Positions 1 to 64,000 of a stretch of DNA of 64,000 nt are shown here, one piece after another. The number at the start of each line of letters is the position of its first letter. Position 1 is the stretch's first letter. The DNA lies in the NCBI RefSeq assembly GCF_030269685.1, contig NZ_BSTT01000001.1, positions 1-64,000 on the forward strand, written 5' to 3'. The DNA is from Actinomycetospora sp. NBRC 106378 (GTDB taxonomy: Bacteria; Actinomycetota; Actinomycetes; Mycobacteriales; Pseudonocardiaceae). Position numbers and translations under genes: made by a program. The notes under the pieces were generated by a model that saw nothing but the letters and a program-made list of their open reading frames with translations, was not told the DNA's origin and ran no database searches.

Positions 1-590
1 CTGCGTATCGCGGCCCAGGCCAGGGTGGAGGTCAACGCCTCGCCGAGCTCGATGCCCACGCAGAACCGGGAGTGGTCATCGACGATGTCGACCGCCCAGA
101 ACGGGGTGCCGTCGGCGAGGTGGTGCATCGCCCCGTCGATCTGCCAGAGCTGGTTGGGATGCGGATAGGTGAACCGCTGCCCCTCGTAGCGGTAGCGGGT
201 CCCACGCGGGCGGGAGACCCGCAGCGCCCCGTCGCCGTGGCGGGCCAGGACCTGCTGCACGGTGGAGATCGAGGGCAGCGCGGACAGGTCCCCGTCGAGA
301 CGTAGCCGGTCACGCAGCTTGCGCGGGCCCCAGCCGTGTTCCTTGCGCAGCCGCCAGATCCGCTCCTCGAGGACCGGGTCGAGCTGGTGGGGACTGCGGT
401 GCGGACGCCGCGAGGCGGGCAGCAACCCGGGCAGGCCCTCGGCGTCGTGGGCCTTTTTCCAGTTGTAGAACGTTTGCCGGCTGATGCCGTGTCGAGCACA
501 CACCTGGGCCACCGACCGCCCAGGTAGCTGGGCTTCGCGCAGCACCTCGAGGCGTTGTTCCACCACGCTCACCATCGCCCTCAGCGGCAT
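1..590 (-). CDS. IS481-type transposase, 3' end cut by window edge
   Basis: The reading frame is open from an ATG at 590 (alternative ATG at 575) to the left edge. It begins with a helix-turn-helix segment (VAQVCARHGISRQTFYNWKK) followed by a linker and the start of an rve/DDE integrase core. The first catalytic aspartate is in QIDGAMHH and the typical DDHSRF motif follows. This order of HTH, basic linker and integrase core without a separate orfA fits IS481-type elements. The catalytic C-terminus lies outside the window, so it is not known whether the element is intact. Terminal repeats could not be defined because only one end is visible. Confidence 0.85.
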   Translation of the reverse strand, partial: MPLRAMVSVVEQRLEVLREAQLPGRSVAQVCARHGISRQTFYNWKKAHDAEGLPGLLPASRRPHRSPHQLDPVLEERIWRLRKEHGWGPRKLRDRLRLDGDLSALPSISTVQQVLARHGDGALRVSRPRGTRYRYEGQRFTYPHPNQLWQIDGAMHHLADGTPFWAVDIVDDHSRFCVGIELGEALTSTLAWAAIR

Positions 591-726
591 GGCCCACCAC
601 AGCGCAGCCACCCCGACCTGTCAGGTATCTCCCCGGTACGGCGTGTCCAGCATGTCCCCGGCTACGACAGGGCTCACCGGCGCCTCGGCAGCCCGATGAG
701 TGACGTCTCGCGCCTCGTCGGCCGGG

Positions 727-2322
727 TCAGGACACCAGCGTCGCCGCATGCACTGTGTGCGTCGCGACGACGGCCTCGTCGAGCGTGCCCTGCTCGGGAG
801 CGGTCGCCGTGTGCAGGTTGCGGCTCCGACGTGGGAAGGACGAGCCCGCGATCTGCACCCGCAGACGATGCCTGGCTCGGAAGACGTGCGCGGTGTCGTG
901 CAGCTCCACGGTGACCGCCACGCGCTCGTCGGGGGTCACGAACCGCCCCAGAGCAGTACGTAGCCGCGCCGCCCCCTCCGCGACCGGCACGGCGTAGCCG
1001 CCGGGCTCCACGTCGACGAGCGTGACGCAGACGTCCGCGTCCACCGCCGTCGTCGAGAACTCGACCTCGAGGCGCGGCCGCCCGACGACGGTCAGCGGGT
1101 CGACCAACGGCTCCGTCGCCAGCACCAGCACGTCGTCCCGCCCGTCGAGCACGCGCTGGTCCTGGATGCCGTCCGGGCCGAGCGGCGGCGCGGACATCGC
1201 GCCACCCGTCGTCGGGACGGGGTCGCGGGGGTCGGCACGGATACTCGCCGGCTCCTCGAGGAGGTCCAGGCGCGTTCCCGACGACGGCGGCGGCCAGCTC
1301 GCGGCGCTCGTCCACCGGTTCTCGCCGCCGAGGTAGTAGTGCACCGGGTCGTCGGTGAGGAACCGGTGCCGGCCCTCGCCGCCCCGCAGGTGCCGGTCGA
1401 ACCACGCGGCGATGAGCGGACCCCACGCCCCGACCCCGCCGGCCGTGTCCGGCAGCACCCGCGCCCCGGTGTGACCGGTGTAGACCCCGCCGTGCGCCCA
1501 CGGCCCGGCGACGAACCGGTGCGGATCACCCAGGGTCTCGGCGAGCCGGAACATCGGTGGGGAGAGGAAGTCCCGGTAGGCCGCGACCTGCAGCAGCGGC
1601 ACCCCGACCAGGGACGGGTCGCGGTGGACGTTCGGGTGCCGGTGCCACCAGGGGTCGCCGGGGGCGTGGGCGAGGCGATCGTGCCAGGCGGGCGCGACCG
1701 TCGGGTCGTCGAGGACCGGCACCGCGGTGAGCGGCAGCGTCGACACCGTGCCGAGCGGGTCGGTTGCGGCGCGCTGGACGTCCGCGAGCCGGTCGAGCCG
1801 GCCGGTCCGGCGCAGCGTGTCGACGGTCTGACCGAGGGAGTAGAGCGCGAGGAAGCCGAGCTCGAACGTGCCGCCCGGCCAGGACGTGGCCGCCATGTCG
1901 GCCCCGCCGATCATGGCCAGCGCCGCCCGTAGGTGCGGCGGCCGCGCCGCGACGGCGTTGAGCGCCGCGATCGCGTGGTACGACGAGCCGTAGATCCCGA
2001 CGTCGCCGGTGCTCCACGGCTGCGCGGCGGCCCACTCGACGGCGTCGTACCCGTCGTCGACCTCCTGCACGGCGAAGTCGGTCTCGCCGCCGGAGGCGAA
2101 CCGGCCCCGGACGTCCTGCACCACGACGGCGAAGCCCTGCCGGGCGAGCCGGAGCGGGTCGGCGACGATGGCGCTGACCAGCGTGGGATCGGTCCGGTCG
2201 TAGGGCGTCCGGTGCAGCAGGGTCGGCCAGGACCCCTCGGCCGCGGGCCGGTAGACGTCGGCGACGAGCACGACGCCGTCGCGGGTGGTCATCTCGACGC
2301 CGGTGTCGATCACGAGGCTCAC
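727..2322 (-). CDS. CocE/NonD family alpha/beta hydrolase
   Basis: A 531-residue protein with a GTG start at 2322. It matches the X-Pro dipeptidyl-peptidase/cocaine-esterase family: an alpha/beta-hydrolase domain with the nucleophile in GSSYH (Ser about 114), probable acid Asp about 251 in AYRDFL, His about 277 in GPWAHGG, and a C-terminal jelly-roll (beta-sandwich) part from about residue 340. Such enzymes cleave acyl esters or amides, and the substrate cannot be told from sequence. It is divergent from the metallo-hydrolase gene at 2378, and the 55-bp gap is AT-rich for this genome and probably holds both promoters. There is no signal peptide, so it is likely cytoplasmic. Confidence 0.9.
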   Translation of the reverse strand: MSLVIDTGVEMTTRDGVVLVADVYRPAAEGSWPTLLHRTPYDRTDPTLVSAIVADPLRLARQGFAVVVQDVRGRFASGGETDFAVQEVDDGYDAVEWAAAQPWSTGDVGIYGSSYHAIAALNAVAARPPHLRAALAMIGGADMAATSWPGGTFELGFLALYSLGQTVDTLRRTGRLDRLADVQRAATDPLGTVSTLPLTAVPVLDDPTVAPAWHDRLAHAPGDPWWHRHPNVHRDPSLVGVPLLQVAAYRDFLSPPMFRLAETLGDPHRFVAGPWAHGGVYTGHTGARVLPDTAGGVGAWGPLIAAWFDRHLRGGEGRHRFLTDDPVHYYLGGENRWTSAASWPPPSSGTRLDLLEEPASIRADPRDPVPTTGGAMSAPPLGPDGIQDQRVLDGRDDVLVLATEPLVDPLTVVGRPRLEVEFSTTAVDADVCVTLVDVEPGGYAVPVAEGAARLRTALGRFVTPDERVAVTVELHDTAHVFRARHRLRVQIAGSSFPRRSRNLHTATAPEQGTLDEAVVATHTVHAATLVS

Positions 2323-2377
2323 GGCGTGACCGTAACCGGTCCGACTAAAGCATAGATGTTCGCGTTAAGCTCGAGCC

Positions 2378-3256
2378 ATGCGCAGTTGGCGGATCGGTGA
2401 CGTCGTCGTCCACAGGATCGACGAGGCGATCCTGCCGCCACCCACGGCGGCGTGGCTGCTGCCCGACGTCACGCCCGAGCAGGCGGCGGAGCTCGACCCC
2501 GCCTTCCGGCACGACGACGGGTCGCTCCGGCTCGCGACACACACGTTCGCCGTGGAGTCGGAAGGCCGGCGCATCCTCGTCGACACCGCCGTCGGCAACC
2601 ACAAGCAACGGGCGAACCCGGCCTGGCACGACCTCGACACCGACTGGCTCGCCGGCGCCGAGGCGGCCGGGTTCGGGCCGGGCGCCGTCGACCTCGTCGT
2701 CATGACCCACGTGCACGCCGACCATGTCGGCTGGAACACGATCTTCGTCGACGGCGCGTGGATTCCGACCTTCCCCGGCGCCCGCCACCTCACCCCGGCC
2801 GCGGAGTGGGCGTACTGGACCTCGGTCGACCTCGAACCGGCACGCGCGCAGATGATCGCCGACTCCGTGCTGCCGGTCCGCGACGCCGGCCTGCTCGACA
2901 CCCCGGACGTTCCCGACGACGGACTCGCACTGACCTCGGCGGTGCGCCTCGTCCCGACGCCGGGCCACACGCCCGGACACGTGTCGGTCGAGATCCGATC
3001 GGGTGGTGACACCGCGCTGATCAGCGGCGACGCCGTGCACCACCCGGTCCAGCTGCTGCACCCCGAGGTCGGCAGCTGCGTGGACGTCGACCCGGGACAG
3101 GCCCGACGCACCCGCGACCGGCTCCTCACCCGGGCGCGCCAGCGGGACGCCCTCCTGCTCGGGACGCACTTCCCGGAACCGACCGGGGTGCGCCTGTCGA
3201 ACACCGGCGACCTCGCTCGACGGGGAGGTGACGGACACCCCGTCCCACCGGCGTGA
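2378..3256 (+). CDS. MBL-fold metallo-hydrolase
   Basis: A 292-residue metallo-beta-lactamase-fold enzyme. The metal-binding HVHADH motif is at residues 111-116, a further His is in TPGHTPGH (about 197) and Asp is in ISGDAVHH (about 218). The LVDTAVG strand (68-74) precedes the motif as usual. Family members hydrolyse lactones, thioesters or phosphodiesters, and this sequence gives no specific substrate. The stop lies 10 bases before the next start with a GAGGAG ribosome site between, so it is probably cotranscribed with the SCO6745-type gene. Confidence 0.88.
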   Translation: MRSWRIGDVVVHRIDEAILPPPTAAWLLPDVTPEQAAELDPAFRHDDGSLRLATHTFAVESEGRRILVDTAVGNHKQRANPAWHDLDTDWLAGAEAAGFGPGAVDLVVMTHVHADHVGWNTIFVDGAWIPTFPGARHLTPAAEWAYWTSVDLEPARAQMIADSVLPVRDAGLLDTPDVPDDGLALTSAVRLVPTPGHTPGHVSVEIRSGGDTALISGDAVHHPVQLLHPEVGSCVDVDPGQARRTRDRLLTRARQRDALLLGTHFPEPTGVRLSNTGDLARRGGDGHPVPPA

Positions 3257-3266
3257 GGAGCATCCG

Positions 3267-4076
3267 ATGACCGACCGATCCGCTGAGGTCCACCGCCTGT
3301 TCGAGCTGATCGAGCCGGTCGCCACGATCGCCTTCTCGGCCGGGCCGACCCGGGCCTTCCAGGCACTCGGGATGCGGGGCTACTGGGACGGCTACTTCGC
3401 CGGCCGGGCGGCGCCGCTCGGGCTCGCGCCGCCCGAGGTGGTGCACGCGGTGTTCTACAACTTCGCCGACGGCGAGGTGGCCCGCCACATCCCCAGGGTC
3501 TGGGAGACGGTCACACCGCAGAAGGCGATCGCCGTGCGCGAGCGGGCCTGCGCCGCCGCACTGCGGGAACGGCTCGGGGACCTCGCGGACGCCCCGGGCA
3601 CGGAACGGGTCGCCGACCTCGCCACCCGTGCGGCCGTCGGCGCGCCGAGCGAGGGCCGCCCCCTCTTCGCCGGCCTCCGGGCCCTGCCCGTGCCCGCGGA
3701 ACCGGTGGCCCGGCTCTGGCACGCGGCCACCCTGCTCCGCGAGCACCGCGGCGACGGCCACAACGCCGTCCTCGTGGCCCACGGCATCGGCGGCCCCGAG
3801 GCGCACGTCCTCACCGCCCTGGCCCTCGGCGAGCGGGCGGCGGAGTTCAGTCGGCTCCACCACCTGCCGCCGGCCCTCGTCGAGGCCGCCGTCGAGCGGC
3901 TGCGGGTCCGTGGACTGGTCGACGCCGACGGCGGGTTCACCGAGGCCGGCCGCGACCTCCGCGAGCGGATCGAGCACCTCACCGACGTCGCGGCGGCGCC
4001 GGCGTACGACGTGCTCGACGACGGGGAGCTCGGCGAGCTGGTCGCGGGTCTCGTGCCGATCGCCGGACGGGCCTCA
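3267..4076 (+). CDS. SCO6745-type helical protein; normal stop codon apparently lost
   Basis: The ATG at 3267 has GAGGAG seven bases upstream. The protein resembles the actinobacterial SCO6745/SalK-like family: a paired-helix protein of about 270-300 residues with a winged-helix-like C-terminal part. The recognisable part ends at about residue 270 (LVPIAGRA, codons to 4073). The next codon is TCA at 4074-4076, directly before a strong hairpin. From there the frame runs open to 5528, antisense to two better-supported genes, and the tail has no family character. One base change (TGA to TCA) or a sequence error would explain this, and so would a nearby frameshift. The end given here marks the last credible codon, not an observed stop. 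The function is unknown. Confidence 0.6.
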
Positions 4077-4077
4077 A

Positions 4078-4104
4078 GGGACCGGTGCCGGCGGCACCGG
4101 TTCC
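4078..4104. terminator. Hairpin between convergent genes
   Basis: A perfect 9-bp stem ACCGGTGCC / GGCACCGGT (4081-4089 and 4093-4101) with a 3-base loop, extendable by three pairs including one G-U. It lies between the SCO6745-type gene and the convergent lipoprotein gene. There is no U-run, as is common in high-GC actinobacteria. It may serve both genes. Confidence 0.5.
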
Positions 4105-4157
4105 CGCACCTGTGCCGGAGTCCGGTGTCAGTCGGCGCGCGCGACACGCACGGACGG

Positions 4158-4730
4158 TCAGGCGCTCGCGCCCGCCTCGACCGGGCCGATGTAGGTCCCC
4201 GGCCGCGTCGCCCCGTCCTGGCGCAGCACACCGCCGCCGGGCCAGTCGAGCACCTGCGAGTGCGTCTCGTCGGGCGGGGTGACCACCAGCCTCGTCGGTG
4301 TCCAGTCGCCCGGGAGCCACGTGATCACGGTGTGCGCCTTCTCCCCCGGCGCCAGGCGCACCGTCTGCGGCGCCACCGACGAGCGCGGCAGCGAGTACGG
4401 CGACGGGGGCGGTCCGTCCAGGTCGACCCCGCCGAACCCGAACATCGTGCAGGTCGAGCCGGACACGTTCGTCCAGGTGACCGTGGTGTGGCGCTGCCCC
4501 GCCTCCCCCGTGGTCAGCGTGACCTGCGCCCGCACGTCGGTGAGCGTGCACTTCCCCGCCATCGGCGCGGCGCTGCTGGTCGGGGTCCCGGTCGTCGGGG
4601 CGGCGGACGTGGCGGACGGCGGCGCCGTCACGGTCACGGTGGTGGGCGGGGCCGCCTGCGGGGTGCCGGTCGAGCACCCGGCCAGCACCGCCGCCGTCAG
4701 GACCACTGGTACGAACCACTGGACGCGCAT
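4158..4730 (-). CDS. DUF4232 lipoprotein
   Basis: A 190-residue exported protein. The signal peptide ends in a lipobox (VLAGC, Cys about 19), followed by a Thr/Ala/Pro-rich linker to about residue 55. The DUF4232 domain follows, with its usual paired cysteines in GKCTLTDV and SGSTCTMFGF and the pattern PxTVxLAPGxxAxxVIxW. Family members are cell-surface lipoproteins of unknown role, common in Streptomyces and Mycobacterium. It is followed on the same strand by nothing closer than the IS fragment, and upstream lies the oxidoreductase gene after a 34-bp gap, so the two could be cotranscribed. Confidence 0.82.
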   Translation of the reverse strand: MRVQWFVPVVLTAAVLAGCSTGTPQAAPPTTVTVTAPPSATSAAPTTGTPTSSAAPMAGKCTLTDVRAQVTLTTGEAGQRHTTVTWTNVSGSTCTMFGFGGVDLDGPPPSPYSLPRSSVAPQTVRLAPGEKAHTVITWLPGDWTPTRLVVTPPDETHSQVLDWPGGGVLRQDGATRPGTYIGPVEAGASA

Positions 4731-4764
4731 GGCGCCACTCTGGCCCGCTGCTCCGTTCGGCGCA

Positions 4765-5829
4765 TCACGACGCGCGGGCCGGCACCAGGACGACGAAGCC
4801 CGACCCGCCGGTCCGGGCCGCGAGATCCAGGGCCCCGGCCGGGTCGTCCAGCCCGACGACCTCCACCGCAGGCGACGACAGGTCCAGCACGCCCGCCGCC
4901 GCCTGCCGCCAGACGCGCAGCAGGGTCTCGCGCCGGAACATCCAGGACCCGACCAGTCGCAGCCGCCGCCGCATCAGCACGCCGTACGGGATCGCCAGGT
5001 CCTGCCGCACCCCGCCGACCAGGACCATCGCGCCGCCGGGGCGCACGGCGTCCAGCCCGGCGAGGGTCGGGTCCGCGCTCGGCACCGGTCCGAGCGCGTC
5101 GAGCACGACGTCGACCTCACCGATCGCCGCCGTCGTCGGCTCCCGATCTGCCAAGGGGACCGGCCGCACACGCGCGTCGATCGCCGCGAGCCGCTCCAGC
5201 TGCGCCGGGTTCCGACCGACCGCCACCACGCGCGACGCGCCCCGCGCGAGGGCCAGGTGCACCCCGGCCGTCCCGAGCTGGCCGGTCGCGCCGAGCACCG
5301 CCACCTCGTGCCCCGCTTCGAGGCCGGCCCGGTCGAGGGCCTCGGCCGCGATGGCGAACCAGCCCAGCAGCGCCTCGCGGGGCGCGCCGGTCGCCCCGGG
5401 CAACCGGACGAGCGCGTCCGCGGGGACGAGGACGCGCTCGGCGAAGGTCCCGTCGCGCCAGCGGTCCTGCATCGCCGCGATCGTCGGCGTCCGGACGCCG
5501 CGGCCCCCGATCCCCGTCCATCCCGTGAGGAACTCCTCGGGGGCGACCACGTCGTCGGAGCCGAGCAGGCCGACGTGCGCCACGACGTCGCCGACCGCGA
5601 AGCCGAACACGTCCGCCCCGACCGCCAGCACCCGCGCGATACCGCCGACGCCCAGCACCAGCGGCGTCGGCACCCCGCCCCGCGGACCGGCCTGGGTGAC
5701 CACGTCGGTGTAGGCCGGGACGTGGGCGGCGAGCACCTCGAGCAGCACCCCGTCCGGTCGCAGCTCCGGCTCCGCCGCCTCGGCGAGGCGGAGGGTGGCA
5801 CCGGGCCCGTCGAGCATCCATGCGCGCAT
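4765..5829 (-). CDS. Medium-chain dehydrogenase/reductase, quinone-oxidoreductase type
   Basis: A 354-residue zinc-free MDR protein. It has the N-terminal GroES-like fold, then a Rossmann domain whose nucleotide motif is VLGATGQLGTAGV (about 178-190). The structural-zinc cysteines and the catalytic Cys/His of zinc alcohol dehydrogenases are missing, which favours NADPH:quinone or enone reductase activity. The TPLVLGVGG pattern near residue 58 is typical. It is divergent from the HTH regulator at 5897, which may control it. Confidence 0.85.
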   Translation of the reverse strand: MRAWMLDGPGATLRLAEAAEPELRPDGVLLEVLAAHVPAYTDVVTQAGPRGGVPTPLVLGVGGIARVLAVGADVFGFAVGDVVAHVGLLGSDDVVAPEEFLTGWTGIGGRGVRTPTIAAMQDRWRDGTFAERVLVPADALVRLPGATGAPREALLGWFAIAAEALDRAGLEAGHEVAVLGATGQLGTAGVHLALARGASRVVAVGRNPAQLERLAAIDARVRPVPLADREPTTAAIGEVDVVLDALGPVPSADPTLAGLDAVRPGGAMVLVGGVRQDLAIPYGVLMRRRLRLVGSWMFRRETLLRVWRQAAAGVLDLSSPAVEVVGLDDPAGALDLAARTGGSGFVVLVPARAS

Positions 5830-5854
5830 GGGTCCGATCCTGTGCGCGAGTTAG

Positions 5855-5888
5855 CCTGGTATCCAGCTCCTGCTCATCCTGGTACCGG
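5855..5888. promoter_or_regulatory. Divergent promoter region with direct repeat CCTGGTA
   Basis: The 67-bp gap between the oxidoreductase (-) and the HTH regulator (+) has two near-identical words, CCTGGTATCC (5855-5864) and CCTGGTACCG (5879-5888), whose starts are 24 bp apart. Their position suggests an operator for the regulator. This is inference only. Confidence 0.3.
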
Positions 5889-5896
5889 AGGTACCC

Positions 5897-6694
5897 GTGA
5901 CCACCGTCCCCGACGGTCGAGTTCCGCTGCGCTCCGTCTCCGGCGAGCTCGGCGCCTTCCTCCGCCACCGCCGCGAACACCGCTCCCCCGACGACGTCGG
6001 GCTCCCCGCCGGCGGCCGCCGGCGCACCCCCGGGATGCGCCGCGAGGAGGTCGCGCTGGTCTCCGGCGTCAGCACGAGCTGGTACACGTTCCTGGAGCAG
6101 GGCAGGCCCGTCCGCCCGTCCGCGCAGGTGCTGGGTGCGATCGCCGGCACGCTCGGGCTCACCGACGAGGAGCGCGACCACCTCTTCCGCCTCGCCGGGC
6201 TCGTCCCCGACGCCCCGCCGACCGGTCCGGAGCGGGTCGACCCCGCCCTCGCCGACCTCGTCGACGCGCTCGCCCCCCGGCCCGCCTACGTCACCGCCGC
6301 CAGCTTCGACGTGCTCGCCCTCAACACCGCGGCCCGGACGCTCCTCCGCGGCATCGCCCCCAACGTCGCCCTGTGGGTGTTCACCGACCCGACCGCCGAC
6401 GAGGTCCTCGTCGACCGCGAGGAGGTCGCGCTCGGTGTCCTCGCGCGGCTGCGCTCGGCGAGCGCCCGCCATCCCGACGACGGCCGCGTCGCCGCGGTGG
6501 TCGCGCAGCTGCGGGAGACCTCGCCCGAGGCCGCCGCGTGGTGGACCCGTCAGGACGTGCGCGACGACCGGTCGGGCCGCAAGCGCGTCCGACGGCCCGA
6601 CGGCACGGTGGTGACGCTGACCCACACCGCCCTGCACCCCGCCGAGCGCCCCGACCTGACGCTCGTGGTGTACGGCCCGTCAGACCCCGAGTAG
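5897..6694 (+). CDS. HTH regulator with MmyB-like ligand-binding domain
   Basis: A 265-residue protein with a GTG start at 5897 behind CGGAGGT. The XRE-type helix-turn-helix spans about 20-80 (MRREEVALVSGVSTSWYTFLEQG), followed by the MmyB-like domain, which in this family senses small hydrophobic ligands. Such genes usually sit divergently from a short-chain or medium-chain oxidoreductase and repress it, and that is the layout here. The 3' end overlaps the convergent DUF5134 gene by 15 bp. Confidence 0.88.
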   Translation: MTTVPDGRVPLRSVSGELGAFLRHRREHRSPDDVGLPAGGRRRTPGMRREEVALVSGVSTSWYTFLEQGRPVRPSAQVLGAIAGTLGLTDEERDHLFRLAGLVPDAPPTGPERVDPALADLVDALAPRPAYVTAASFDVLALNTAARTLLRGIAPNVALWVFTDPTADEVLVDREEVALGVLARLRSASARHPDDGRVAAVVAQLRETSPEAAAWWTRQDVRDDRSGRKRVRRPDGTVVTLTHTALHPAERPDLTLVVYGPSDPE

Positions 6695-7414
6695 CAGCAT
6701 CGCGGCCATCGCCAGGCCCATCCCGGCCTGCCCGACGAGCTGCACGCGACCGTGCGCGAGGACCCGGACAGGACGCACGCGCACCGCGACGGCCCCGTCC
6801 GCGTCCTCCGCGTCCTCCGCGTCCTCCGCGTCCTCCGCGTCCTCCGCGTCCTCCGGGCACGCCCCGGGCGTCGCGCGGCGCGTGACCACCACCGCCGTCG
6901 CCACCGCGTGCGCCACGAGGTAGAGAGCCAGCAGCCCCGCCACCACCGTCAGCGGCGTGATCCCCGGTGCCGGGGCGGGGGCCTCCATGCCCGGCATCGC
7001 CGACATCCCGGACCCACTGGCATGCCCCCCGTGGGCACCGCCGGGCAGCATCGCCACGTACATCGCGACCATCGCCGCGTTCACCAGCAGCAGGTGCACG
7101 GGGTGACCGGTGCAGCGGTCGCGCCCGATGATCGACCCGAGGGGTTCGCCGAGCAGCCGCGCGGTCAGCAGGACGCCGAACCAGCCCGCCGCGGCCACGC
7201 CGAACACGAGGACCCCGACGCCGGACGGCACGAGCTCGGCCGTCGCCGGCGCCGCCATGACGATCATCGCCACGCCCATCGCGACGTGGTTCGCCTCCGC
7301 CAGCGCGAGCCGGCCGCTGCGCCGCGCTCCGTGGGCACCGAGCGAGAGCCCGCACAGCGCCGTCGTCAGGACGAAGAGCGTCGCGATCGCGACGCCCGCC
7401 CAACCTTCCACCAC
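6680..7414 (-). CDS. DUF5134 membrane protein with Ala-Glu-Asp repeat
   Basis: A 244-residue integral membrane protein with about six hydrophobic segments and a His/Met-rich stretch in the middle (GGAHGGHASGSGMSAMPGM), which could bind copper. It resembles DUF5134 proteins, often found beside CtaG/CopD genes. Near the C-terminus is a cytosolic or extracytosolic acidic run of (Ala-Glu-Asp) coded by six 9-bp DNA units. It is divergent from the CopD-CtaG fusion, sharing a 145-bp promoter region that contains the 7525-7543 dyad. A role in copper delivery to cytochrome oxidase is inferred from the His/Met content and neighbours. Confidence 0.75.
   Translation of the reverse strand: MVEGWAGVAIATLFVLTTALCGLSLGAHGARRSGRLALAEANHVAMGVAMIVMAAPATAELVPSGVGVLVFGVAAAGWFGVLLTARLLGEPLGSIIGRDRCTGHPVHLLLVNAAMVAMYVAMLPGGAHGGHASGSGMSAMPGMEAPAPAPGITPLTVVAGLLALYLVAHAVATAVVVTRRATPGACPEDAEDAEDAEDAEDAEDADGAVAVRVRPVRVLAHGRVQLVGQAGMGLAMAAMLLLGV
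6803..6856. repeat. 9-bp minisatellite, six units
   Basis: Six tandem copies of GTCCTCCGC (the last ends in G) inside the DUF5134 gene, coding Ala-Glu-Asp on the minus strand. Exact repeats of this kind change length by slippage, always in steps of three codons, so the reading frame is kept. Confidence 0.9.
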
Positions 7415-7524
7415 GGCGGTCCTCCCAGCGGTTGCCTGCCTGCGACCGTACGAGGCGTTCAGGTGTTCTCAGCTTCGCGGGACCGGTGCCGCGCTGTGAA
7501 CCCCTGCCCACCTGGTGGACACTG

Positions 7525-7543
7525 GTACGACAGTCTGTCGTAC
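7525..7543. promoter_or_regulatory. Dyad operator before CopD-CtaG gene
   Basis: A perfect 9-bp inverted repeat with one central base, GTACGACAG-T-CTGTCGTAC, ends two bases before the GAGGAGG ribosome site of the CopD-CtaG gene. Its core (ACAG-CTGT flanked by TACG/CGTA) resembles operators of BlaI/CopY-type repressors, which in actinobacteria control ctaG-like genes. The repressor is not encoded in this window. Confidence 0.65.
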
Positions 7544-7559
7544 GAGGAGGTCGCCGGTC

Positions 7560-9458
7560 GTGGCACGTCGGTTCCTGACGGCAGGTGCGGGTCTCGCCGT
7601 CGCCGTCGTCGCGGTGGTCCTCACCGTCCGGGGTGTCGGGGAGGCGCCGTTCCGCGCCCTCGGGGTCTCGACGCCGGACGAGGGCCTGCGGATCGCGACG
7701 CCCCTGGTGCGGATGGCCCTGGCGCTCGCCGCCGGGTTCACCGTCGGCGGGCTGGTCGCGGCGGTGGCGGTGCTCCCGGGCCGGGACGGCATCCGGCTGT
7801 CCGCCCGCGCCTACGTCGCCGTCCGCCGGGCCGGCCTCGCCGCCGCGGCGTGGGCCCTGGCCGCGTCCGCGCTCGTGCCGCTCACCGTGATCGTCGGCAC
7901 CGGCGGCGACCCGCGGGTCCTCTCCGTGCCCGACGCCTTCCTCGCCTCGCTGAGCGCCCTCGAGGAGCCGGCCGGCTTCCTCGTCAGCGCCGTGGCCGCG
8001 GCCGTGGTCGCCGTCATGTGCCGGGTGACGTTCTCCTGGCGCGCGGCCGTGGGAGCACTCGCCCCCGCGGCGCTCGCGGTCGTCGCCCCGGTCGCCACCG
8101 GGGTCGTCGCCAGCGTCGGCGAAGGGCACGACATCGCGACCGACGCCGCCGCCCTCGCTGCCCTCGCCCTCGCCGCGTGGCTCGGCGTCACCGCGACGGC
8201 GGGCGCCCACCTGGCCGCCGGCCGCCCGTACCCCGACGTCGTCCGCCGCCGGGCCCGCCGCGCGGGCCTCGTCTGCGGCCCGGTCGCCCTGGGAGGCCTC
8301 GCCGTCGTCGCGGTCTACCTCGTCCGCGACGGCTGGACCACCCTCTACGGCGCGCTCGCGGCCGCCCAGCTCCTGCTGGTCCTCGTCGCGTTCCTCCTGC
8401 ACCTGCGCGGCCGGTTCCTCCCGACGGCGGCCGTGCTGGCCGCGGGCACGGCCGTCACCGGCCTGCTCGCCGCCGGGCTGCCGCCCGGCCTGCTGCGCCC
8501 CGCGAGTGCGCAGCAGACGCTCCTCGGGTTCGAGCTGCCGGGCGCCCCGAGCGTGCTGACGATGCTCGCCCCCGGTCGCGTGAGCGTGCTCCTCGACGTG
8601 CTGGCGCTGGCCCTGGCCGGGCTCTACCTCGCCGGCGTGCTGCGCCTGCGCCGCCGCGGCGACGCGTGGCCCCCCGGACGCACCGCCGCGTGGCTGGGCG
8701 GGTGCGCGCTGCTCGGGTGGACGACGACGAGCGGCTTCGGCGAGTACGCGATGGCGATGTTCAGCGTGCACATGGGCGCCCACATGCTGCTCTCGATGCT
8801 CGTGCCGATCCTGTTCGTGCTGGGCGGCCCGGTCACGCTCGCGCTGCGGGCGCTCCCGGCCGGCGAGGAACCGCCGGGGCCCCGGGACTGGCTGCTCTCG
8901 CTCGTCGCCTCGCCGGTGTCCCGCGTCCTGACCCACCCCGTGGTCTCGCTGGTCGTGTTCGTCGGCTCGTTCTACGCGCTGTACTTCTCGCCGATCTACG
9001 CCGCCGCGCTGCCGTACCACTGGGCCCACCAGCTCATGTACCTGCACTTCATGGCGACCGGCTACCTGTTCTTCTGGCCGATCATCGGGGTCGACCGCTC
9101 CCCGCGGCCGCTCCCGCACGTGGCCCGGCTGGCCCTGCTGCTCGCCTCGATGCCGTTCCACGCCTTCTTCGGCGTCGCCCTGCTGGGCGCGGACACCGTG
9201 ATCGGGCAGCGCTTCTACGCCGACCTCGCGTTGCCGTGGGTGCCGGACCTGCTGCGCGACCAGTCCCTCGGCGGCGGCATCGCGTGGGCGGCGGGCGAGG
9301 TCCCGCTCGTCGTCGTGATCATCGCGCTGCTGATCCAGTGGTCGCGGCACGACCGCGTCGAGGGCGAACGGCACGACCGGCGCGCCGACCGGGACGGCGA
9401 CGCCGAGCTCACCGCCTACAACGCCATGCTCGCCGACCTGGCCCGCAGCCGCCGCTGA
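7560..9458 (+). CDS. CopD-CtaG fusion, cytochrome c oxidase assembly/copper transport
   Basis: A polytopic membrane protein of about 632 residues. The GTG at 7560 is chosen because GAGGAGG stands nine bases upstream; an in-frame ATG at 7515 lies before the operator. The N-terminal half has the CopD-type helices and the C-terminal half the caa3/CtaG domain (MFSVHMGAHMLLSM, HQLMYLHFMATGYLF, with His and Met in membrane segments). The family brings copper to the CuB site of cytochrome c oxidase or imports copper. The surrounding genes (DUF5134, DsbA-like, CopA) support a copper role. Confidence 0.88.
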   Translation: MARRFLTAGAGLAVAVVAVVLTVRGVGEAPFRALGVSTPDEGLRIATPLVRMALALAAGFTVGGLVAAVAVLPGRDGIRLSARAYVAVRRAGLAAAAWALAASALVPLTVIVGTGGDPRVLSVPDAFLASLSALEEPAGFLVSAVAAAVVAVMCRVTFSWRAAVGALAPAALAVVAPVATGVVASVGEGHDIATDAAALAALALAAWLGVTATAGAHLAAGRPYPDVVRRRARRAGLVCGPVALGGLAVVAVYLVRDGWTTLYGALAAAQLLLVLVAFLLHLRGRFLPTAAVLAAGTAVTGLLAAGLPPGLLRPASAQQTLLGFELPGAPSVLTMLAPGRVSVLLDVLALALAGLYLAGVLRLRRRGDAWPPGRTAAWLGGCALLGWTTTSGFGEYAMAMFSVHMGAHMLLSMLVPILFVLGGPVTLALRALPAGEEPPGPRDWLLSLVASPVSRVLTHPVVSLVVFVGSFYALYFSPIYAAALPYHWAHQLMYLHFMATGYLFFWPIIGVDRSPRPLPHVARLALLLASMPFHAFFGVALLGADTVIGQRFYADLALPWVPDLLRDQSLGGGIAWAAGEVPLVVVIIALLIQWSRHDRVEGERHDRRADRDGDAELTAYNAMLADLARSRR

Positions 9459-9537
9459 CCGCAGCGGCCCGACCGCGCGTCGGACCCGCCGTCCCCGACC
9501 CCTGCGCCGGAACGCCCGGGCGGTCGTTGACACGCGT

Positions 9538-10284
9538 ATGAGCGAGCGCGCGGGGGTCGAGGAGCGGCGGCGGAGGTCGCGGATGCCGATGATCGTCGGC
9601 ATCGTCGTGGTGGCCGTCCTGGCCGTGGTGATCGGCGGCGTGGTGCTCACGCAGCACAGCGCGTCGAGCGGACCGGTCGATCCGGCGACGCCCGCCGGTT
9701 CGATCCCCATCTCGCGGGCGGGCACGTCGTTCGCCACGACGATCGACGACGGCGTCGTGGTGGCCGGCCGCTCCGCGCCGCACACCCTCGACGTCTACGA
9801 GGACGCGCTCTGCCCGGCGTGCCAGTCCTTCGAGGCCCGGGGCGGCGCGCGGATCGCCAAGGTGGTGGCCGAGGGGAAGCTGCGGGTCCGCTACCACCTG
9901 GTGAACATGCTCGACCAGCGCTCCGAGCCGGAGGGCTACTCGACGCTCGCCGGCAACGCGATGATCTGCGGCGCGGAGAACGGGATCTTCCCGGACCTGC
10001 ACGTCAGCCTCTACACCGCCCAGCCCGAGGAGGGCGGCACGGCCTACACGGTCGACCAACTCGTCGACCTCGGTCAACGGCTCAAGGCCGGCCCGGGCTA
10101 CGCCGACTGCGTCCGCAGTGCGAAGTACGCGCCGGCGATCACGGCCACCTTCGCCCGCGTGGCGAAGGACCCGGCCCTGCGTCAGCCGAAGACCGGCAGC
10201 TTCGGCACCCCCACGCTCGTGATGGACGGGAAGATCCTGGGCCCCGGGGACGCGCGTCTGGACGCGGTCGCCCCGCCGCTGTAG
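9538..10284 (+). CDS. Membrane-anchored DsbA-like thiol oxidoreductase
   Basis: A 248-residue protein with a short basic cytosolic end, one membrane segment (about 17-38) and an extracytoplasmic thioredoxin-fold domain with the active site CPAC (92-95) and a cis-proline loop in GTPTLVMDGK. It should introduce or shuffle disulfides outside the membrane. The VKOR gene at 12799-13527 is the expected reoxidising partner. ATG 9538 has no good ribosome site, and ATG 9583, preceded by GGAGG, is an alternative start that keeps the membrane anchor. It converges on copA with one base between the stops. Confidence 0.85.
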   Translation: MSERAGVEERRRRSRMPMIVGIVVVAVLAVVIGGVVLTQHSASSGPVDPATPAGSIPISRAGTSFATTIDDGVVVAGRSAPHTLDVYEDALCPACQSFEARGGARIAKVVAEGKLRVRYHLVNMLDQRSEPEGYSTLAGNAMICGAENGIFPDLHVSLYTAQPEEGGTAYTVDQLVDLGQRLKAGPGYADCVRSAKYAPAITATFARVAKDPALRQPKTGSFGTPTLVMDGKILGPGDARLDAVAPPL

Positions 10285-10285
10285 G

Positions 10286-12670
10286 TCAGCGGTTCGGCCG
10301 GAACCGGCGCAGCCGCAGGCTGTTCCCGACGACGAAGACGCTCGACAGCCCCATCGCGGCGCCGGCGATCATCGGGTTGAGCAGCCCGAAGACGGCGAGC
10401 GGGAGCGCGGCCACGTTGTAGGCGAAGGCCCAGAACAGGTTCCCGCGGATCGTCGCGAGCGTGCGACGGGCCAGGCGCAGGGCGTCGGTGACCGAGCGCA
10501 GGTCGTCCCCGACCAGCGTCAGGTCCCCGGCGTCGACGGCCAGCGCCGACCCGGTGCCCATGGCGAGGCCGAGATCGGCGCGGGCGAGGGCGGCGGCGTC
10601 GTTCACCCCGTCGCCGACCATCGCGACGGTCCGCCCCTCGGCGCGGAGCCGGTCGACCACGTCCGCCTTCTCGGTGGGCAGCACCTCGGCGATCACGTCC
10701 TCGGGCGCGATGCCGACCTCGCGGGCCACGGCGTGCGCCGCGGCCGGGTTGTCGCCGGTGAGAAGCATCGGGCGGAGCTTCATCGCCCGCATCCGGGCGA
10801 CGGCCTCGGCCGAGGTCTCCCGGACGGTGTCGCCGACGACGAGCACGGCGCGAGGCACCGGCTCCCCGTCCGGCGTGTCCGCCCAGGCGAGCACGACCGC
10901 CGTCGAGCCCGTCGCCTCGGCGTCGACGAAGGCGGCCTCGAGGTCGGCGGGGAGGTCCCCGACGAGGCGGCGGCGCCCGACGACGGCGGGGCTGCCGTCG
11001 ACGGTGCCTCGCACGCCGAGACCGTCGAGCACCTCGACGTCGGTCGCGGTACCGGCGGCACCGTGCGCCGCCTCGACCAGGGCCCGGGCCACGGGGTGGT
11101 CGACCTCCGCCTCGAGCGCCGCGACCCGGCGCCAGACGTCGGCGGCCACCACACCCGACGTCGGGACGCAGGAGCGGAGGGACATGCGGCCGGTGGTGAC
11201 GGTGCCGGTCTTGTCGAGGACGACCGTGTCGATCCTCCGGGTGGTCTCGAGGACCTGCGGGCCGCGCAGGAGGATGCCGAGCTGGCGGCCCCGGCCGGAG
11301 GCGACGGCGAGGGCGGTCGGGGTGGCGAGGCCGAGCGCGCACGGGCAGGCGACGACGAGGACGGCCATGGCGGCGGCGACCGCGAAGGCCGGGTCGGCGT
11401 CGGCGAACCACCAGAAGCCGAGCGTGTAGAGCGCCAGGACCATCACGACGGGGACGAAGCGGCCGGCGATCGAGTCGGCGAGGCGCTGCACGGAGGCCTT
11501 GCCGAGCTGGGCGTCCTGCACGCGGCGGGTGAGACGCGCCCACTGGGTGTCCTCGCCGACCCCGGTGGCGCGGACCGCGACGCGACCGGTGACGACGACG
11601 GTGCCGGCGAGGACGCGCGTGCCGGACCCCGCGTCGACCGGGACGGACTCGCCGGTCATCGCGGCGACGTCGAGGGTCGCGGTGCCGTGCTCGACGACGC
11701 CGTCCACCGGCACCGTCTCGCCCGGCAGCACCGCGACGTGGTCACCGGCCGCGACGGTGCCGACCGGCACCTGCAGCGCCCGCTCCCCCACCAGCAGGCG
11801 GGCGTCGGGCGCGGCGTGCGTGTCGGCGCCGGCACCGCCCTCGGCCAGGGCCCTCCGGCGGCCGCGCAGCTCGATCCAGCGGCCGACGAGCACGGCGGTG
11901 ACGATCGCGACCGCGGTCTCGAGGTAGATCGTGCGGGTGCCGCCGAAGGGGTCCGGCCCGGGGATGATCGAGATGCGGTGCCGCACGCCGCCGAGTCCGG
12001 CGTCGCCGAGGAACAGCGTGTAGACCGACCACCCGAAGGCCGCGAGCACGCCGACCGAGACGAGCGTGTCCATCGTCAGGGACCCGTGCCGCAGGTGCTT
12101 CACGGCCGCCCGGTGGAAGCGCCAGCCGCCCCAGAACACGACCGGCGCGGCCAGCACCAGCGAGAACCACTGCCAGTACCGGAACTGCCAGGCGTAGACC
12201 ATGGCGACGGCGATGACCGGGACCGAGAGGGCGAGGCACACGAGCGCGCGCTGCCGGAGGTCGGCGACCTCGGGATCGTCGTCGGGTGCGCCGGTCTCGG
12301 TCGGCTCCCCGCTCGAGCGAAGGGCCCCGTCGGTCGGATCTATCGAGCGAAGGGCCCCTTCGGTCGGGTCGGCGCCGGCCGGGGCGGACTGGCGAGGGGC
12401 GCCCACGGGCGGCTCTACCGAGCGAAGGTGCCCTTCGGTCAGAACGGGGACGCCCACCACCGACGCCCCGAACCCCAGCTTCTCGACCGTCCGCACGAGC
12501 ACGTCCACGTCCCCGGGATGCGTCACGCGGGCCCGACCGGTCGCGAGGTTGACCTGCGCCTCGACCCCGGGGAGCTTCCCGAGACGGCGCTCGATCCGCG
12601 CCACGCAGGCGCCACAGGTCATGCCCGTGACGGCGAGCTCGGTGGTGACGGGGGCGTCGGTGACGGTCAC
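10286..12670 (-). CDS. copA: Copper-translocating P1B-type ATPase
   Basis: A 794-residue ATPase with a GTG start. It has an N-terminal heavy-metal domain with GMTCGAC (16-22), eight membrane helices, the actuator loop TGES (339-342), the transmembrane CPC motif (442-444), the phosphorylated Asp in DKTGT (486), HP (525-526) and GDGVND (686-691). CPC with these flanks indicates Cu(I) export. Odd feature: residues about 78-120, between the metal-binding domain and the first helix, carry three TEG(A/H)LRS-type repeats encoded by a 24-bp DNA repeat. Neighbouring DsbA-like, VKOR and CtaG genes fit a copper/redox block. Confidence 0.95.
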   Translation of the reverse strand: MTVTDAPVTTELAVTGMTCGACVARIERRLGKLPGVEAQVNLATGRARVTHPGDVDVLVRTVEKLGFGASVVGVPVLTEGHLRSVEPPVGAPRQSAPAGADPTEGALRSIDPTDGALRSSGEPTETGAPDDDPEVADLRQRALVCLALSVPVIAVAMVYAWQFRYWQWFSLVLAAPVVFWGGWRFHRAAVKHLRHGSLTMDTLVSVGVLAAFGWSVYTLFLGDAGLGGVRHRISIIPGPDPFGGTRTIYLETAVAIVTAVLVGRWIELRGRRRALAEGGAGADTHAAPDARLLVGERALQVPVGTVAAGDHVAVLPGETVPVDGVVEHGTATLDVAAMTGESVPVDAGSGTRVLAGTVVVTGRVAVRATGVGEDTQWARLTRRVQDAQLGKASVQRLADSIAGRFVPVVMVLALYTLGFWWFADADPAFAVAAAMAVLVVACPCALGLATPTALAVASGRGRQLGILLRGPQVLETTRRIDTVVLDKTGTVTTGRMSLRSCVPTSGVVAADVWRRVAALEAEVDHPVARALVEAAHGAAGTATDVEVLDGLGVRGTVDGSPAVVGRRRLVGDLPADLEAAFVDAEATGSTAVVLAWADTPDGEPVPRAVLVVGDTVRETSAEAVARMRAMKLRPMLLTGDNPAAAHAVAREVGIAPEDVIAEVLPTEKADVVDRLRAEGRTVAMVGDGVNDAAALARADLGLAMGTGSALAVDAGDLTLVGDDLRSVTDALRLARRTLATIRGNLFWAFAYNVAALPLAVFGLLNPMIAGAAMGLSSVFVVGNSLRLRRFRPNR
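12314..12442. repeat. Three 24-bp palindromic units inside copA
   Basis: Copies at 12314-12337, 12344-12367 and 12419-12442 share CGAGCGAAGGG(C)CCCTTCGGTC. The core CGAAGGG-C-CCCTTCG of copy 2 is a perfect 7-bp dyad. Copy 1 and copy 3 each differ by one or two bases. All three read in the same CopA frame and encode the linker between the metal-binding domain and the membrane part. Confidence 0.85.
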
Positions 12671-12798
12671 GCCGGAAAGCTAGACAGGCCCGTCGTCGGG
12701 AACCGCGATCCCTGAGTCACCGCCCGCCCGGAGCTCGATCACCGGAGGCGGGCCGACGACGAGCGGTCGGCCGGCTGCTCCGGTCGGACCAGCGACTC

Positions 12799-13527
12799 TC
12801 AGGCGAGGCCCACCATCGCGCCGAAGTAGGCCGGGAAGCTCGCGACGACGGCCGCGACGATCACCAGGTACCACGCCGCGAGGCCCCACCCGTGCCGGCG
12901 GACGAGGGTCGGGCCGCTCGGGTCGCCGCCGAGGTTGCCCTCGCGCAGGTTGTGCATCGTCGTGAACCAGAAGATCGCCAGCACCGCGACCCAGGCGACC
13001 ATGCAGTAGGGGCACAGCGCGTGGATCACGACGAGCGACTGCGCGATCAGCCAGTGCACGAACGCGACGCCCGCGAGCGCCCCCACCTGGAACGCCTGCC
13101 AGTACCAGCGCGGCAGCTCGACCTTCGCCAGGACGAGCGTGCCGGTGACGACGACCAGCGGGAACGCCACGAGCCCGATCACCGGGTTGGGGAAGCCGAG
13201 CAGCGACGCCTGCCAGGTCTTCATGATCGTGCCGCAGGAGAGCACCGGGTCGATCGAGCAGCTCGGCACGTAGTCGGGGTTCGCGAGCAGGTCGAGCTTC
13301 TCGATGAGCAGCACGATCGACACGACCAGGCCGACGAGGCCGCCCACCAGCAGCACCCACCCGGTCCCGCGGACCGGCCCGGCGCCGTCGTCGAACGCGT
13401 CGTCGAACCCGTCGTCGACGTCGTCCGCCGGCGTCGGTGGCGTCGGTGGCGTCGCGCCCACCAGCGGCGTCGTCGGGTCCGCCGGGCCCGCCGTCGCCGT
13501 GCTCCCGCGGTGCCTGCCCTCGGCCAT
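12799..13527 (-). CDS. Vitamin K epoxide reductase (VKOR) family protein
   Basis: A 242-residue protein: an acidic, Pro-rich N-terminal tail (about 1-50), then four to five helices with the loop cysteines C90 and C98 and the quinone-side active site CPYC (172-175). Bacterial VKOR passes electrons from DsbA-like proteins to menaquinone and so regenerates the extracytoplasmic oxidant. The DsbA-like gene at 9538 is the likely partner, separated only by copA. The protein lacks its own thioredoxin domain. Confidence 0.92.
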   Translation of the reverse strand: MAEGRHRGSTATAGPADPTTPLVGATPPTPPTPADDVDDGFDDAFDDGAGPVRGTGWVLLVGGLVGLVVSIVLLIEKLDLLANPDYVPSCSIDPVLSCGTIMKTWQASLLGFPNPVIGLVAFPLVVVTGTLVLAKVELPRWYWQAFQVGALAGVAFVHWLIAQSLVVIHALCPYCMVAWVAVLAIFWFTTMHNLREGNLGGDPSGPTLVRRHGWGLAAWYLVIVAAVVASFPAYFGAMVGLA

Positions 13528-13645
13528 GGTCGTCTCTCCTCCACCTCACACGTTGCCGCCGACGTTCCGGTCGTCCGGCAGGTCGTGCCGGTTCCCATTC
13601 TCACCCCGACGTGTCCGTCGTCGGTGAGCGCCCGCCTCCCGCAGG

Positions 13646-14149
13646 ATGGGCGGCGTGATCGCGATCCGGCGCGCCGTCGCGGGCGAGTGGCGGGACGCGC
13701 GGGCGATCCGGCTCCGGGCGCTCGCCGACGCCCCAGGCGCCTTCGCCACCACCCTCGCCCGCGAGGAGGCCGTTCCCGACGACGGGTGGGTCGAGCGGGT
13801 GACGACGGCGGCCTGGTTCCTCGCGTGGCACGGGGACCGGGTGGTCGGCGTGGCGGTCGGGATCGGCGACCCGGACGAGGTCGACGCGCGGCACCTGGTG
13901 GGGATGTGGGTGGAGCCGGCGCACCGCGGGGACGGGACGGCCGGGCGACTGGTCGACGCCGTCGTCGGCTGGGCCCGGGACGACGGCGCGGCCGCCCTCG
14001 CCCTGTGGGTCGTCGACGGCAACGACCGCGCCCGCCGGTTCTACGACCGGCTCGGCTTCCACCCGACCGGTCAGCGCGGGCCGCTACCGAGCGACCCGAC
14101 GGTCCTGGAGTCGCGGATGCGCCGCACCCTCACGCCGGACGGATCGTGA
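13646..14149 (+). CDS. GNAT family N-acetyltransferase
   Basis: A 167-residue GNAT protein. The acetyl-CoA motif is VEPAHRGDGTAGRLVDAVV (about 90-110) and the C-terminal pattern NDRARRFYDRLGF is typical of RimI-like members. The substrate is unknown. ATG 13646 and GTG 13655 are both possible starts and neither has a strong ribosome site. It overlaps the end of the convergent SnoaL-like gene by 20 bp. Confidence 0.85.
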   Translation: MGGVIAIRRAVAGEWRDARAIRLRALADAPGAFATTLAREEAVPDDGWVERVTTAAWFLAWHGDRVVGVAVGIGDPDEVDARHLVGMWVEPAHRGDGTAGRLVDAVVGWARDDGAAALALWVVDGNDRARRFYDRLGFHPTGQRGPLPSDPTVLESRMRRTLTPDGS

Positions 14150-14438
14150 GCCGTCGGATCCCCTCCTGCGCGACGTCGAAGCGGTAGGTGAGCGTCACCG
14201 GGCTGCCAGGGAAGTCACCGGACACCTCGACGTCGGCGCGGTATCCCTCGGCCGTCTCCTCGACGGTGCGGAGGCGCTGGTCCACCCGAGGTGTCCCCGC
14301 GCGCCAAGCCCGGATCGCCGTGCGGCCGTGGTGGAGCCGGTCCTCGTCCTCGACGACGGCGTCGTCGGTGAACTGGGCGACGTAGGCGTCGAGGTCGGAC
14401 GCCGCGGCGCGGGCGAGGTAGTGACGGACGAGATCCAC
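14130..14438 (-). CDS. SnoaL-like/NTF2-fold small protein
   Basis: A 102-residue cone-shaped NTF2-like protein. The GTG at 14438 has AAGGGA six bases upstream. The pattern YVAQFTDDAVVEDE, then HHGRTAIRAW and later FPGSPVTLTYRFDV, is typical of SnoaL-like proteins, which include isomerases, hydrolases and non-catalytic binders. It starts 17 bases after the stop of the upstream SDR gene and is probably in one operon with it. Confidence 0.8.
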   Translation of the reverse strand: MDLVRHYLARAAASDLDAYVAQFTDDAVVEDEDRLHHGRTAIRAWRAGTPRVDQRLRTVEETAEGYRADVEVSGDFPGSPVTLTYRFDVAQEGIRRLTIRPA

Positions 14439-14455
14439 GAGGAGTCCCTTCGGGG

Positions 14456-15226
14456 TCAGACGGTGCGGACGGTGCCGCCGTCGATGCGGTGTTCGGAGCC
14501 GGTGATCGCCGAGGCCCGGTCGCTCACGAGGAAGGCGACGAGCTCGGCGACCTCGGCCGGGCGGCTGGGGCGGCCGAGTGGGATGCCGCCCAGCGAGGCG
14601 GTCAGGTGCGCGAGGGCGGCGTCGCGGTCGCCGTCGAGGCCGTCGGCCAGCCGTGTCACCAGAGACTCGGCCGCCGGCGTGGCGATGAAGCCCGGGGCGA
14701 CGGAGGTGACCCGGACACCGCGCGGCGCGACCTCGGTCGCGAGGCCCTTGCTGTACGCGGTGAGCGCCGCCTTGGCCGCGGCGTAGCCGAGGGTCGCCTC
14801 GGGCAGCGGCATCGCCCGCTGGATGGAGCTGACGTGCACCACCGCGCCCGTGCCCGCCGCCACCATCCGCGGGACGAGCACCCGGTCGAGCCGGACGGCG
14901 GCGAGCAGGTTCAGGTCCAGTTCGCGCTGCCAGACCGCGTCGTCGAGCGCGGCGAACCCACCCGACGGCGCCGTCGAGCCGCCGACGACGTGGACGAGGA
15001 CGTCCACGGGGCCCACGCGCCCGGCGACCCGGCGGGCGCCGTCGGCCGCGGTGAGGTCGGCCGCCACGAACGCCTCGGCGTCGCCGGGGTGCTCGACCGG
15101 CGGGTTCCGCGCCACTCCGAGCACCGAGGCCCCCGCAGCGACGAGACGGGCGACGACGGCGGCTCCCGTCGCCCCGGTGGCGCCGGTGACGACGGCGCGG
15201 CGCCCGGTGAGTTCCTGGTCGGTCAT
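14456..15226 (-). CDS. Short-chain dehydrogenase/reductase
   Basis: A 256-residue classical SDR: nucleotide motif TGATGATGAAV (about 14-24), catalytic Ser in HVSSIQ, and YAAAK with the Tyr-Lys pair. The C-terminal IDGGTVRTV is the common ending of enoyl-ACP-reductase-like SDRs. ATG 15226 is preferred over the upstream ATG 15253. It forms a probable operon with the SnoaL-like gene and is divergent from a MerR regulator, with two dyads in the gap. Confidence 0.88.
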   Translation of the reverse strand: MTDQELTGRRAVVTGATGATGAAVVARLVAAGASVLGVARNPPVEHPGDAEAFVAADLTAADGARRVAGRVGPVDVLVHVVGGSTAPSGGFAALDDAVWQRELDLNLLAAVRLDRVLVPRMVAAGTGAVVHVSSIQRAMPLPEATLGYAAAKAALTAYSKGLATEVAPRGVRVTSVAPGFIATPAAESLVTRLADGLDGDRDAALAHLTASLGGIPLGRPSRPAEVAELVAFLVSDRASAITGSEHRIDGGTVRTV

Positions 15227-15243
15227 GGCGACCACGCTCGGGT

Positions 15244-15258
15244 CTCCGGTCACCGGAG
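15244..15258. promoter_or_regulatory. Dyad CTCCGGT-C-ACCGGAG, candidate MerR operator
   Basis: A perfect 7-1-7 inverted repeat lies 18 bases upstream of the SDR start and between divergent SDR and MerR genes. MerR regulators bind dyads in such gaps. It is a candidate operator by position only. Confidence 0.45.
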
Positions 15259-15270
15259 GGTCGAGCGCCC

Positions 15271-15284
15271 GTGACGGTCGTCAC
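15271..15284. promoter_or_regulatory. Dyad GTGACG-GT-CGTCAC
   Basis: A perfect 6-2-6 inverted repeat in the same SDR/MerR gap, 12 bases from the first dyad. It could be a second operator or part of the promoter. Confidence 0.35.
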
Positions 15285-15329
15285 GTCCCCGGCGACTCTC
15301 CCCCGGCCGGAGGGTGCAGGCTCCTCGTC

Positions 15330-16139
15330 GTGACCGCGCTGCTCTCCATCGGCGAGTTCGCCACCGTGACGCACCTGAGCGTGAAGACGCTGCGCCACTA
15401 CCACGACGCCGGGGTGCTCCTGCCCCGGCGCATCGACCCGTCGTCGGGGTACCGGTACTACGCCGTGGAGCAGATCCCGACCGCCCAGGTCATCCGCCGG
15501 TTCCGCGACCTCGACATGCCCGTCGCCGAGATCGCCCGGCTGCTCGGGGCCTCGGTGGAGGAGCGGGCCGCCCTGATCGCCGAGCACCTCGTGCGGCTCG
15601 AGCGTCGTCTCGCGACGACCTCCGCGGCGGTCGGCACCCTGCAGCGCCTCCTCGCCCCGGACCCGCCCCGACTGCAGGTCGAACGACGGTGGGTGCCGGC
15701 CACCACGGTCACGGCCGTCAGCGGCGCGGTCGCGCGCGACGACGTCCTGGACTGGTACGCCGACGCGATGGCCGAGATCGACGGGGCCGTCGACGCCGCC
15801 GGCGTGACGGTGACCGGACCGGTGGGCGGGCGGTACGACAACGAGCTCTTCACCGCCGGCCACGGCACGATGACCGTCTTCGCCCCGACGTCGGGCCCGG
15901 TCCGCTCGGGCCGGGTCGCGCCGCTGGAACTGCCCGCGCGGGACCTCGCACTGACCGTGCACCACGGACCGCACGCCGACATCGACGTGACCTACGGGGC
16001 ACTGGGCCGCCACCTCGCCGAGCACGCCCTCGTCGTGGACGGCCCGGTCCACGAGACGTACGTCGTCGGGCCGCGCGACACCGACGACGAGACCGCCTGG
16101 CGGACCGAGATCGGCTGGCCGGTGTTCCGCATTGCCTGA
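15330..16139 (+). CDS. MerR-family regulator with GyrI-like effector domain
   Basis: A 269-residue protein with a GTG start. The winged-helix HTH begins at about residue 5 (LLSIGEFATVTHLSVKTLRHY) with the family RYY motif (GYRYY) at about 40, followed by a helical linker and a C-terminal GyrI/AraC-type effector-binding domain from about 120. BltR and TipA-like proteins of this build respond to hydrophobic drugs. It is divergent from the SDR operon, which it probably controls. Confidence 0.88.
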   Translation: MTALLSIGEFATVTHLSVKTLRHYHDAGVLLPRRIDPSSGYRYYAVEQIPTAQVIRRFRDLDMPVAEIARLLGASVEERAALIAEHLVRLERRLATTSAAVGTLQRLLAPDPPRLQVERRWVPATTVTAVSGAVARDDVLDWYADAMAEIDGAVDAAGVTVTGPVGGRYDNELFTAGHGTMTVFAPTSGPVRSGRVAPLELPARDLALTVHHGPHADIDVTYGALGRHLAEHALVVDGPVHETYVVGPRDTDDETAWRTEIGWPVFRIA

Positions 16140-16144
16140 CGGAG

Positions 16145-17470
16145 TCATGGTCCGGCTCGGCTGGTGTAGGTGTGGCCGGTCGGGGTGGTGGTCTGCACGG
16201 TGTGGGGTTGGTCGCCGAGGCCGTCGTGGAGCAGGAGGGTGATCCAGCCGGGCATCTCTTTGAGGTGGTTGCCGCGCACGCAGGTCCCGCGGCCCCTATC
16301 GGCGTGCTCCCCTTTCTGCTGGTCGGCCCGCCGGCTTTGCGGCCTTTGATGTGGTCGGTGTGGCGGAGCGGGGCTTGTCGCAAATTCAAGGGAGCACGCC
16401 GATAGGGGGTCGCGGCACATCCCGTGGTCGCGGAGCGCGATCAGGGTGGCGAGGAAACCGTCGAACAGGCGGCGTCGGGGGTCGCCGCCGACGAGGGTGC
16501 CGTGGGCGGGGTGGGCGAACAGTCGCCGCCACCAGCGGTGCCCGCCGGTGTGGCGCAGCAGGTCGGAGACGATCCCGGACGGCAGCGGCCCGTGCCCGAC
16601 CAGTTCGGCGGTCTTCGGGCTGTCCGGGTCGGTGAGGGCGTCGAGCGGGAGCACGATCCCGACCTCGACGTTGACGTCCTCGGCGTAGATCTGCCCGGTC
16701 AGTCGTTCGACGAGGGTGTCGGCGATGATCTGGTCGCGGGTGCGGTCGTCGGTGTCCCCGGTGGCGATCAACGAGTCGGCGTACTTCCGCAGGGCGGCGA
16801 TGCAGGCGACGCCCTGCTCGACGGGCAGCAGCCCGGAGAGCACGGCCATGGTGTCCGGCGCGGGGCGCAGGGTGACCCGCCGGTCCTTGCGGGCGGTGCG
16901 CCCGCGGGCGGTGAATCCGATGGGGTCGGCCTCGTAGGCGAGTTTGTTCACCGCCGCGACGGCGGCTTTGCGGCCCAGTTCGTCGAGCCCGGCCTCGGCG
17001 GTCTGCTTGTCGACCAGGCGGCGGGTCTCGGGGTCGAGGTGGGAGGTCAACGAGACGATCTGTTCGGCCAACCACTCGCTGATCCGCCCGGCGGCGAGCA
17101 GGGCGCGGGTGCAGGGCAGGTCCGACGCGAGAGCCCCCGCGGCGTTCAGGCGTCGGTCGGCGACGTGCGGGGAGACGTGCGCGGCGAGCGCGATCTGGTC
17201 GGCGATGCCGCGCCCGAGTTTCTCCGGGTCCAACCGGCCGGTGGCGATCTGCTCGAGCTGCGCTTCGACCTGGGCACGCCCGAACGCGACCATCGCGGTG
17301 TGCTGCGCCGCCGCCACCGCCGAGCGCACTTGTTCCAGGACCGCGATCCGGTCGATCTGGGTGGCGCCGTCGCCGGCCGGGTCGGTGGGTAGTTCGGCGA
17401 GTTCGCCGAGGCGGGTGAGCAGCGCGGTCAGCTCCTCGCTGACCGCGTCCACCGCCTCGTTCGAACTCAT
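16145..17470 (-). CDS. DUF222/13E12-type HNH endonuclease, HNH core disrupted
   Basis: A 441-residue frame with the DUF222 domain in the first 300 residues and the usual C-terminal end (RGNHLKEMPGW, then PTGHTYTSRA). In intact relatives the CRDP motif leads into an HNH core of the type RHTDHI...GGPTS. Here that core is present in the DNA (16348-16365 encodes RHTDHI) but in another frame. It is flanked by two inverted 19-bp copies of a short repeat (16293-16311 and 16390-16408). The two shifts cancel, so the frame stays open and the end is normal, while the catalytic part is replaced by unrelated residues. The nuclease is therefore probably inactive. Confidence 0.8.
   Translation of the reverse strand: MSSNEAVDAVSEELTALLTRLGELAELPTDPAGDGATQIDRIAVLEQVRSAVAAAQHTAMVAFGRAQVEAQLEQIATGRLDPEKLGRGIADQIALAAHVSPHVADRRLNAAGALASDLPCTRALLAAGRISEWLAEQIVSLTSHLDPETRRLVDKQTAEAGLDELGRKAAVAAVNKLAYEADPIGFTARGRTARKDRRVTLRPAPDTMAVLSGLLPVEQGVACIAALRKYADSLIATGDTDDRTRDQIIADTLVERLTGQIYAEDVNVEVGIVLPLDALTDPDSPKTAELVGHGPLPSGIVSDLLRHTGGHRWWRRLFAHPAHGTLVGGDPRRRLFDGFLATLIALRDHGMCRDPLSACSLEFATSPAPPHRPHQRPQSRRADQQKGEHADRGRGTCVRGNHLKEMPGWITLLLHDGLGDQPHTVQTTTPTGHTYTSRAGP
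16293..16311 (+). repeat. Short repeat, left inverted copy
   Basis: CCCCTATCGGCGTGCTCCC, the exact inverse of 16390-16408, with 78 bp between. It sits at the 3' side of the HNH core of the DUF222 gene. A 17-bp exact copy occurs at 52713-52729. Confidence 0.9.
16390..16408 (-). repeat. Short repeat, right inverted copy
   Basis: GGGAGCACGCCGATAGGGG, the reverse complement of 16293-16311. It lies directly after the CRDP codons of the DUF222 gene and moves the following HNH codons out of frame. Confidence 0.9.
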
Positions 17471-17509
17471 GTTCGCAAGCTAGCAGCGACCCCCGACAGT
17501 CACGGCCAC

Positions 17510-17989
17510 TCAGGCCTTCAGCGCCTCGAGCAGCCGTTCGACCGCACCGTCGAGCTCGCCCCCGACCTCGGCGATCGCCGGGTCGCCGTAGCTCCCGAAG
17601 TAGCTGCTCGGCCGGTCGACGACGAGGTGGGCCGCCCCCTCCGCGTCGTCGTGGATCAGCATCCGGAGCGGCGCGTGCAGCATCACCTGCGGGTCGTGGC
17701 GGGCCATCCGCTCGGCCGTCACGTGGTTGCCGACGAGATAGGCCACGGCCCGGCCGGTGAACGCCGAGCCGGACATGGCCGCGCCCACGTCGACCCGCCA
17801 GTAGACGAGGAAGCCGTACGACGCCGACGCGGTCAGGGCTGCCGCCTCGTCCCACGTGCCGGCCGCCTCGAGCGCGGGGAGATCGACCGGCGGCACCAGC
17901 CGCTCGAAGGTGGCGACGGCCTCGTCGAACCCCGAGGGGAGGACGACGTCGTGCCGTTCGACCTCGTGGGTGGTGACGGTGCGGGACAT
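17510..17989 (-). CDS. DUF302 domain protein
   Basis: A 159-residue cytosolic protein with the DUF302 pattern: an N-terminal strand region with SGFDEAVATFERLV, a central SYGFLVYWRVD, and a C-terminal HAPLRMLIHDD followed by DRPSSYFGSYGDPAI. The function of the family is not known. It starts 28 bp after the MFS gene stop and probably belongs to the TetR-MFS operon. Confidence 0.82.
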   Translation of the reverse strand: MSRTVTTHEVERHDVVLPSGFDEAVATFERLVPPVDLPALEAAGTWDEAAALTASASYGFLVYWRVDVGAAMSGSAFTGRAVAYLVGNHVTAERMARHDPQVMLHAPLRMLIHDDAEGAAHLVVDRPSSYFGSYGDPAIAEVGGELDGAVERLLEALKA

Positions 17990-18017
17990 GGGACTCCTCC
18001 GGACGGACGGACGGGGA

Positions 18018-19736
18018 TCAGGCGACGGGCGCGACGGCGGCCCGTCGCACGAGGGCGAGCTCGACGTGCTCGCCCACCGCGACGCGCCGCGCGGACGGCT
18101 GGTGGGCCGGGTCGTTGACCAGCACGATCACGTGAGCGACCCCGTCGACCGACGCGGAGAAGGCGCCGTCCGAGTCGGTCTCGGTGCGGCCGAGCTGGGC
18201 GCCGCCCGCGTCGATGACGGTCGTGACCGCCCCGGCGACCGGGCGCCCCTCGGCGTCGCGCACCACCCCGCGCACGACCGGACCGGCCCCGCCGTCGAGA
18301 ACCGGACCGGTCCCGTCGTCGGGAACCGGACCGGCCCCGTCGTCGGGAACGGGCACGGGACCCGGGGTACGAGCAGGTCGCCCGGCGACCGCGAGGACGA
18401 GCCCGAGCACCACCGCCACGCCGGCCGCGGTGACGAGCAGCCACCACCCGGCGCGGACCGAGCCGAACTCCGACGGCAGCCCCGTGGTGCGCACGCCGAT
18501 CACCGAGACCAGGAGCGCCACCCCGAGCACCGAGCCGACCTGCCGCGCGGTGTTGATGAGCGACGAGCCCGACCCCCACTGCGCCGCGGGCAGCGCCGAC
18601 CCCACCACGGAGGAGAGGGTCGGCAGGATCAGCCCGACGCCGAGGCCGGTGAGGAGCTGGCCGGGGAGCATGCCGGCGGCGTAGTCGGGCGTGAGGCCGA
18701 GGTGGGTCAGCCACCAGAGCGGCCCCGCGCCGAACGAGACGGCGCCGAGCGCCGCCGTGGCCCCGATCCCGATCCGCGCCGACAGGTGCCCGGCCAGCCG
18801 GGAGACCACGACGACGACGGCGGGCCCCGGGCTCAGCGCGATCCCCGCGAGCGGCGCCGACCAGCCCCAGGTCCCGGTCAGGTAGAGGACGTTGACCACG
18901 AGCATCCCGGCGAACGCCGTCGTGAACGCGATCATCGTCAGCGCCCCGAGCCCGACGGCGGGGACCCGGACCACGGCGAGGTCGAGCGCGGGGACCGGGT
19001 GCCGCCGCGACCGGGACACCACCGCGACGAGGCCCAGGACGGCGACGACGAAGCCCGCCACCACCGGCGTCGAGGACCACCCGCTCTCGGGGGCCCGTAC
19101 CAGGGCGTAGGCCAGCGCGCCGACCCCGACGATCAGCGCGAGCGCCCCGAGCAGGTCGGGCCGGCCCGTGCGGGCGACGTCGGACTCCCGCAGCACCCGC
19201 ATCCCGGCCACGAGCGCCACGAGTCCCACCGGCACGTTCACCAGGAACACCCAGTGCCAGGACGCCTCGACCAGCAGGCCACCCAGCGGCGGGCCCAACG
19301 CCGCGGCGACCGCGCCGATCGAGGCCCACGCCCCCACCGCGTGGCTGCGCCGCTCGGCCGGGTAGGCGGCGAGCAGCAGCGACAGCGACGTCGGCATCAC
19401 GAAGGCCGCGCCCACGGCCTGCACCGCGCGGGCCGCGACGATGAGCCAGACGGTGGGGGCGACCGCGCACGCCGCCGAGGCCACCGTGAAGACGGCGAGC
19501 CCGACCAGGAAGATGCACTTGTGCCCGTAGCGGTCGGCCAGGCGCCCGGCCAGCGCCAGGAACGCCGCGAACACGACGGTGTAGCCGTTGAGGATCCACG
19601 ACATCTGGCCGAGGTCGGTGCCCGGGAAGTCGGCCCGGATGTCGGGGAACGCGATGTTGACGATGAACAGGTCGAGGCTCGACAGGAACGCCGCGGCCGA
19701 GGCGATGAGCAGGACGAGGCCGGGTCTCGGGGGCAT
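18018..19736 (-). CDS. DHA2-type MFS transporter with C-terminal carboxypeptidase-regulatory-like domain
   Basis: A 572-residue drug:H+ antiporter-like protein with 14 predicted helices. The DHA2 motif A is GRLADRYGHKC (about 64-75), and there is an N-terminal SLDLFIVNIAFPDI. After the last helix is a linker with three PVxDxG(A/T)G repeats (residues about 456-485), then an 80-residue beta-rich domain (VRGVVRDAEGRPVAGAV) of carboxypeptidase-regulatory type, likely cytosolic. The preceding tetR gene and two identical palindromes upstream suggest drug- or metabolite-induced efflux. Confidence 0.88.
   Translation of the reverse strand: MPPRPGLVLLIASAAAFLSSLDLFIVNIAFPDIRADFPGTDLGQMSWILNGYTVVFAAFLALAGRLADRYGHKCIFLVGLAVFTVASAACAVAPTVWLIVAARAVQAVGAAFVMPTSLSLLLAAYPAERRSHAVGAWASIGAVAAALGPPLGGLLVEASWHWVFLVNVPVGLVALVAGMRVLRESDVARTGRPDLLGALALIVGVGALAYALVRAPESGWSSTPVVAGFVVAVLGLVAVVSRSRRHPVPALDLAVVRVPAVGLGALTMIAFTTAFAGMLVVNVLYLTGTWGWSAPLAGIALSPGPAVVVVVSRLAGHLSARIGIGATAALGAVSFGAGPLWWLTHLGLTPDYAAGMLPGQLLTGLGVGLILPTLSSVVGSALPAAQWGSGSSLINTARQVGSVLGVALLVSVIGVRTTGLPSEFGSVRAGWWLLVTAAGVAVVLGLVLAVAGRPARTPGPVPVPDDGAGPVPDDGTGPVLDGGAGPVVRGVVRDAEGRPVAGAVTTVIDAGGAQLGRTETDSDGAFSASVDGVAHVIVLVNDPAHQPSARRVAVGEHVELALVRRAAVAPVA
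18312..18349. repeat. Tandem CCCGTCGTCGGGAA in MFS linker
   Basis: Two exact copies of the 14-mer (18312-18325, 18336-18349), 24 bp apart, with a diverged third unit just before. They encode the PVPDDG repeats of the MFS linker. The same word is dispersed elsewhere in the window. Confidence 0.8.
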
Positions 19737-19764
19737 CGCGGGTCCTTCCGGGCGGACGAGGTGA

Positions 19765-19780
19765 CGGACCGATCGGTCCG
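19765..19780. promoter_or_regulatory. TetR operator, copy 1
   Basis: The perfect 16-bp palindrome CGGACCGATCGGTCCG lies 28 bases upstream of the MFS start. Its 14-bp core recurs upstream of the tetR gene. Two identical palindromes in front of a repressor and its transporter strongly suggest a shared operator. Confidence 0.8.
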
Positions 19781-19818
19781 GGGGTGCGGACGCCGCCGGC
19801 TTTCCGACGGCGGGTAGG

Positions 19819-20400
19819 TCAGGTCGAGCCGACGAGCCGGCGGGCCAGGGCGACCGCGGCGTCGGCACCGCGGCGGCGCTCGTCGCGGTCGCGGTAGGTG
19901 GCCTGGACGTAGAGGCCGTCGACGAGGAGCCAGAGCTGCTCGGCGAGGCCCGCCGGGTCGTCGACCCCGAGCTCACCGGCGAGGCGCTCGATGGTCGCGC
20001 GCGACTCGGCGAGGTGCTCCCGGGCGACGGCCGCCGGCGCGGGCGCCTCGTCGTCGGGGAACTCGGCGAGGTAGTTGCGGAAGGCGCACCCACGGAAGTC
20101 CGAGCGGTCGGCGATCCGGGCGACCTCGGCGACGATCGCCACGAGCTGCTCGCGCGGGCCCTCGCCCGCCGCGGCGAGGGCCCGCCGCGCCGACTCCGCC
20201 CGCCACTCGCGGGTGCGGCCGAGGTAGGCGGCCACGAGGTCGTCCTTGGTGGGGAAGTGCACGTAGAGCAGGTTCTTGCCGGTCCCGGCCTCGGTGATGA
20301 TCCGGTTCATCCCGACGCCACGGACCCCGTGCGCGTAGAAGAGCCGCGAGGCGGTGCCCAGGATGCGCTCCCGGGTGCCGGGCGCAGGGGTTCGAGGCAT
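19819..20400 (-). CDS. TetR/AcrR-family repressor
   Basis: A 193-residue TetR protein. The HTH is at about 10-55 (RERILGTASRLFYAHGVRGVGMNRI, then LLYVHFPTKDDLVAAYL) and the C-terminal effector domain is divergent. ATG 20400 is chosen over the ATG at 20442, which would lie upstream of the palindrome at 20415-20428. It is the first gene of the operon with the MFS transporter (83-bp gap) and probably represses itself and the transporter through the two palindromes. Confidence 0.88.
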   Translation of the reverse strand: MPRTPAPGTRERILGTASRLFYAHGVRGVGMNRIITEAGTGKNLLYVHFPTKDDLVAAYLGRTREWRAESARRALAAAGEGPREQLVAIVAEVARIADRSDFRGCAFRNYLAEFPDDEAPAPAAVAREHLAESRATIERLAGELGVDDPAGLAEQLWLLVDGLYVQATYRDRDERRRGADAAVALARRLVGST

Positions 20401-20414
20401 GCCACGACGGTAGC

Positions 20415-20428
20415 GGACCGATCGGTCC
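20415..20428. promoter_or_regulatory. TetR operator, copy 2
   Basis: GGACCGATCGGTCC, identical to the core of 19765-19780, ends 15 bases upstream of the tetR start. It also lies 82 bp before the divergent aldehyde dehydrogenase gene, so that gene could be in the same regulon. Confidence 0.8.
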
Positions 20429-20509
20429 CCGTCACCCTGCACCCGGAGGCGGTTCCGATCACGGCGTGACCGTGGTCACCATGGGCCGCGAGCGACGAGA
20501 GGATCCGAC

Positions 20510-22072
20510 ATGGCGGAACTGACGGTCCCCGAGCACGCGCGGTGGGCGGCGGTGCGCGAACGGGCGCGCGCGGCGGCACCGGAGGCGTTCGCCGACGACG
20601 GCCCGGCGAACCTGATCGACGGCGAGTGGCGCGCGGTCGGCACCGCCGCGGCGCAGACCACGCCCGTCGACGGCACCACGCTCGGCACCATGCTCAAGGT
20701 CGACCCGGAGACCGCCCAGGACGCGGTGCGGGCCGCGGCGCGGGCCCACCGCGAGTGGGGGTCGGTCGACCTCGACGAGCGCCGACGTCGGGTCACCGCC
20801 GCCATCGACGGCATGGAGGCCGTCCGCGACGACCTCGCCCTGCTGCTCGCCTGGGAGATCGGCAAGCCGTGGAAGGCCGCGTGCGCGGACGTGGACCGCT
20901 GCCTCGAGGGCGGGGGCTGGTACGTCGAGCAGATCGAGGGGATGCTCTCCCGCGACAGCGACGGCAGGCCCGCGACGCGGACCCCGCTCGAGGGCCCGGT
21001 CAGCAACATCGCGAGCTGGAACTACCCGATGAGCGTCCTCGTGCACGCCGAGCTGGTGCAGCTCCTCGCAGGCAACGCCGTCGTCGCGAAGACCCCCACG
21101 CAGGGCGGCGCGGTCTGCCTGACGGTGGCCCACGCGATCATGGTCCGCGAGGGCCTGCCGGTCACGCTGCTCTCCGGCGACGGGTCGTCACTGTCCGACG
21201 CCCTCATCCGCTCCCCCGAGATCGGCGCGCTGGCGTTCGTCGGCGGCCGCTCCAACGGCGGGAAGGTGGCCGCCCAGCTCGCCGACACCGGCAAGCGCCA
21301 CATGCTCGAGCAGGAGGGCCTCAACACCTTCGGCGTCTGGGAGTTCTCCGACTGGGAGACGCTCGCGGGCCTGCTGAAGAAGGGCTTCGAGTACGCCAAG
21401 CAGCGCTGCACCGCCTACCCGCGGTTCGTCGTGCAGCGCGAGCTGGTCGACGCCTTCCTCGCCACCTACCTCCCCGTGGTGCAGGGCATCCGGTTCGGCC
21501 ACCCGCTCGCCTCGTCCGACGGCGAGCTGCCGGCCCTCGACTTCGGGCCGCTCATCTCCGCCGCGAAGGCCAAGGAGCTCGACGACTCGGTGCGCGAGGC
21601 GCTGCGCCACGGCGCGATCCCGCTCCACCGCGCGGGCGTGGAGCGCGGCGAGTTCCTGCCCGACCAGGACACCTCGGCCTACCACGCGCCGGTCACCCTG
21701 TTGGCCCCGCCGGGCGCGTCACGGCTCATGCACGAGGAGCCGTTCGGGCCGATCGACTCGATCACCGTCGTCGACACCGAGGCCGAGCTGCTCGCCCAGA
21801 TGAACGCCTCGAACGGCGCGCTCGTGGCCTCGATCGCCTGCGACGACACCGACTCCGCGGCCCGCATGGCGGAGCAGGTGCAGGCGTTCAAGGTCGGGAT
21901 CAACCGGCTCCGGTCCCGCGGCGACAAGGACGAGCCGTTCGGCGGCCGGGGCGCCTCCTGGAAGGGCGCCTTCGTCGGCGGGGAACTGCTGGTCCACGCG
22001 GTGTCGGTGGGGCCGGAGGGCGAGTCGCTCTACGGCAACTTCCCCGGCTACAGCCGCTATCCGGAGGTCTAG
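20510..22072 (+). CDS. Aldehyde dehydrogenase family protein
   Basis: A 520-residue NAD(P)-dependent aldehyde dehydrogenase. The NLIDGEW start of the fold is at about 34-40, the ASWNYP motif (Asn 171) is present, the general-base Glu is in LEQEGLN (about 267) and the catalytic Cys is at about 300 in KQRCTAYP. The Glu motif differs from the usual LELGGK, as in distant CoA- or semialdehyde-type members. It is followed 82 bp later by an acyl-CoA dehydrogenase gene, which suggests a joint role in degrading an acyl or aldehyde compound. Confidence 0.9.
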   Translation: MAELTVPEHARWAAVRERARAAAPEAFADDGPANLIDGEWRAVGTAAAQTTPVDGTTLGTMLKVDPETAQDAVRAAARAHREWGSVDLDERRRRVTAAIDGMEAVRDDLALLLAWEIGKPWKAACADVDRCLEGGGWYVEQIEGMLSRDSDGRPATRTPLEGPVSNIASWNYPMSVLVHAELVQLLAGNAVVAKTPTQGGAVCLTVAHAIMVREGLPVTLLSGDGSSLSDALIRSPEIGALAFVGGRSNGGKVAAQLADTGKRHMLEQEGLNTFGVWEFSDWETLAGLLKKGFEYAKQRCTAYPRFVVQRELVDAFLATYLPVVQGIRFGHPLASSDGELPALDFGPLISAAKAKELDDSVREALRHGAIPLHRAGVERGEFLPDQDTSAYHAPVTLLAPPGASRLMHEEPFGPIDSITVVDTEAELLAQMNASNGALVASIACDDTDSAARMAEQVQAFKVGINRLRSRGDKDEPFGGRGASWKGAFVGGELLVHAVSVGPEGESLYGNFPGYSRYPEV

Positions 22073-22154
22073 GCGGAACTCGGGTCTCGACGGCGGGAAC
22101 GGAAACAGTCAGGATCGACCGGAACCACGTCCGCCGTCGGGAAGGACCCCGCAG

Positions 22155-23291
22155 ATGCCCGTCACGCTCACCGAGGAGCAGACCGCGTTCGCCGGCGCGA
22201 TCGCCGAGTTCGCCCGGCGCGAGGTCCCGGACAAGGCCGCGCTGGACCGGCTCACGGTCGAGGGCCCGCACTCCGACGAGGTCTATCGCAAGATCGCCGA
22301 CCTGGGCTGGCTCGGGATCTCCCTGCCCGAGGAGTACGGCGGCGCCGACGGGTCCATGACCGACCTCCTCGTCTTCCTCGAGGAGACCAGCTACCACCGG
22401 CTCCCCATCGGCGGCTTCGGCACGACGATCATCACGGCCGCCGCGATCCAGAAGTTCGGCTCCGAGGAGCAGAAGCGGACCCTGCTCGGGGGTACCGCGC
22501 GGGGCGACGTCCTGGCGATCTCGATGTCCGAGCCCGGCGCGGGCTCCGACGTGGGCGGCCTGACCTGCAAGGCCACCAAGACCGAGGACGGCTGGCTGAT
22601 CGAGGGCCAGAAGACCTGGTGCTCGAACGCGCACATCGCCTCGCACATCCTGCTGGTCGCGCGCACGTCCACCGAGGGCGGCAAGCACGACGGCCTCACG
22701 ATGTTCGTGGTGCCGACCGACGTCGACGGGCTCGAGATCCACGGCATCGAGACCATGGGCGGCAAGGAGGTCAACGACCTCTACTTCACGAACTGCCACC
22801 TGCCGGCCGACGCCGTGGTGGGCACCGAGGGCCAGGGCTGGCGCCAGCTGATGGCCGGCCTGAACCTGGAGCGCATGATCCTCGCCGGGCTCATGCTCGG
22901 GCTCGCACGGCGCGCGTTCGACGACACGCTCGCCTACGTCAAGGAGCGGCAGCAGTTCGGCCGACCGGTCGGCAGCTTCCAGGCACTGCGCCACCGGATC
23001 GCCGACAACGCCACCGAGCTCGCCGCGACGAAGCTCCTGGTGCACGACACGGCGGCCACGATCGACGCGAACCCGACGGCGCTGTTCCCGAAGGAGGCGT
23101 CGATGGCGAAGCTCAAGGCCACCGAGCTCGCCAAGCACCTCTCGCTGGAGGGCATGCAGATGCTCGGCGGGTACGGCTACGCCACGGAGTACGGGATGGA
23201 GCGGCTGCTGCGCCTCTCCGTGGTCTCCACGGTGTACGGCGGCACCAGCGAGATCCAGCGCGACATCATCGGGAAGACCCTCGGGCTCTGA
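22155..23291 (+). CDS. Acyl-CoA dehydrogenase
   Basis: A 378-residue FAD enzyme with the usual helical N-domain, the FAD/substrate motifs ISMSEPGAGSDVGGL and LIEGQKTWCSNA, and the C-terminal helix motif with YGGTSEIQR. The position that is Glu in short- and medium-chain enzymes (YEGTS) is Gly here, so the catalytic base must lie elsewhere, as in isovaleryl-type enzymes. A good ribosome site is lacking but the ATG fits the family length. It is probably in one unit with the aldehyde dehydrogenase. Confidence 0.92.
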   Translation: MPVTLTEEQTAFAGAIAEFARREVPDKAALDRLTVEGPHSDEVYRKIADLGWLGISLPEEYGGADGSMTDLLVFLEETSYHRLPIGGFGTTIITAAAIQKFGSEEQKRTLLGGTARGDVLAISMSEPGAGSDVGGLTCKATKTEDGWLIEGQKTWCSNAHIASHILLVARTSTEGGKHDGLTMFVVPTDVDGLEIHGIETMGGKEVNDLYFTNCHLPADAVVGTEGQGWRQLMAGLNLERMILAGLMLGLARRAFDDTLAYVKERQQFGRPVGSFQALRHRIADNATELAATKLLVHDTAATIDANPTALFPKEASMAKLKATELAKHLSLEGMQMLGGYGYATEYGMERLLRLSVVSTVYGGTSEIQRDIIGKTLGL

Positions 23292-23692
23292 GCTCCACGA
23301 CGGCGACACCGGGGGCATTTCTCGTCCGGGCACCGATGATCTCAACACCCTTCGTGACAGGTCGTCGCGCTGTGTATACAACGGTGTTCCACTGCGCTGT
23401 GATCCGCACCTCACCGTTTCGGGTACCCGCAACACCTCTGACGGACACCGGTCCGTACCACCTGCCACGGCGCGCAGACCCGATCGCGCGCCACTCGTCA
23501 CCCACATCAGCGTCACTCTCACGAAGCGTGTCGAGATCGGGCCGTGACCCGGTCGTGATGTGGAGAGCCACCGTTGGGGCGGTACCGGGGGTGCCGATTA
23601 ACCTGCAGTCGCAGATCGTCAGGATGCCGAACGATGTCGGGGTCGTCAGGTGTCCGGGAATTCGCCGCCGACGACACCGAGGAGATTCCGCC
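23292..23692. other. 401-bp intergenic region, promoter-like
   Basis: No gene is supported here. The base composition is less GC-rich than the surroundings. A promoter-like pair GTGACA (23354-23359) and TATACA (23375-23380) with a 15-base gap, and two copies of GCGCTGTG about 28 bp apart, could drive the small gene at 23693. The frame of that gene is open upstream to 23338 but codon use looks non-coding. Confidence 0.4.
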
Positions 23693-24007
23693 GTGGACGA
23701 CCACGCCCCCGACCGCCTCCGCGACACCGTGTCCACCCTGCACGACCTCGTGGCCGACGTCCTCGCCGACCCCGAGGCCCTCGAGGACCGCCTGGACGCG
23801 TGCGACGCGTACGTCGTCATCGTGGCCGACCCCGCGACCGGGGCACTGGACTCCTACGGCCCCTTCGACGGGCCGACGGCACTGCTCGACGCCGACCGCC
23901 GACGGCGCGGGCTCGACGAGGGCGACCTGGACGACGTGAACGTCGCCGTCGTCCGCCACCACCTGCCCGCCGCAGAGGACTCCGGACGTCACGCGATCGC
24001 GTCCTGA
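23693..24007 (+). CDS. Small acidic hypothetical protein
   Basis: A 104-residue protein with a GTG start at 23693 and GAGGAG eight bases upstream, which decides the start against longer readings. It is rich in Asp and Leu, has no membrane segment, and contains the stretch YVVIVADPATGALDSYGPFDG. I do not recognise a family. The protein is likely cytosolic. A membrane-protein gene follows after 53 bp. Confidence 0.65.
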   Translation: MDDHAPDRLRDTVSTLHDLVADVLADPEALEDRLDACDAYVVIVADPATGALDSYGPFDGPTALLDADRRRRGLDEGDLDDVNVAVVRHHLPAAEDSGRHAIAS

Positions 24008-24019
24008 CCTGCAGGGTTG

Positions 24020-24036
24020 CCCCGCTCCTGGCGGGG
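24020..24036. other. Stem-loop before membrane-protein gene
   Basis: CCCCGC-TCCTG-GCGGGG, a 6-bp perfect stem with a five-base loop, lies in the 53-bp gap before the gene at 24061. It may be a terminator of the small gene or a leader structure. Confidence 0.4.
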
Positions 24037-24060
24037 AAACCGCACGGCAGGGGGTGGCCG

Positions 24061-24828
24061 ATGTCCCGACGACGGCTCGCGGTGCCGATGTGGCCGGCGA
24101 TGTCACCCCTCGCCGTGCCCTTCGGCGCCGAGGTCCTCGCCCAGGTCGTCGCCACCTTCGGCCGCCGCCGCACCCGCCTCGTCGGCCTCGCGGCCAACCT
24201 GCTGCTGGCGGTCGGCTGGATCGCCTGGTCGCAGTGGCACCCGTCGCGGCCCGAGGTCTTCGCGGCCGCGCACGTCGGCGTGCTGGTGGTGGTGTGGATG
24301 ATGGCCGATGTCGTCAACACCAACCAGCTCGGCGCGGACGGCGAGGAGGTCCACGCCCTGCTCGACGCCGGACACGGCGTCGCCCGCATCCTCGCCGTCC
24401 GCAACCTCGCCCTGGCCACCGTGATCGTGCCGGTCGCGCTCGGGGTCACGCTCGTGGCCCAGCTGCTCGCCACCCGCGCGCCCGACCTCGGCCGGGCCTC
24501 GCTCGCGGACGTGGGCGCGGTCTTCTGCTGGCTCGGCGTCGGCTCGGTGCTGTCGGTCCTGCTGCCCTACCGCCCGCTCCCGTGGCGGGCGCGCCTCGCC
24601 CTCCCCCGGACCTGGGTGCGCTGGTCGATCTGCGTCGGGGCGCCCTGGATCGCCGTGCTCGGCCTCGAGCCGGCCCTGCGCGTGGCCGACCGGGCCGTGG
24701 GCGCCTGGGGTGGTGGCGGCCCCCTCGGGGTCGGCGTCCTGTGCTGGCTGCTCGGTCTGGCCGCGGCGGGCGTACTCGCCCGCCGCCGCGCCCGCATCCT
24801 GCGCCATCGGTTGCGGATGACGGAATGA
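24061..24828 (+). CDS. Polytopic membrane protein of unknown function
   Basis: A 255-residue protein with about six hydrophobic helices, a basic N-terminus (MSRRRLAVPM) and an arginine-rich C-terminus, indicating both ends inside. An aromatic loop contains WSQWHPSRPE, and VVNTNQLGADG follows the third helix. GGGGG stands upstream as a ribosome site. It resembles the membrane part of ABC-2 exporters in general build, but no family motif is clear and no ATPase gene is adjacent. Confidence 0.75.
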   Translation: MSRRRLAVPMWPAMSPLAVPFGAEVLAQVVATFGRRRTRLVGLAANLLLAVGWIAWSQWHPSRPEVFAAAHVGVLVVVWMMADVVNTNQLGADGEEVHALLDAGHGVARILAVRNLALATVIVPVALGVTLVAQLLATRAPDLGRASLADVGAVFCWLGVGSVLSVLLPYRPLPWRARLALPRTWVRWSICVGAPWIAVLGLEPALRVADRAVGAWGGGGPLGVGVLCWLLGLAAAGVLARRRARILRHRLRMTE

Positions 24829-24831
24829 GCG

Positions 24832-24856
24832 CGTGATCGACAACGATTCGATCACG
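24832..24856. terminator. Stem-loop CGTGATCGA-N7-TCGATCACG
   Basis: A perfect 9-bp inverted repeat begins four bases after the stop of the membrane-protein gene. No T-run follows. It could be a terminator, or an operator for the L,D-transpeptidase gene about 90 bp downstream. Confidence 0.5.
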
Positions 24857-24942
24857 ACGGTTTGCGGAAAATCGACCGGAATGGCGGCGCAATCGCACGG
24901 GGAATCCTGCCGACGAGAACACCGTGCGAGGAGATGATCGTC

Positions 24943-25437
24943 GTGACCGGCTCGAGTGCCGACCGGAGCAGGACCGCCCGCTGGACCGCCCGACTCGGGG
25001 TCACCGCCGCCGCCGCGCTCGCGGCGCTCGGGCTCGGACTCGGCAGCGCCGAGGCCGCCCCCGCCGCGCCGGCGGCCACCACCCCGGGGACACCCTGCGC
25101 CGTCACGGCCAGGGCCTGCATGGACCTGTCCAGCCGCCAGGCCTGGCTCACCGACGGCGCGGGCCACGTCACGGCCGGGCCGTTCGCGGCCCGCGGTGGG
25201 AAGTCCGGTGCGTCCACGCCCACCGGCACGTTCACCGTGCAGAACAAGGTGAAGAACTACTGGAGCAAGGCGTTCGACGCCCCGATGCCCAATTCGGTGT
25301 TCTTCAAGCCGGGGTACGCCTTCCACGCGGGCAGCCCCGCGGTGGCGTCCAACGGCTGCATCCACCTCACACGCGCGGTGTCGCAGCAGTTCTTCGACAC
25401 CCTCGCGCCCGGTGACCAGGTGCAGATCGTCCGCTAG
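24943..25437 (+). CDS. Secreted L,D-transpeptidase (YkuD domain)
   Basis: A 164-residue protein. The GTG at 24943 lies nine bases after GAGGAG; the ATG at 24934 touches that site and is less likely. A signal peptide ends near AEAAPAA (about 40). The YkuD catalytic motif is HAGSPAVASNGCIHL with His and the nucleophile Cys. It has no peptidoglycan-binding or Ig-like domain. Such enzymes form 3-3 cross-links in the wall. It shares the four bases CTAG with the stop codon of the convergent MarR gene. A longer paralogue is at 36699-37334. Confidence 0.9.
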   Translation: MTGSSADRSRTARWTARLGVTAAAALAALGLGLGSAEAAPAAPAATTPGTPCAVTARACMDLSSRQAWLTDGAGHVTAGPFAARGGKSGASTPTGTFTVQNKVKNYWSKAFDAPMPNSVFFKPGYAFHAGSPAVASNGCIHLTRAVSQQFFDTLAPGDQVQIVR

Positions 25438-25889
25438 CTCCGCAACGCGGCCGTGACCGCGCCGGTCATCGCCTCCAGGTACCGGCGCACGGTCGCCAGC
25501 TCGGCGTCGTCGAAGGTGTCCATGACCGCGTCGGACAGGCTGCCGATCGGCCCGAAGAACTCGGCCGCGACGGCGCGGGCGTCCGGCGCGTGGAACAGCA
25601 GGACCCGTCGTCGGTCCGTCTCGTCGCGGCGGCGCTCGACGTGTCCGGCGGCGACGAGCCGATCGACCACACCGGTCACCGACCCGGAGGTCAGTGCGAG
25701 GGCCTCACCGAGGGCACCCGCCGTCAGCGGAGTGCCCTCGGCCTCGCCCTGCATCACGTGCAGGAGCGCCTCGAGGTCGGTGGGGTGCAGCCCCTGCCGC
25801 GCGGCGAACGCGTCGGCCAGGTGCCGCGAGGACGCCGTGAGCCGCTGCAGGGCGCGCACGATCGCCGCCCGCTCGTCGGTGGATGCCAC
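25434..25889 (-). CDS. MarR-family regulator
   Basis: A 151-residue winged-helix protein with a GTG start at 25889. It has the MarR helices (LHPTDLEALLHVMQGE), recognition helix LTSGSVTGVVDRLVAAGHVER and wing RRDETDRRRVLL. It is the last gene of an operon with pirin and VOC genes, and may control it in response to a phenolic or oxidative signal. Confidence 0.87.
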   Translation of the reverse strand: MASTDERAAIVRALQRLTASSRHLADAFAARQGLHPTDLEALLHVMQGEAEGTPLTAGALGEALALTSGSVTGVVDRLVAAGHVERRRDETDRRRVLLFHAPDARAVAAEFFGPIGSLSDAVMDTFDDAELATVRRYLEAMTGAVTAALRS

Positions 25890-25891
25890 CC

Positions 25892-26461
25892 CTACATCGT
25901 GTCGTGCCCGTACATGCGACCGAGCGGGTCGTGGATGAACTCGATGCGGGCGCCGTCGGGGTCGAAGGTGTAGATCGACGTCCCGGACTCGAGCATGTAC
26001 TCGATGCCCCGCTCGTCGAGCCGACCCTTGATCTCGTGCCAGTGCTCCTCGGAGACCGACAGGCACAGGTGGTGCAGCCCGCCGAGGACCTCCTGGTAGG
26101 GCCCCGGGTCGACGCCGGGCAGGTCGAAGAACGCCAGGTGGTTGCCGTTGCCGACGTCGAAGAAGAAGTGCGTCGAGCCCGCCAGGTCGCGGTTCTCGAA
26201 GAGCACGGTCACCGGGAAGCCGGCGACGTTCTGGTACCACTCCGTCGTGGTGCGCACGTCCCGGCAGATCAGGGCCACGTGGTGCACGCCCTGGCCGTAG
26301 CTCTTCGGCCGCTTCTCCTTGGAGAACAGGAACTCCGCACGGACGCGGTCCCGGATCTCCTCGAGCTCGCGGCGCTGCTCGGCGGTGATGAGCGACGACT
26401 TGTCCTCGCGGTCGTACTCGTCGCGCGTCGGCTCGGGCGTCTGCGATTCGGTGGTGGTCAT
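25892..26461 (-). CDS. VOC-family (glyoxalase/dioxygenase fold) protein
   Basis: A 189-residue protein with an extended, charged N-terminal 60 residues and one vicinal-oxygen-chelate domain. Metal ligands are likely His in VHHVALICRDV and HHLCLSV and Glu in ARIEFIHDP. The family includes dioxygenases, isomerases and glutathione transferases. Its ATG overlaps the stop of the pirin gene (ATGA), which implies translational coupling, and the MarR gene starts two bases after its stop. Confidence 0.85.
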   Translation of the reverse strand: MTTTESQTPEPTRDEYDREDKSSLITAEQRRELEEIRDRVRAEFLFSKEKRPKSYGQGVHHVALICRDVRTTTEWYQNVAGFPVTVLFENRDLAGSTHFFFDVGNGNHLAFFDLPGVDPGPYQEVLGGLHHLCLSVSEEHWHEIKGRLDERGIEYMLESGTSIYTFDPDGARIEFIHDPLGRMYGHDTM

Positions 26462-27189
26462 CGGTCTGTCTCTCCCCTGAGGTCGGATCCCATCGCCCAG
26501 ACCAGGACCTCGGCGTCGGTGTGGGCGTGCAACCCGCTCGCCGTCGGCTCGACGACGCGGGCGGTGTCCCCGGCGGACAGGTCGGACCCGGAGAGTCCGA
26601 CCCGTCCGCGGGCGACGAAGACGTGCAGGTAGCGCCCGGCGGGCAGGGCCAGCTCCCGCCCGGCGGGCGGCCGGGCGGCGTGCAGGACGGCGTCGGCGAT
26701 GCCCAGTCCGACCCCGACGGACCGGTCGGCGGGGCCCGCCACCGGCACCCACCCGCCGTCGTGCAGGTGCGCCGAGACGTCGACGACCTCGTGGACCGGC
26801 TCGACGCCGGACTCGTCGGGCAGCAGCCAGGACTGCACGAGGTGCAGCTCGTCGTCGGCCGCGTTGCGCTCGCGGTGGACCACCCCGCGGCCCGCCGAGA
26901 GCCGCTGGACCGACCCCGGCGTCACGTGCGCGGTCCGTCCGGCATCGTCGGCGTGGACCAGCGTGCCACCCAGGACCCAGGTGACGATCTCGGTGTCGCG
27001 GTGCGGGTGGTCGTCGTACCCCGCGCCCGGCGCGATCCGGTCCTCGTGGTGGGCGAGCAGCACGCCGTGGTGGGTGTTGCCGGGCTCGAGCTGCGCGCCG
27101 AAGGAGAACGAGTGGCGGGAGTCGACACCCGGCACCCCGGGCAGCACGCCGCGATCCGCGGCGCGACGCACCTCGACCGTCCCGACCAT
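26458..27189 (-). CDS. Pirin family protein
   Basis: A 243-residue bicupin. Metal-binding residues are in the N-terminal cupin: HPHRDTE (His-His-Glu region at about 61-67) and later HRERN. Pirins are iron proteins that act as redox sensors or quercetin 2,3-dioxygenases. It is the first gene of the pirin-VOC-MarR operon. Confidence 0.9.
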   Translation of the reverse strand: MVGTVEVRRAADRGVLPGVPGVDSRHSFSFGAQLEPGNTHHGVLLAHHEDRIAPGAGYDDHPHRDTEIVTWVLGGTLVHADDAGRTAHVTPGSVQRLSAGRGVVHRERNAADDELHLVQSWLLPDESGVEPVHEVVDVSAHLHDGGWVPVAGPADRSVGVGLGIADAVLHAARPPAGRELALPAGRYLHVFVARGRVGLSGSDLSAGDTARVVEPTASGLHAHTDAEVLVWAMGSDLRGETDR

Positions 27190-27252
27190 GGCACCCCGTT
27201 CGTTGAACCTGCAACGTAGCGTCTGGTCGGCGGGTCTGCCATCCGCGCGGGC

Positions 27253-27840
27253 TCAGAGGAAGACGTCGTCGACGTGCACCATCACGTCCACGGGTTCGAG
27301 TCCGGTCGCCTCGCGGATCCCGCTCGCCACGACGAGGCGGATCCGGTCGCCCAGCGCCTGCAGGTCCTGCCCGTAGGCGGCGGCGAGCGTGATCCGCACG
27401 GCCGTCGACCCGCCCGCGACCCCGGCCTCGACGTCGGGCACCACCTCGCCGCCCGCGCCGTGGCCGTCGGCCACGAGCCCGCCGAGCGCCACCTCCACCC
27501 CGGGGACCTGCGCGGCCAGGTGGCGCGCGAGCGCGACCACGACCCGGGCCGCGACCCGCGTGTGGCCCTGCGGGGACTCGATGCGGCCGTACTCGGACTC
27601 GTCGCCCGGGCCGCGCACGGCGCGCAGCGCCGCCGCCATGAGCGACGGCGGGGCCTGGGGACGGTCGGCCGCGACCGCCGCGACGGGCGCCCAGAGCCGC
27701 ACGTACTCCCCGAGCGCCGCGCGGCAGTGCGGGCAGTCGCGCTGGTGGGCGTCGAGCTGGTCGGCCCGGCCCTCGGCGACCTGCTCGACCAGCGGGGCAG
27801 TGGGGCGACCACAGGGCAAGGTGGTCGGGATCCCGGTCAT
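27253..27840 (-). CDS. Zinc-finger anti-sigma-like domain fused to Asp23/Gls24 domain
   Basis: A 195-residue protein. Residues about 1-60 have an anti-sigma zinc-finger pattern (LDAHQRDCPHCRAALGEY), and residues about 85-195 look like an Asp23/Gls24 envelope-stress domain (GHTRVAARVVVALARHLAAQVPGV, then VMVHVDDV at the end). Its start overlaps the stop of the sigma-factor gene by ATGA, so it is translationally coupled to it. It probably senses envelope state and controls that sigma factor. There is no membrane segment. Confidence 0.78.
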   Translation of the reverse strand: MTGIPTTLPCGRPTAPLVEQVAEGRADQLDAHQRDCPHCRAALGEYVRLWAPVAAVAADRPQAPPSLMAAALRAVRGPGDESEYGRIESPQGHTRVAARVVVALARHLAAQVPGVEVALGGLVADGHGAGGEVVPDVEAGVAGGSTAVRITLAAAYGQDLQALGDRIRLVVASGIREATGLEPVDVMVHVDDVFL

Positions 27841-28403
27841 GACCAGCTCCTCATCTCGGCGAGCAGGGTGGCGCGCGCGCGGGCGAGCCGACCGCGCACG
27901 GTCGCCTCGGAGGTCTTGGTGATCGCGGCGGCCTGCGCGTAGGACAGGCCCTCGATCTGACAGAGCACGAGCGGGACGCGCTGGTTCTCGGGCAGGCGCG
28001 CGATCGCCTCGAGCCCGGCACGCACCTCCTCGCCCGCGACCACCGAGCGCTCCGGCCCGGCCACCGGGGCCAGGTCGGTCTCCCGCGGCTCCTGGGTCGG
28101 TCGGTGGCGGCGCCGGTGGTCGAGGCTGCGGTTGACCACCACGCGATAGAGCCACGTCGTGAACGCCGAGGTCCCGGCGAACCCGGCGAGCGCCGTCCAG
28201 AGCTGGATGACGACCTCCTGGGTCACGTCGTCGGCGTCGGCGGCATCGCCGGTGATCCGCAGTGCGATCCGGTAGATCCGGTCGCGGTGCCGGCGGATCA
28301 GTTCCTCGTAGGCCTGCGGGTCGCCCTCCCGGGCCTTCCCGACGAGCCACCGGTCGATCTGCGCGCCGCGATCGCGCTCGTCGTCGGTGCCCACGCTGCC
28401 CAC
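27837..28403 (-). CDS. ECF-type sigma-70 factor
   Basis: A 188-residue sigma factor with region 2 (YEELIRRHRDRIYRIALRI, DVTQEVVIQLW) and region 4 (LPENQRVPLVLCQIEGLSY, then the HTH AAAITKTSEATVRGRLARAR). It starts with GTG at 28403. Coupled to the zinc-finger/Asp23 gene, it forms a typical sigma/anti-sigma pair. Two 10-bp direct repeats lie in its promoter region. Confidence 0.9.
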   Translation of the reverse strand: MGSVGTDDERDRGAQIDRWLVGKAREGDPQAYEELIRRHRDRIYRIALRITGDAADADDVTQEVVIQLWTALAGFAGTSAFTTWLYRVVVNRSLDHRRRHRPTQEPRETDLAPVAGPERSVVAGEEVRAGLEAIARLPENQRVPLVLCQIEGLSYAQAAAITKTSEATVRGRLARARATLLAEMRSWS

Positions 28404-28414
28404 GTCCTGCCACT

Positions 28415-28444
28415 ACCCGCGACGTGCCAGTGGCACCCGCGACG
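28415..28444. promoter_or_regulatory. Two direct repeats ACCCGCGACG, 20 bp apart
   Basis: The word occurs at 28415-28424 and 28435-28444, exactly two helical turns apart, in the 63-bp gap between the sigma-factor gene (-) and ilvE (+). This may be a binding site for a regulator of one or both genes. Confidence 0.4.
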
Positions 28445-28466
28445 CCGCCCTGTCACCGTCACCCGG

Positions 28467-29561
28467 GTGACGACCTCCGAGACGCGGCTGGGCTTCTCCC
28501 ACCGGCCGACGCCGCACCCGACGCCCGCCGAGCAGCGCGCGGCCCTGCTCGCCGACCCGGGCTTCGGGCGGGTGTTCACCGACCACGTGGCGACGGCGAC
28601 GTGGACGGTCGGGCAGGGGTGGCACGACACCGGGGTGCGCGCGTCGGAGCCGCTGTCGCTGCACCCGGCGGCGGCGGTGCTGCACTACGCCCAGGAGATC
28701 TTCGAGGGGCTGAAGGCCTACCGGCAGCCCGACGGGTCGGTGGCCCTGTTCCGGCCGGACCTCAACGCCGTCCGCTTCGCCCGCTCGGCCCGCCGGCTCG
28801 CCCTGCCGGTGCTGCCGGAGGAGGCGTTCGTCGACGCCGTCACCGCCCTCGTGCGCGCGGACGAGGCCTGGGTGCCCGACCCGCCCGCCTCGCTCTACCT
28901 GCGCCCGTTCACCGTCGCCACCGAGGCGTTCCTCGGGGTCCGGGCCGCCGAGGAGGCCCGCTTCCTCGTCACCGCCTCCCCCGCCGGGCCGCTGTTCGCC
29001 GGGCGCGACGCCGGCCTGACCCTCTGGATCTCCGACGAGCTCTCGCGGGCCGCCCCGGGCGGGACGGGCGACGCGAAGTGCGGCGGCAACTACGCCGCCG
29101 GGCTCGCCGCCCAGTCGCTCGCCCGCGCCCACGACTGCGACCAGGTCCTCTTCCTCGACGCCCGCGAGCACCGCTGGCTCGAGGAGTCGGGGACGATGAA
29201 CGTGGTGCTCGTGACCGCGGACGGCGAGCTCGTCACCCCGCCGCTGGGCACCATCCTCGACGGTGTCACCCGTCGCAGCGTCCTCGAGCTCGCTCCCGAC
29301 CACGGCCTCGTGCCGGTGGAGCGACCGGTCTCGGTCGAGGAGCTGCGCGCCGGGTGCGCCGACGGCACCGTCACGGAGGTCTTCGCGACGGGGACGGCGG
29401 CGGTGATCAGCCCGATCGTCGCCTTCCGCTCCTCCGCCGGCGCGTTCACCGTCGGCGCCGGGACGCCGGGCCCGCACACCCTGGCGCTGCGCGACGCCCT
29501 GCTCGACATCCAGTTCGGGCGCGTGGATGACACCCGGGGGTGGAGGGTCCCGTTACGCTAG
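28467..29561 (+). CDS. ilvE: Branched-chain amino acid aminotransferase
   Basis: A 364-residue fold-type IV PLP enzyme with a GTG start. The PLP-binding Lys is at about 204 in GDAKCGGNYA. The patterns YAQEIFEGLKAYR, YLRPF and EESGTMNVV agree with bacterial IlvE of type II (about 360 residues). It converts valine, leucine and isoleucine to their 2-oxo acids. It is monocistronic here. Confidence 0.95.
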   Translation: MTTSETRLGFSHRPTPHPTPAEQRAALLADPGFGRVFTDHVATATWTVGQGWHDTGVRASEPLSLHPAAAVLHYAQEIFEGLKAYRQPDGSVALFRPDLNAVRFARSARRLALPVLPEEAFVDAVTALVRADEAWVPDPPASLYLRPFTVATEAFLGVRAAEEARFLVTASPAGPLFAGRDAGLTLWISDELSRAAPGGTGDAKCGGNYAAGLAAQSLARAHDCDQVLFLDAREHRWLEESGTMNVVLVTADGELVTPPLGTILDGVTRRSVLELAPDHGLVPVERPVSVEELRAGCADGTVTEVFATGTAAVISPIVAFRSSAGAFTVGAGTPGPHTLALRDALLDIQFGRVDDTRGWRVPLR

Positions 29562-29649
29562 ACAGCCGATCGAGTGATGTCACTTGACGTAACGAGATGC
29601 CTCCGAACGGCGACATACGGTCACGATCCCCGAGCCGCGGAGGCCGACC

Positions 29650-30558
29650 GTGTTGATCGCCCGCCACCACGCCTGCCTCGAGGCCGGCGGCGCCCACTAC
29701 CTGGCGAGCACCCCGGAGGGGCTCCGCGAGGCCGACGTCGACGCCCTGCGCCACCAGCTCGACGCCGCGGCCGGGACCCGGCCGCGCACGCCCGTCGTCG
29801 TGACCGCGGGGCTCCTCCTCGTGGTCGCGGTCGCCGCCGTGGCGGCGGGGACCGACCTCTCCGTCCCCGCCGTCGTCGTGACCCTCGCGGTCCTCGCCGC
29901 GGTCACCGCCGTGGCCCGGCGGCGCGACCGCCTCCGACGCACCGTGCTGGCGACGCACGAGCTGCCCGACACCGACCGCTCGGCCCGCCACGAACAGCTG
30001 GTCGGCGTCTGGGACCGGCTGCGCTGCGCTTCCACCTCGTGGGAGCCCGCCGTCTGGGAGGTCGCCCCGCACGGGGTGCACGTCCCCGTCGTGCGCCGGT
30101 GCGACGGGCCCCGCCACCTGCGCGCGGACGTGCCCGTCCCGACCTTCGCCGGGACGGACCGGGAGATCGCGTTCCTCCCCGACCGCGTGGTGCTGCGCGA
30201 CGGCCGGTTCCACACGGTCGTCGGCTACGGCGCCCTCGAGGTCGACGCGACCGTCCGCGAGCGCGCCGAGGGCGGTCGTCTCGGGCGACTCACGGTGCGC
30301 GCCGCGGGGATCGTCACGGTGTTCGACCTCGCCTCGGTCGACGCGGCCTGCGCTCTCGCCGCGGCACTGCGCGGTATGACCGACGCCCACCACCGGCGCG
30401 CCCCCGAGGCCGACCGCCCGGCCCGGACGGCGGCCCTGCGGGCCGCCCGGGAGCGCTCCGTGGAGCACGCCCGGGCCCGTCTGGGGCTCGTGCCGCGTCC
30501 GCGTCAGGCGAGCGACGACACCGGCAGCTCGTGCGCCTCGCCGACGGTGCGGCTGTAG
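29650..30558 (+). CDS. Hypothetical membrane protein with two helices
   Basis: A 302-residue protein with a GTG start and GGAGG seven bases upstream. A cytosolic N-terminal 45 residues is followed by two adjacent hydrophobic segments (about 49-66 and 72-89) and a long soluble part with PTFAGTDREIAFLPDRVVLRDG. I do not recognise a family. The pattern around residues 160-210 (flat beta strands with a YxAL motif) resembles a plant-homology-like surface domain but that is not secure. Its 3' end overlaps the convergent ald gene by 55 bp. Confidence 0.7.
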   Translation: MLIARHHACLEAGGAHYLASTPEGLREADVDALRHQLDAAAGTRPRTPVVVTAGLLLVVAVAAVAAGTDLSVPAVVVTLAVLAAVTAVARRRDRLRRTVLATHELPDTDRSARHEQLVGVWDRLRCASTSWEPAVWEVAPHGVHVPVVRRCDGPRHLRADVPVPTFAGTDREIAFLPDRVVLRDGRFHTVVGYGALEVDATVRERAEGGRLGRLTVRAAGIVTVFDLASVDAACALAAALRGMTDAHHRRAPEADRPARTAALRAARERSVEHARARLGLVPRPRQASDDTGSSCASPTVRL

Positions 30559-31604
30559 AGCTCACCCGCGTGGGTCGCGAGGCCCGCGGCGAGCCCGGCG
30601 TCGTCGGCGCTCGCCTGGCGCCAGCCCCGGTCGGCCAGCGCGAGCACGAACGGCGTGGTGGCGTGGGTCAGGGCGTGCGTCGAGGTGTTCGGCACCGCGC
30701 CCGGCATGTTCGCCACGCAGTAGAAGAGCGTGTCGTGCACGGCGAACGTCGGGTCGGAGTGCGTGGTCGGGTGCGAGTCCTCGAAGCACCCGCCCTGGTC
30801 GATCGCGATGTCGACGAGCACCGCGCCCGCCTTCATCCGCCGGACCAGGTCGTTGCCGACGAGCTTCGGGGCCCGCGCGCCGGGGATGAGCACCGCGCCG
30901 ACCACGAGGTCGGCGTCGAGGACCGCACGCTCCAGGTTGTCGGTGTTCGAGTAGAGCGTCTGCACGCGCCCGGCGTAGCGGGCGTCGAGGGCGCGCAGCG
31001 TGTCGAGGTTCGTGTCGAGCACGGTGACCCGCGCGTGCATGCCGACGGCCATCTGGATCGCGGCCGCGCCGGACACCCCGCCGCCGATGACGACGACGTG
31101 CGCCGCCGGCGCCCCGGGGACGCCGCCGAGCAGCAGCCCGCGACCGCCGTGCGAGCGCATCAGGTGGTACGCGCCGACCTGCGGGGCGAGCCGGCCCGCG
31201 ACCTCGCTCATCGGCGCGAGCAGCGGCAGTCCGCCGTCACGGGTGACGGTCTCGTAGGCGATCGCCGTGGTGCCCGCGTCGAGCAGGGCCTGCGTGCACT
31301 CCCGGGACGCGGCGAGGTGCAGGTAGGTGAACAGCGTCAGGTCGTCACGGAGGCGGTGGTACTCCGGGGCGACCGGCTCCTTGACCTTGACGACCATCTC
31401 GGCCTCGCCCCACACCGCGTCGGCGTCGGCGACGAGGCGGGCGCCCGCCTCCTTGTACTCGTCGTCGCCGAAGGCCGAGCCGACACCCGCGCCCTCCTGC
31501 ACGAGGACCTCGTGCCCGTGGGCGACCAGCTCACGCACACCCCCGGGCGTCAGGGCCACCCGGAACTCGTTGTCCTTGACCTCGGTGGGCACCGCGACCT
31601 TCAT
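30504..31604 (-). CDS. ald: Alanine dehydrogenase
   Basis: A 366-residue enzyme for L-alanine + NAD+ to pyruvate + ammonia + NADH. Catalytic Lys75 (KVKEP) and His96 (YLHLAAS) are at their usual positions. The NAD motif is [13 protein letters not shown] and the catalytic Asp lies in VDIAIDQGG. It is divergent from an Lrp/AsnC regulator, as in mycobacteria where AldR controls ald. Confidence 0.96.
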
Positions 31605-31701
31605 GACCGTCCTCCGTCTCGCCGTCCGTCCTCGGCTCCCAGTGTGAACGTCCTGCTGTTTCCTGGGTAGAATCGTGAAGAAGGTTCTGTAACCTGGCCG
31701 C

Positions 31702-32208
31702 GTGGACGAACTTCCCGACGATTTCGACGTCCGGCCAGGGCCGTCGCCGAACGATCTGCGGGGGATCGACCGGATCGATCGCGCCCTGCTGACCCGGCTC
31801 GTGGCCGATGCCCGCACCACGAACGCCGCGCTCGCGGAGGCGGTGGGCATCGCGGCGTCCACGTGCCTCGCCCGGGTCCGGGCCCTGCGCGAGCGCGGCG
31901 TGATCCGCGGGTTCCACGCCGACGTCGACCCGTCCGCCGTCGGGCTCCCGCTCCAGGCCATGATCTCGGTGCGCCTGCAGAGCGACTCCCGCGACCGGCT
32001 GGGCGAGTTCACCGCGTTCGTCCGCCACCTCCCCGCCGTGCGCGACGTCTACTTCGTCGCGGGCGCCGACGACTACCTGCTCCACGTCGCGACGGCGGGG
32101 ACCGGAGCGCTGCGCGACCTCGTCGACACCCTCAACTCCCACCGCGACGTCGCGGGCACCGTGACCAGCCTGATCTTCGACCACATCCGCACGGCGCACG
32201 GCCTCTGA
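31702..32208 (+). CDS. Lrp/AsnC-family regulator, AldR-like
   Basis: A 168-residue regulator with a GTG start. The HTH is at about 24-70 (IDRIDRALLTRLVADARTTN, then AVGIAASTCLARVRALRERGVI) followed by the RAM ligand-binding domain. It is divergent from ald with 97 bp between, in a relatively AT-rich region with TAGAATC/GGTTCTG arms that could bind an Lrp protein. The usual role of such a protein is induction of ald by alanine. Confidence 0.9.
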   Translation: MDELPDDFDVRPGPSPNDLRGIDRIDRALLTRLVADARTTNAALAEAVGIAASTCLARVRALRERGVIRGFHADVDPSAVGLPLQAMISVRLQSDSRDRLGEFTAFVRHLPAVRDVYFVAGADDYLLHVATAGTGALRDLVDTLNSHRDVAGTVTSLIFDHIRTAHGL

Positions 32209-32214
32209 GCGCAC

Positions 32215-33330
32215 TCACGGCAGCACCAGGGTCGTGGCCGCGGAGGTCGCCGACCACGCCTCGCCCGCGGCCGCCTGCCCGGGGTCGTCCATCATGTCCG
32301 CCACGCGCGCGGCGTTGTCGATCGCGAGCCGCTGGTCGGCCTCGGCCACCGGTCGCATCCGGTCCTCGTAGGCCGCGAACGCCGCCGCGACCGGGCGGGT
32401 GTCCAGCTCGTGCGCGAGCAGGTGCGCCCCGACCAGCGCCAGCGTCGTCCCCTGCCCGGACAGCGGTGTGGTGCACCAGGCCGCGTCGCCGAGCAGCACG
32501 GTGCGTCCGACCGACCACCGCGGCGCGACCACCTGCGTCATCGGCGCGAGGTAGAAGTCCTCGGCGTCCGCGAGGCCCTCGAGCATGCGCGGCACCCACC
32601 AGCCGTGGTCCGCGAACACGTCGGCGAGCAGCGCCTTCTGGGTCGGGAGGTCCCGGTGGTCGTAGTCGGCCGCTCCCTCGAACCCGAGGTTCACCCGCAC
32701 CTCGCGGTTGTCGCGCGCCGTGTAGAGCCCGATCATCGCGGCCGGGCAGCGGCAGAACACCTGCCAGCGGTCCAGCCCGAACACGTTCGGCATCGTGTAG
32801 ACGGCGAGGTGGCTGCCGAGCGGGCGCAGGCACGACGCGTCGACGATCCCCGCCAGGCGCCCGACCCCGGAGTGCAGGCCGTCGGCGCCGACCACGACGT
32901 CGGGCTCCAGCACCCGCCCGCCCGCGAGGCGCACGTGGTCCGGCCCGATCTCCGCGACCCGGTCGCCGAAGCACCACTCGGCGCCTGCCGCGACGTCGGC
33001 GAGCATCGCGGCGAGGTCGTCGCGGAGGATCTCGACGTCGGGCGAGTCGAGCGGACCGCCGGTCAGGGTCGTGGTGGTGGACCGCATCAGCTCGGTGCCG
33101 TCGGTCGCGACGACGGACATGCCGCGCATGTCGGTCCGGGCGGCGCGGAGCCGGTCGCCGAGACCCATCCGGTCCATCACGTCGAGGGCGGGACCACGGA
33201 CGTCGACGGCCTGGCCGCCGGGACGCGGTCGTGGGGCGACCTCGACGACGGTGACGCGGTGGCCACGGGCGAGCATCAGGTGGGCGAGGGCCGAGCCGGC
33301 GATGCCGGCGCCGGAGACGAGAACGTGCAT
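32215..33330 (-). CDS. FAD-dependent monooxygenase
   Basis: A 371-residue flavoprotein hydroxylase. The FAD motif is GAGIAGSALA (7-16), the DG motif VVGADGLHS lies near 155 and the GD motif VLLGDAAWCTTP near 285. It belongs to the group that includes aromatic hydroxylases and TetX-like drug-modifying enzymes. It is divergent from a GntR-TetR fusion regulator, an arrangement often seen with these enzymes in actinobacteria. Confidence 0.9.
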   Translation of the reverse strand: MHVLVSGAGIAGSALAHLMLARGHRVTVVEVAPRPRPGGQAVDVRGPALDVMDRMGLGDRLRAARTDMRGMSVVATDGTELMRSTTTTLTGGPLDSPDVEILRDDLAAMLADVAAGAEWCFGDRVAEIGPDHVRLAGGRVLEPDVVVGADGLHSGVGRLAGIVDASCLRPLGSHLAVYTMPNVFGLDRWQVFCRCPAAMIGLYTARDNREVRVNLGFEGAADYDHRDLPTQKALLADVFADHGWWVPRMLEGLADAEDFYLAPMTQVVAPRWSVGRTVLLGDAAWCTTPLSGQGTTLALVGAHLLAHELDTRPVAAAFAAYEDRMRPVAEADQRLAIDNAARVADMMDDPGQAAAGEAWSATSAATTLVLP

Positions 33331-33398
33331 GACGAGCTCCTCGTGGACGGTGTACGAACAGCGGTGACCGTGCCCGTCCGACGGCGAGGAGCACCACC

Positions 33399-34280
33399 GT
33401 GTCGCAGGACAGCGATCTCCCCTCCCACCGCGTCGCGGAGGCACTGCGGGCCCGGGCCGCGGACCTCGCCCCCGGCGACCGGCTCCCCTCCGTCCGGGCG
33501 ATCGTCGCCGAGTACGGGGTCGCCTCGGCCACCGCGTCGCGGGCGCTCGCGCTGCTGCGCGAGGAGGGGCTGGTCGAGTCCGTCCCGCGGGTGGGCACGG
33601 TGGTCGCCACCCCGTCCCCGTCCCGACGACGGGTCCGGCCGCGGGGGTCGGGCCCGGCCCGGGAGGACGCCGTGGCGCTCGCGGTGGAGCTGGCCGACGC
33701 GGACGGTCTGGCGGCCGTGTCGATGCGTCGGCTGGCGGCTGAGCTCGGGGTCCCGACGATGACCGTCCACGGACTCGTGCACGGCAAGGACGGCCTGGTC
33801 ATGGCCATGCTCGACGACGTGTTCGCCGCCGAGCCGTGGCCGGTGGTGGCCCCGGACGCCGACTGGCGGACGCGCCTCGAGCTCTCCGCCCGTCGGCAGT
33901 GGGCGGTCTACTCCCGGCACCCGTGGGTGGCGCGCGCGATCTCGCTGCACCGTCCGCAGCCGGTGCCCGCCCTGCTCGCGATCGCCGAGTGGGACCTGTC
34001 GACGCTGGAGCACGTCGTGGCCGGCCCCGAGCGTCGTTTCGACCTGTACATGGTGCTCGCGGGCTACGTGCGCGGCATGGCTCTGACGCTCGCGGCCGAA
34101 CGGGACGCCGAGGCCGACACCGGCGTCGACGCCGACTGGTTCGTCGACCACGACCCGGCGACGGCGCGGGGGATAGCGCGCCTGGCGGGACCGGCGGTCC
34201 GCCGGGCCGGGCCGTACGCGTTCGATCTCGACCGCGTCTTCCTCGTCGGCCTGCGTGCACTGCTCGACGGGATCCTCTGA
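33399..34280 (+). CDS. GntR-TetR fusion transcriptional regulator
   Basis: A 293-residue protein with a GTG start and GAGGAGC upstream. It has two DNA-binding domains: a GntR winged helix at about 5-75 (LPSVRAIVAEYGVASATASRAL) and a TetR HTH at about 87-135 (GLAAVSMRRLAAELGVPTMTV), followed by a TetR C-terminal effector domain. It is divergent from the FAD monooxygenase and likely represses it. The 68-bp gap must hold both promoters. Confidence 0.9.
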   Translation: MSQDSDLPSHRVAEALRARAADLAPGDRLPSVRAIVAEYGVASATASRALALLREEGLVESVPRVGTVVATPSPSRRRVRPRGSGPAREDAVALAVELADADGLAAVSMRRLAAELGVPTMTVHGLVHGKDGLVMAMLDDVFAAEPWPVVAPDADWRTRLELSARRQWAVYSRHPWVARAISLHRPQPVPALLAIAEWDLSTLEHVVAGPERRFDLYMVLAGYVRGMALTLAAERDAEADTGVDADWFVDHDPATARGIARLAGPAVRRAGPYAFDLDRVFLVGLRALLDGIL

Positions 34281-34300
34281 CCTAGGACAGGATCACCGAT

Positions 34301-34684
34301 GTGGACGTGCTGACGCGCATCGGTCTGGTGGAGCTCGCCTTCGGCGCGGTGCTGGGCTGGGCGGTGGCGGCCACCATGATCACCCCGCAGCTCGTGGAGC
34401 GGGTCGGGGTCCGCAAGCCCCGGCGCATCCTCCAGGCCCACCTCGACTACGTGATCATGGGGATCATCCTGATCGCCGTCGGCCTCGCGGTGCCCGGCCT
34501 GCCGACGTGGCTCGCCGTCGCGATCGTGATCGGGACCTGGCTGAACCCGACGCTCTTCCTCCCGCTCGCCTGGTCCCCCCGCGCGGCGACGCGGACGTGG
34601 TTCCAGGTCCTCAGCGTCGTCTCGTTCACGCTCACCAGCGGCGGGCTGGTCGGCGCGGCCGTCGTCGGGCTCCTCAGAGCGTGA
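34301..34684 (+). CDS. Small membrane protein
   Basis: A 127-residue protein with a GTG start and about four hydrophobic segments, and the polar loop RVGVRKPRRILQAHLDY after the first. No family is recognised. It follows the fusion regulator by 20 bp and is probably cotranscribed. Its end overlaps the convergent VOC gene by 11 bp. Confidence 0.72.
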   Translation: MDVLTRIGLVELAFGAVLGWAVAATMITPQLVERVGVRKPRRILQAHLDYVIMGIILIAVGLAVPGLPTWLAVAIVIGTWLNPTLFLPLAWSPRAATRTWFQVLSVVSFTLTSGGLVGAAVVGLLRA

Positions 34685-35294
34685 CCGGCCCGCCCGGGGT
34701 CGTGAGCTCGGCCCGCAGCGCCACCGGACCCGGTGTCACGGTGATGCGGTGGCCGAGGAGGCCGGTGAGCCCCGCCTCGACCAGGCGGGAGCGCAGGGCG
34801 CCCGCCGACGGCGTCGAGAGCACGAGGCGGGACAGCGCGAGCCCGGCGCCGGCCAGTCCCGATGACGGGTGCCCGCCGTCCCAGGCGATCAGCGACGGCC
34901 AGACGCCGGACCCGTCGACCGGCAACGACCCGTCGTCGGGAACCGTGACCGACCAGGAGAGCTCGTCGCGGGACAGCCGCAACGTGCGGCCGTGCTCCGC
35001 GGCGAAGGGCGGCAGCGTGGCGAGCCGCAGGACCCAGTGCACGAGCCGCGGCGGGCCCGCGAACCGGTCCAGCGCGAACCAGCGTGGTCGGCCGGGCGCG
35101 GGCGCGTCCGGGTCGACCGCGATCAGTTCCAGGTACGTGCCGTCGTCGAGGTTCCACAGCGCGTTGTGGGTGCCGTAGCGGTGGTGCCGCCCGGCGCCCG
35201 CCGGGCCGGCACCCAGCCGGTCGGTCAGCCAGGGCACGCCGTGCTCCAGCGACTCCGTGGCGAGCACCAGGTGGTCGACGCCGGGCGTCCTCAC
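34674..35294 (-). CDS. Glyoxalase-like (VOC) domain protein
   Basis: A 206-residue protein with a GTG start that overlaps the stop of the reductase gene by GTGA. It begins with VDHLVLAT and contains HHRYGTHNALWNL, typical of the glyoxalase_3/YycE-like branch, with a second half-domain after residue 110. The substrate is unknown. Translational coupling links it to the upstream oxidoreductase. Confidence 0.8.
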   Translation of the reverse strand: MRTPGVDHLVLATESLEHGVPWLTDRLGAGPAGAGRHHRYGTHNALWNLDDGTYLELIAVDPDAPAPGRPRWFALDRFAGPPRLVHWVLRLATLPPFAAEHGRTLRLSRDELSWSVTVPDDGSLPVDGSGVWPSLIAWDGGHPSSGLAGAGLALSRLVLSTPSAGALRSRLVEAGLTGLLGHRITVTPGPVALRAELTTPGGPVTL

Positions 35295-36556
35295 GACGCG
35301 GCGGCCTTCCTCGCCGCGCGCTGCCGGCGCTCCTCGGCCTTCTCCAGCCCCTCCGACCAGCTCGCCCGGTTGAGGATGAGCCGGCGGTACTGCATGACCT
35401 CGGCGCGCTTGTCGACGGCGAGCGCCCCCACGAGCCGCTCGCCGCTGCGGTAGAGCGCGACGAAGGCGCCGTCGTCCTCCGACCCCATGACGATCTCGGT
35501 CTCCACCTCGGGGTGGCCGTCGCCGGCCCGCGAGACCCCGACGAACTGGATGCGGCTGGAGTACCAGTCCGACCAGAAGTACGGGACGGTCTCGTAGGGC
35601 TTCGCGGCCGACGGGTCGACCGCGTTGCGGGCGGCGAGCGCACCCTGCTCGGAGGCCGAGGTCCAGTGCTCGAGGCGCATCGGGCCGCTCACCACGTCGT
35701 CGAAGAGCGCGTTGGGCCACCGGACGACGTCGCCGGCGGCGTAGACGCCGGGTGCGGCCGCGAGCGTCGCGTCCGCGACGATCCCGTTGTCGACCGTCAA
35801 CGACGACGACTCCAGCCAGGCGGTGTTCGGCGCCGCGCCGATCCCGACGACGAGGACGTCGGTGGGGATCTCGGTGCCGTCGCCGAGCACGACCGACTCG
35901 ACGTGCCCCTCCCCCGTCACCCGTTCCACCGAGACGCCGGTGAGCACCGTGGTGCCGTGCCGCTCGTGGATCGCGGTCAGCGCCCGGCCCATCCGCTCGC
36001 CCACGCCGCGCACCAGCGGCACGGGCAGCGCCTCGACGATCGTCACCTCGAGGCCCCGCGTGCGGGCGACCGCAGCGATCTCGGACCCGATGAAGCCCGC
36101 CCCGACCACCGTCACGCGCGGCGTCCCCCGGCGCAGCAGCTCGCGCAGGTGCAGCGAGTCGTCGAGGGTCCGCAGGGTCACCACGCCCGCGAGGTCCGGC
36201 GCGCACACCGAGGCGGGGAGCGGACGGGCGTCGGCCCCGGTCGCGATCACGAGCCCGGAGTACGCGATGTCGCGTCCGCCGACCGTCACGGTCCGGTTCT
36301 CGACGTCGAGCGCCTCGGCCGGAGCACCCAGCACGAGCTCGACCTCGAGCTCCTCGAGCTTCTCCCGCTCGCGGTACGTGGGGCTGCGGGGGTCCTCGTC
36401 GCCGAGGTGCTCCTTCGACAGCGGCGGGCGGTCGTAGGGCAGGTGTTCCTCCGCGCCGACCAGGGCGATCGACCCCGCGAACCCGTCGCCCCGCACGGCC
36501 TCGACCGCCCGCAGTCCCGCCAGCGACGCTCCCACCACCACCAGATCGGTCACCAC
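35291..36556 (-). CDS. Ferredoxin-reductase-like FAD/NAD(P)H oxidoreductase
   Basis: A 421-residue pyridine-nucleotide-disulfide-type flavoprotein without redox-active cysteines. FAD site VVVGASLAGLRAVE (6-19), YDRPPLSKE (about 41-49), NAD site VTVVGAGFIGSEIA (about 147-160), second FAD motif GVYAAGDVV (about 285). The C-terminal reductase domain is present. Such proteins feed electrons to ferredoxins of P450s or Rieske dioxygenases, but neither is adjacent. Confidence 0.9.
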   Translation of the reverse strand: MVTDLVVVGASLAGLRAVEAVRGDGFAGSIALVGAEEHLPYDRPPLSKEHLGDEDPRSPTYREREKLEELEVELVLGAPAEALDVENRTVTVGGRDIAYSGLVIATGADARPLPASVCAPDLAGVVTLRTLDDSLHLRELLRRGTPRVTVVGAGFIGSEIAAVARTRGLEVTIVEALPVPLVRGVGERMGRALTAIHERHGTTVLTGVSVERVTGEGHVESVVLGDGTEIPTDVLVVGIGAAPNTAWLESSSLTVDNGIVADATLAAAPGVYAAGDVVRWPNALFDDVVSGPMRLEHWTSASEQGALAARNAVDPSAAKPYETVPYFWSDWYSSRIQFVGVSRAGDGHPEVETEIVMGSEDDGAFVALYRSGERLVGALAVDKRAEVMQYRRLILNRASWSEGLEKAEERRQRAARKAAAS

Positions 36557-36698
36557 ACGACCCTAACGACCGTAACTCGCTCTACGGCACCCTCGTCGGA
36601 CGCACGGCGATCATCCCTTCGGGGGAGTGCGCTAACACGGGTGGCCCAGCCGAGCGATCTCGACAGCACAACGGTTCGAGCGAGGTCGGGGGAACGCG

Positions 36699-37334
36699 AT
36701 GCGGATGACCAGGGTCGGGATGGCCGGGTCGGCGGTCGTCGTGCTGGGCGCCATCGGAGTCAGTACGGGGCTGGGGCTCGCCGACGTCGGGACCGCGTCG
36801 CCCGCGGCCGTCGCCACGGCGGCCGCACCGGTCGCCGCTGCACCGCTCGCCGTGTCCCCCGTGACCGCCGGGGTCACGACGCTCCCGGTGACGACGCCGA
36901 CGCGGCCTGCGGCCACGAAGGCCACCGCCACCTCCCGCGCCCGGACCGCGGGCACGAGCCGCCCGTCGTCGTCCTCCGCCCACCCGATGCCGTGCTCGAT
37001 CTCCGGCGACGGCGCGTGCGTGTCGCTCTCCGCGAAGCGGGCCTGGCTGGTGCAGGACGGGAAGGTCGTGGCGAGCGCCCCGATCACCTCCGGGCGGCCC
37101 GGCGAGCGCACCCCGACCGGCACCTTCCACGTGACGTGGAAGGACGCGGACCACCGCTCCAGCGAGTTCGACGACGCCCCGATGCCGTGGTCGGTGTTCT
37201 TCAACGGCGGGATCGCCTTCCACACCGGGAGCCTGTCGCGGCAGTCGGCGGGCTGCATCCACCTGTCCGACTCGGTGGCCCGGCAGTTTTTCCGGACGCT
37301 CGCCGTCGGCGACACGGTCGTCGTCGTGCGGTGA
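36699..37334 (+). CDS. Secreted L,D-transpeptidase (YkuD), long linker
   Basis: A 211-residue paralogue of the gene at 24943. A signal peptide ends near residue 25-30, followed by an 80-residue Ala/Thr/Pro-rich linker and the YkuD domain with HTGSLSRQSAGCIHL (catalytic His and Cys). The longer linker may let it reach further into the wall. It ends in VVVVR as the paralogue ends in QIVR. A strong terminator follows. Confidence 0.9.
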   Translation: MRMTRVGMAGSAVVVLGAIGVSTGLGLADVGTASPAAVATAAAPVAAAPLAVSPVTAGVTTLPVTTPTRPAATKATATSRARTAGTSRPSSSSAHPMPCSISGDGACVSLSAKRAWLVQDGKVVASAPITSGRPGERTPTGTFHVTWKDADHRSSEFDDAPMPWSVFFNGGIAFHTGSLSRQSAGCIHLSDSVARQFFRTLAVGDTVVVVR

Positions 37335-37345
37335 CCGGTGGGGTG

Positions 37346-37376
37346 ACCCGGCGCCTCGTGGGGCGAGGCGCCGGGT
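37346..37376. terminator. Perfect 13-bp stem-loop after L,D-transpeptidase
   Basis: ACCCGGCGCCTCG (37346-37358), loop TGGGG, CGAGGCGCCGGGT (37364-37376). It begins 12 bases after the stop codon. There is no T-run, but stem length and GC content are typical for actinobacterial terminators. Confidence 0.85.
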
Positions 37377-37590
37377 ACCGCACTGGGAACCGTTCGGGGT
37401 AGTTCCCGACGAGCGGAGCGCGGGCCAGCTGGGGAACGAAACGCCACGCCGTTGCTCGTCACCCTCCGTCTCCGGAGCGATGCCAGGCACAACGCCGTCC
37501 GGCACCCCTCGTGACGCGCCCGCGCCGTGCCGTACACGGTGGGGTGGAACGTCCGGATCGGGGTGTGAACCGCGTCGTTAGGGTTCTCCC

Positions 37591-38280
37591 GTGATCCCGC
37601 AACGTCCTCTCGCCCTGGTCACGGGCGCCTCGCGCGGTATCGGCGCGGCCGTCGCGGCGGCCCTCGCGCCCACCCACGACCTGCTGCTGGGTGGCCGCGA
37701 CGCGACGGCGCTCGGCGCGGTCGCCGCCCGCCTGGGTGACCGCGCCCTGCCGTGGCCGGTGGACCTCACCGACCCCGACGCCCTCGCCGGGGCCACCGAA
37801 CGCGTCGACGAGCTGGACGTCCTGGTGCACTCGGCCGGGGTGGGCCTGCTCGGGACCGTCGCCGAGCTCGACGTCGCGACCTGGCGGCGCCAGTTCGAGG
37901 TGAACGTCGTCGCGGTCGCCGAACTGACCCGCCTGCTGCTCCCGGCGCTGCGGGCGGCCCGCGGCACCGTGGTGTGCGTGAACTCCGGCGCGGGACTCAC
38001 CGCGCGGCCCGGCTGGGGCTCGTACGCGGCGTCGAAGTTCGCCCTGCGCGCGTTCGCCGACGCGCTGCGCGGCGAGGAACCCGACCTGCGCGTCTGCTCG
38101 GTGCACCCCGGGCGGGTGGACACCGACATGCAGCGCGCGGTGGTCGCGCACGAGGGCGGCACCTACGAGGGCTCGCGGTACCTGCGGCCGGAGTCGGTGG
38201 CGGCGACGGTGCTGACGGCGGTCACGGCCGGTCGTGACGCGCACATCACCGACCTGGTCGTGCGGCCTGCGGAGACGTAG
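37591..38280 (+). CDS. Short-chain dehydrogenase/reductase
   Basis: A 229-residue SDR with a GTG start. TGASRGIGAAV at 11-21, NSG in place of the usual catalytic Ser-loop (VCVNSGAGL), and YAASK with the Tyr-Lys pair. The pattern matches the cytosolic SDRs with VHPGRVDTDM in the C-terminal half. The substrate is unknown. The acyl-CoA dehydrogenase gene follows by 84 bp. Confidence 0.87.
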   Translation: MIPQRPLALVTGASRGIGAAVAAALAPTHDLLLGGRDATALGAVAARLGDRALPWPVDLTDPDALAGATERVDELDVLVHSAGVGLLGTVAELDVATWRRQFEVNVVAVAELTRLLLPALRAARGTVVCVNSGAGLTARPGWGSYAASKFALRAFADALRGEEPDLRVCSVHPGRVDTDMQRAVVAHEGGTYEGSRYLRPESVAATVLTAVTAGRDAHITDLVVRPAET

Positions 38281-38363
38281 CGCAACGGAGCTCGACCACG
38301 CGGACGGGCTGAGCGCGGGAGAGAATGCCGTAGACACCGTCGTTCCCCCAGGAGGCCCCCGCC

Positions 38364-39521
38364 GTGGACCCGTCCGACTTCGCCGACGTCCTGACCTCGG
38401 TCCGCGAGTTCGTGCGCGAGCAGGTCGTGCCGCGCGAGGACGAGATCGAGGAGACCGACGAGGTCCCCGCCGAGCTCCGCGAGGCGTGCAAGGCCATGGG
38501 CCTCTACGGCTTCGCGATCCCCGAGGAGCACGGCGGGATCGGGCTGTCGATGGCCGAGGAGGTCGAGCTCGCGATGGAGCTCGGCTGGACCACCCCGTCG
38601 CTGCGTTCGCTGTTCGGCACCAACAATGGCATCGCCGGGCAGGTCCTGCTCACCGGTGGGTCGCCCGAGCAGCAGGCCGAGTGGCTGCCGCGGCTCGCGT
38701 CCGGCGAGGTGGTCGCCTCGTTCGCGCTGACCGAGCCCGACGCCGGGTCCGACCCGTCCTCGCTGACCACGAAGGCGGTCCGCGACGGCGACTCCTGGGT
38801 CATCTCCGGCGCGAAGCGCTGGATCACCAACGCGCCGTTCGCCGACGTCCTCATGGTGTTCGCCCGCACCGACCCGGACGCCGCGCCCGCCCGTGGCATC
38901 TCCACCTTCCTCGTCCCGACCTCCTCGCCCGGGGTGAGCTTCTCCGAGCACGACGCGAAGATGGGCCAGCGCGGGTCGTGGACCTGCGAGGTCTACCTCG
39001 ACGACGTCCGGGTGCCCGCCGAGAACCTCGTCGGCGGCGAGGAGGGTCTGCACCGCGGGTACGTCACCGCGCTGAAGTGCCTCGCGCACGGCCGGCTGCA
39101 CATCGCGGCGCTCTGCATGGGGATGGCCGCGCGCCTCGTGCACGAGACCGTCGAGTTCGCCACCCAGCGCGAGCAGGGCGGGCACGCGATCGCGACCTAC
39201 CAGCTCGTCCAGGGCCTCGTCGCCGACTCCGTGACCGACTGGCACGCCGGCCGCGCCCTGGTCCGCGAGGCGGCGAAGGCCTACGACGACGGGTCCGACA
39301 AGGTCACCGGCCCGTCCACCGCGAAGTACTTCTGCTCCGAGGCGGTCGGGCGGATCGCCGACCGCGCGGTGCAGGTCCACGGCGGGTCGGGCTACATGCG
39401 CGGCGTCCCGGTCGAACGCATCTACCGGGACGTCCGGCTCTTCCGCATCTACGAGGGCACGAGCCAGATCCAGCAGGTGATCATCGCGCGCGGTGCACTG
39501 GGCAAGGCCGCGCGTTCCTGA
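38364..39521 (+). CDS. Acyl-CoA dehydrogenase
   Basis: A 385-residue FAD enzyme with a GTG start. FAD/substrate motifs are ASFALTEPDAGSDPSSL and WVISGAKRWITNA, and the catalytic Glu lies in IYEGTSQIQQ near the C-terminus, so unlike the enzyme at 22155 it has the short/medium-chain-type base. A strong hairpin terminator follows 10 bases after the stop. Confidence 0.94.
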   Translation: MDPSDFADVLTSVREFVREQVVPREDEIEETDEVPAELREACKAMGLYGFAIPEEHGGIGLSMAEEVELAMELGWTTPSLRSLFGTNNGIAGQVLLTGGSPEQQAEWLPRLASGEVVASFALTEPDAGSDPSSLTTKAVRDGDSWVISGAKRWITNAPFADVLMVFARTDPDAAPARGISTFLVPTSSPGVSFSEHDAKMGQRGSWTCEVYLDDVRVPAENLVGGEEGLHRGYVTALKCLAHGRLHIAALCMGMAARLVHETVEFATQREQGGHAIATYQLVQGLVADSVTDWHAGRALVREAAKAYDDGSDKVTGPSTAKYFCSEAVGRIADRAVQVHGGSGYMRGVPVERIYRDVRLFRIYEGTSQIQQVIIARGALGKAARS

Positions 39522-39530
39522 CGACGGGTG

Positions 39531-39564
39531 GTGCCCGGCTCCCGGCGCGCGCCGGACCGGGCAC
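39531..39564. terminator. Long hairpin after acyl-CoA dehydrogenase
   Basis: Outer arms GTGCCCGG (39531-39538) and CCGGGCAC (39557-39564) enclose the perfect palindrome CCGGCGCGCGCCGG (39542-39555). It lies directly after the stop and should end transcription. Confidence 0.8.
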
Positions 39565-39594
39565 GTCGGTGTGCACCTGCCGGTCGGCCGGGCG

Positions 39595-39728
39595 ACCCGT
39601 GAGGATTCTGCGCGTCCCGCACACAGTCCGGTCGGCCCGGCTACCGACTCGTCCGACCCCTACGCGCCACGCACACACTCGGGTCCCTCCGGCCACCGAC
39701 TCGTCCGACCCCTGCGCGCCACGCACAC
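39595..39728 (-). repeat. Left array: three repeats with 52-bp period
   Basis: Repeat ends (CGCACAC) fall at 39624, 39676 and 39728, exactly 52 bp apart. The units at 39643-39676 and 39695-39728 agree in 33 of 34 bases; the outermost is diverged. Read on the minus strand, each begins GTGTGCG and continues with an (A/G)CGCG(C/T)AG core, matching the right array in inverse orientation. Confidence 0.88.
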
Positions 39729-39792
39729 GACAGGAGCGGGCCCAACGCCGCCGGAGTGCCCTCTCGTCCCTTCCTGCGCCGATTCCGTGCAG

Positions 39793-39883
39793 CTTGTCGT
39801 GGTCATCCGCGCGACCACGTTCTCCCTGTCGCGCTGGATCAGAACGACAAGGCATCGGGCGATCGCCGGAACCCGCGACAGGG
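39793..39883. other. Centre of symmetric element with interleaved inverted repeats
   Basis: The stretch between the two arrays has three perfect inverted repeats: CTTGTCGT/ACGACAAG (39793-39800, 39844-39851), CGTGGTC/GACCACG (39798-39804, 39813-39819) and CCCTGTCGCG/CGCGACAGGG (39824-39833, 39874-39883). The first and third are interleaved, so they would form either a pseudoknot or alternative structures. No ORF is credible here. Confidence 0.6.
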
Positions 39884-39891
39884 CCGGCAGG

Positions 39892-40022
39892 TGTGTGCGC
39901 GACGCGCAGGGGTCGCCACCACCGAGCACCGGCCCCGCCGGACTGTGTGCGCCACGCCCAGGGGTCGCCACCACCGAGCACCGACCCAGCCGGACTGTGT
40001 GCTCCACTGGCAGGCGTCGCCA
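39892..40022 (+). repeat. Right array: three repeats with 52-bp period
   Basis: Units begin at 39892, 39944 and 39996, 52 bp apart, with TGTGTGC followed by a CAGG(G/C)GTCGCCACC core. The first two share CAGGGGTCGCCACCACCGAG over a long run; the third is diverged. They are in opposite orientation to the left array. Confidence 0.88.
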
Positions 40023-40160
40023 CCCCCGTAGCGCCGGCCCCCGCCCTGGGCGCCTCACCCGGCGTGCGCCCAAGGACCCGGCCCCACCCGCCGTCGGGAA
40101 CGCGGCGTTCCTGCCACTGGGCGACAGCAACGACGCTTTCCTGGCACGAGGGTGGGGGCG

Positions 40161-41477
40161 TCAGCGCAGGGCCAGACGCTCCCGGAGGGTCCCGCCGACG
40201 GGGACCGCCGGCATCCGGCCCCGGCGCCGCAGCTCGGGGACCACGTGGTGTGCGACCTGCTCGAACGTCCCGGGCACGACGGCGTAGGCGAGGTTGAACC
40301 CGTCCGCGCCGGTCTCGTCGACCCAGTGCTCCATCTGGTCGGCCACCTCGGCACCGGAGCCCACGGCGACCGGGCCCCGCCCGCCGACGGCGAGGTGGCG
40401 GGCGACCTCGCCGACGGTCCACTCGCGGGTCGGGTCGTCGGTGGTGAACGAGGCGAGGGCGGACCGGCCGGCGTCGGACTCGACGTAGCGCAGCGGCTGG
40501 TCGGGGTCGATGCCGGTGAGGTCGAGCCCCGTCCAGCCCGCGAACAGGGCCAGCGCGCCCTCGAGGGAGAACGACGCGAGGTACTCCGCGTACAGCGCGT
40601 CGGCCTCCGCGGAGGTCGCGGCCACCACCGGGGCGAGCTGGCAGAACACCGTGACCGAGGCCGGGTCCCGGCCGGCGTCGGACACCGCCGACCGGAGCCG
40701 GTCGACCTGGCCGGCGAGCACCGTCGTGGACGGCCCGGAGATGAACACCGCCTCCGCGTGCCGACCCGCGAACGCCAGCCCGCGCGGCGAGGCGCCCGCC
40801 TGGAAGATCACCGGCGAGCGCTGCGGGGAGGGCTCGCAGAGGAAGGGGCCGGGGACGTCGTACCAGCGGCCGTGGAAGGCGATGTCGTGCACCTTCGCCG
40901 GGTCGGTGTAGGTCCCGCCGGAGCGGACGACGGCGTCGTCCTCCCACGACTCCTCCCAGAGCCGCCGGCACACCTCGAGGTACTCGTCGGCCTGCTCGTA
41001 GCGCTGGTCGTGGGCGACCTGCGCACCGAGGCCCAGGTTCGCCGCGGCGCTGGCCAGGTAGCCGGTGACGACGTTCCAGCCGACGCGGCCCTTCGTCAGG
41101 TGGTCGAGCGTGGTGAAGCGTCGCGCGAGGGCGTACGGGTGCTCGTAGGACGTGGAGACCGTCACGCCGAAGCCCAACGACGACGTCACCGCCGCCATGG
41201 CCGAGACCGGCATCATCGGGTCGCCGAGCGGGATCTGGATGCCGGCGCGGACGGCCGCGTCGCGCGAGCCGCCCGCCACGTCGTAGACCCCGAGCACGTC
41301 GGCGAGGAAGAGCGCGTCGAACCCGGCGTCGTCGAGCAGGCGCGCCAGGGACGTCCAGTGGTCGAGGTCGGTGTAGCGGAACCCCTCGTCGGCCGGGTGC
41401 TGCCAGAGCCCCGGCGACTGGTGGCCCGCGCACATCATGGCGAAGGCGTTGAGGTGGATCCTCGGGCGGGCGGGCAT
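40161..41477 (-). CDS. LLM-class flavin-dependent monooxygenase (NtaA/SnaA/DszA type)
   Basis: A 438-residue two-component monooxygenase using reduced FMN from a separate reductase. It has the family start (IHLNAFAMMCAGHQSPGLW), the GRVGWNVVTG motif and QAGASPRGLAFAGRHAEAVF. Members oxidise nitrilotriacetate, dibenzothiophene sulfone and related compounds. Start and the MaoC stop overlap by one base (TGATG), so it is coupled to that gene. Confidence 0.92.
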   Translation of the reverse strand: MPARPRIHLNAFAMMCAGHQSPGLWQHPADEGFRYTDLDHWTSLARLLDDAGFDALFLADVLGVYDVAGGSRDAAVRAGIQIPLGDPMMPVSAMAAVTSSLGFGVTVSTSYEHPYALARRFTTLDHLTKGRVGWNVVTGYLASAAANLGLGAQVAHDQRYEQADEYLEVCRRLWEESWEDDAVVRSGGTYTDPAKVHDIAFHGRWYDVPGPFLCEPSPQRSPVIFQAGASPRGLAFAGRHAEAVFISGPSTTVLAGQVDRLRSAVSDAGRDPASVTVFCQLAPVVAATSAEADALYAEYLASFSLEGALALFAGWTGLDLTGIDPDQPLRYVESDAGRSALASFTTDDPTREWTVGEVARHLAVGGRGPVAVGSGAEVADQMEHWVDETGADGFNLAYAVVPGTFEQVAHHVVPELRRRGRMPAVPVGGTLRERLALR

Positions 41478-41932
41478 CAGAAGTACGCGCGCGTGACCCA
41501 CTCGGCGATGCACGCGGGCTTGGGCATGCCCTCGATCTCGACGGTGACCGTCGAGACCACCTGCACCCCGTTGTCCGGCAGGTCCTCGGCCTCGGCGATG
41601 GTGACCCTCGCCCGCACCCGGCTGCCGACCCGCACGGGCGACGGGAAGCGCACCTTGTTCAGCCCGTAGTTCACGCCCATGCGCACCCCGTCGAGGCGGC
41701 GGGCGGAGTTCGCGAGGTGCGGCAGCAGCGACAGCGTGAGGAACCCGTGGGCGATCGTGCCGCCGAACGGGCTGGACCTCGCCTTCTCCGGGTCCACGTG
41801 GATCCACTGGTGGTCCTCGGTGTCGTCGGCGAAGCCGTCCACCCGGGACTGGTCGACGGTGAACCACTCCCCCGGGCCGAGCTCGCGCCCGATCGCCCCT
41901 CGCACGCCGTCCACGCCGGCCAGGATCTCCAC
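41477..41932 (-). CDS. MaoC-like dehydratase (hot-dog fold)
   Basis: A 151-residue (R)-specific enoyl-CoA hydratase-like protein. The hydratase motif is FADDTEDHQWIHVD with the catalytic Asp and His, then PFGGTIAHGFLTLSL. It is close to NodN-type members. It is coupled to the flavin monooxygenase, which suggests a common degradation pathway of an acyl-CoA or heteroatom compound. Confidence 0.9.
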   Translation of the reverse strand: MEILAGVDGVRGAIGRELGPGEWFTVDQSRVDGFADDTEDHQWIHVDPEKARSSPFGGTIAHGFLTLSLLPHLANSARRLDGVRMGVNYGLNKVRFPSPVRVGSRVRARVTIAEAEDLPDNGVQVVSTVTVEIEGMPKPACIAEWVTRAYF

Positions 41933-41962
41933 GTCTGCCTCCTGAAGTGATCTCCGAGGACC

Positions 41963-43156
41963 CTAACGCCGCAGCGCCACCCGGGCCTCGGGCTCGTCGC
42001 GGGCGGCGGACGCCAGCAGCCCGAGGGAGACCATGCTGACGATGACCGAGGTCCCGCCGGCCGAGATCAGGGGCAGGGTGATCCCGGTGACCGGCAGCAG
42101 GCCCAGCACGTAACCGATGTTGATGACGGCCTGCGCCACGAGCCAGACCGTCAGCGTCGCGACCACCACCCGGTTCCACGGGTCCACCGTCCGCGCCGCG
42201 ATCCGCAGGCCCACCCACGCCAGCAGGCCGAACAGGCCGAGCACGGCGCAGGCGCCGACGAGGCCGAGCTCCTCGCCGAGGATCGCGAAGACGAAGTCGT
42301 TGGAGGCGTTGGGCAGGTAGCTCCACTGCGCCGCGCCCTGTCCGAGCCCGTCGCCGAGCAGCCCGCCGTCGGCCAGGGAGTACAGGGCCTGCTGCGACTG
42401 GTAACCCGCGCCGAGCGAGTCGTCGCCGCTGCCGAGGAACGACGTGAGGCGCGCCAGCCGGTAGCTCGCGGTCACGGCGAGCACCGCCACCGCGCCGAGC
42501 GCACCCGCCCCCAGCAGCCCGAGCAGGCGTCCCGGCACACCGGCGAACCACAGCAGCGCGAACAGCACGACGACGATGCCCAGCGCCGACCCGAGGTCGG
42601 GCTCGACGACGACCAGACCCGCCGTCAGGACCCCGACCGGGACCACGGGGAGCAGCCGCCGGACCCCGGCGACGCGGCGCTGCGAGACCAGCACGTGCGC
42701 GCCCCACAGCACGAGCGCGAGCTTCGCGGGCTCGCTGGGCTGCAGGGACAGGCCCCCGACCACGAACCACTTCTGCGCCCCGGCCACCGACGACCCGAGG
42801 CCCGGCACCAGCACGGCGACCAGCGCGAGCAGGGACACCCCGAGCAGCCACGGGCTCGCCACCCGCCAGCGCCGCACCGGGACGCGGCCGGTCAGCCAGA
42901 AGGCGACCCCGCCGACGGCGCAGTAGACGAGCTGGTGGACGAACACGCCGTACGGGCTGCCGGTACGCGTCAACGAGTCGATCGACGACGCCGAGAGCAC
43001 CATCACGAGACCCAGGCCCGCGAGCACCACGGTCAGCCCGACGACGAGGTAGTACGACGCCAGCGGGCGCCGCAGCGTCGCCGCCACCGTGCGTCGCAGC
43101 GTGACGACGTGGGGGGCGAGGGGGCTGCGCCGCGGGCGGCCGGGGACGGCGGTCAC
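41963..43156 (-). CDS. FtsW/RodA-family peptidoglycan glycosyltransferase
   Basis: A 397-residue SEDS protein with ten or so helices and a GTG start with GGAGG nine bases upstream. Diagnostic stretches: QPSEPAKLALVLW, DLGSALGIVVV, NASNDFVFAILGEELGLVG and PVTGITLPLISAGGTS. FtsW-like rather than RodA-like by these motifs. It lies outside a dcw cluster and without a partner penicillin-binding protein, so it is probably an additional SEDS enzyme. Confidence 0.92.
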   Translation of the reverse strand: MTAVPGRPRRSPLAPHVVTLRRTVAATLRRPLASYYLVVGLTVVLAGLGLVMVLSASSIDSLTRTGSPYGVFVHQLVYCAVGGVAFWLTGRVPVRRWRVASPWLLGVSLLALVAVLVPGLGSSVAGAQKWFVVGGLSLQPSEPAKLALVLWGAHVLVSQRRVAGVRRLLPVVPVGVLTAGLVVVEPDLGSALGIVVVLFALLWFAGVPGRLLGLLGAGALGAVAVLAVTASYRLARLTSFLGSGDDSLGAGYQSQQALYSLADGGLLGDGLGQGAAQWSYLPNASNDFVFAILGEELGLVGACAVLGLFGLLAWVGLRIAARTVDPWNRVVVATLTVWLVAQAVINIGYVLGLLPVTGITLPLISAGGTSVIVSMVSLGLLASAARDEPEARVALRR

Positions 43157-43235
43157 GCCGCTCAGCCTCCGCCAGGATCCGTCCCGACGGCGGGACGTGC
43201 CCGACCTGCGTGCCCGGGCAGCATCCGGACAGAGC

Positions 43236-44141
43236 TCACCGGCCGGGCTGCTCCCACCACAGCCCCGAGCCGCGCTCGCCCGCCGCCTCCTGGGCGTCGA
43301 GCTCCGCGTCGATCCGGCGTGCCTCCGAGGCATCGGACGCGGCGAACCGGGCGGCGATCGCGGCGAGGAACGGCAGGCCGGCGAGGTCCCCGCCGATCCA
43401 CCACACGCCCGCGCCGATGGCCTGGTCGTCGCGCGGGCTCGGGCCCCAGGTCCGGTCGACGCCCGTGTAGTGCGCGACGGCCAGCAGCGGCCCGAGCCAG
43501 AGCACCAGCCCGAGCACCCCGTCGGTGACCACCTCGGCGATGGCGATGCCGAGCGTCAGGCCGTGGTGGGTGGTGCGCGGGACCGGATCGATCTGCAGCC
43601 GGCTCACCGCGTACAGCAGCCCGGCCGCGAGCAGCCCGAGGGCCACGAGCCCGCTCACGGCGGCGCTCTCCAGCTCCAGCGGGTAGAGCCCCGTCAGGTA
43701 CAGCACGAACGGTGGGGCGACGAGGGCCAGCGTCGCGATGCCGGGCGCGCACAGCGCCCGCGCGGGTCCCGACCGCCGCAGCCGGCCGAGGGTCGCGACG
43801 GCGGGTGCGGGGAGCGTGTCCCGCGCGAGGGTCAGCGGGGCCCCGGCGGCGAGGAGCATGGGGGCGACCACGAGCAGGACGACGCCCTGGAGCGCCCGGG
43901 TCCAGAACAGCGTGTCGTCGTAGACCGCGATCGCGCTGCAGCCGATGACGCCCAGCAGGAGCACACCCGCCCCGAACGCGACGGTGCGCCGCGCCGGCCA
44001 GGGCCCGCCGAGGCGCCGCACGCCGAGGCCGTAGCCCCCGCCGAGGACCGCGACGCCACCGAGGACGCCCGGGGCCGCGGTCCAGCTGGTGAGCAGGCGG
44101 GCGGCGGTCAGCGGCGGCAGACCCGCGCCCGGGACGATCAC
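43236..44141 (-). CDS. CtaG-type cytochrome c oxidase assembly protein
   Basis: A 301-residue protein with about seven helices and the caa3/CtaG-type pattern: FWTRALQGVVLLVVAPMLLA, DPVPRTTHHGLTLGIAIAE and ending in a loop rich in Ala/Glu. It is a second CtaG-like gene besides the CopD fusion at 7560, without the CopD part. The likely role is copper delivery to cytochrome oxidase. Confidence 0.85.
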   Translation of the reverse strand: MIVPGAGLPPLTAARLLTSWTAAPGVLGGVAVLGGGYGLGVRRLGGPWPARRTVAFGAGVLLLGVIGCSAIAVYDDTLFWTRALQGVVLLVVAPMLLAAGAPLTLARDTLPAPAVATLGRLRRSGPARALCAPGIATLALVAPPFVLYLTGLYPLELESAAVSGLVALGLLAAGLLYAVSRLQIDPVPRTTHHGLTLGIAIAEVVTDGVLGLVLWLGPLLAVAHYTGVDRTWGPSPRDDQAIGAGVWWIGGDLAGLPFLAAIAARFAASDASEARRIDAELDAQEAAGERGSGLWWEQPGR

Positions 44142-44191
44142 CGCCGCAGCACACGCCCGCGCGCGTACGCCCGGCGTGAGGTCCGCCGTCG

Positions 44192-44749
44192 TCAGGACGG
44201 GCGGCGCAGGTGGCCGTAGACGGTGGTGCGCGGGACGTCGAGGGTCTCGGCGATCTCGGTGACCGAGCGGCCCTCGTCGTAGAGCCGCTGGGCCCGGGCG
44301 GCGGCCTCCGCGGTCAGCCGTGGCGGGCGGCCCCCCCGGCGGCCCCGGGCGCGGGCGGCGTCGAGCCCCGCGCGGGTGCTGGCGGAGACGAGGGTGCGCT
44401 GGAGCCCGGCGAGCAGGTCGAGGGTGGGGAGGACCCCCGTGTCGCCGTCGGACGTGGTGTCGACGTCCTCCTCCAGGGAGCGCAGGTGAGCACCGACGGC
44501 CAGGAGCCGCTGCCCGACCTGGACGAGGTGCAGGACCGACGAGGCGAGCCGGTCGAGACCGGTGACCACGAGGACGTCGCCGTCGCGCAGGTCACCGAGC
44601 ACCGCCTCGAGCTCCGGGCGCGCCCCGCGGGTCCCCACCGAGGTGTCGATGCGGATCCGCTCCGCGGCGACCCCGGCGGCGCGCAGACGCTCGACCTGGT
44701 CCGAGGCGTCGTCCGTCGCCGACGCCACCCGTGCATAGCCCCGCAGCAC
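44192..44749 (-). CDS. Serine-recombinase-like protein, catalytic residues altered
   Basis: A 185-residue resolvase-type protein. GTG 44749 has GGAGG five bases upstream. The N-terminal domain aligns with resolvases (GYARVASATDDASDQVERL) but the nucleophile position of the usual YARVS motif is Ala, and the second arginine of DRLGR is replaced (DRLASS). The C-terminal HTH is intact (SVTEIAETLDVPRTTVYGHL). It is probably unable to recombine DNA by the normal route and may be a DNA-binding regulator. No att-like repeats were found beside it. Confidence 0.82.
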   Translation of the reverse strand: MLRGYARVASATDDASDQVERLRAAGVAAERIRIDTSVGTRGARPELEAVLGDLRDGDVLVVTGLDRLASSVLHLVQVGQRLLAVGAHLRSLEEDVDTTSDGDTGVLPTLDLLAGLQRTLVSASTRAGLDAARARGRRGGRPPRLTAEAAARAQRLYDEGRSVTEIAETLDVPRTTVYGHLRRPS

Positions 44750-45150
44750 TACCGCCTCCACTTCGACGTCGGTTCGGAGGGGGCATCGCCGCAGAGCCAC
44801 GTTCCGTAACGCCGCCGGTGACCGCAGTGATCACCGACGCGACCACTTGACGTCGGGAACCTCCATGCCGGAACCGCTTCCGGGGAGCGGCGGCCGGGCG
44901 GATCGCCGCAGGTGGCACACCACGGACGAGTGACGAAAACTCGGTACCCTGCGTTACCGGATCGGGCGTGCGCCATCGAACCGCACTCCCTTGTTCACGA
45001 TTTCGTGATGCAACCGTGACCTGATTCGACCCTCCGGGAGGACCCCCGCGCGTCCGAAACGGTGGAACCTCCCGGAACGACAGGGTGTCGGAGCGGTCGA
45101 CGAGGTGCCGCCGGACGGAGCAGGGCCCGCAGGGCCCCCGGGAGGAGTGG
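44750..45150. other. 401-bp intergenic region between divergent genes
   Basis: It separates the recombinase-like gene from the membrane-protein gene at 45151. It is less GC-rich around 44925-45030 and holds the dyad TCACGA-TT-TCGTGA (44995-45008). Short frames in it lack ribosome sites and coding bias. It probably carries both promoters. Confidence 0.45.
44995..45008. promoter_or_regulatory. Dyad TCACGA-TT-TCGTGA
   Basis: A perfect 6-2-6 inverted repeat in the AT-richest part of the intergenic region. It could be the operator of the HTH-bearing recombinase-like protein, whose gene is divergent from it. Confidence 0.4.
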
Positions 45151-46176
45151 GTGGACGTGCGCAAGACCGTCGCGATCGGCGTGGCCGTCGTGGTCGCCGT
45201 ACTGGCGGTGGTGGCCGCCGGGGCGCTCGGGAGCGCCGTCGCGTGGGCGGCCGCAGCCGTCCTCGTCGTCGTCGCCGCCGTGGTGGTCGCGACCGTCACG
45301 CTGCCCCCGGGCGTGCAGAACGCCGTCGTCGCCCTCGGGGCCGTGCTCGGACTGGTGGGGATCGCGATCGCCGTCGCGGAGTTCGGGGTGCGCGGCTTCC
45401 GCACCGAGTCGACCGCGACGCTGCTCGGCCTCAGCGCCGGACTCGCGGGCCTGCTCGTGGTGGTGGGCGTCGTCTCGGCCCGCTCGTTGCCCGCGCCCGC
45501 CCTCTGGGGTGGCGCCGGCCTGCTCGCCGCGATCGCCCTGGTCGCCGGGCTCGTCGTCACCGCGACCGTGCCGTGGCTGCCGCTCTCCCGCGCCGTCGGC
45601 TACACCACGGCCGACGCCGCGACCCAGGTGACGCTGTCCACCCCGGCCGGCGTGGAGGAGGGCGACACCCTGGTCGCCCAGGTCTTCCGGTCCGGGGCGG
45701 GCCAGGTGCAGGCGCCCGCGGGCTGGACCGCGCTGCGGACCACCGCGCTGCCCGGCGGCGCCGGCTCGGTGTCGCTGTTCACCTCGACCGCGACGGACGC
45801 CACCGGCCCCGTCACGTTCACGTCGGACACCCCGGCGACGCTGCTCGGCGGCATCGGCGCCTGGTCGAACATCACCGGGGTCACCGTGCCCGGCGAGACC
45901 ACCGGCTCCGGGACGACCGTCACCGCCGCCCCGGCGCCCGCGGACAGCTCCACCCAGGTCCTCTACTTCGTCGCCGGCACCGGCGTCGCCGACATCGTGC
46001 CGCCGGAGCCGCTGAGCGACGCGTGGACGGTCAAGGCCGACGACGTCGTCAAGGCGACCACCGCCCTGGTCGCCCGCCCGGCGCTCTCGGACGACGCGGC
46101 CGCCCCGGTCTCGCTCACCTCCTCGGCACCGCTGAACGCGTGGGCCGTGCAGACGGTGGTGCTCACCGCCCGGTAG
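45151..46176 (+). CDS. Membrane-anchored protein with extracellular beta-rich domain
   Basis: A protein of about 341 residues. GTG 45151 is preceded by GGAGGAG, and GTG 45157 is equally possible. The first 150 residues are four to five hydrophobic helices, then a soluble part (TTADAATQVTLSTPAGVEEGD, PAGWTALRTT, TLLGGIGAWSNITG) of the GDxLVA...PxGWT type that occurs in many secreted bacterial proteins. The role is unknown, but it is probably exposed on the surface. Confidence 0.72.
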   Translation: MDVRKTVAIGVAVVVAVLAVVAAGALGSAVAWAAAAVLVVVAAVVVATVTLPPGVQNAVVALGAVLGLVGIAIAVAEFGVRGFRTESTATLLGLSAGLAGLLVVVGVVSARSLPAPALWGGAGLLAAIALVAGLVVTATVPWLPLSRAVGYTTADAATQVTLSTPAGVEEGDTLVAQVFRSGAGQVQAPAGWTALRTTALPGGAGSVSLFTSTATDATGPVTFTSDTPATLLGGIGAWSNITGVTVPGETTGSGTTVTAAPAPADSSTQVLYFVAGTGVADIVPPEPLSDAWTVKADDVVKATTALVARPALSDDAAAPVSLTSSAPLNAWAVQTVVLTAR

Positions 46177-46208
46177 CGGGGCCCGCCCGGCTCGGGCACC
46201 GTGGAGGC

Positions 46209-46691
46209 GTGCGGGGCGAGCCGGGCGAGACGTACTGGGAGCGCTACGAGTCGCTGATCGACGAGCAGATCCGCCGCGCCACCGCGGAGGGCGCGTTCGA
46301 CGACCTGCCCGGGGCGGGGAAGCCCCTCGACCTCCCCGCGCGCGACGACGAGCACTGGTGGGTCCGCTCGAAGATGCGGGCCGAGGGCGTGCCGACCGAG
46401 GCGCTGCTGCCCCCGTCGCTGCGGCTGCGCAAGGACATCGAGCGGCTCGACGACGACGTGCGCGACCTCGCCGACGAGGCGGCCGTCCGCGCCGTCGTCG
46501 CCGACCTCGACCGCCGCGTCGTGGCGTTCCTGCGCTTCCCCGCCGGACCCCGCGTCCCGATCCGGCGCCCGTCGGCGGACGCCGTCGTCGAGCGCTGGCG
46601 GGCCGCCCGGGCCGCGTGGACCCCGGAGCCCTCCCCCGTACCGGCCCCGGGCCGTCGGCCGTGGTGGCGCCGCCGGGACCGCCCTTCCTGA
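46209..46691 (+). CDS. DnaJ-family domain (DUF1992) protein
   Basis: A 160-residue protein with a GTG start. The DUF1992 pattern is clear: YESLIDEQIRRATAEGAFDDLPGAGKPL, then a region ending in LRLRKDIERLDDDV. These proteins lack the J-domain HPD motif in spite of the name. The function is unknown. It is 32 bp after the membrane-protein gene and may be cotranscribed. Confidence 0.88.
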   Translation: MRGEPGETYWERYESLIDEQIRRATAEGAFDDLPGAGKPLDLPARDDEHWWVRSKMRAEGVPTEALLPPSLRLRKDIERLDDDVRDLADEAAVRAVVADLDRRVVAFLRFPAGPRVPIRRPSADAVVERWRAARAAWTPEPSPVPAPGRRPWWRRRDRPS

Positions 46692-46807
46692 CGACGGGTC
46701 CGTCGGCTCCGCGTCGCGCCCCGCACCGGAACCGGACGCCGGGACCCACACCGGGATCACAGGGACGTCACACGACCCGACCAGGGCCGGGCCGCACGCT
46801 GCTGATC

Positions 46808-47152
46808 ATGACCGCACCGGACTCCCCCGCTTGGTACGACGCCACGTCGACCCACGTTCCCCGTACGCCCGTCGGCGGCACCGACCCCGACACCGTCCGC
46901 ACCCACGCCGTGTACGGCGCCCCCGCCGACGCGGCTCCTGCCCCCGCACCCGTCGTCAAGAAGACCGCACGCACCGTCAGCGCGAGGATCGCGGTCGCGA
47001 TCGGCGTCGTCGCGTTCCTGCTCGGGGTGGGCGTCTCGACGCTCACCGGACCGCTGCTCGGCGGTGGCCCCGGCGGCCCGGGCGGCCCGCACGGGACCAG
47101 CCAGCAGTCGGTCCAGCAGGGCACGACCGGTCCGACCACGACCTCCTCGTAG
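46808..47152 (+). CDS. Small single-pass membrane protein
   Basis: A 114-residue protein. It has an Ala/Pro-rich N-terminal 50, then a basic KKTARTVSARI and one hydrophobic segment (about 60-82), and ends with a Gly/Pro/Ser/Thr-rich tail (GGGPGGPGGPHG). By the positive-inside rule the tail is outside. No family is recognised. Confidence 0.65.
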   Translation: MTAPDSPAWYDATSTHVPRTPVGGTDPDTVRTHAVYGAPADAAPAPAPVVKKTARTVSARIAVAIGVVAFLLGVGVSTLTGPLLGGGPGGPGGPHGTSQQSVQQGTTGPTTTSS

Positions 47153-47228
47153 CCACCGCTGGCGCTCGGCCCTCGGGCGGGACAGACTCCTGACCCGCTG
47201 ACCTGCCCGAGGACGAGGAGCCAGCCGC

Positions 47229-48107
47229 ATGACCGAGCCCACCCGCATCGACGTGCCCTCCGCGGGCGGCCACACCCTGGCCACCTTCCGCTGGCTCCCG
47301 AAGGGCGAGGCCCGCGGCGTCGTGCAGCTCACGCACGGGATGGGCGAGCACGTGCGCCGCTACCAGCACCTGGCCGACCGGCTCTCGGGGCTCGGCTTCC
47401 TCGTGCAGGGGCAGGACCACCGCGGGCACGGCGCGACCGCCGAGGCCAACGGCACCGAGCCCGGCGTCCTGGGCGAGGGCGGGTGGGACGAGCTGGTCGC
47501 CGACATCGGGCGCCTGCTCGAGCGCGGCCGCGAGGACGCACCCGGCGTGCCGGTGGTGCTCCTCGGTCACAGCATGGGGTCGTTCGCGGTGCAGCAGTGG
47601 CTGCTGGACCACTCCGCGGAGGTCGACGCGGCCGTGCTCACCGGCACGTCACTGCTCGACCAGCTGGAGGCGGCCATCGACACGAGCGGGCCGATCGACC
47701 TCTCGGCCTTCAACGCGCCGTTCGCACCCGCGCGCACCGACTACGACTGGCTCTCGCGGGACGAGTCGCAGGTCGACGCCTACGTCGCCGACCCGTGGTG
47801 CGGGTTCGGCCTGGACCCGGCGGGCGGCGCGGGCATGTTCGCGGGCGGCCGCGGGGTCGCCGACCCGCAGCGCCTCGACGCCATGCAGAAGGACCTGCCG
47901 ATCTACATCGCGGTCGGCGAGCACGACCCGGTCGGCGGGCCGGTGGTCCTCGCCCAGGCCCTCGCGGACCGCTACACCCATGCCGGGCTGACCGACGTGA
48001 CGTTCCGGATGTGGCCGAACGACCGCCACGAGATCCTCAACGAGGTCGACCGCGACGACGTGGAGAACGAACTCCTCGACTGGATCACGCGCGCCGTGAA
48101 GCGCTGA
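47229..48107 (+). CDS. Alpha/beta hydrolase, monoacylglycerol-lipase type
   Basis: A 292-residue serine hydrolase. Nucleophile Ser115 in GHSMGS, Asp in VGEHDPVGG (about 231) and His in NDRHEIL (about 263) form the triad; HGMGEH is the oxyanion region. The family cleaves monoacylglycerols or lysophospholipids. No signal peptide. It converges on a small membrane protein without a gap. Confidence 0.9.
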   Translation: MTEPTRIDVPSAGGHTLATFRWLPKGEARGVVQLTHGMGEHVRRYQHLADRLSGLGFLVQGQDHRGHGATAEANGTEPGVLGEGGWDELVADIGRLLERGREDAPGVPVVLLGHSMGSFAVQQWLLDHSAEVDAAVLTGTSLLDQLEAAIDTSGPIDLSAFNAPFAPARTDYDWLSRDESQVDAYVADPWCGFGLDPAGGAGMFAGGRGVADPQRLDAMQKDLPIYIAVGEHDPVGGPVVLAQALADRYTHAGLTDVTFRMWPNDRHEILNEVDRDDVENELLDWITRAVKR

Positions 48108-48452
48108 TCACCAGAGCGGGCGGAGCCGGGAGAGGATCACGCCGACGACCGGCGGCACCACGACCGGGGCGAAGGCGGTGCCGATCGCGCCGACCGTGAG
48201 GAGCGCCGTCGCCTGCAGGTGGATCCCGAGGATCAGCGGGACGAGGCCGACCAGCACGGTCACGACGAACGCCACCAGCGTCATGATCTGGCCGCTGCGC
48301 AGCCGGTGCGGCTCGGAGACGCGGCGGGCGAAGCGCGGGTCCGAGGACCGCAGCGTCCCGACGAGCGAGGCGAAGCCCCGGTCGACCGGGGCGCGTCCGC
48401 CGTCGGCGCGGGCGGAGTCGGGACGCTGATCGTCCTCGTCAAACGAGTGCAC
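48108..48452 (-). CDS. DUF3040-like small membrane protein
   Basis: A 114-residue protein with a GTG start; a longer reading from 48503 is possible. It has a charged, disordered N-terminal 30 residues, then LRSSDPRFARRV, as in DUF3040 proteins, and two hydrophobic segments. DUF3040 proteins are small actinobacterial membrane proteins of unknown function. Confidence 0.68.
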   Translation of the reverse strand: MHSFDEDDQRPDSARADGGRAPVDRGFASLVGTLRSSDPRFARRVSEPHRLRSGQIMTLVAFVVTVLVGLVPLILGIHLQATALLTVGAIGTAFAPVVVPPVVGVILSRLRPLW

Positions 48453-48509
48453 GACTCCAGAGTGACCCGCAGCGGTCCATGAGCACACCGTGGGGTCGGA
48501 CACGCGGGG

Positions 48510-49070
48510 TCAGGGGGACTGCTCCGACGGGGCGCGGACCCCGAGACGTTCGAGGGTCGTCTCCCAGTCCCGGGTCAGGGGCGTGGAGCGCTCCCCCGCG
48601 ATCGCCCGCAGGTAGATGCCGTCGCCGACCGCGGCGATCAGGTCGGCGGTCAGCTCGTCGCCGGTCTCCTCGGCGAGCACCTCCCGCCACGCCGAGATCG
48701 AGGCGCGGGCCGTCGTCGCGGCCGCCTCCTCGGTGCCCGCGACCTTGAGCACCGCCACCATCGCGCGGAAGAAGTCGCTGTCGCTCGCCGGGTCGTCGGC
48801 CGAGGTGCGCAGGTAGTAGTGCGCCACGGTCTCGGTGCCGGCCGCGGCCGCCGCCCGCGCGGTCGCGATGTCGGCCTCGGTCAGGGCGGCGACCCGCTCG
48901 AGCATCCCGCCGAGGAGGGCCTCCTTGGACCCGAAGTGGTAGAGCAGCCCGCCCTTGGAGACCCCCGCCCTGGCCGCGACCGCCTCGAGCGTCACCGTCT
49001 CGGGACCCTCGCTCACCACGTGGTCGACGTAGGCGTCGACGATGCGGTCCCGCTGGGACGGTCGGGGCAT
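48510..49070 (-). CDS. TetR-family repressor
   Basis: A 186-residue TetR protein with the HTH at about 7-50 (QRDRIVDAYVDHVVSEG, then ARAGVSKGGLLYHFGSKEALL) and a divergent effector domain. It is divergent from an MFS transporter, and the operator at 49096-49117 lies in the gap. The usual regulation is repression of transporter and self, relieved by the transported drug. Confidence 0.92.
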   Translation of the reverse strand: MPRPSQRDRIVDAYVDHVVSEGPETVTLEAVAARAGVSKGGLLYHFGSKEALLGGMLERVAALTEADIATARAAAAAGTETVAHYYLRTSADDPASDSDFFRAMVAVLKVAGTEEAAATTARASISAWREVLAEETGDELTADLIAAVGDGIYLRAIAGERSTPLTRDWETTLERLGVRAPSEQSP

Positions 49071-49095
49071 GGGTCGGACCGTACACCGTCCAGCT

Positions 49096-49117
49096 GGTAC
49101 AGTTTCGTTACTGTACC
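49096..49117. promoter_or_regulatory. TetR operator GGTACAGT-N6-ACTGTACC
   Basis: A perfect 8-bp inverted repeat with a six-base centre (TTCGTT) between the divergent tetR and MFS genes. Further partial copies (GTACACCGTCC, CCGTCCGGACTGTC) flank it. It should block both promoters. Confidence 0.8.
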
Positions 49118-49148
49118 GTCCGGACTGTCAAGCAACAGGAGTCGTCCC

Positions 49149-50603
49149 ATGCCCAGGCGAGCCCTCGCCCTGGGGGTGCTCACCGCCCCGGTCCTGCTGA
49201 TCACCCTCGACATGACCGTCCTCGGCGCCGCCCTCCCCGCCATCAGCGAGGACCTGCGGCCGGGCGCGGCGACGCAACTGTGGATCGTCGACGTCTACTC
49301 GTTCGTGCTCGCGGGCCTGCTCGTCGTCGCGGGCTCGCTCGGCGATCGCATCGGCCGGCGCCGCCTGCTGCTCATCGGGACGGCCGCCTTCGGCGTCGCG
49401 TCGGTCGCGGCGGCGTTCGCGCCCACGGCCGGCGCCCTGGTCGCGGCGCGGGCCCTGCTCGGCCTGGGCGGCGCCACGCTGATGCCCTCGACGCTGTCGC
49501 TGATCAAGACCGTCTTCCCGGAAGCGGACGCCCGCCGCCGGGCCATCGGGGTGTGGGCCGCGATGTTCTCCGGCGGTGCGGCGGCGGGCCCGGTGATCGG
49601 CGGCTGGCTGCTCGAGCACTTCTGGTGGGGCTCGGTCTTCCTGGTCAACGTGCCGGTCTGTCTCGCCCTGCTCGCCGTCGGCCCCGTCCTGCTGCCGGAG
49701 AGCCGTGACCCGCACCCGGGCCGCTTCGACGTGCTCTCCGCGGGCCTCGCGCTCGCGACGATGCTGCCGGTGGTCTACGCGGTGAAGTCCGTCGCCACCG
49801 ACGGGCCCACGACGACGGGGGCGCTGGCCGCCGCCGTCGGGCTCGCCTGCGGGTGGGTGTTCGTGCACCGGCAGCGGACCCTCCTCGACCCGTTGATCGA
49901 CCTCACGCTGTTCTCCCACCGCGCGTTCTCGGTGTCGGTCGCGACCAACACCCTGTGCGTGTTCGCCCTGGTCGGCCTGCTCGTCCTGGTGCCGCAGTAC
50001 CTGCAGCTCGTCGTCGGGATGTCGCCGCTCGAGGCGTCGCTGTGGCTGCTGCCCGGGAGCGTCGCCGGCATGGCGGGTGCCCTGGTCGCGGCGCGCCTGG
50101 CCCGGCGGTTCGCGGTGCGTCGCCTCGTCGTCGGCGGGCTCGCCGTGGCCGCGGTGGGCTGGTCGGCGCTCGCCCTGCTCGCCGTCGGGGCGGGACCGCT
50201 CGTGGTCGTCGTCGGGATGACGGTGGCGGGCCTGTCCGTCGCGATGGTGGAGACCCTGACCACCGACCTCGTCCTGACCTCCGCGCCCACCGACCGGACC
50301 GGCGCCGCCTCGGCGATCTCCGAGACCGGGTTCGAGCTGGGCGGCGCGCTGGGGATCGCCGTGCTCGGCAGCGTCACCGCGGCCGTCTACCGCGCGGGCC
50401 TCCCCGACGGAGTGCCCGGCGAGACCCTCGGCGGCTCGCTCGCGGCCGGGGTCGACGCCGCGGTGGCCGGCCCGGCGTTCACCGTCGCGCTGGCCGTGGC
50501 GGCCGCGGTCGCGGCGGTGACCATCGCGTACGCCGCGTGGCAGGCGCGCCTGCTGCGGCCGGTCGAGGCGGAGCTCCCGGTGTCAGCCGTGGCCCATCGC
50601 TGA
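49149..50603 (+). CDS. DHA2-type MFS efflux transporter
   Basis: A 484-residue protein with 14 helices. N-terminal LDMTVLGAALPAI, motif A GSLGDRIGRRRLLLIG (about 61-76) and motif C-type Gly-rich helix (GGAAAGPVIGGWLL) indicate a drug:H+ antiporter. Controlled by the adjacent TetR. The last codons lie within the terminator-like repeat at 50579-50607. Confidence 0.9.
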   Translation: MPRRALALGVLTAPVLLITLDMTVLGAALPAISEDLRPGAATQLWIVDVYSFVLAGLLVVAGSLGDRIGRRRLLLIGTAAFGVASVAAAFAPTAGALVAARALLGLGGATLMPSTLSLIKTVFPEADARRRAIGVWAAMFSGGAAAGPVIGGWLLEHFWWGSVFLVNVPVCLALLAVGPVLLPESRDPHPGRFDVLSAGLALATMLPVVYAVKSVATDGPTTTGALAAAVGLACGWVFVHRQRTLLDPLIDLTLFSHRAFSVSVATNTLCVFALVGLLVLVPQYLQLVVGMSPLEASLWLLPGSVAGMAGALVAARLARRFAVRRLVVGGLAVAAVGWSALALLAVGAGPLVVVVGMTVAGLSVAMVETLTTDLVLTSAPTDRTGAASAISETGFELGGALGIAVLGSVTAAVYRAGLPDGVPGETLGGSLAAGVDAAVAGPAFTVALAVAAAVAAVTIAYAAWQARLLRPVEAELPVSAVAHR

Positions 50604-50607
50604 CACC
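50579..50607. terminator. Hairpin between MFS and acetamidase genes
   Basis: GGTGTCAG (50579-50586), 13-base loop, CTGACACC (50600-50607). It covers the MFS stop and lies downstream of the convergent acetamidase stop. It is part of a 47-bp sequence (50582-50628) repeated at 51957-52003. Confidence 0.65.
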
Positions 50608-50629
50608 TGAGGTCAGGCACGGGACACGC

Positions 50630-51889
50630 TCACGCCCCGAAGTCGGCCTTGCGGATGAGGGCGTGCACCCCGGTGGTGCGGTCGACGACCTGGGAGACCT
50701 GGAAGTCGGCCGCCGCCGAGAGGTAGGCGTAGGCCATCGGGGCGGGCATGCCGCGGTCGGACACGAGGAAGGCGAGGGCCCGTCGCACGGCGTCGCGCAT
50801 GGCGAGGTCCAGCGAGGTCTGGTTGCCGCCGCCGTCGGGACCGTCCGGGTCGGACAGGCCGATCGGCACCCAGTGCGTCGGGGTCTCGCCGAACGGGAAG
50901 GTGAAGGCCGCCCGCGGGGCGGGCCCGCCCGGCGGGATCGAGGTGAGCCGCAGCGTCGCCCGCAGCGACCCCTCCATCGCGGTCAGCGCGACCTCCCCGT
51001 CGCCCTGGGCCATGTGCGGGTCGCCGGTGAAGAACAGCGCGCCGGGGACGCGGACCGGCAGGTAGAGCCGCGAGCCGACGACCAGGTCGTTGACGTCGAG
51101 GTTGCCGCCGGCGTCGGTGGGCGGGACCGAGTCGACGAGCGCGTCGGTGTCCCGCGCGACCCCCATGACGCCGAGGAACGGGGCCAGCGGGAACGTGGCC
51201 GGCCCGAGGGTGCCCACGAGACCGGTGGGCCCGGCGGAGGCGGGGGTGAAGACGCTGACCTCGCCGCCGGTGTTGAACCAGCGCGCGAACTCCGGGCGGC
51301 CGTCCCACTGCTCGGGCAGCTCGCCGGGCAGCGCACCCTTGCCGTGGCGGTTCGAGACGACGCCGTAGGGCACGCGCAGGGCGAGGTCCAGGACGTCCAC
51401 GGCGAGCGTGTGGCCCGGCTCGGCGCCGCGGACCGCGATCGGTCCGGTGATCACGTGCGGCCCGGGCCCGTCGTGCGGGGTCTGCCGGGCCACGGCCGCC
51501 GCGTCGGTGAGCACGTCCCCCGCGGCCACGCCCTGCCCGGTGAAGTACGCGACCGGATCCTTGCCCTGGTCCTCGAGGACGCCCTCGTGGGAGATCGTGT
51601 CGACGACGACGGTGGCCCCGTTGTCGACGGTCGTCACCGGACGGGTGCCGCGGGTCGGCAGCCGGCCCCAGAGGACGTTCTGCGGCGTGGCGGGCACGTA
51701 GTTCGGCGGCACCGACCCGGTGAGCGGCTGCAGGACGGCGATGCCGCCCGGGGCCTGCGCGGGGGCCGCGCTCGAGCACGCGGCCGTCCCGAGCGCGGCG
51801 ACCCCGGCGCTCGCGAGGAGGAAGCCGCGGCGCCCGAGGGCTCCCCGCAGCGTCGTCGACCACTGCTCACCCACCGGTGTGTCCGACAT
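50630..51889 (-). CDS. Exported acetamidase/formamidase-family protein
   Basis: A 419-residue protein. The N-terminus has a twin-arginine signal (GRRGFLLASAGVAALGTAAC) with a lipobox-like end, so it is probably a Tat-exported lipoprotein. The body is of the acetamidase/formamidase fold (VVVDTISHEG, NRHGKGALPGE, DPHMAQGDGEVALTAME with metal-binding His/Asp/Glu). An upstream in-frame GTG lies at 51898, inside a 20-bp palindrome. The tail codons are adjacent to a repeat element. Confidence 0.88.
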   Translation of the reverse strand: MSDTPVGEQWSTTLRGALGRRGFLLASAGVAALGTAACSSAAPAQAPGGIAVLQPLTGSVPPNYVPATPQNVLWGRLPTRGTRPVTTVDNGATVVVDTISHEGVLEDQGKDPVAYFTGQGVAAGDVLTDAAAVARQTPHDGPGPHVITGPIAVRGAEPGHTLAVDVLDLALRVPYGVVSNRHGKGALPGELPEQWDGRPEFARWFNTGGEVSVFTPASAGPTGLVGTLGPATFPLAPFLGVMGVARDTDALVDSVPPTDAGGNLDVNDLVVGSRLYLPVRVPGALFFTGDPHMAQGDGEVALTAMEGSLRATLRLTSIPPGGPAPRAAFTFPFGETPTHWVPIGLSDPDGPDGGGNQTSLDLAMRDAVRRALAFLVSDRGMPAPMAYAYLSAAADFQVSQVVDRTTGVHALIRKADFGA

Positions 51890-51898
51890 GTCGGACAC
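51879..51898. promoter_or_regulatory. 20-bp perfect palindrome over acetamidase start
   Basis: GTGTCCGACATGTCGGACAC covers both possible start codons of the acetamidase gene (ATG 51889, GTG 51898). It could bind a repressor or hide the start in an mRNA hairpin. Confidence 0.55.
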
Positions 51899-51956
51899 CT
51901 GATCAGCTGCGCGACGCCCGGAGGTTGCGCCCGTGTGACGTCGGGCGCCCGCCGGG

Positions 51957-52003
51957 GTCAGCCGTGGCCCACCACTGACACCCGACGTGAGGAACGGGAC
52001 ACG
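51957..52003. repeat. Second copy of terminator-like 47-bp repeat
   Basis: 41 of 47 bases agree with 50582-50628, in the same orientation, 1375 bp apart, with no gaps. Here it forms the last codons of the amidase gene. The two copies enclose the acetamidase gene. Confidence 0.8.
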
Positions 52004-53445
52004 ACCGGCGGCACGGCGCGGGCGTACCCCGTGGCCGCCTCGTGGGCCAGCGCGACCTCGAGCACCCGACGGTCCCCGCCCGGTGGGCCGATCAGCTGGA
52101 CCCCGACCGGCAGCCCACCCGGCGTGAACCCGGCGGGCATGCCGAGCGCCGGGACCCCCGCCATCGACCACGGCGCCACCGTCTCCATCCAACGGTGGTA
52201 GGTGTCCATCGTCCGGCCGGCGATCTCCCGCGGCCAGGTCACCTCGACGGGGAACGGGTGCACCTGGGTGGCGGGCGCGACGAGCACGTCGAACCGCGCG
52301 AACATCCCGACGACCGCGCGGTACCACTCGGTGCGGACCGCGGCGGCCCGGTGGACCTGGAGCGCCGTGAGCGCGAGGCCCTGCTCGATCTCCCACACGA
52401 GCTCGGGCTTCAGGTCGCCCCGGTGGTGCTCCAGCAGCGGCGCCATCTCGCACGCGTTCCACCCGCGCCAGACCAGGAACGCGTCCCACAGCGCGTCGAG
52501 GTCGAACGGCGGGACGACCTCCTCGACGGCCGCTCCCAGCCCTTCGAGCACGTCGACGGACCCGCGGCGCGCCAGGTCCAGCAGCCCGTCCTCGCACGCC
52601 AGACGACCACCCAGGTCGCCGAGCCACCCCACGCGCAACCTCGACGGATCGGCCGGGCACAGGTCGGTGAGGTCCAGCGGGTCGGCGCGGTCGAGCGGAC
52701 CGACGGGCGCATCCCCTATCGGCGTGCTCGGTTGCTCTGTCATCACCCCGAACAGCGCCGCGAGGTCGGCGACGGAGCGGGCCATCGGACCGGCCTCGCC
52801 GAGCTGCGCGACGAAGCCCGACACGCCGGGCACGCGTCCACGCGAGGGACGCAGGCCGTACACCGACGACCAGGCCGCGGGGTTGCGCAGCGAGCCCATG
52901 TAGTCGCTGCCGTCGGCCGCGGGCAGCATCCGGCACGCGAGGGCGGCGGCGGCGCCGCCACTCGAGCCGCCGACCGTGCGGGCCGGGTCCCACGGGTTGC
53001 GGGTGACGCCGTGCACCGGGTTGTAGGTCTGGGAGCCGAACCCCATCTCCGGGGTGTTCGTGCGCCCGACGAACACCGCCCCGGCCGCCCGCATCCGTGC
53101 GACGTGCGGGGCGTCGACCACCCCGACGCGGTCGCGGAACACCGGCGACCCCGCGGTGAACGGCTGCCCCGCGACCTCGGCCAGGTCCTTCACCGCCTGC
53201 GGCACTCCGTGCAGCACGCCGCGCCACCGACCCGCGGCCGCCTCCTCGTCGAGCCCGGCGGCCTCGGCCAGGACGGCATCGGGGTCGCGGCGGTCGACGA
53301 CGGCGTTCACGGCCGGGTTCAGCCGGTCGATCCGCGCGAGGGTCGCCTCCGCGACCTCGACGCAGGACACCTCGCGACGCCGCAGCGCGGCCGCGAGGTC
53401 GACGAGGCCGAGGTCGCTGATCCCGCTGAGCTCGGTCAGCTCCAC
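51958..53445 (-). CDS. Amidase (amidase-signature family)
   Basis: A 495-residue amidase. The GTG at 53445 has GGGGAG upstream. The triad Lys is in AVKDLAEV (about 69), and the Gly/Ser-rich core TVGGSSGGAAAALA holds the two serines. It contains an in-frame copy of a short repeat (EQPSTPIGDAP, DNA 52713-52729). Its start follows the quinol monooxygenase stop by 14 bases. It probably hydrolyses an aliphatic or aryl amide, and its C-terminal codons overlap a repeat shared with the acetamidase end. Confidence 0.9.
   Translation of the reverse strand: MELTELSGISDLGLVDLAAALRRREVSCVEVAEATLARIDRLNPAVNAVVDRRDPDAVLAEAAGLDEEAAAGRWRGVLHGVPQAVKDLAEVAGQPFTAGSPVFRDRVGVVDAPHVARMRAAGAVFVGRTNTPEMGFGSQTYNPVHGVTRNPWDPARTVGGSSGGAAAALACRMLPAADGSDYMGSLRNPAAWSSVYGLRPSRGRVPGVSGFVAQLGEAGPMARSVADLAALFGVMTEQPSTPIGDAPVGPLDRADPLDLTDLCPADPSRLRVGWLGDLGGRLACEDGLLDLARRGSVDVLEGLGAAVEEVVPPFDLDALWDAFLVWRGWNACEMAPLLEHHRGDLKPELVWEIEQGLALTALQVHRAAAVRTEWYRAVVGMFARFDVLVAPATQVHPFPVEVTWPREIAGRTMDTYHRWMETVAPWSMAGVPALGMPAGFTPGGLPVGVQLIGPPGGDRRVLEVALAHEAATGYARAVPPVVSRSSRRVSVVGHG
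52713..52729 (+). repeat. Third copy of short repeat, inside amidase
   Basis: CCCCTATCGGCGTGCTC, a 17-bp exact match to the inverted pair at 16293 and 16390. It adds residues about STPIG in a variable loop of the amidase without a frame change. Confidence 0.85.
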
Positions 53446-53459
53446 CGGGTCGAGCTCCC

Positions 53460-53783
53460 CTATCGCGGCTTCACCTCGCCCATCTCGCCCCAGCCGTCCT
53501 GGTCGACCCCCTGGACGCTGATGATCTTGGGGGTCTCGGCCACGTAGTCCGGGGCCTCGTCGACGAACTTCTTGAAGTGGTCGGAGTTCACGTGCGCCTC
53601 GCCGGCGCCGTCCTGGAACGCCTCGACCAGCTGGTAGGTGTTCTCCTCCTCGAGCGACCTGCTCCACTCGAAGAAGATGTTGCCCGGCTCCTGACGGCAG
53701 GCCTCGGTGAACTCACGCGAGAGCTCCGGCCAGCGGTCCGCGTACTCGGGCTTGATCGTCCACTTCACGGCAATGAAGATCAT
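53460..53783 (-). CDS. Quinol monooxygenase (ABM domain)
   Basis: A 107-residue ferredoxin-like-fold protein of the antibiotic biosynthesis monooxygenase superfamily. IAVKWTIKPEYADRW, EPGNIFFEWSRSLEE and the pattern AHVNSDHFKKFV are typical. YgiN-like members oxidise quinols without a cofactor. It is upstream of the amidase gene by 14 bases and divergent from the AraC gene. Confidence 0.87.
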   Translation of the reverse strand: MIFIAVKWTIKPEYADRWPELSREFTEACRQEPGNIFFEWSRSLEEENTYQLVEAFQDGAGEAHVNSDHFKKFVDEAPDYVAETPKIISVQGVDQDGWGEMGEVKPR

Positions 53784-53841
53784 GCGAGGATCCTGCCCGA
53801 TGGTGGCGCTCGGCACACCCTCCTGCGGCCACACTGTGCGG

Positions 53842-54657
53842 ATGGGCAGGTCCGTCACGCGCCACGTCTACGACATCCGGGACACCGCCGCGGGCATCCA
53901 CCGCGCCCTGCCCTCGCCGTTCCTCACCTTCGTGGTCACCGTCGACGCGCCGCTGCGCATGCTCGGTCCCGACGGCGGCCCGACGGACTTCCGCCTCTGC
54001 CTCGCCGGGCTGCACGACACCCCGGGCACGATCGTGCACCCCGGTCACCAGCGCGGCATCCAGGTCTCCGTGGACCCGCTCGCGGCGCGCGCCCTGTTCG
54101 GTCTCCCGGCCGCCGCGCTCGCCGGGCACTCGGTGGAGGCCGCGGAGGTACTCGGGCGGATCGGCGGGGAGCTGGGCGAACGCGTCGACGCGGGCACGAC
54201 CTGGGACGCCCGCCTCGCCGCGCTCGACGACGTCCTGCTGCGGCTGCGACACGCGCACGACGACGGCCGCCGGACCGCCGACGACCTGCGTCGCGCCTGG
54301 GCCCGCGTGCAGGAGGGACGACCGGTCCGCGAGGTGGCCCGCGAGGTCGGGTGGAGCCCCGACCACCTGTCCCGCCGCTTCACCGCCGAGTTCGGGGTGC
54401 GGCCCTCGGTCGCGGGCCGGATGGCGCGCTTCCACCGGGTGCGGCGCGAGATCGCGCGGCGGGCCGGGGCCGGGCGCCTCGACCTCGCGGGCGTCGCCGC
54501 CGACCACGGCTACGCCGACCAGGCCCACCTGGCCCGCGAGTTCCGGGCGTTCGCAGGGTGTTCCGCGACGCGCTGGGTCGCCGAGGAGGTGCACGGCGGG
54601 CTGGTCGGATCCGTCCAAGACGCGGAGCCGGTCCCGGGGACATCGTCGGCGGCATGA
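53842..54657 (+). CDS. AraC-family regulator
   Basis: A 271-residue regulator with a variable N-terminal domain and a C-terminal double HTH (VREVAREVGWSPDHLSRRFTAEFGV at about 160-185, then LDLAGVAADHGYADQAHLAREFR). The N-terminal part resembles the DUF6597/helper domain of AraC-like proteins. It is coupled (ATGA) to the VOC gene and divergent from the quinol monooxygenase. Confidence 0.9.
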   Translation: MGRSVTRHVYDIRDTAAGIHRALPSPFLTFVVTVDAPLRMLGPDGGPTDFRLCLAGLHDTPGTIVHPGHQRGIQVSVDPLAARALFGLPAAALAGHSVEAAEVLGRIGGELGERVDAGTTWDARLAALDDVLLRLRHAHDDGRRTADDLRRAWARVQEGRPVREVAREVGWSPDHLSRRFTAEFGVRPSVAGRMARFHRVRREIARRAGAGRLDLAGVAADHGYADQAHLAREFRAFAGCSATRWVAEEVHGGLVGSVQDAEPVPGTSSAA

Positions 54658-55073
54658 GCGCACCCGCACCCCAGGTCTGGCCCACCCTGCGCGCCCGCGA
54701 CGCGCGCGCCCTCGTCGACTTCTACGTCGCGGCGTTCGGCTTCACCGAGACGGTCGTGTACGCCGGCGACGACGGCGTGATCCAGCACGCCGAGCTCGCC
54801 TGGCCGCCCGGCGGGGGGATCATGCTCGGCCAGGAGCGCGAGGGCAGTGACGGTGGAGCGTGGCCGCTCCGGCCCGGCACCTTCGGGGGCTACGCCGTCA
54901 CGCGCGACGCCGCGCACACCGACGAGGTCTACGCGCGGGCGATCGCCGCCGGGGCCACGCCGGTCTCCGCGCCCTACGACACCGACTACGGCTCGCACGA
55001 CTGCTCGGTGCGTGACCCCGAGGGCAACCACTGGTCGTTCGGGACCTACCCGGGCCACCCGCTCACGCGCTGA
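54654..55073 (+). CDS. VOC-family protein, bleomycin-resistance-like
   Basis: A 139-residue protein of the glyoxalase fold: QVWPTLRARDARALVDFYVAAFGF, then DDGVIQHAELAWPPGGGIML and RDPEGNHWSFGTY. The final NHWSFGTY block is typical of PhnB-like members. Translation is coupled to the AraC gene. The two ends of this gene and idi overlap by 11 bp. Confidence 0.87.
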   Translation: MSAPAPQVWPTLRARDARALVDFYVAAFGFTETVVYAGDDGVIQHAELAWPPGGGIMLGQEREGSDGGAWPLRPGTFGGYAVTRDAAHTDEVYARAIAAGATPVSAPYDTDYGSHDCSVRDPEGNHWSFGTYPGHPLTR

Positions 55074-55644
55074 GGCGCGCCGCGGGTGGCAGGGCGGACG
55101 GGTCGCCGGTGGGCCACCGCGCCGGGTCGCCGTGGACCGCGAGCTGGGCGACCTGCTCGACGCACCAGGGCGAGAGCCCCGGCCACGACCCCTCGCGGGC
55201 CCCGTCGTGCAGGGTCGTCCAGGGGACGGCCCGGACGTCGTCGACCTCGGCCGGGTCCGGTGCCGGGGCGCCCGTGGCGGTGGCGACGAACACCGGGCAC
55301 ATCTCGTGCTCGACCACGCCGTCCTGCTCGGCGCGGTACCGGAAGCCGGGGAGCACGAGCCGCACCGACCCGACGTCGAGACCCAGCTCCTGGCGCCCGC
55401 GGCGGACGACGGCCTCGTCGAGGGCCTCGCCCGGCGCGGGATGACCGCAGAAGCTGTTGGTCCAGACGCCGGGGAAGGTGCGCTTGTGCGCCGCCCGCCG
55501 GGTCATGAGCAGCCGCCCGTCGTCGTCGACGAGGTAGCACGAGAACGCGAGGTGCAGCGGCGTCGCCGCGTGGTGCACCTCGGATTTCGCGGCGGTCCCG
55601 ATGGCGGCACCGTCGGGATCGAGGAGGACGACGAGCTCGGTCAC
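55063..55644 (-). CDS. idi: Isopentenyl-diphosphate delta-isomerase, type I
   Basis: A 193-residue Nudix-fold isomerase with a GTG start. Catalytic Cys66 is in NSFCGHP, and the second active-site Glu is in EHEMCPVF (about 118); a Nudix-like GEALDEAVVRRGRQELG lies between. It interconverts IPP and DMAPP. Most actinobacteria use it for menaquinone and carotenoid precursors. It starts four bases after the cyanase stop, so it is likely cotranscribed with cynS. Confidence 0.93.
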   Translation of the reverse strand: MTELVVLLDPDGAAIGTAAKSEVHHAATPLHLAFSCYLVDDDGRLLMTRRAAHKRTFPGVWTNSFCGHPAPGEALDEAVVRRGRQELGLDVGSVRLVLPGFRYRAEQDGVVEHEMCPVFVATATGAPAPDPAEVDDVRAVPWTTLHDGAREGSWPGLSPWCVEQVAQLAVHGDPARWPTGDPSALPPAARLSA

Positions 55645-55648
55645 GGAC

Positions 55649-56101
55649 CTAGAAGACCTTGTACGGCAGGAACTTGCCACTCCAGACGAGCTTGACCCGG
55701 TCCCCCTTCGGGTCCTCCTCCCGCTCGAAGGCGAGCTCGAAGTCGATGGCGGACATGATCCCGTCGCCGAACTCCTCGCGGATGAGCTCGTGCAGCGCGC
55801 TGCCGTAGACCTGCAGCGCCTCGTGCAGGCGGTAGGTCACGGGCTCGGTCGGGTCGATCGCGGCCTCGCCGCGCACCGGCGGCAGGGAGAGCGCCGCCAC
55901 CGCGTCGTCGTCGAGTCCGAGCACGCCGCCGACCTTCTGCGCCTGCTCGGCGTCGAGGGGCTGCTGGCCGAGGAGGGCGGAGGTCGTCCAGACCAGGGAG
56001 CGGTCGAGGGCGTCGGCGAGCTGCTGCCAGCTCAGGCCCTTCGCCTCCTTGGCGAAAACGACCTCGCGGCCGGCGGAGAGGCGGTCGTGGGTGGGGCTCA
56101 T
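55649..56101 (-). CDS. cynS: Cyanate hydratase (cyanase)
   Basis: A 150-residue protein with an N-terminal POU/HTH-like helical domain and the C-terminal decamer domain. The catalytic triad of E. coli cyanase (Arg96, Glu99, Ser122) corresponds to Arg91, Glu94 (TYRLHEALQVYG) and Ser117 (GIMSAIDF). It converts cyanate and bicarbonate to ammonia and CO2. It is 24 bp downstream of an FNT channel gene and upstream of idi, in one leftward run. Neither CynR nor CynT genes are adjacent. Confidence 0.95.
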   Translation of the reverse strand: MSPTHDRLSAGREVVFAKEAKGLSWQQLADALDRSLVWTTSALLGQQPLDAEQAQKVGGVLGLDDDAVAALSLPPVRGEAAIDPTEPVTYRLHEALQVYGSALHELIREEFGDGIMSAIDFELAFEREEDPKGDRVKLVWSGKFLPYKVF

Positions 56102-56125
56102 GGGTTGCTCCTCGTTCGAGAGGGG

Positions 56126-56998
56126 TCAGGCCTGTGCCACGGGGCGCGCGGTGTCGTCCGACGCCGCCCCGTCCCCCGCGTCGTCGCGGGGGAGGTCTTC
56201 GGTGTGCGCGCGGCCGAGGTACCCGTACGCCGCGCCGATCAGCGCCCCGCCGACCAGGTTACCCAGCCCGACCCACAGCAGGTTCCAGGCGAAGGCACCG
56301 ACCGTGACGGCCGGGACCCCGGCGAGCAGCCCCAGCGTCATGATCGTCATGTTCGCCACGACGTGGTCGAAGCCGGTGGCGATGAAGGCCAGCAGCACCC
56401 ACAGCAGGAGCAGGAGCTTGGCGCCGTCCGAGCGCGTCCGGGCCGCCATCCACACGCCGAGGGTCACGAGCATGTTGCAGAGCAGGCCGCGCAGCAGCAT
56501 CGTGTCGACGCCCTCGGTGACCTTCTTCGTGGCGACCGACTCCAGCATCGCAGCCCCCGGGGGCAGCGAGCCCGGCGTGGAGACCAGCTCGAGGACGCCG
56601 CTGCCGTGTACCAGCAGCGAGAACACGATCGCGCCGACGAGGTTGCCGACGAACGACACCGCGATGATCGCGGCGACCCCACCGACCCCGGGCCCGCGCA
56701 GCCGGTCGAACAGGCCCATGACCGACACCATCATGTTGCCGGTGGAGAGCTCGGCGCCGGCGAACACCACGAGGGTCAGCGCGATACCGAAGACCAGGCC
56801 CTGGACGAGCTTGCTGAACGGGGAGTCCGCGGCCTCGAGCGGTCCGGCCGCGGCGAACATGAGCACGACCGCGACGCCGACGTAGGCGCCGGCGAGCAGC
56901 GTGTTGATGCCGTAGGCCAGCGGCATCCGCAGCTCGTCGGTCTTCTTCTCGCCGGCGACGGCCTGCTCGCGGACGGCCTCGGGCACGGAGATCGGCAT
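56126..56998 (-). CDS. Formate/nitrite transporter (FNT) family channel
   Basis: A 290-residue channel with six helices, the aquaporin-like loops of FNT proteins (AGAELSTGNMMVSVMG, LLCNMLVTLGVWMA, FIATGFDHVVANMTIM with the pore His) and a charged C-terminus. FNT proteins pass small monovalent anions. Beside cynS, cyanate (or the bicarbonate it needs) is a reasonable substrate. A GC-rich hairpin (56173-56180/56185-56192) lies in the last codons, between this gene and cynS, and may tune expression of the two. Confidence 0.92.
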   Translation of the reverse strand: MPISVPEAVREQAVAGEKKTDELRMPLAYGINTLLAGAYVGVAVVLMFAAAGPLEAADSPFSKLVQGLVFGIALTLVVFAGAELSTGNMMVSVMGLFDRLRGPGVGGVAAIIAVSFVGNLVGAIVFSLLVHGSGVLELVSTPGSLPPGAAMLESVATKKVTEGVDTMLLRGLLCNMLVTLGVWMAARTRSDGAKLLLLLWVLLAFIATGFDHVVANMTIMTLGLLAGVPAVTVGAFAWNLLWVGLGNLVGGALIGAAYGYLGRAHTEDLPRDDAGDGAASDDTARPVAQA

Positions 56999-57104
56999 GG
57001 CTTCCCCCTCCGGGCCGGGTGCCGGCCGCGTCAGGGGTGCAGTGCCTCGTGGCGACCGCGGGAAAACCGGAATCGTGTGAACAGGACGAAACATCCGTTC
57101 CGGA

Positions 57105-57788
57105 TCAGACCAGGCAGGGGCCGGCCGTCGTGGTCACGGTCGTGCTCCAGGGCCCGGTCCAGGCGCCCGCCGTCGCCCGGACCCGCAGGTACACGGTGGT
57201 GCGCAGCACGGCCCGCACGGTCACGGTCGCGGAGAGCGCGGCGGTGCTGCCCGCCGCGACCGGCGCAGCGAAGTCGGTCGTCGTGGCGGCCTGGTACTGG
57301 TAGCCGGTCGCCGCGGTGGCCGCCGTCCAGCCCAGGGTCGCCGCGGCCGCGCCGAGGCCGGTCACGACCCCGCTGGTCGAGGTGGTCGGCGCGACCGTCG
57401 TCGTGGTCGGGGCGGCGGTGCTGCCCGCCGCCGTCCCCGAGGTCGTCGGCGCGGCGGTCGTGGTCGTCGTCGACGCCGCCGGCGTGGTGGTCGTGGTGGC
57501 GGCGCGGGCGGTGGCCGTCGTCGTGGTCGTGACGACCACCTGCCCGGGGAACGCCTCGACGCCACCCGACCCGGCGGAGAAGCGCGCGGACGCCGCGCTC
57601 GCACCGCAGGCCCAGGCGCCCGCCGTCGCCGTCGTCGTGCCGAGGGCGTTCGCGCGGGCCGTCGCGCTGCCCGGCCCGCTGCTCGTCCACGCGGCCCACG
57701 CGACGCCGGCGCCGGCGAACAGGCCGACGACGGTCACGAGGGCGAGCAGCCCGCGGCCCACGGGGCTCGGCGGGCTCGGTGGGCTCAC
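57105..57788 (-). CDS. Membrane-anchored Thr-rich protein with fibronectin-III-like domain
   Basis: A 227-residue protein, third gene of a coupled operon. Its GTG overlaps the stop of the gene before it (GTGA). After PPSPPSP comes one hydrophobic segment (about 12-30), followed by AAWTSSGPG, a Thr/Ala-rich linker (about 75-125) and an FN3-like domain (VTGLGAAAATLGWTAATAATGYQYQ, then YLRVRATAGAWTGPWS). The N-terminal shape resembles SipW-processed TasA/camelysin-type precursors. It is probably exported. Confidence 0.72.
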   Translation of the reverse strand: MSPPSPPSPVGRGLLALVTVVGLFAGAGVAWAAWTSSGPGSATARANALGTTTATAGAWACGASAASARFSAGSGGVEAFPGQVVVTTTTTATARAATTTTTPAASTTTTTAAPTTSGTAAGSTAAPTTTTVAPTTSTSGVVTGLGAAAATLGWTAATAATGYQYQAATTTDFAAPVAAGSTAALSATVTVRAVLRTTVYLRVRATAGAWTGPWSTTVTTTAGPCLV

Positions 57789-58753
57789 GGGGCGCTCACC
57801 ACCGAGACGGTCACCGGCACGGTGAACGTCGCCCCCTGGCAGCCGGTCTCGGACGCGGTCGACATCGCCACCGCGCCCGTCAACGTGAGCGTCCCGCCCG
57901 CGCCCGCGGCGAGCGTGACCCCGCTCGGGGTCTGCGCGGTGAAGGTCACGCCGGTGGTGGTGCACGTGCCGACGCCGCCGCTCGCGGTCACCGTCCCGGC
58001 CGGCGCGATGGTCGCGACCCGCACCCGGTAGGGGTTCGGGTTGGTCACCGTGACGACCGCCGTGCCGGTGCTGCCGGGCGTCAGCAGCCCGGAGGTCACC
58101 GCGCTCCCGGCGACGGCGGTGGTGGTCGGCGCGAGTGCGGTCCGCCCGACGAGACCCGGCCGGCCCGAGCCCGACGCCAACCAGGCCGCCACCGCGACAC
58201 CGGCCGCAGCGAGCGCGGCGGCGATCAGGACGAGCACGACGACGAGCGTCGTGCGGCTCCGCCGCCGGAACCGGCGCAGCCACCGGCGGCGGGGCCGCGG
58301 CGACGGCTCGGCCGGGTCCCCGGGGCCGTCCGGGAGTGCGGGGGCCGGGGCCGGGGCGGGCACCCGCCGGACCGGGGACGGCCCGTCGTCGGGACGGCGG
58401 GGCGGGGCCGGGCGGGCGCTGCGCCCCCGCGGCAGGGCCGGCCCGACGGGCACGCCGCCCGCCGGGGTCGGCCGCGGGTCGCGCTCGCGCGGGACGACCG
58501 GCGCCGGGGTCCCGACGTCGGGTCGGGGCGCGTCGGCCGGGACGGGGAAGGCTCCGGACGGCACGGCGAAGCCGGCCCCGGGCCGCCGCGGACCGGTCGG
58601 GACCCGGATCGGCTCCGTGACGGCGTCCGGGTGCGCCGGGCGGCCGCGTGCCGCGCCGGCGAGGTGGCGGGGACGCCGGCCCGGCAACGGGATCGGGCCC
58701 GTGCGCTCGACCGGTCCCCGCCCCTCCCGCTGGAGCAGCGAGTCGACCTTCAC
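57785..58753 (-). CDS. Single-pass surface protein with long Pro/Arg-rich N-terminal region
   Basis: A 322-residue protein; its GTG overlaps the stop of the gene before it (GTGA). The first 150 residues are Pro/Arg-rich, low-complexity and probably cytosolic, ending in a basic stretch (RRRWLRRFRRRSR). One helix (about 175-200) is followed by an exported domain that shares the block TVTNPNPYRVRVATI with the first gene of the operon. I know no function for it. Confidence 0.7.
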   Translation of the reverse strand: MKVDSLLQREGRGPVERTGPIPLPGRRPRHLAGAARGRPAHPDAVTEPIRVPTGPRRPGAGFAVPSGAFPVPADAPRPDVGTPAPVVPRERDPRPTPAGGVPVGPALPRGRSARPAPPRRPDDGPSPVRRVPAPAPAPALPDGPGDPAEPSPRPRRRWLRRFRRRSRTTLVVVLVLIAAALAAAGVAVAAWLASGSGRPGLVGRTALAPTTTAVAGSAVTSGLLTPGSTGTAVVTVTNPNPYRVRVATIAPAGTVTASGGVGTCTTTGVTFTAQTPSGVTLAAGAGGTLTLTGAVAMSTASETGCQGATFTVPVTVSVVSAP

Positions 58754-59205
58754 CCCGCCGCGGACGCGAGCTGCGCGGTGAGCGGCATCGTGAACGACTG
58801 GCCCTGGCAGCTGTTGTCCGGGTCGGCGGCCATGGTGGCCGTCAGGGTGTACGGCGCGGAGCCGTTCGGCGCGATCGTCCCGGCCGGGTTGGTGACGGCG
58901 GGGCTGGTCACCGTGCCCGCGGGGCAGCCGCCGGAGGTCTTGTCCGACGAGCTCGTGCTGATGCTCGCGACCTTCACCGGGTAGGGGTTCGGGTTGTTGA
59001 TCGTCACCGTGTAGCTGGTGGTCGAGCCGGGGTAGAGCTGCGCACCCGACGACGACGCGGAGATCGTGGAGTTCACGGCGACGCTGGAGGTGTTCGACCC
59101 GGAACCGGTGCCGCCCGAGAGGTACGCGGCGAACGCGACGCCGGCCCCGGCGAGGACGAGCAGGATCCCGCCCAGGACGGCGAGGCGCTTGCGGTTGTTG
59201 GTCAT
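58750..59205 (-). CDS. Small exported surface protein, first of coupled operon
   Basis: A 151-residue protein with a signal-anchor (KRLAVLGGILLVLAGAGVAFAAY), then Ser/Thr/Gly-rich residues and a beta-rich domain with NNPNPYPVKVASI and GGCPAGTV...NSCQGQSF (two cysteines that may pair). The AAYLSGGTGSGS motif after the helix resembles TasA/camelysin-type surface proteins. It starts 63 bp after the formyltransferase stop on the same strand, so it could be on the same mRNA. Confidence 0.75.
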   Translation of the reverse strand: MTNNRKRLAVLGGILLVLAGAGVAFAAYLSGGTGSGSNTSSVAVNSTISASSSGAQLYPGSTTSYTVTINNPNPYPVKVASISTSSSDKTSGGCPAGTVTSPAVTNPAGTIAPNGSAPYTLTATMAADPDNSCQGQSFTMPLTAQLASAAG

Positions 59206-59268
59206 GCTCCGTCGACCTGGTCGGGACCTCGTCGTGACGCAGGGTCACCGCATGGTGTGGCGAACGTT

Positions 59269-60210
59269 TCAGTCGAGGTAGTCGCCCATGCGCCGGAACC
59301 AGTCGCCCGCCACGTGCTCGACGTCGTTCTCGTCGCGCACCCGCTGGAGCACCAGCCCGTACTGGTCGCCACGCCAGGCGTCGGGGCCCGCGACCACGAC
59401 GACGCCGCTGCCCTCCCGGGCGAACACCCGGCCGTTCGTGCCGCCGGCACGGTTCCGGGAGACGCTCGCCTCCAGCACCCGCAGGCGTCGCCCCTCGTGC
59501 AGGCACCAGGCGTTGGGGTAGGGCCCGGTCTGGGCGCGCACGAGGTTGACGAGGTCCTTCGCGGGCCGGTCCCAGGGGATCCGGTTGTCCCGGTCGGCGC
59601 GCCGGTGGAAGAAGCTCGCGTGCTCCGGGTCCTGCCGCAGCCAGTCGAACGGGCCGTGCTCGACGCGGTCGAGGGCGTCGAGCGTCAGCGGGCCGAACAG
59701 CTCCACGGTGCGGAAGAAGAGGTCCTCGGTGGTGTCGGTCGGTGTCACCGGCACGGTGCGCTGGGTGATGATGTCGCCGCGGTCGAGGTCGGCGTCCATC
59801 CAGTGCGCGGTGATGCCGACCTGCGACTCGCCGTTGATGAGCGCCCAGTTCAGCGGGGAGAACCCGGCGTACTTCGGCAGCAGCGCGTCGTGGGTGTTGA
59901 CGGTGCCACGGGTCGGGGCGGAGAACACCTTCGGGGAGATCCAGGTGCGCCAGTTGCAGGCCACGCCGATCTCGGCGCCGTGCTCGGCGATGGCGGCGAC
60001 GAGCTCGTCGTCGACCGCCTTCTGCCGGTAGATCACCGGGATGTCGTGCTCCCGGGCGAGGTCGGCCACCGGTTCCTGGAAGATCGCCGGCTCGGCGGCC
60101 GCGTCCTCCTCGGGGTGGCTCACGCAGAGCACCACCTCGTGCCGGCTCTCCAGCAGGCTCGCGAGGAGCCTCGCTCCCCACTTCTGGTACCCGAACAGCA
60201 CCACGCGCAC
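59269..60210 (-). CDS. FxbA-like hydroxyornithine/amine formyltransferase (siderophore type)
   Basis: A 313-residue 10-formyltetrahydrofolate-dependent formyltransferase with a GTG start and GAGGAGG upstream. Catalytic residues are Asn105 and His107 (TVNTHDALLPKYAGFS) and Asp in the DADLDRGDI block. The opening (MRVVLFGYQKWG) and CNWRTWISP are typical of FxbA and its relatives, which formylate the siderophore precursor in exochelin-like peptides, and are unlike housekeeping Fmt. An iron box lies 24-42 bp upstream, as expected. No NRPS or hydroxylase is in the window. Confidence 0.9.
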   Translation of the reverse strand: MRVVLFGYQKWGARLLASLLESRHEVVLCVSHPEEDAAAEPAIFQEPVADLAREHDIPVIYRQKAVDDELVAAIAEHGAEIGVACNWRTWISPKVFSAPTRGTVNTHDALLPKYAGFSPLNWALINGESQVGITAHWMDADLDRGDIITQRTVPVTPTDTTEDLFFRTVELFGPLTLDALDRVEHGPFDWLRQDPEHASFFHRRADRDNRIPWDRPAKDLVNLVRAQTGPYPNAWCLHEGRRLRVLEASVSRNRAGGTNGRVFAREGSGVVVVAGPDAWRGDQYGLVLQRVRDENDVEHVAGDWFRRMGDYLD

Positions 60211-60233
60211 GGTCGCCTCCTCGCCCCCGTCGG

Positions 60234-60252
60234 TCAGGTGAGGCTCACCTAA
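60234..60252. promoter_or_regulatory. IdeR/DmdR-type iron box
   Basis: On the minus strand TTAGGTGAGCCTCACCTGA. It shares the 19-bp architecture TTAGGTTAGGCTAACCTAA of actinobacterial iron boxes, with the 15-bp perfect inner palindrome AGGTGAGCCTCACCT (one central base). It lies just upstream of the formyltransferase gene and 91 bp before the eccB start, so a Fe(II)-IdeR repressor may act on both. Confidence 0.85.
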
Positions 60253-60342
60253 GCAGACATCGGGAGCAGACGGGCGATCATGTGAGATGGGTTCTCCCGA
60301 ACCGCACCCACGTCCCGACCGGGTCCGTCATCGTTCCGGGGC

Positions 60343-61632
60343 GTGGCGAGCAGGCGGGAGCTCATCGAGTCCGAGGACGTCCAACGACGCCGCGGCGTGG
60401 CCGCCCTGGTGCGCGGGGACGACCTCGCGGTGGAGGACGTCGTCCGCCACCCGAACGCCGCGTTGCTCGTCGGCCTCGTCGTCGTCGTGCTCGTCGCCGC
60501 GGCGTCCGCGGCCACGGCCTTCCTCTCCGACCGTGCCCCCGACGGCTGGCGCGACGAGGGCACCGTCGTCCTCGACCGGGAGACCGGCGCCCGCTACCTC
60601 GCCACCGAGGGCCTCCTGCGGCCGGCGCCCACCCTGACCGCGGCGCTGCTCGCCGGCGGGCGCCGCGGCGAGCCGGTGCTCGTCCCGCACGCGCGCGTCC
60701 TCACCCTGCCGGTCGGCGCCGCCCTTCCCGACGACGGGTCGCCGCAGCTCCCGCCGGCGCTCGGCGGTCCCGTGCCGCTCGCCGCCTGCGTCACCGGACC
60801 CGATCGCGGTGCCACCGACCAGCTCGCGGTGTACGCCGGCCCGGTGGTGGGGTCCGCGACGGGGTTCACCGGGTTCCTCGCCCGCGCCTCCGGGACGACC
60901 GAGACCGTGCTCGTCGCCGGCGGGCGCTCCCACCTCGTCGACCCGCAGGTGCTGCCGTCGCTCGGCTGGTCGCCGGGGCAGGTCCGGGAGGTCCCGGGGC
61001 CGTGGCTCGGGCTGCTCCCCCGCGCCGGGGCGCTGACCCCGCGGGCGGCCCCCGGCACCGTCGTCGCCACCACCGACGGTGCCCGCTACGTCCTCGACCG
61101 CGGCCGCGCCCGGCTCGTCGCCGACGAGACCACGGCGCGGCTGCTGCCCGCCCCGGCGCGCACCGTCGTCCCGGACGAGGTCCTGCGGCTGCCGGCCGGA
61201 GCCGTCGTCGGGATCGCGGACGTGCCGAGCGCCCCGCCGGTGGTCCCGGCCCGGGAGGACGCGGCGGTGCCGTGCGTGACGCGCGGGGGCGACGGGCCGG
61301 CGCTCGAGGTGTTCGGGGCCCTGACGGCATCCGGGCTGCCCGCCGGGCCGGAACGGCTCCTCGCCGGGGGTGCGCGGCCGGTCCGCGTGACGTGGCACGT
61401 CCCGCCGGGCGGGGGCGCGCTGCTCGCACCGCCGGAGTTCGACGCGGCGCGCCGACCTCCCGGCCGCGAGGTCGACGAGGGGATGGTCCTGGTCGACGGC
61501 GGGCTCGGGTTCCCCGTGCGCGACGACGAGGCCCTGCGCGCGCTGGGCTACGCCCGCGAGCAGGTGCTGCCGATCGGTCGGCCGTGGTTCGCGCTGCTCG
61601 CCGCCGGGCCGCGCCTGGCCGTACCCGACTGA
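60343..61632 (+). CDS. eccB: Type VII secretion protein EccB
   Basis: A 429-residue protein with a GTG start. One membrane helix (about 40-62) follows a short cytosolic end containing the family start (MASRRELIESEDVQRRR), and the rest is the extracytoplasmic beta-rich R-domain repeats (LDRETGARYLATEG, LPVGAALPDDG). The two ring-stabilising cysteines (ACVTG; VPCVTRG) are present. It is shorter than many EccB proteins (about 480-500). EccB is part of the inner-membrane ESX pore complex. Confidence 0.92.
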   Translation: MASRRELIESEDVQRRRGVAALVRGDDLAVEDVVRHPNAALLVGLVVVVLVAAASAATAFLSDRAPDGWRDEGTVVLDRETGARYLATEGLLRPAPTLTAALLAGGRRGEPVLVPHARVLTLPVGAALPDDGSPQLPPALGGPVPLAACVTGPDRGATDQLAVYAGPVVGSATGFTGFLARASGTTETVLVAGGRSHLVDPQVLPSLGWSPGQVREVPGPWLGLLPRAGALTPRAAPGTVVATTDGARYVLDRGRARLVADETTARLLPAPARTVVPDEVLRLPAGAVVGIADVPSAPPVVPAREDAAVPCVTRGGDGPALEVFGALTASGLPAGPERLLAGGARPVRVTWHVPPGGGALLAPPEFDAARRPPGREVDEGMVLVDGGLGFPVRDDEALRALGYAREQVLPIGRPWFALLAAGPRLAVPD

Positions 61633-61715
61633 CTTCTCCGAAACGGCCACCACGGCGCGGCCGGGTCGGTCACCGTGAGGACCGACCGCGGTACCCGACC
61701 CGGGAGGGGGCCCTG

Positions 61716-62036
61716 ATGGCGGGGCAGTACGACGTCTCACTCGACACCATGTCGCAGTCCCAGGCGCGCATGGTGGGCAACGTGGACAGCATCCGCTCCG
61801 AGCTGTCCGCGCTGCGCGGCCGCCTCGACGCGGTCCAGGGGCAGTGGATCGGCGAGGGGAACACGGCGTTCACCGCCGCGCAGGTCCGGTACGAGTCCGC
61901 GAACCAGAAGCTGAACGCGGCGCTGGACACCCTCGCGTCCCTCGTGCAGGGCGCGAACACGAACTACGCCACGAGCGACCAGGACGCCCGCAGCGCGATC
62001 ACCCGCACGCTGCCCGGCTTCGAGACGAAGGCATGA
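61716..62036 (+). CDS. WXG100-family protein (EsxB-like)
   Basis: A 106-residue helical hairpin with the WXG turn (QWIGEGNTAF, about 45). GGAGGGG upstream. The C-terminal segment after the second helix (TSDQDARSAITRTLPGF) could hold the YxxxD/E-like secretion signal, which is less clear here. It forms a typical pair with the next gene, 11 bases downstream. Confidence 0.93.
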   Translation: MAGQYDVSLDTMSQSQARMVGNVDSIRSELSALRGRLDAVQGQWIGEGNTAFTAAQVRYESANQKLNAALDTLASLVQGANTNYATSDQDARSAITRTLPGFETKA

Positions 62037-62047
62037 GGGAGGACGAC

Positions 62048-62338
62048 ATGGCAGACCGGGTCAAGGTCGGTTTCGGTGCCGTGGACACGGCCGTCGCCGA
62101 CGTGCGCAGCGGCGCGCAGCTCATGGAGCAGCGGATGCAGCAGCTGCAGAGCGACATCACCCCGATGCTCGGGTCGTGGGACGGCGCGGCGCGCGAGTCC
62201 TACGCCGCGGCGCAGGCCCAGTGGCAGTCGGGCTGGTCGGAGCTGCAGCTCGCCCTCGCCGCGCTCGGGGTCGCCACCGGGGACGTGAACGAGAACTACC
62301 GGTCCACCGAGCAGGCGATCACGCGTTCCTTCGGCTGA
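62048..62338 (+). CDS. WXG100-family protein (EsxA-like)
   Basis: A 96-residue helical hairpin with the turn SWDGAARESY (about 43-52). The first helix is amphipathic and Gln/Met-rich (LMEQRMQQLQSDI). ATG 62048 follows GGACGA, a weak ribosome site. With the previous gene it should form the secreted heterodimer. Confidence 0.92.
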   Translation: MADRVKVGFGAVDTAVADVRSGAQLMEQRMQQLQSDITPMLGSWDGAARESYAAAQAQWQSGWSELQLALAALGVATGDVNENYRSTEQAITRSFG

Positions 62339-62391
62339 GCCACGCCCCGGGTGCCGGGGGCCGGCCGCCGCCGGTCCCCGGCACCCGCCGC

Positions 62392-63120
62392 TCAGGACGC
62401 CGTCGGGAGTTCGATCGCCCGCGGCGGACCGGACAGGGACCGCTTGGCCGCCACCGCCAGCCCGTCGAGGATCTCGACCTCGCCCGCCTCGAGTCCGTCG
62501 AGTGCGAGCCGGACGAGGTCGGCGGGCTCGGTCATGGCCCCGGCCGGCAGGTCGAGGCCGGCGTCGCGGGCGAACTCCGTCATCGTCGTCGTGGCGACCA
62601 GTCCCGGCACGAGAGCGCTGACGAGCGTCCCCTGGCCCGCCAGCTCGACCCGGACCCCGTTGGTCAGCCCCCACTGCGCGGACTTGGCCGCGGCGTAGGC
62701 GGTGTTCCCCTCGACCGTCTGCCAGGCCACGCCCGAGAGCACGTTGAGCACGGCCCCGCCGCCGTTGCGGGCGAGGATCGGGGCGAAGGCCCGGATCATG
62801 GCCAGCGTGCCGTAGTAGTTCGAGTCCATCGTCGTCCGGATCGCGTCCAGGTCCCCGGTCACCAGGCTCCCGCCCGCGGTGAAGGCGGCGTTGTTGATCA
62901 GGACGTCCACGTCGCCGGCCGCCTCGGCCGCCGCGGCGACCGACTCCGGGTCGGTGATGTCGAGCCGCAGCACCTCGGCGCCCGGGACGTCGACCAGCTC
63001 CGGCCGGCGGGCGGTGGCGTAGACCCGCGCTCCCCGGGCCAGCAGCTCGAGGGCGAAGTGCCGGCCGATGCCGCGGTTCGTCCCGGTGACGAGGGCGGTG
63101 GCCCCGCGCAGCTCCATCAT
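62392..63120 (-). CDS. Short-chain dehydrogenase/reductase
   Basis: A 242-residue SDR: NAD motif TGTNRGIGRHF, NNAA, catalytic Ser in VLSGVA and YAAAK. It is divergent from a TetR gene, and both operator-like sites are between them. Its position inside the type VII locus suggests insertion of a regulatory SDR/TetR pair. Confidence 0.88.
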   Translation of the reverse strand: MMELRGATALVTGTNRGIGRHFALELLARGARVYATARRPELVDVPGAEVLRLDITDPESVAAAAEAAGDVDVLINNAAFTAGGSLVTGDLDAIRTTMDSNYYGTLAMIRAFAPILARNGGGAVLNVLSGVAWQTVEGNTAYAAAKSAQWGLTNGVRVELAGQGTLVSALVPGLVATTTMTEFARDAGLDLPAGAMTEPADLVRLALDGLEAGEVEILDGLAVAAKRSLSGPPRAIELPTAS

Positions 63121-63138
63121 GATCTCCTGTCGTCAACC

Positions 63139-63152
63139 TGACCCGATGGTCA
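63139..63152. promoter_or_regulatory. TetR operator 1, TGACC-N4-GGTCA
   Basis: TGACCCGATGGTCA lies 18 bases upstream of the SDR start. The second site is 40 bp away (four helical turns), and both are preceded by CAACC. Confidence 0.75.
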
Positions 63153-63178
63153 TGTTGATCCTCGACGCTAGGACAACC

Positions 63179-63192
63179 TGACCGGCCGGTCA
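63179..63192. promoter_or_regulatory. TetR operator 2, TGACC-N4-GGTCA
   Basis: The perfect palindrome TGACCGGCCGGTCA lies about 20 bases before the tetR start. Together with the first site it should allow joint control of SDR and tetR. Confidence 0.75.
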
Positions 63193-63212
63193 ACTTCGCT
63201 AGGGTGGTACCC

Positions 63213-63815
63213 GTGACCTCCCCGCACCGGCCGCTGCGCGCCGACGCCACGCGCAACCGCGCCGCGCTGCTCGCCGCGGCGGAGGCGGAGTTCACCGAGC
63301 GGGGCCTCGACGCGTCCATGGCCGACATCGCGCGGCGGGCGGGCGTCGCCAAGGGGACGGTGTTCCGCCACTTCGCGAGCAAGGAGGAGTTGATCGCGGC
63401 CATCGTCGCCGGTCACTTCCGGGCGCTCTCCGAGTACGCCCGCGCGCTCGACGACGCCTCCGACCCCGGCGGGGCGCTGGTGGAGTTCCTGGCCGAGGCG
63501 GCCGGCGGGCAGGCCCACCACGACCTGTCCTTCCTGCAGACCCTGACCGAGGGCGACTCGTCGGTCGCCGCGGCGCGCGACCAACTCCACGCCGACGTCG
63601 AGCGCCTCGTCGCGCGGGCCCGCGACGCGGGCGCCGTGCGCGGCGACGTCACCGGCACCGACGTCTGGGTGCTGATCTGCGCGCCGGTCCACGCGACCGG
63701 GTACGTCCGGGATCCGGCGCCCGACCTGTGGCGCCGGTACCTCGCCATCATCGTCGACGGGCTGCGCCCCGCCGGGGCGCAGCCGCTGCCCGTCCCGCCG
63801 CCGACCTGGCCCTGA
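63213..63815 (+). CDS. TetR-family repressor
   Basis: A 200-residue TetR protein. GTG 63213 is preferred, GTG 63204 is possible. The HTH spans about 10-58 (NRAALLAAAEAEFTERGL, MADIARRAGVAKGTVFRHF). The C-terminal domain ends near WRRYLAIIVDGLRP, typical of one subgroup. It is divergent from the SDR gene. Confidence 0.92.
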   Translation: MTSPHRPLRADATRNRAALLAAAEAEFTERGLDASMADIARRAGVAKGTVFRHFASKEELIAAIVAGHFRALSEYARALDDASDPGGALVEFLAEAAGGQAHHDLSFLQTLTEGDSSVAAARDQLHADVERLVARARDAGAVRGDVTGTDVWVLICAPVHATGYVRDPAPDLWRRYLAIIVDGLRPAGAQPLPVPPPTWP

Positions 63816-63827
63816 GCGTCCCGCCCC

Positions 63828-64000
63828 TCAGACCTCCGCCTCCGGCACCCACCCGAGCTGGACGAGCTGCGGCTCCGCGCGGCGGGTGACGTACTGCGCC
63901 CGGCCCGGCGGGAGGTCCTTCGCGCGCACGCCGTGCAGCAGGGCGCCCTCGTCGCGGGGACCGGAGAGCATCAGCCCCGGGCCGCCGAGTTCCCGCAGCC
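63828..64000 (-). CDS. eccC: C-terminal end of EccC-type ESX ATPase, partial
   Basis: The last 57 codons of a frame that runs in from the right edge. Read 5' to 3' it contains LRELGGPGLMLSGPRDEGAL and then LPPGRAQYVTRR, ending QLVQLGWVPEAEV. This is the usual ending of EccC-type FtsK/SpoIIIE ATPases, where the last domain binds the substrate signal. Location beside eccB and the WXG100 pair supports the assignment. The rest lies outside the window. Confidence 0.75.
   Translation of the reverse strand, partial: LRELGGPGLMLSGPRDEGALLHGVRAKDLPPGRAQYVTRRAEPQLVQLGWVPEAEV

Follow-up and report, generated by a model that had tools for sequence, protein, structure and literature searches.

Foldback (FB) transposons of eukaryotes are dispersed elements whose long inverted ends are built from short repeats in tandem, with a variable number of copies in each arm and a middle that is heterogeneous or missing. 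The ends of Mu and Tn7 each carry several directional transposase-binding sites, which face opposite ways around any cargo, and the rve domain is typical of transposases of this type. The REP/RAYT system is defined by Y1 transposases, actinobacterial bidirectional hairpin terminators sit between convergent genes, and the mycobacterial MIRU/VNTR loci are intergenic and consist of units of about 50 bp, repeated in tandem in variable copy number. REPIN clusters and evenly spaced tandem REP arrays have been described in Pseudomonas fluorescens (PMC3116915), and a table of REP counts in PMC12306157 includes three species of Actinomycetota, none of which belongs to Actinomycetospora.

The window analysed here is the whole stretch of 64,000 nucleotides from Actinomycetospora sp. 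NBRC 106378 (genome G000). The 639-bp stretch 39522-40160, the gap between two convergent metabolic genes, holds one copy of a clade-specific family of dispersed, non-coding intergenic elements (Table 1), whose foldback-like layout, inverted arms of tandem repeats with a variable or absent middle, was encountered at 55 two-armed loci. The first-pass annotation had described three left and three right copies, and its coordinates are exact to the base (left ends at 39624, 39676 and 39728 on the minus strand; right starts at 39892, 39944 and 39996 on the plus strand), as is the period of 52 bp in both arrays. By eye, the best two left copies are identical in 33 of 34 bases, as it had also stated. 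The outermost units are degenerate, departing from the 20 fixed bases of the test motif at five (left) and four (right) positions.

Table 1. Features in and around the intergenic element of the window
Feature	Position	Strand	Remark
Acyl-CoA dehydrogenase, flanking gene	38364..39521	+	
Left half of the palindrome ACGRCGGGTG...CACCCGCCGT	39521..39530	no strand	palindrome unbroken in G002
Outermost left unit	39602..39624	-	degenerate second half CGCGCAGAATC
Left unit	39654..39676	-	core GTGTGCGTGGCGCGTAGGGGTCG
Innermost left unit	39706..39728	-	core GTGTGCGTGGCGCGCAGGGGTCG
Centre, second dispersed palindromic family	39776..39890	no strand	2+2 TGTCG/CGACA copies
Innermost right unit	39892..39915	+	core TGTGTGCGCGACGCGCAGGGGTCG
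Right unit	39944..39967	+	core TGTGTGCGCCACGCCCAGGGGTCG
Outermost right unit, degenerate	39996..40019	+	4 mismatches in motif scan; under matrix-mapping threshold
Third dispersed repeat family, CACCCGCCGTCGGGAACG...CGACAGCAACGACGC	40075..40160		at same site in G002, where arrays are absent
Right half of the palindrome ACGRCGGGTG...CACCCGCCGT	40085..40094	no strand	CACCCGCCGT
Luciferase-like monooxygenase, convergent flanking gene	40161..41477	-	start codon from crude gene finder

Comparison of the region with its own genome yielded 50 matches, to different parts of the region. The profile of 254 seed units, of which the seed motif itself fixes eleven positions, displays a conserved core of about 24 bp, ggaGTGTGTGCG-NSN-CGCGCAGG, with imperfect dyad symmetry, and the other 28 bp carry little information. 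Read as TGTGCG-NSN-CGCGCA, the core is a short imperfect palindrome with unequal halves, and the arms built from it are inverted. A pattern of two cores separated by a free gap of 24-54 bases retrieved 33 pairs from the own genome, 30 of them with a start-to-start distance of exactly 52, and the same pattern read backwards retrieved none, so that the claim of a regularity beyond chance is borne out. Across a collection of 84,980 species, the pattern matched 98 stretches; among the 80 listed of these 98, the 32 Actinomycetospora loci are spaced by 52 in 68 of 85 pairs and the 48 other loci in 0 of 62.

Mapping of the units with a core-weighted matrix identified 17 elements in the own genome, 15 of which are two-armed, with the left array on the minus strand and the right array on the plus strand; an additional pair is located at C2:707946. 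Together with strain TBRC 11914 (G009, 23), A. chiangmaiensis DSM 45062 (G014, 11) and A. soli SF1 (G016, 12), these make up 63 clusters in four species. Exactly 52 bp separate the units in 172 of the 210 same-strand spacings, followed by 51 (15 cases) and 50 (6), a regularity which, like the conservation of the core, is inflated by the mode of unit detection and by the choice of the loci in G009, G014 and G016 mainly for having a 52-spaced pair; the free-spacing pattern searches are thus the fairer check of the period. The orientation rule is equally regular: 54 of 55 two-armed loci (307 units) face fully outward, and a single weak unit, in L192, breaks the rule, after opposite-strand matches lying on a stronger unit had been discarded. 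Arms comprise up to nine same-facing units, and the length of the centre varies between loci from 4 to 600 bp and, at the site orthologous to that of the window, is 165 in the window, 194 in G016 and 206 in G014.

Three further genomes, G006, G002 and that of A. endophytica TBRC 5722 (G015), carry a second type of unit, in which the second half of the core is CGCAACG or similar, instead of CGCGCAGG. The commonest same-strand spacing is 48 bp in G006 (37 cases), 49 bp in G002 (6) and 50 bp in G015 (16), counts which include many two-mismatch chance hits of the first mapping. Orientation was recounted more strictly, leaving out perfectly palindromic units because they have no direction, and all 15 two-armed loci among the 23 examined point outward. 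The outward rule covers two-armed loci; one arm alone passed in 8 of the 63 clusters of the 52-bp mapping and at 8 of the 23 loci of the 48-50-bp type, the latter showing one arm or none at that stringency.

Core and linker evolve very differently. Between adjacent units of an arm (70 pairs with exact spacing), the core differs at 4.0% of positions, the linker at 25.5% and the inner trinucleotide at 24.8%. In a comparison of 172 units, linker identity is 77% within an arm, 42% between the two arms of a locus, 43% for different loci of one genome and 40% for different genomes; the inner trinucleotide is shared in 58% of in-arm comparisons, 5.4% of those across arms and 9.1% of those between loci of a genome. 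Linkers thus are alike within arms and not across them, which argues that each arm grows by its own tandem duplication while the core is held, and the preservation of the spacing between unrelated linkers points to a constraint on length. Given this mode of arm growth, the whole structure might be a functionless accident of local duplication. This is very unlikely, because the same orientation rule applies at unrelated loci in seven species, the core has changed about six times less than the linker and the spacing is kept despite unrelated linkers; paired inverse arrays with conserved spacing were found again in related genomes, which contradicts the 'local accident' that the first-pass annotation had kept in view.

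The same comparisons bear on several other candidates. A CRISPR array, which that annotation had already set aside together with a tRNA cluster in favour of an ordered symmetric element, does not fit, given that the similarity of in-arm linkers and inner trinucleotides is not that of unrelated spacers. No cas genes are among the 25 listed of the 128 families encoded beside the arrays (91 of 124 flanking references) or among the four neighbours in the window. The scan of the window for tRNA genes was negative. Pairing of the arms, as RNA or cruciform, was rejected as the selected feature, since the copy numbers of left and right arms are weakly correlated (Spearman 0.25, p = 0.052) and neither linkers nor trinucleotides are more alike across arms. 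Helical phasing is attractive for the period of 52 bp and less so for 48-50 bp; that 48, 49, 50 and 52 do not all correspond to whole helix turns speaks against the docking model favoured below. A special palindromic outermost unit was suggested by eye, but counts with a noisy chain finder gave no support for it.

The first-pass annotation had treated an interleaved stem centre as an integral part of the element. The inverted repeats on which this was based are present by eye (CTTGTCGT/ACGACAAG at 39793/39844, CCCTGTCGCG/CGCGACAGGG at 39824/39874, and CGTGGTC at 39798 with GACCACG at 39813), and the stems interleave because two TGTCG and two inverted CGACA copies can pair in nested or interleaved fashion. 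However, the centre belongs to a separate dispersed palindromic family. Both A. soli (G016) and A. chiangmaiensis (G014) have a related centre at this site, as does an element of G006, and members of the family occur elsewhere in the own genome without arrays (L034, L036, L040, L041, L057, L058 and L059; single five-mismatch motif hits in L034 and L059 were counted as noise). At eight of the mapped loci the centre measures 4-25 bp, so that the palindromic centre of the window is cargo or a later guest. None of the ten centres longer than 240 bp contains a called gene, that is, no autonomous copy was seen among them. Another recurring centre, approximately GTGCACACCACGC...CCTGCCCCACGTGCACCTCGCG, replaces the CGACAAGG centre at L037, L228, L224 and L236. 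The third repeat family of the window (CACCCGCCGTCGGGAACG...CCACTGGGCGACAGCAACGACGC, 40075-40160) has numerous copies in several genomes of Actinomycetospora, among them G002 and G006, both of which are devoid of 52-bp arrays.

The arrays are preferentially located at gene ends. With a crude codon-based gene finder and sites with flanking genes of at least 100 aa, convergent gene pairs flank 22 of 62 array sites, compared with 30 of 225 pairs of neighbouring genes elsewhere (Fisher p = 1.6e-4); 33 sites lie between tandem genes and 7 between divergent ones, and at the tandem sites the array is closer to the upstream stop (median 46 bp) than to the downstream start (118 bp; p = 0.008). Such a position would be expected both if insertions that damage promoters are avoided and if the elements have a role at gene ends. 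Among the 25 listed of 128 Pfam families, none stands out beside the arrays: even the commonest are represented by 3 of the 91 flanking proteins covered, out of 124 references. One rival explanation builds on this position and holds that the element is a bidirectional transcription end or insulator, where the polymerase arriving from either gene meets same-sense units and is stopped by RNA hairpins or a roadblock protein. Besides the gene context, it would account for the other palindromes found at several array-free orthologous sites and for the predicted fold of the element (39601-40025), which is more stable than 60 shuffled sequences on both strands (z = -4.2 and -5.3). Yet hairpins of single units barely surpass shuffled sequences (-7.3 versus -6.1 and -4.5 versus -3.7 kcal/mol, 317 units), no terminator of the type with a GC stem and a U-tract was matched in the stretch 39400-40300, the linkers of the two arms are no more alike than those of different loci, and the enrichment itself depends on the crude codon scorer. 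Moreover, the units face outward at tandem and divergent genes too, so that their orientation is independent of transcription, and we consider this explanation unlikely.

The strong predicted fold of the whole element could also be that of a small non-coding RNA gene, one of the possibilities raised in the first-pass annotation. Against this, the window has no Rfam match at gathering score, no sigma-70-type promoter was matched in 39400-40300 by a scan that is ill suited to actinobacteria, the centre and copy number vary, and linkers of opposite arms show no extra likeness. An RNA gene is accordingly highly improbable.

The distribution of the arrays is limited within the genus. In a tree of the acyl-CoA dehydrogenase gene from 18 genomes, a single-gene tree with a midpoint root for drawing, a fully supported branch separates eight genomes, which include those of the array-bearing species, from the other ten. 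The seven array-bearing genomes are G000, G002, G006, G009, G014, G015 and G016. The free-spacing pattern has no match in any of the ten genomes beyond the split; the fixed pattern with two mismatches has one match on that side, in G001, and its reversed control likewise has one in G011 and one in G016. G013, which lies on the array-bearing side and is 59% complete, has no free-spacing match and one two-mismatch match per strand. The 52-bp and 48-50-bp types are intermixed on the array-bearing side, indicating, on this single-gene tree, that the type changed more than once. In a sample of 150 genomes of the bacterial family to which the genus belongs, 6 of them from the genus, nine pairs were detected outside the genus in four genomes, compared with one for the reversed control; six of the nine stem from an unrelated 24-bp repeat in one genome and the remaining three are single pairs.

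These limits bear on a further rival, according to which the arrays are fixed chromosomal sites bound by a nucleoid organiser or gyrase or used for the loading of condensin, which are not mobile themselves and have been spread by duplication and kept by selection. A conserved core, regular spacing, dispersed sites and positions common to several species would all agree with such a role, and the idea of a 'DNA-bound boundary' from the first-pass annotation is likewise compatible with the conserved core, free linkers, fixed spacing and gene-end position. A further idea of that annotation, a replication or segregation site, is not supported as a single site, given the 17 elements mapped in the own genome alone. 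Unlike an essential chromosome system, moreover, the arrays are present or absent at orthologous sites in close relatives and lack any free-spacing match in the ten genomes across the split, which makes a fixed chromosomal site improbable in our view.

Array units occupy the orthologous site in at least one other species for 14 of the 17 own-genome loci (L035 on the evidence of a single unit), the other three being L029, L033 and L042. At the L024 site, arrays are found in five species. Those of G000, G014 and G016 are of the 52-bp type (with a 53-bp pair in G016), and the pairs of G002 and G015 are spaced by 49 and 50 bp, respectively, each with a single arm that satisfies the strict test. 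A different palindrome occupies the site in G009. In G002, a close relative, none of the 14 sites that could be recovered has a 52-bp-type unit; two of them contain a 49-bp pair of the type proper to G002, and a third, L037, scattered units of that type. At L032, the empty site is clean, the distance between the convergent stop codons being one base in G002 and two bases in G014. At the window site, the palindrome TGACGGCGGGTGCGCGCACCCGCCGTCGGG is unbroken in G002; in the window species, as in G014 and G016, its two halves flank the element. The presence and absence at shared sites suggest gain and loss of elements. No consistent target-site duplication was apparent by eye in the pairs of empty and filled sites. 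The one clear copy within the genome, that of L032 (2112-2406) at L033 (2034-2329), spans 298 bp and includes about 100 bp of the tail of the neighbouring gene, with the array part better preserved than the gene tail by eye; here the copying overran the ends of the element, and at least some of the spread thus is segmental rather than clean transposition.

Unrelated long palindromes are present at several array-free orthologous sites and absent from others, suggesting that gene ends may be slots for structured elements. Such palindromes, some in two to three copies, were seen at L255, L246, L245, L249, L226, L235 and L234, examples being GAGTGGACCG..., GTGAGGGGA..., GTCAGCGGTGG... and CAAGATC...GATCTTG. 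We also noticed, after the fact, that 13 of the 14 array sites of the window species that could be placed on the G002 chromosome fall within the first 3.4 of its 6.17 Mb.

Taken together, these observations lead us to favour, tentatively and at somewhat less than even confidence, a lineage-specific, foldback-like intergenic element with arrays that dock a putative protein. The observations themselves establish the family, its orientation rule, period and core conservation, the independence of the arms, the limits within the genus and the presence or absence at shared sites, and the protein, its multimer and the mobility are inferred. Each element consists of two arrays in which the 24-bp core, directional and imperfectly dyad, is repeated in tandem at a species-specific period, pointing outward from a centre of any length. 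The element would most likely serve as a multi-site docking platform, on which the putative protein reads the core and contacts adjacent copies at a set distance; the opposed arrays would then form the ends of one nucleoprotein complex, comparable to transposon ends with repeated binding sites. Arms would lengthen by tandem duplication, and whole elements would be copied, lost and replaced in step with the specificity of the protein, persisting mainly at the 3' ends of genes, where they would harm neither gene. Docking arrays for a protein that multimerises along DNA and joins two arms would be expected to have conserved directional cores, linkers free to vary, a regular spacing, arms in opposition and a centre that does not matter, as is the case here. 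That core and period change together between species suggests that both are set by a partner acting in trans.

A bolder interpretation is possible but rather doubtful, namely, that the arrays represent a new class of repeat system, in which a putative trans-acting protein that measures the distance between cores sets the period genome-wide. Whole genomes would then switch together between the 52-bp and the 48-, 49- or 50-bp types, partly at the same sites, a scenario to which we assign an equally modest likelihood. If true, such genome-wide switching of the period would be a bacterial parallel of the concerted evolution of satellites or foldback elements. There is a fair chance that the arrays, as a variant of dispersed intergenic inverted-repeat elements, deserve a class of their own; no description of such an element was encountered in the open-licence literature searched, which is weak evidence of novelty. 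In any case, the family is one in which the coordinated replacement of dispersed DNA sites in different bacterial genomes can be put to the test, and comparison of the seven array-bearing with the ten array-free genomes should lead to the partner protein. In addition, the elements explain one class of the otherwise blank intergenic regions in Actinomycetospora.

Among the known systems, the REP, BIME and REPIN repeats share with the Actinomycetospora units their short, directional, imperfectly palindromic and intergenic nature, the inverted doublets and the species specificity (compare the features given for them in PMC3116915 and PMC3733652). Mobilisation of the arrays by a Y1 (RAYT) transposase could explain the inverted arms, and the REPIN clusters and evenly spaced tandem REP arrays of P. 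fluorescens mentioned above (PMC3116915) lend it some plausibility. We nevertheless set this explanation aside as extremely unlikely, since PF01797 (Y1_Tnp) was detected in 0 of the 18 genomes of the genus and in 5 of 14 control genomes, although a divergent HUH enzyme could escape the model. Apart from residing in a genus in which no Y1 transposase was found, the arrays differ from these repeats in forming two opposed arrays around a centre and in keeping one period across the unrelated loci of a species.

Similarly, the elements resemble the ends of Mu and Tn7 in having several directional repeats on each side, oppositely facing and around any centre, but no cargo genes were seen in them and the centre can be as short as 4 bp. 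Present mobilisation of the Mu/Tn7 type is not supported in the single-contig, array-bearing G002, in which the rve domain has no match; in G006 it has one match, below the cut-off. Compared to bidirectional hairpin terminators, the arrays are not one stem, lack a U-tract and are oriented independently of gene direction. With MIRU/VNTR loci they have in common intergenic tandem units of about 50 bp, variable copy number and an actinobacterial host, but each locus has two opposed arrays and about half of each unit is conserved. Closest in architecture, and in architecture alone, are the foldback transposons as generally described. From these, the Actinomycetospora elements differ in being bacterial, in their size of a few hundred base pairs, in having no autonomous partner that we could see and in lying mostly at gene ends, and they are set apart by arrays with a species-specific period and a core conserved far above the linker.
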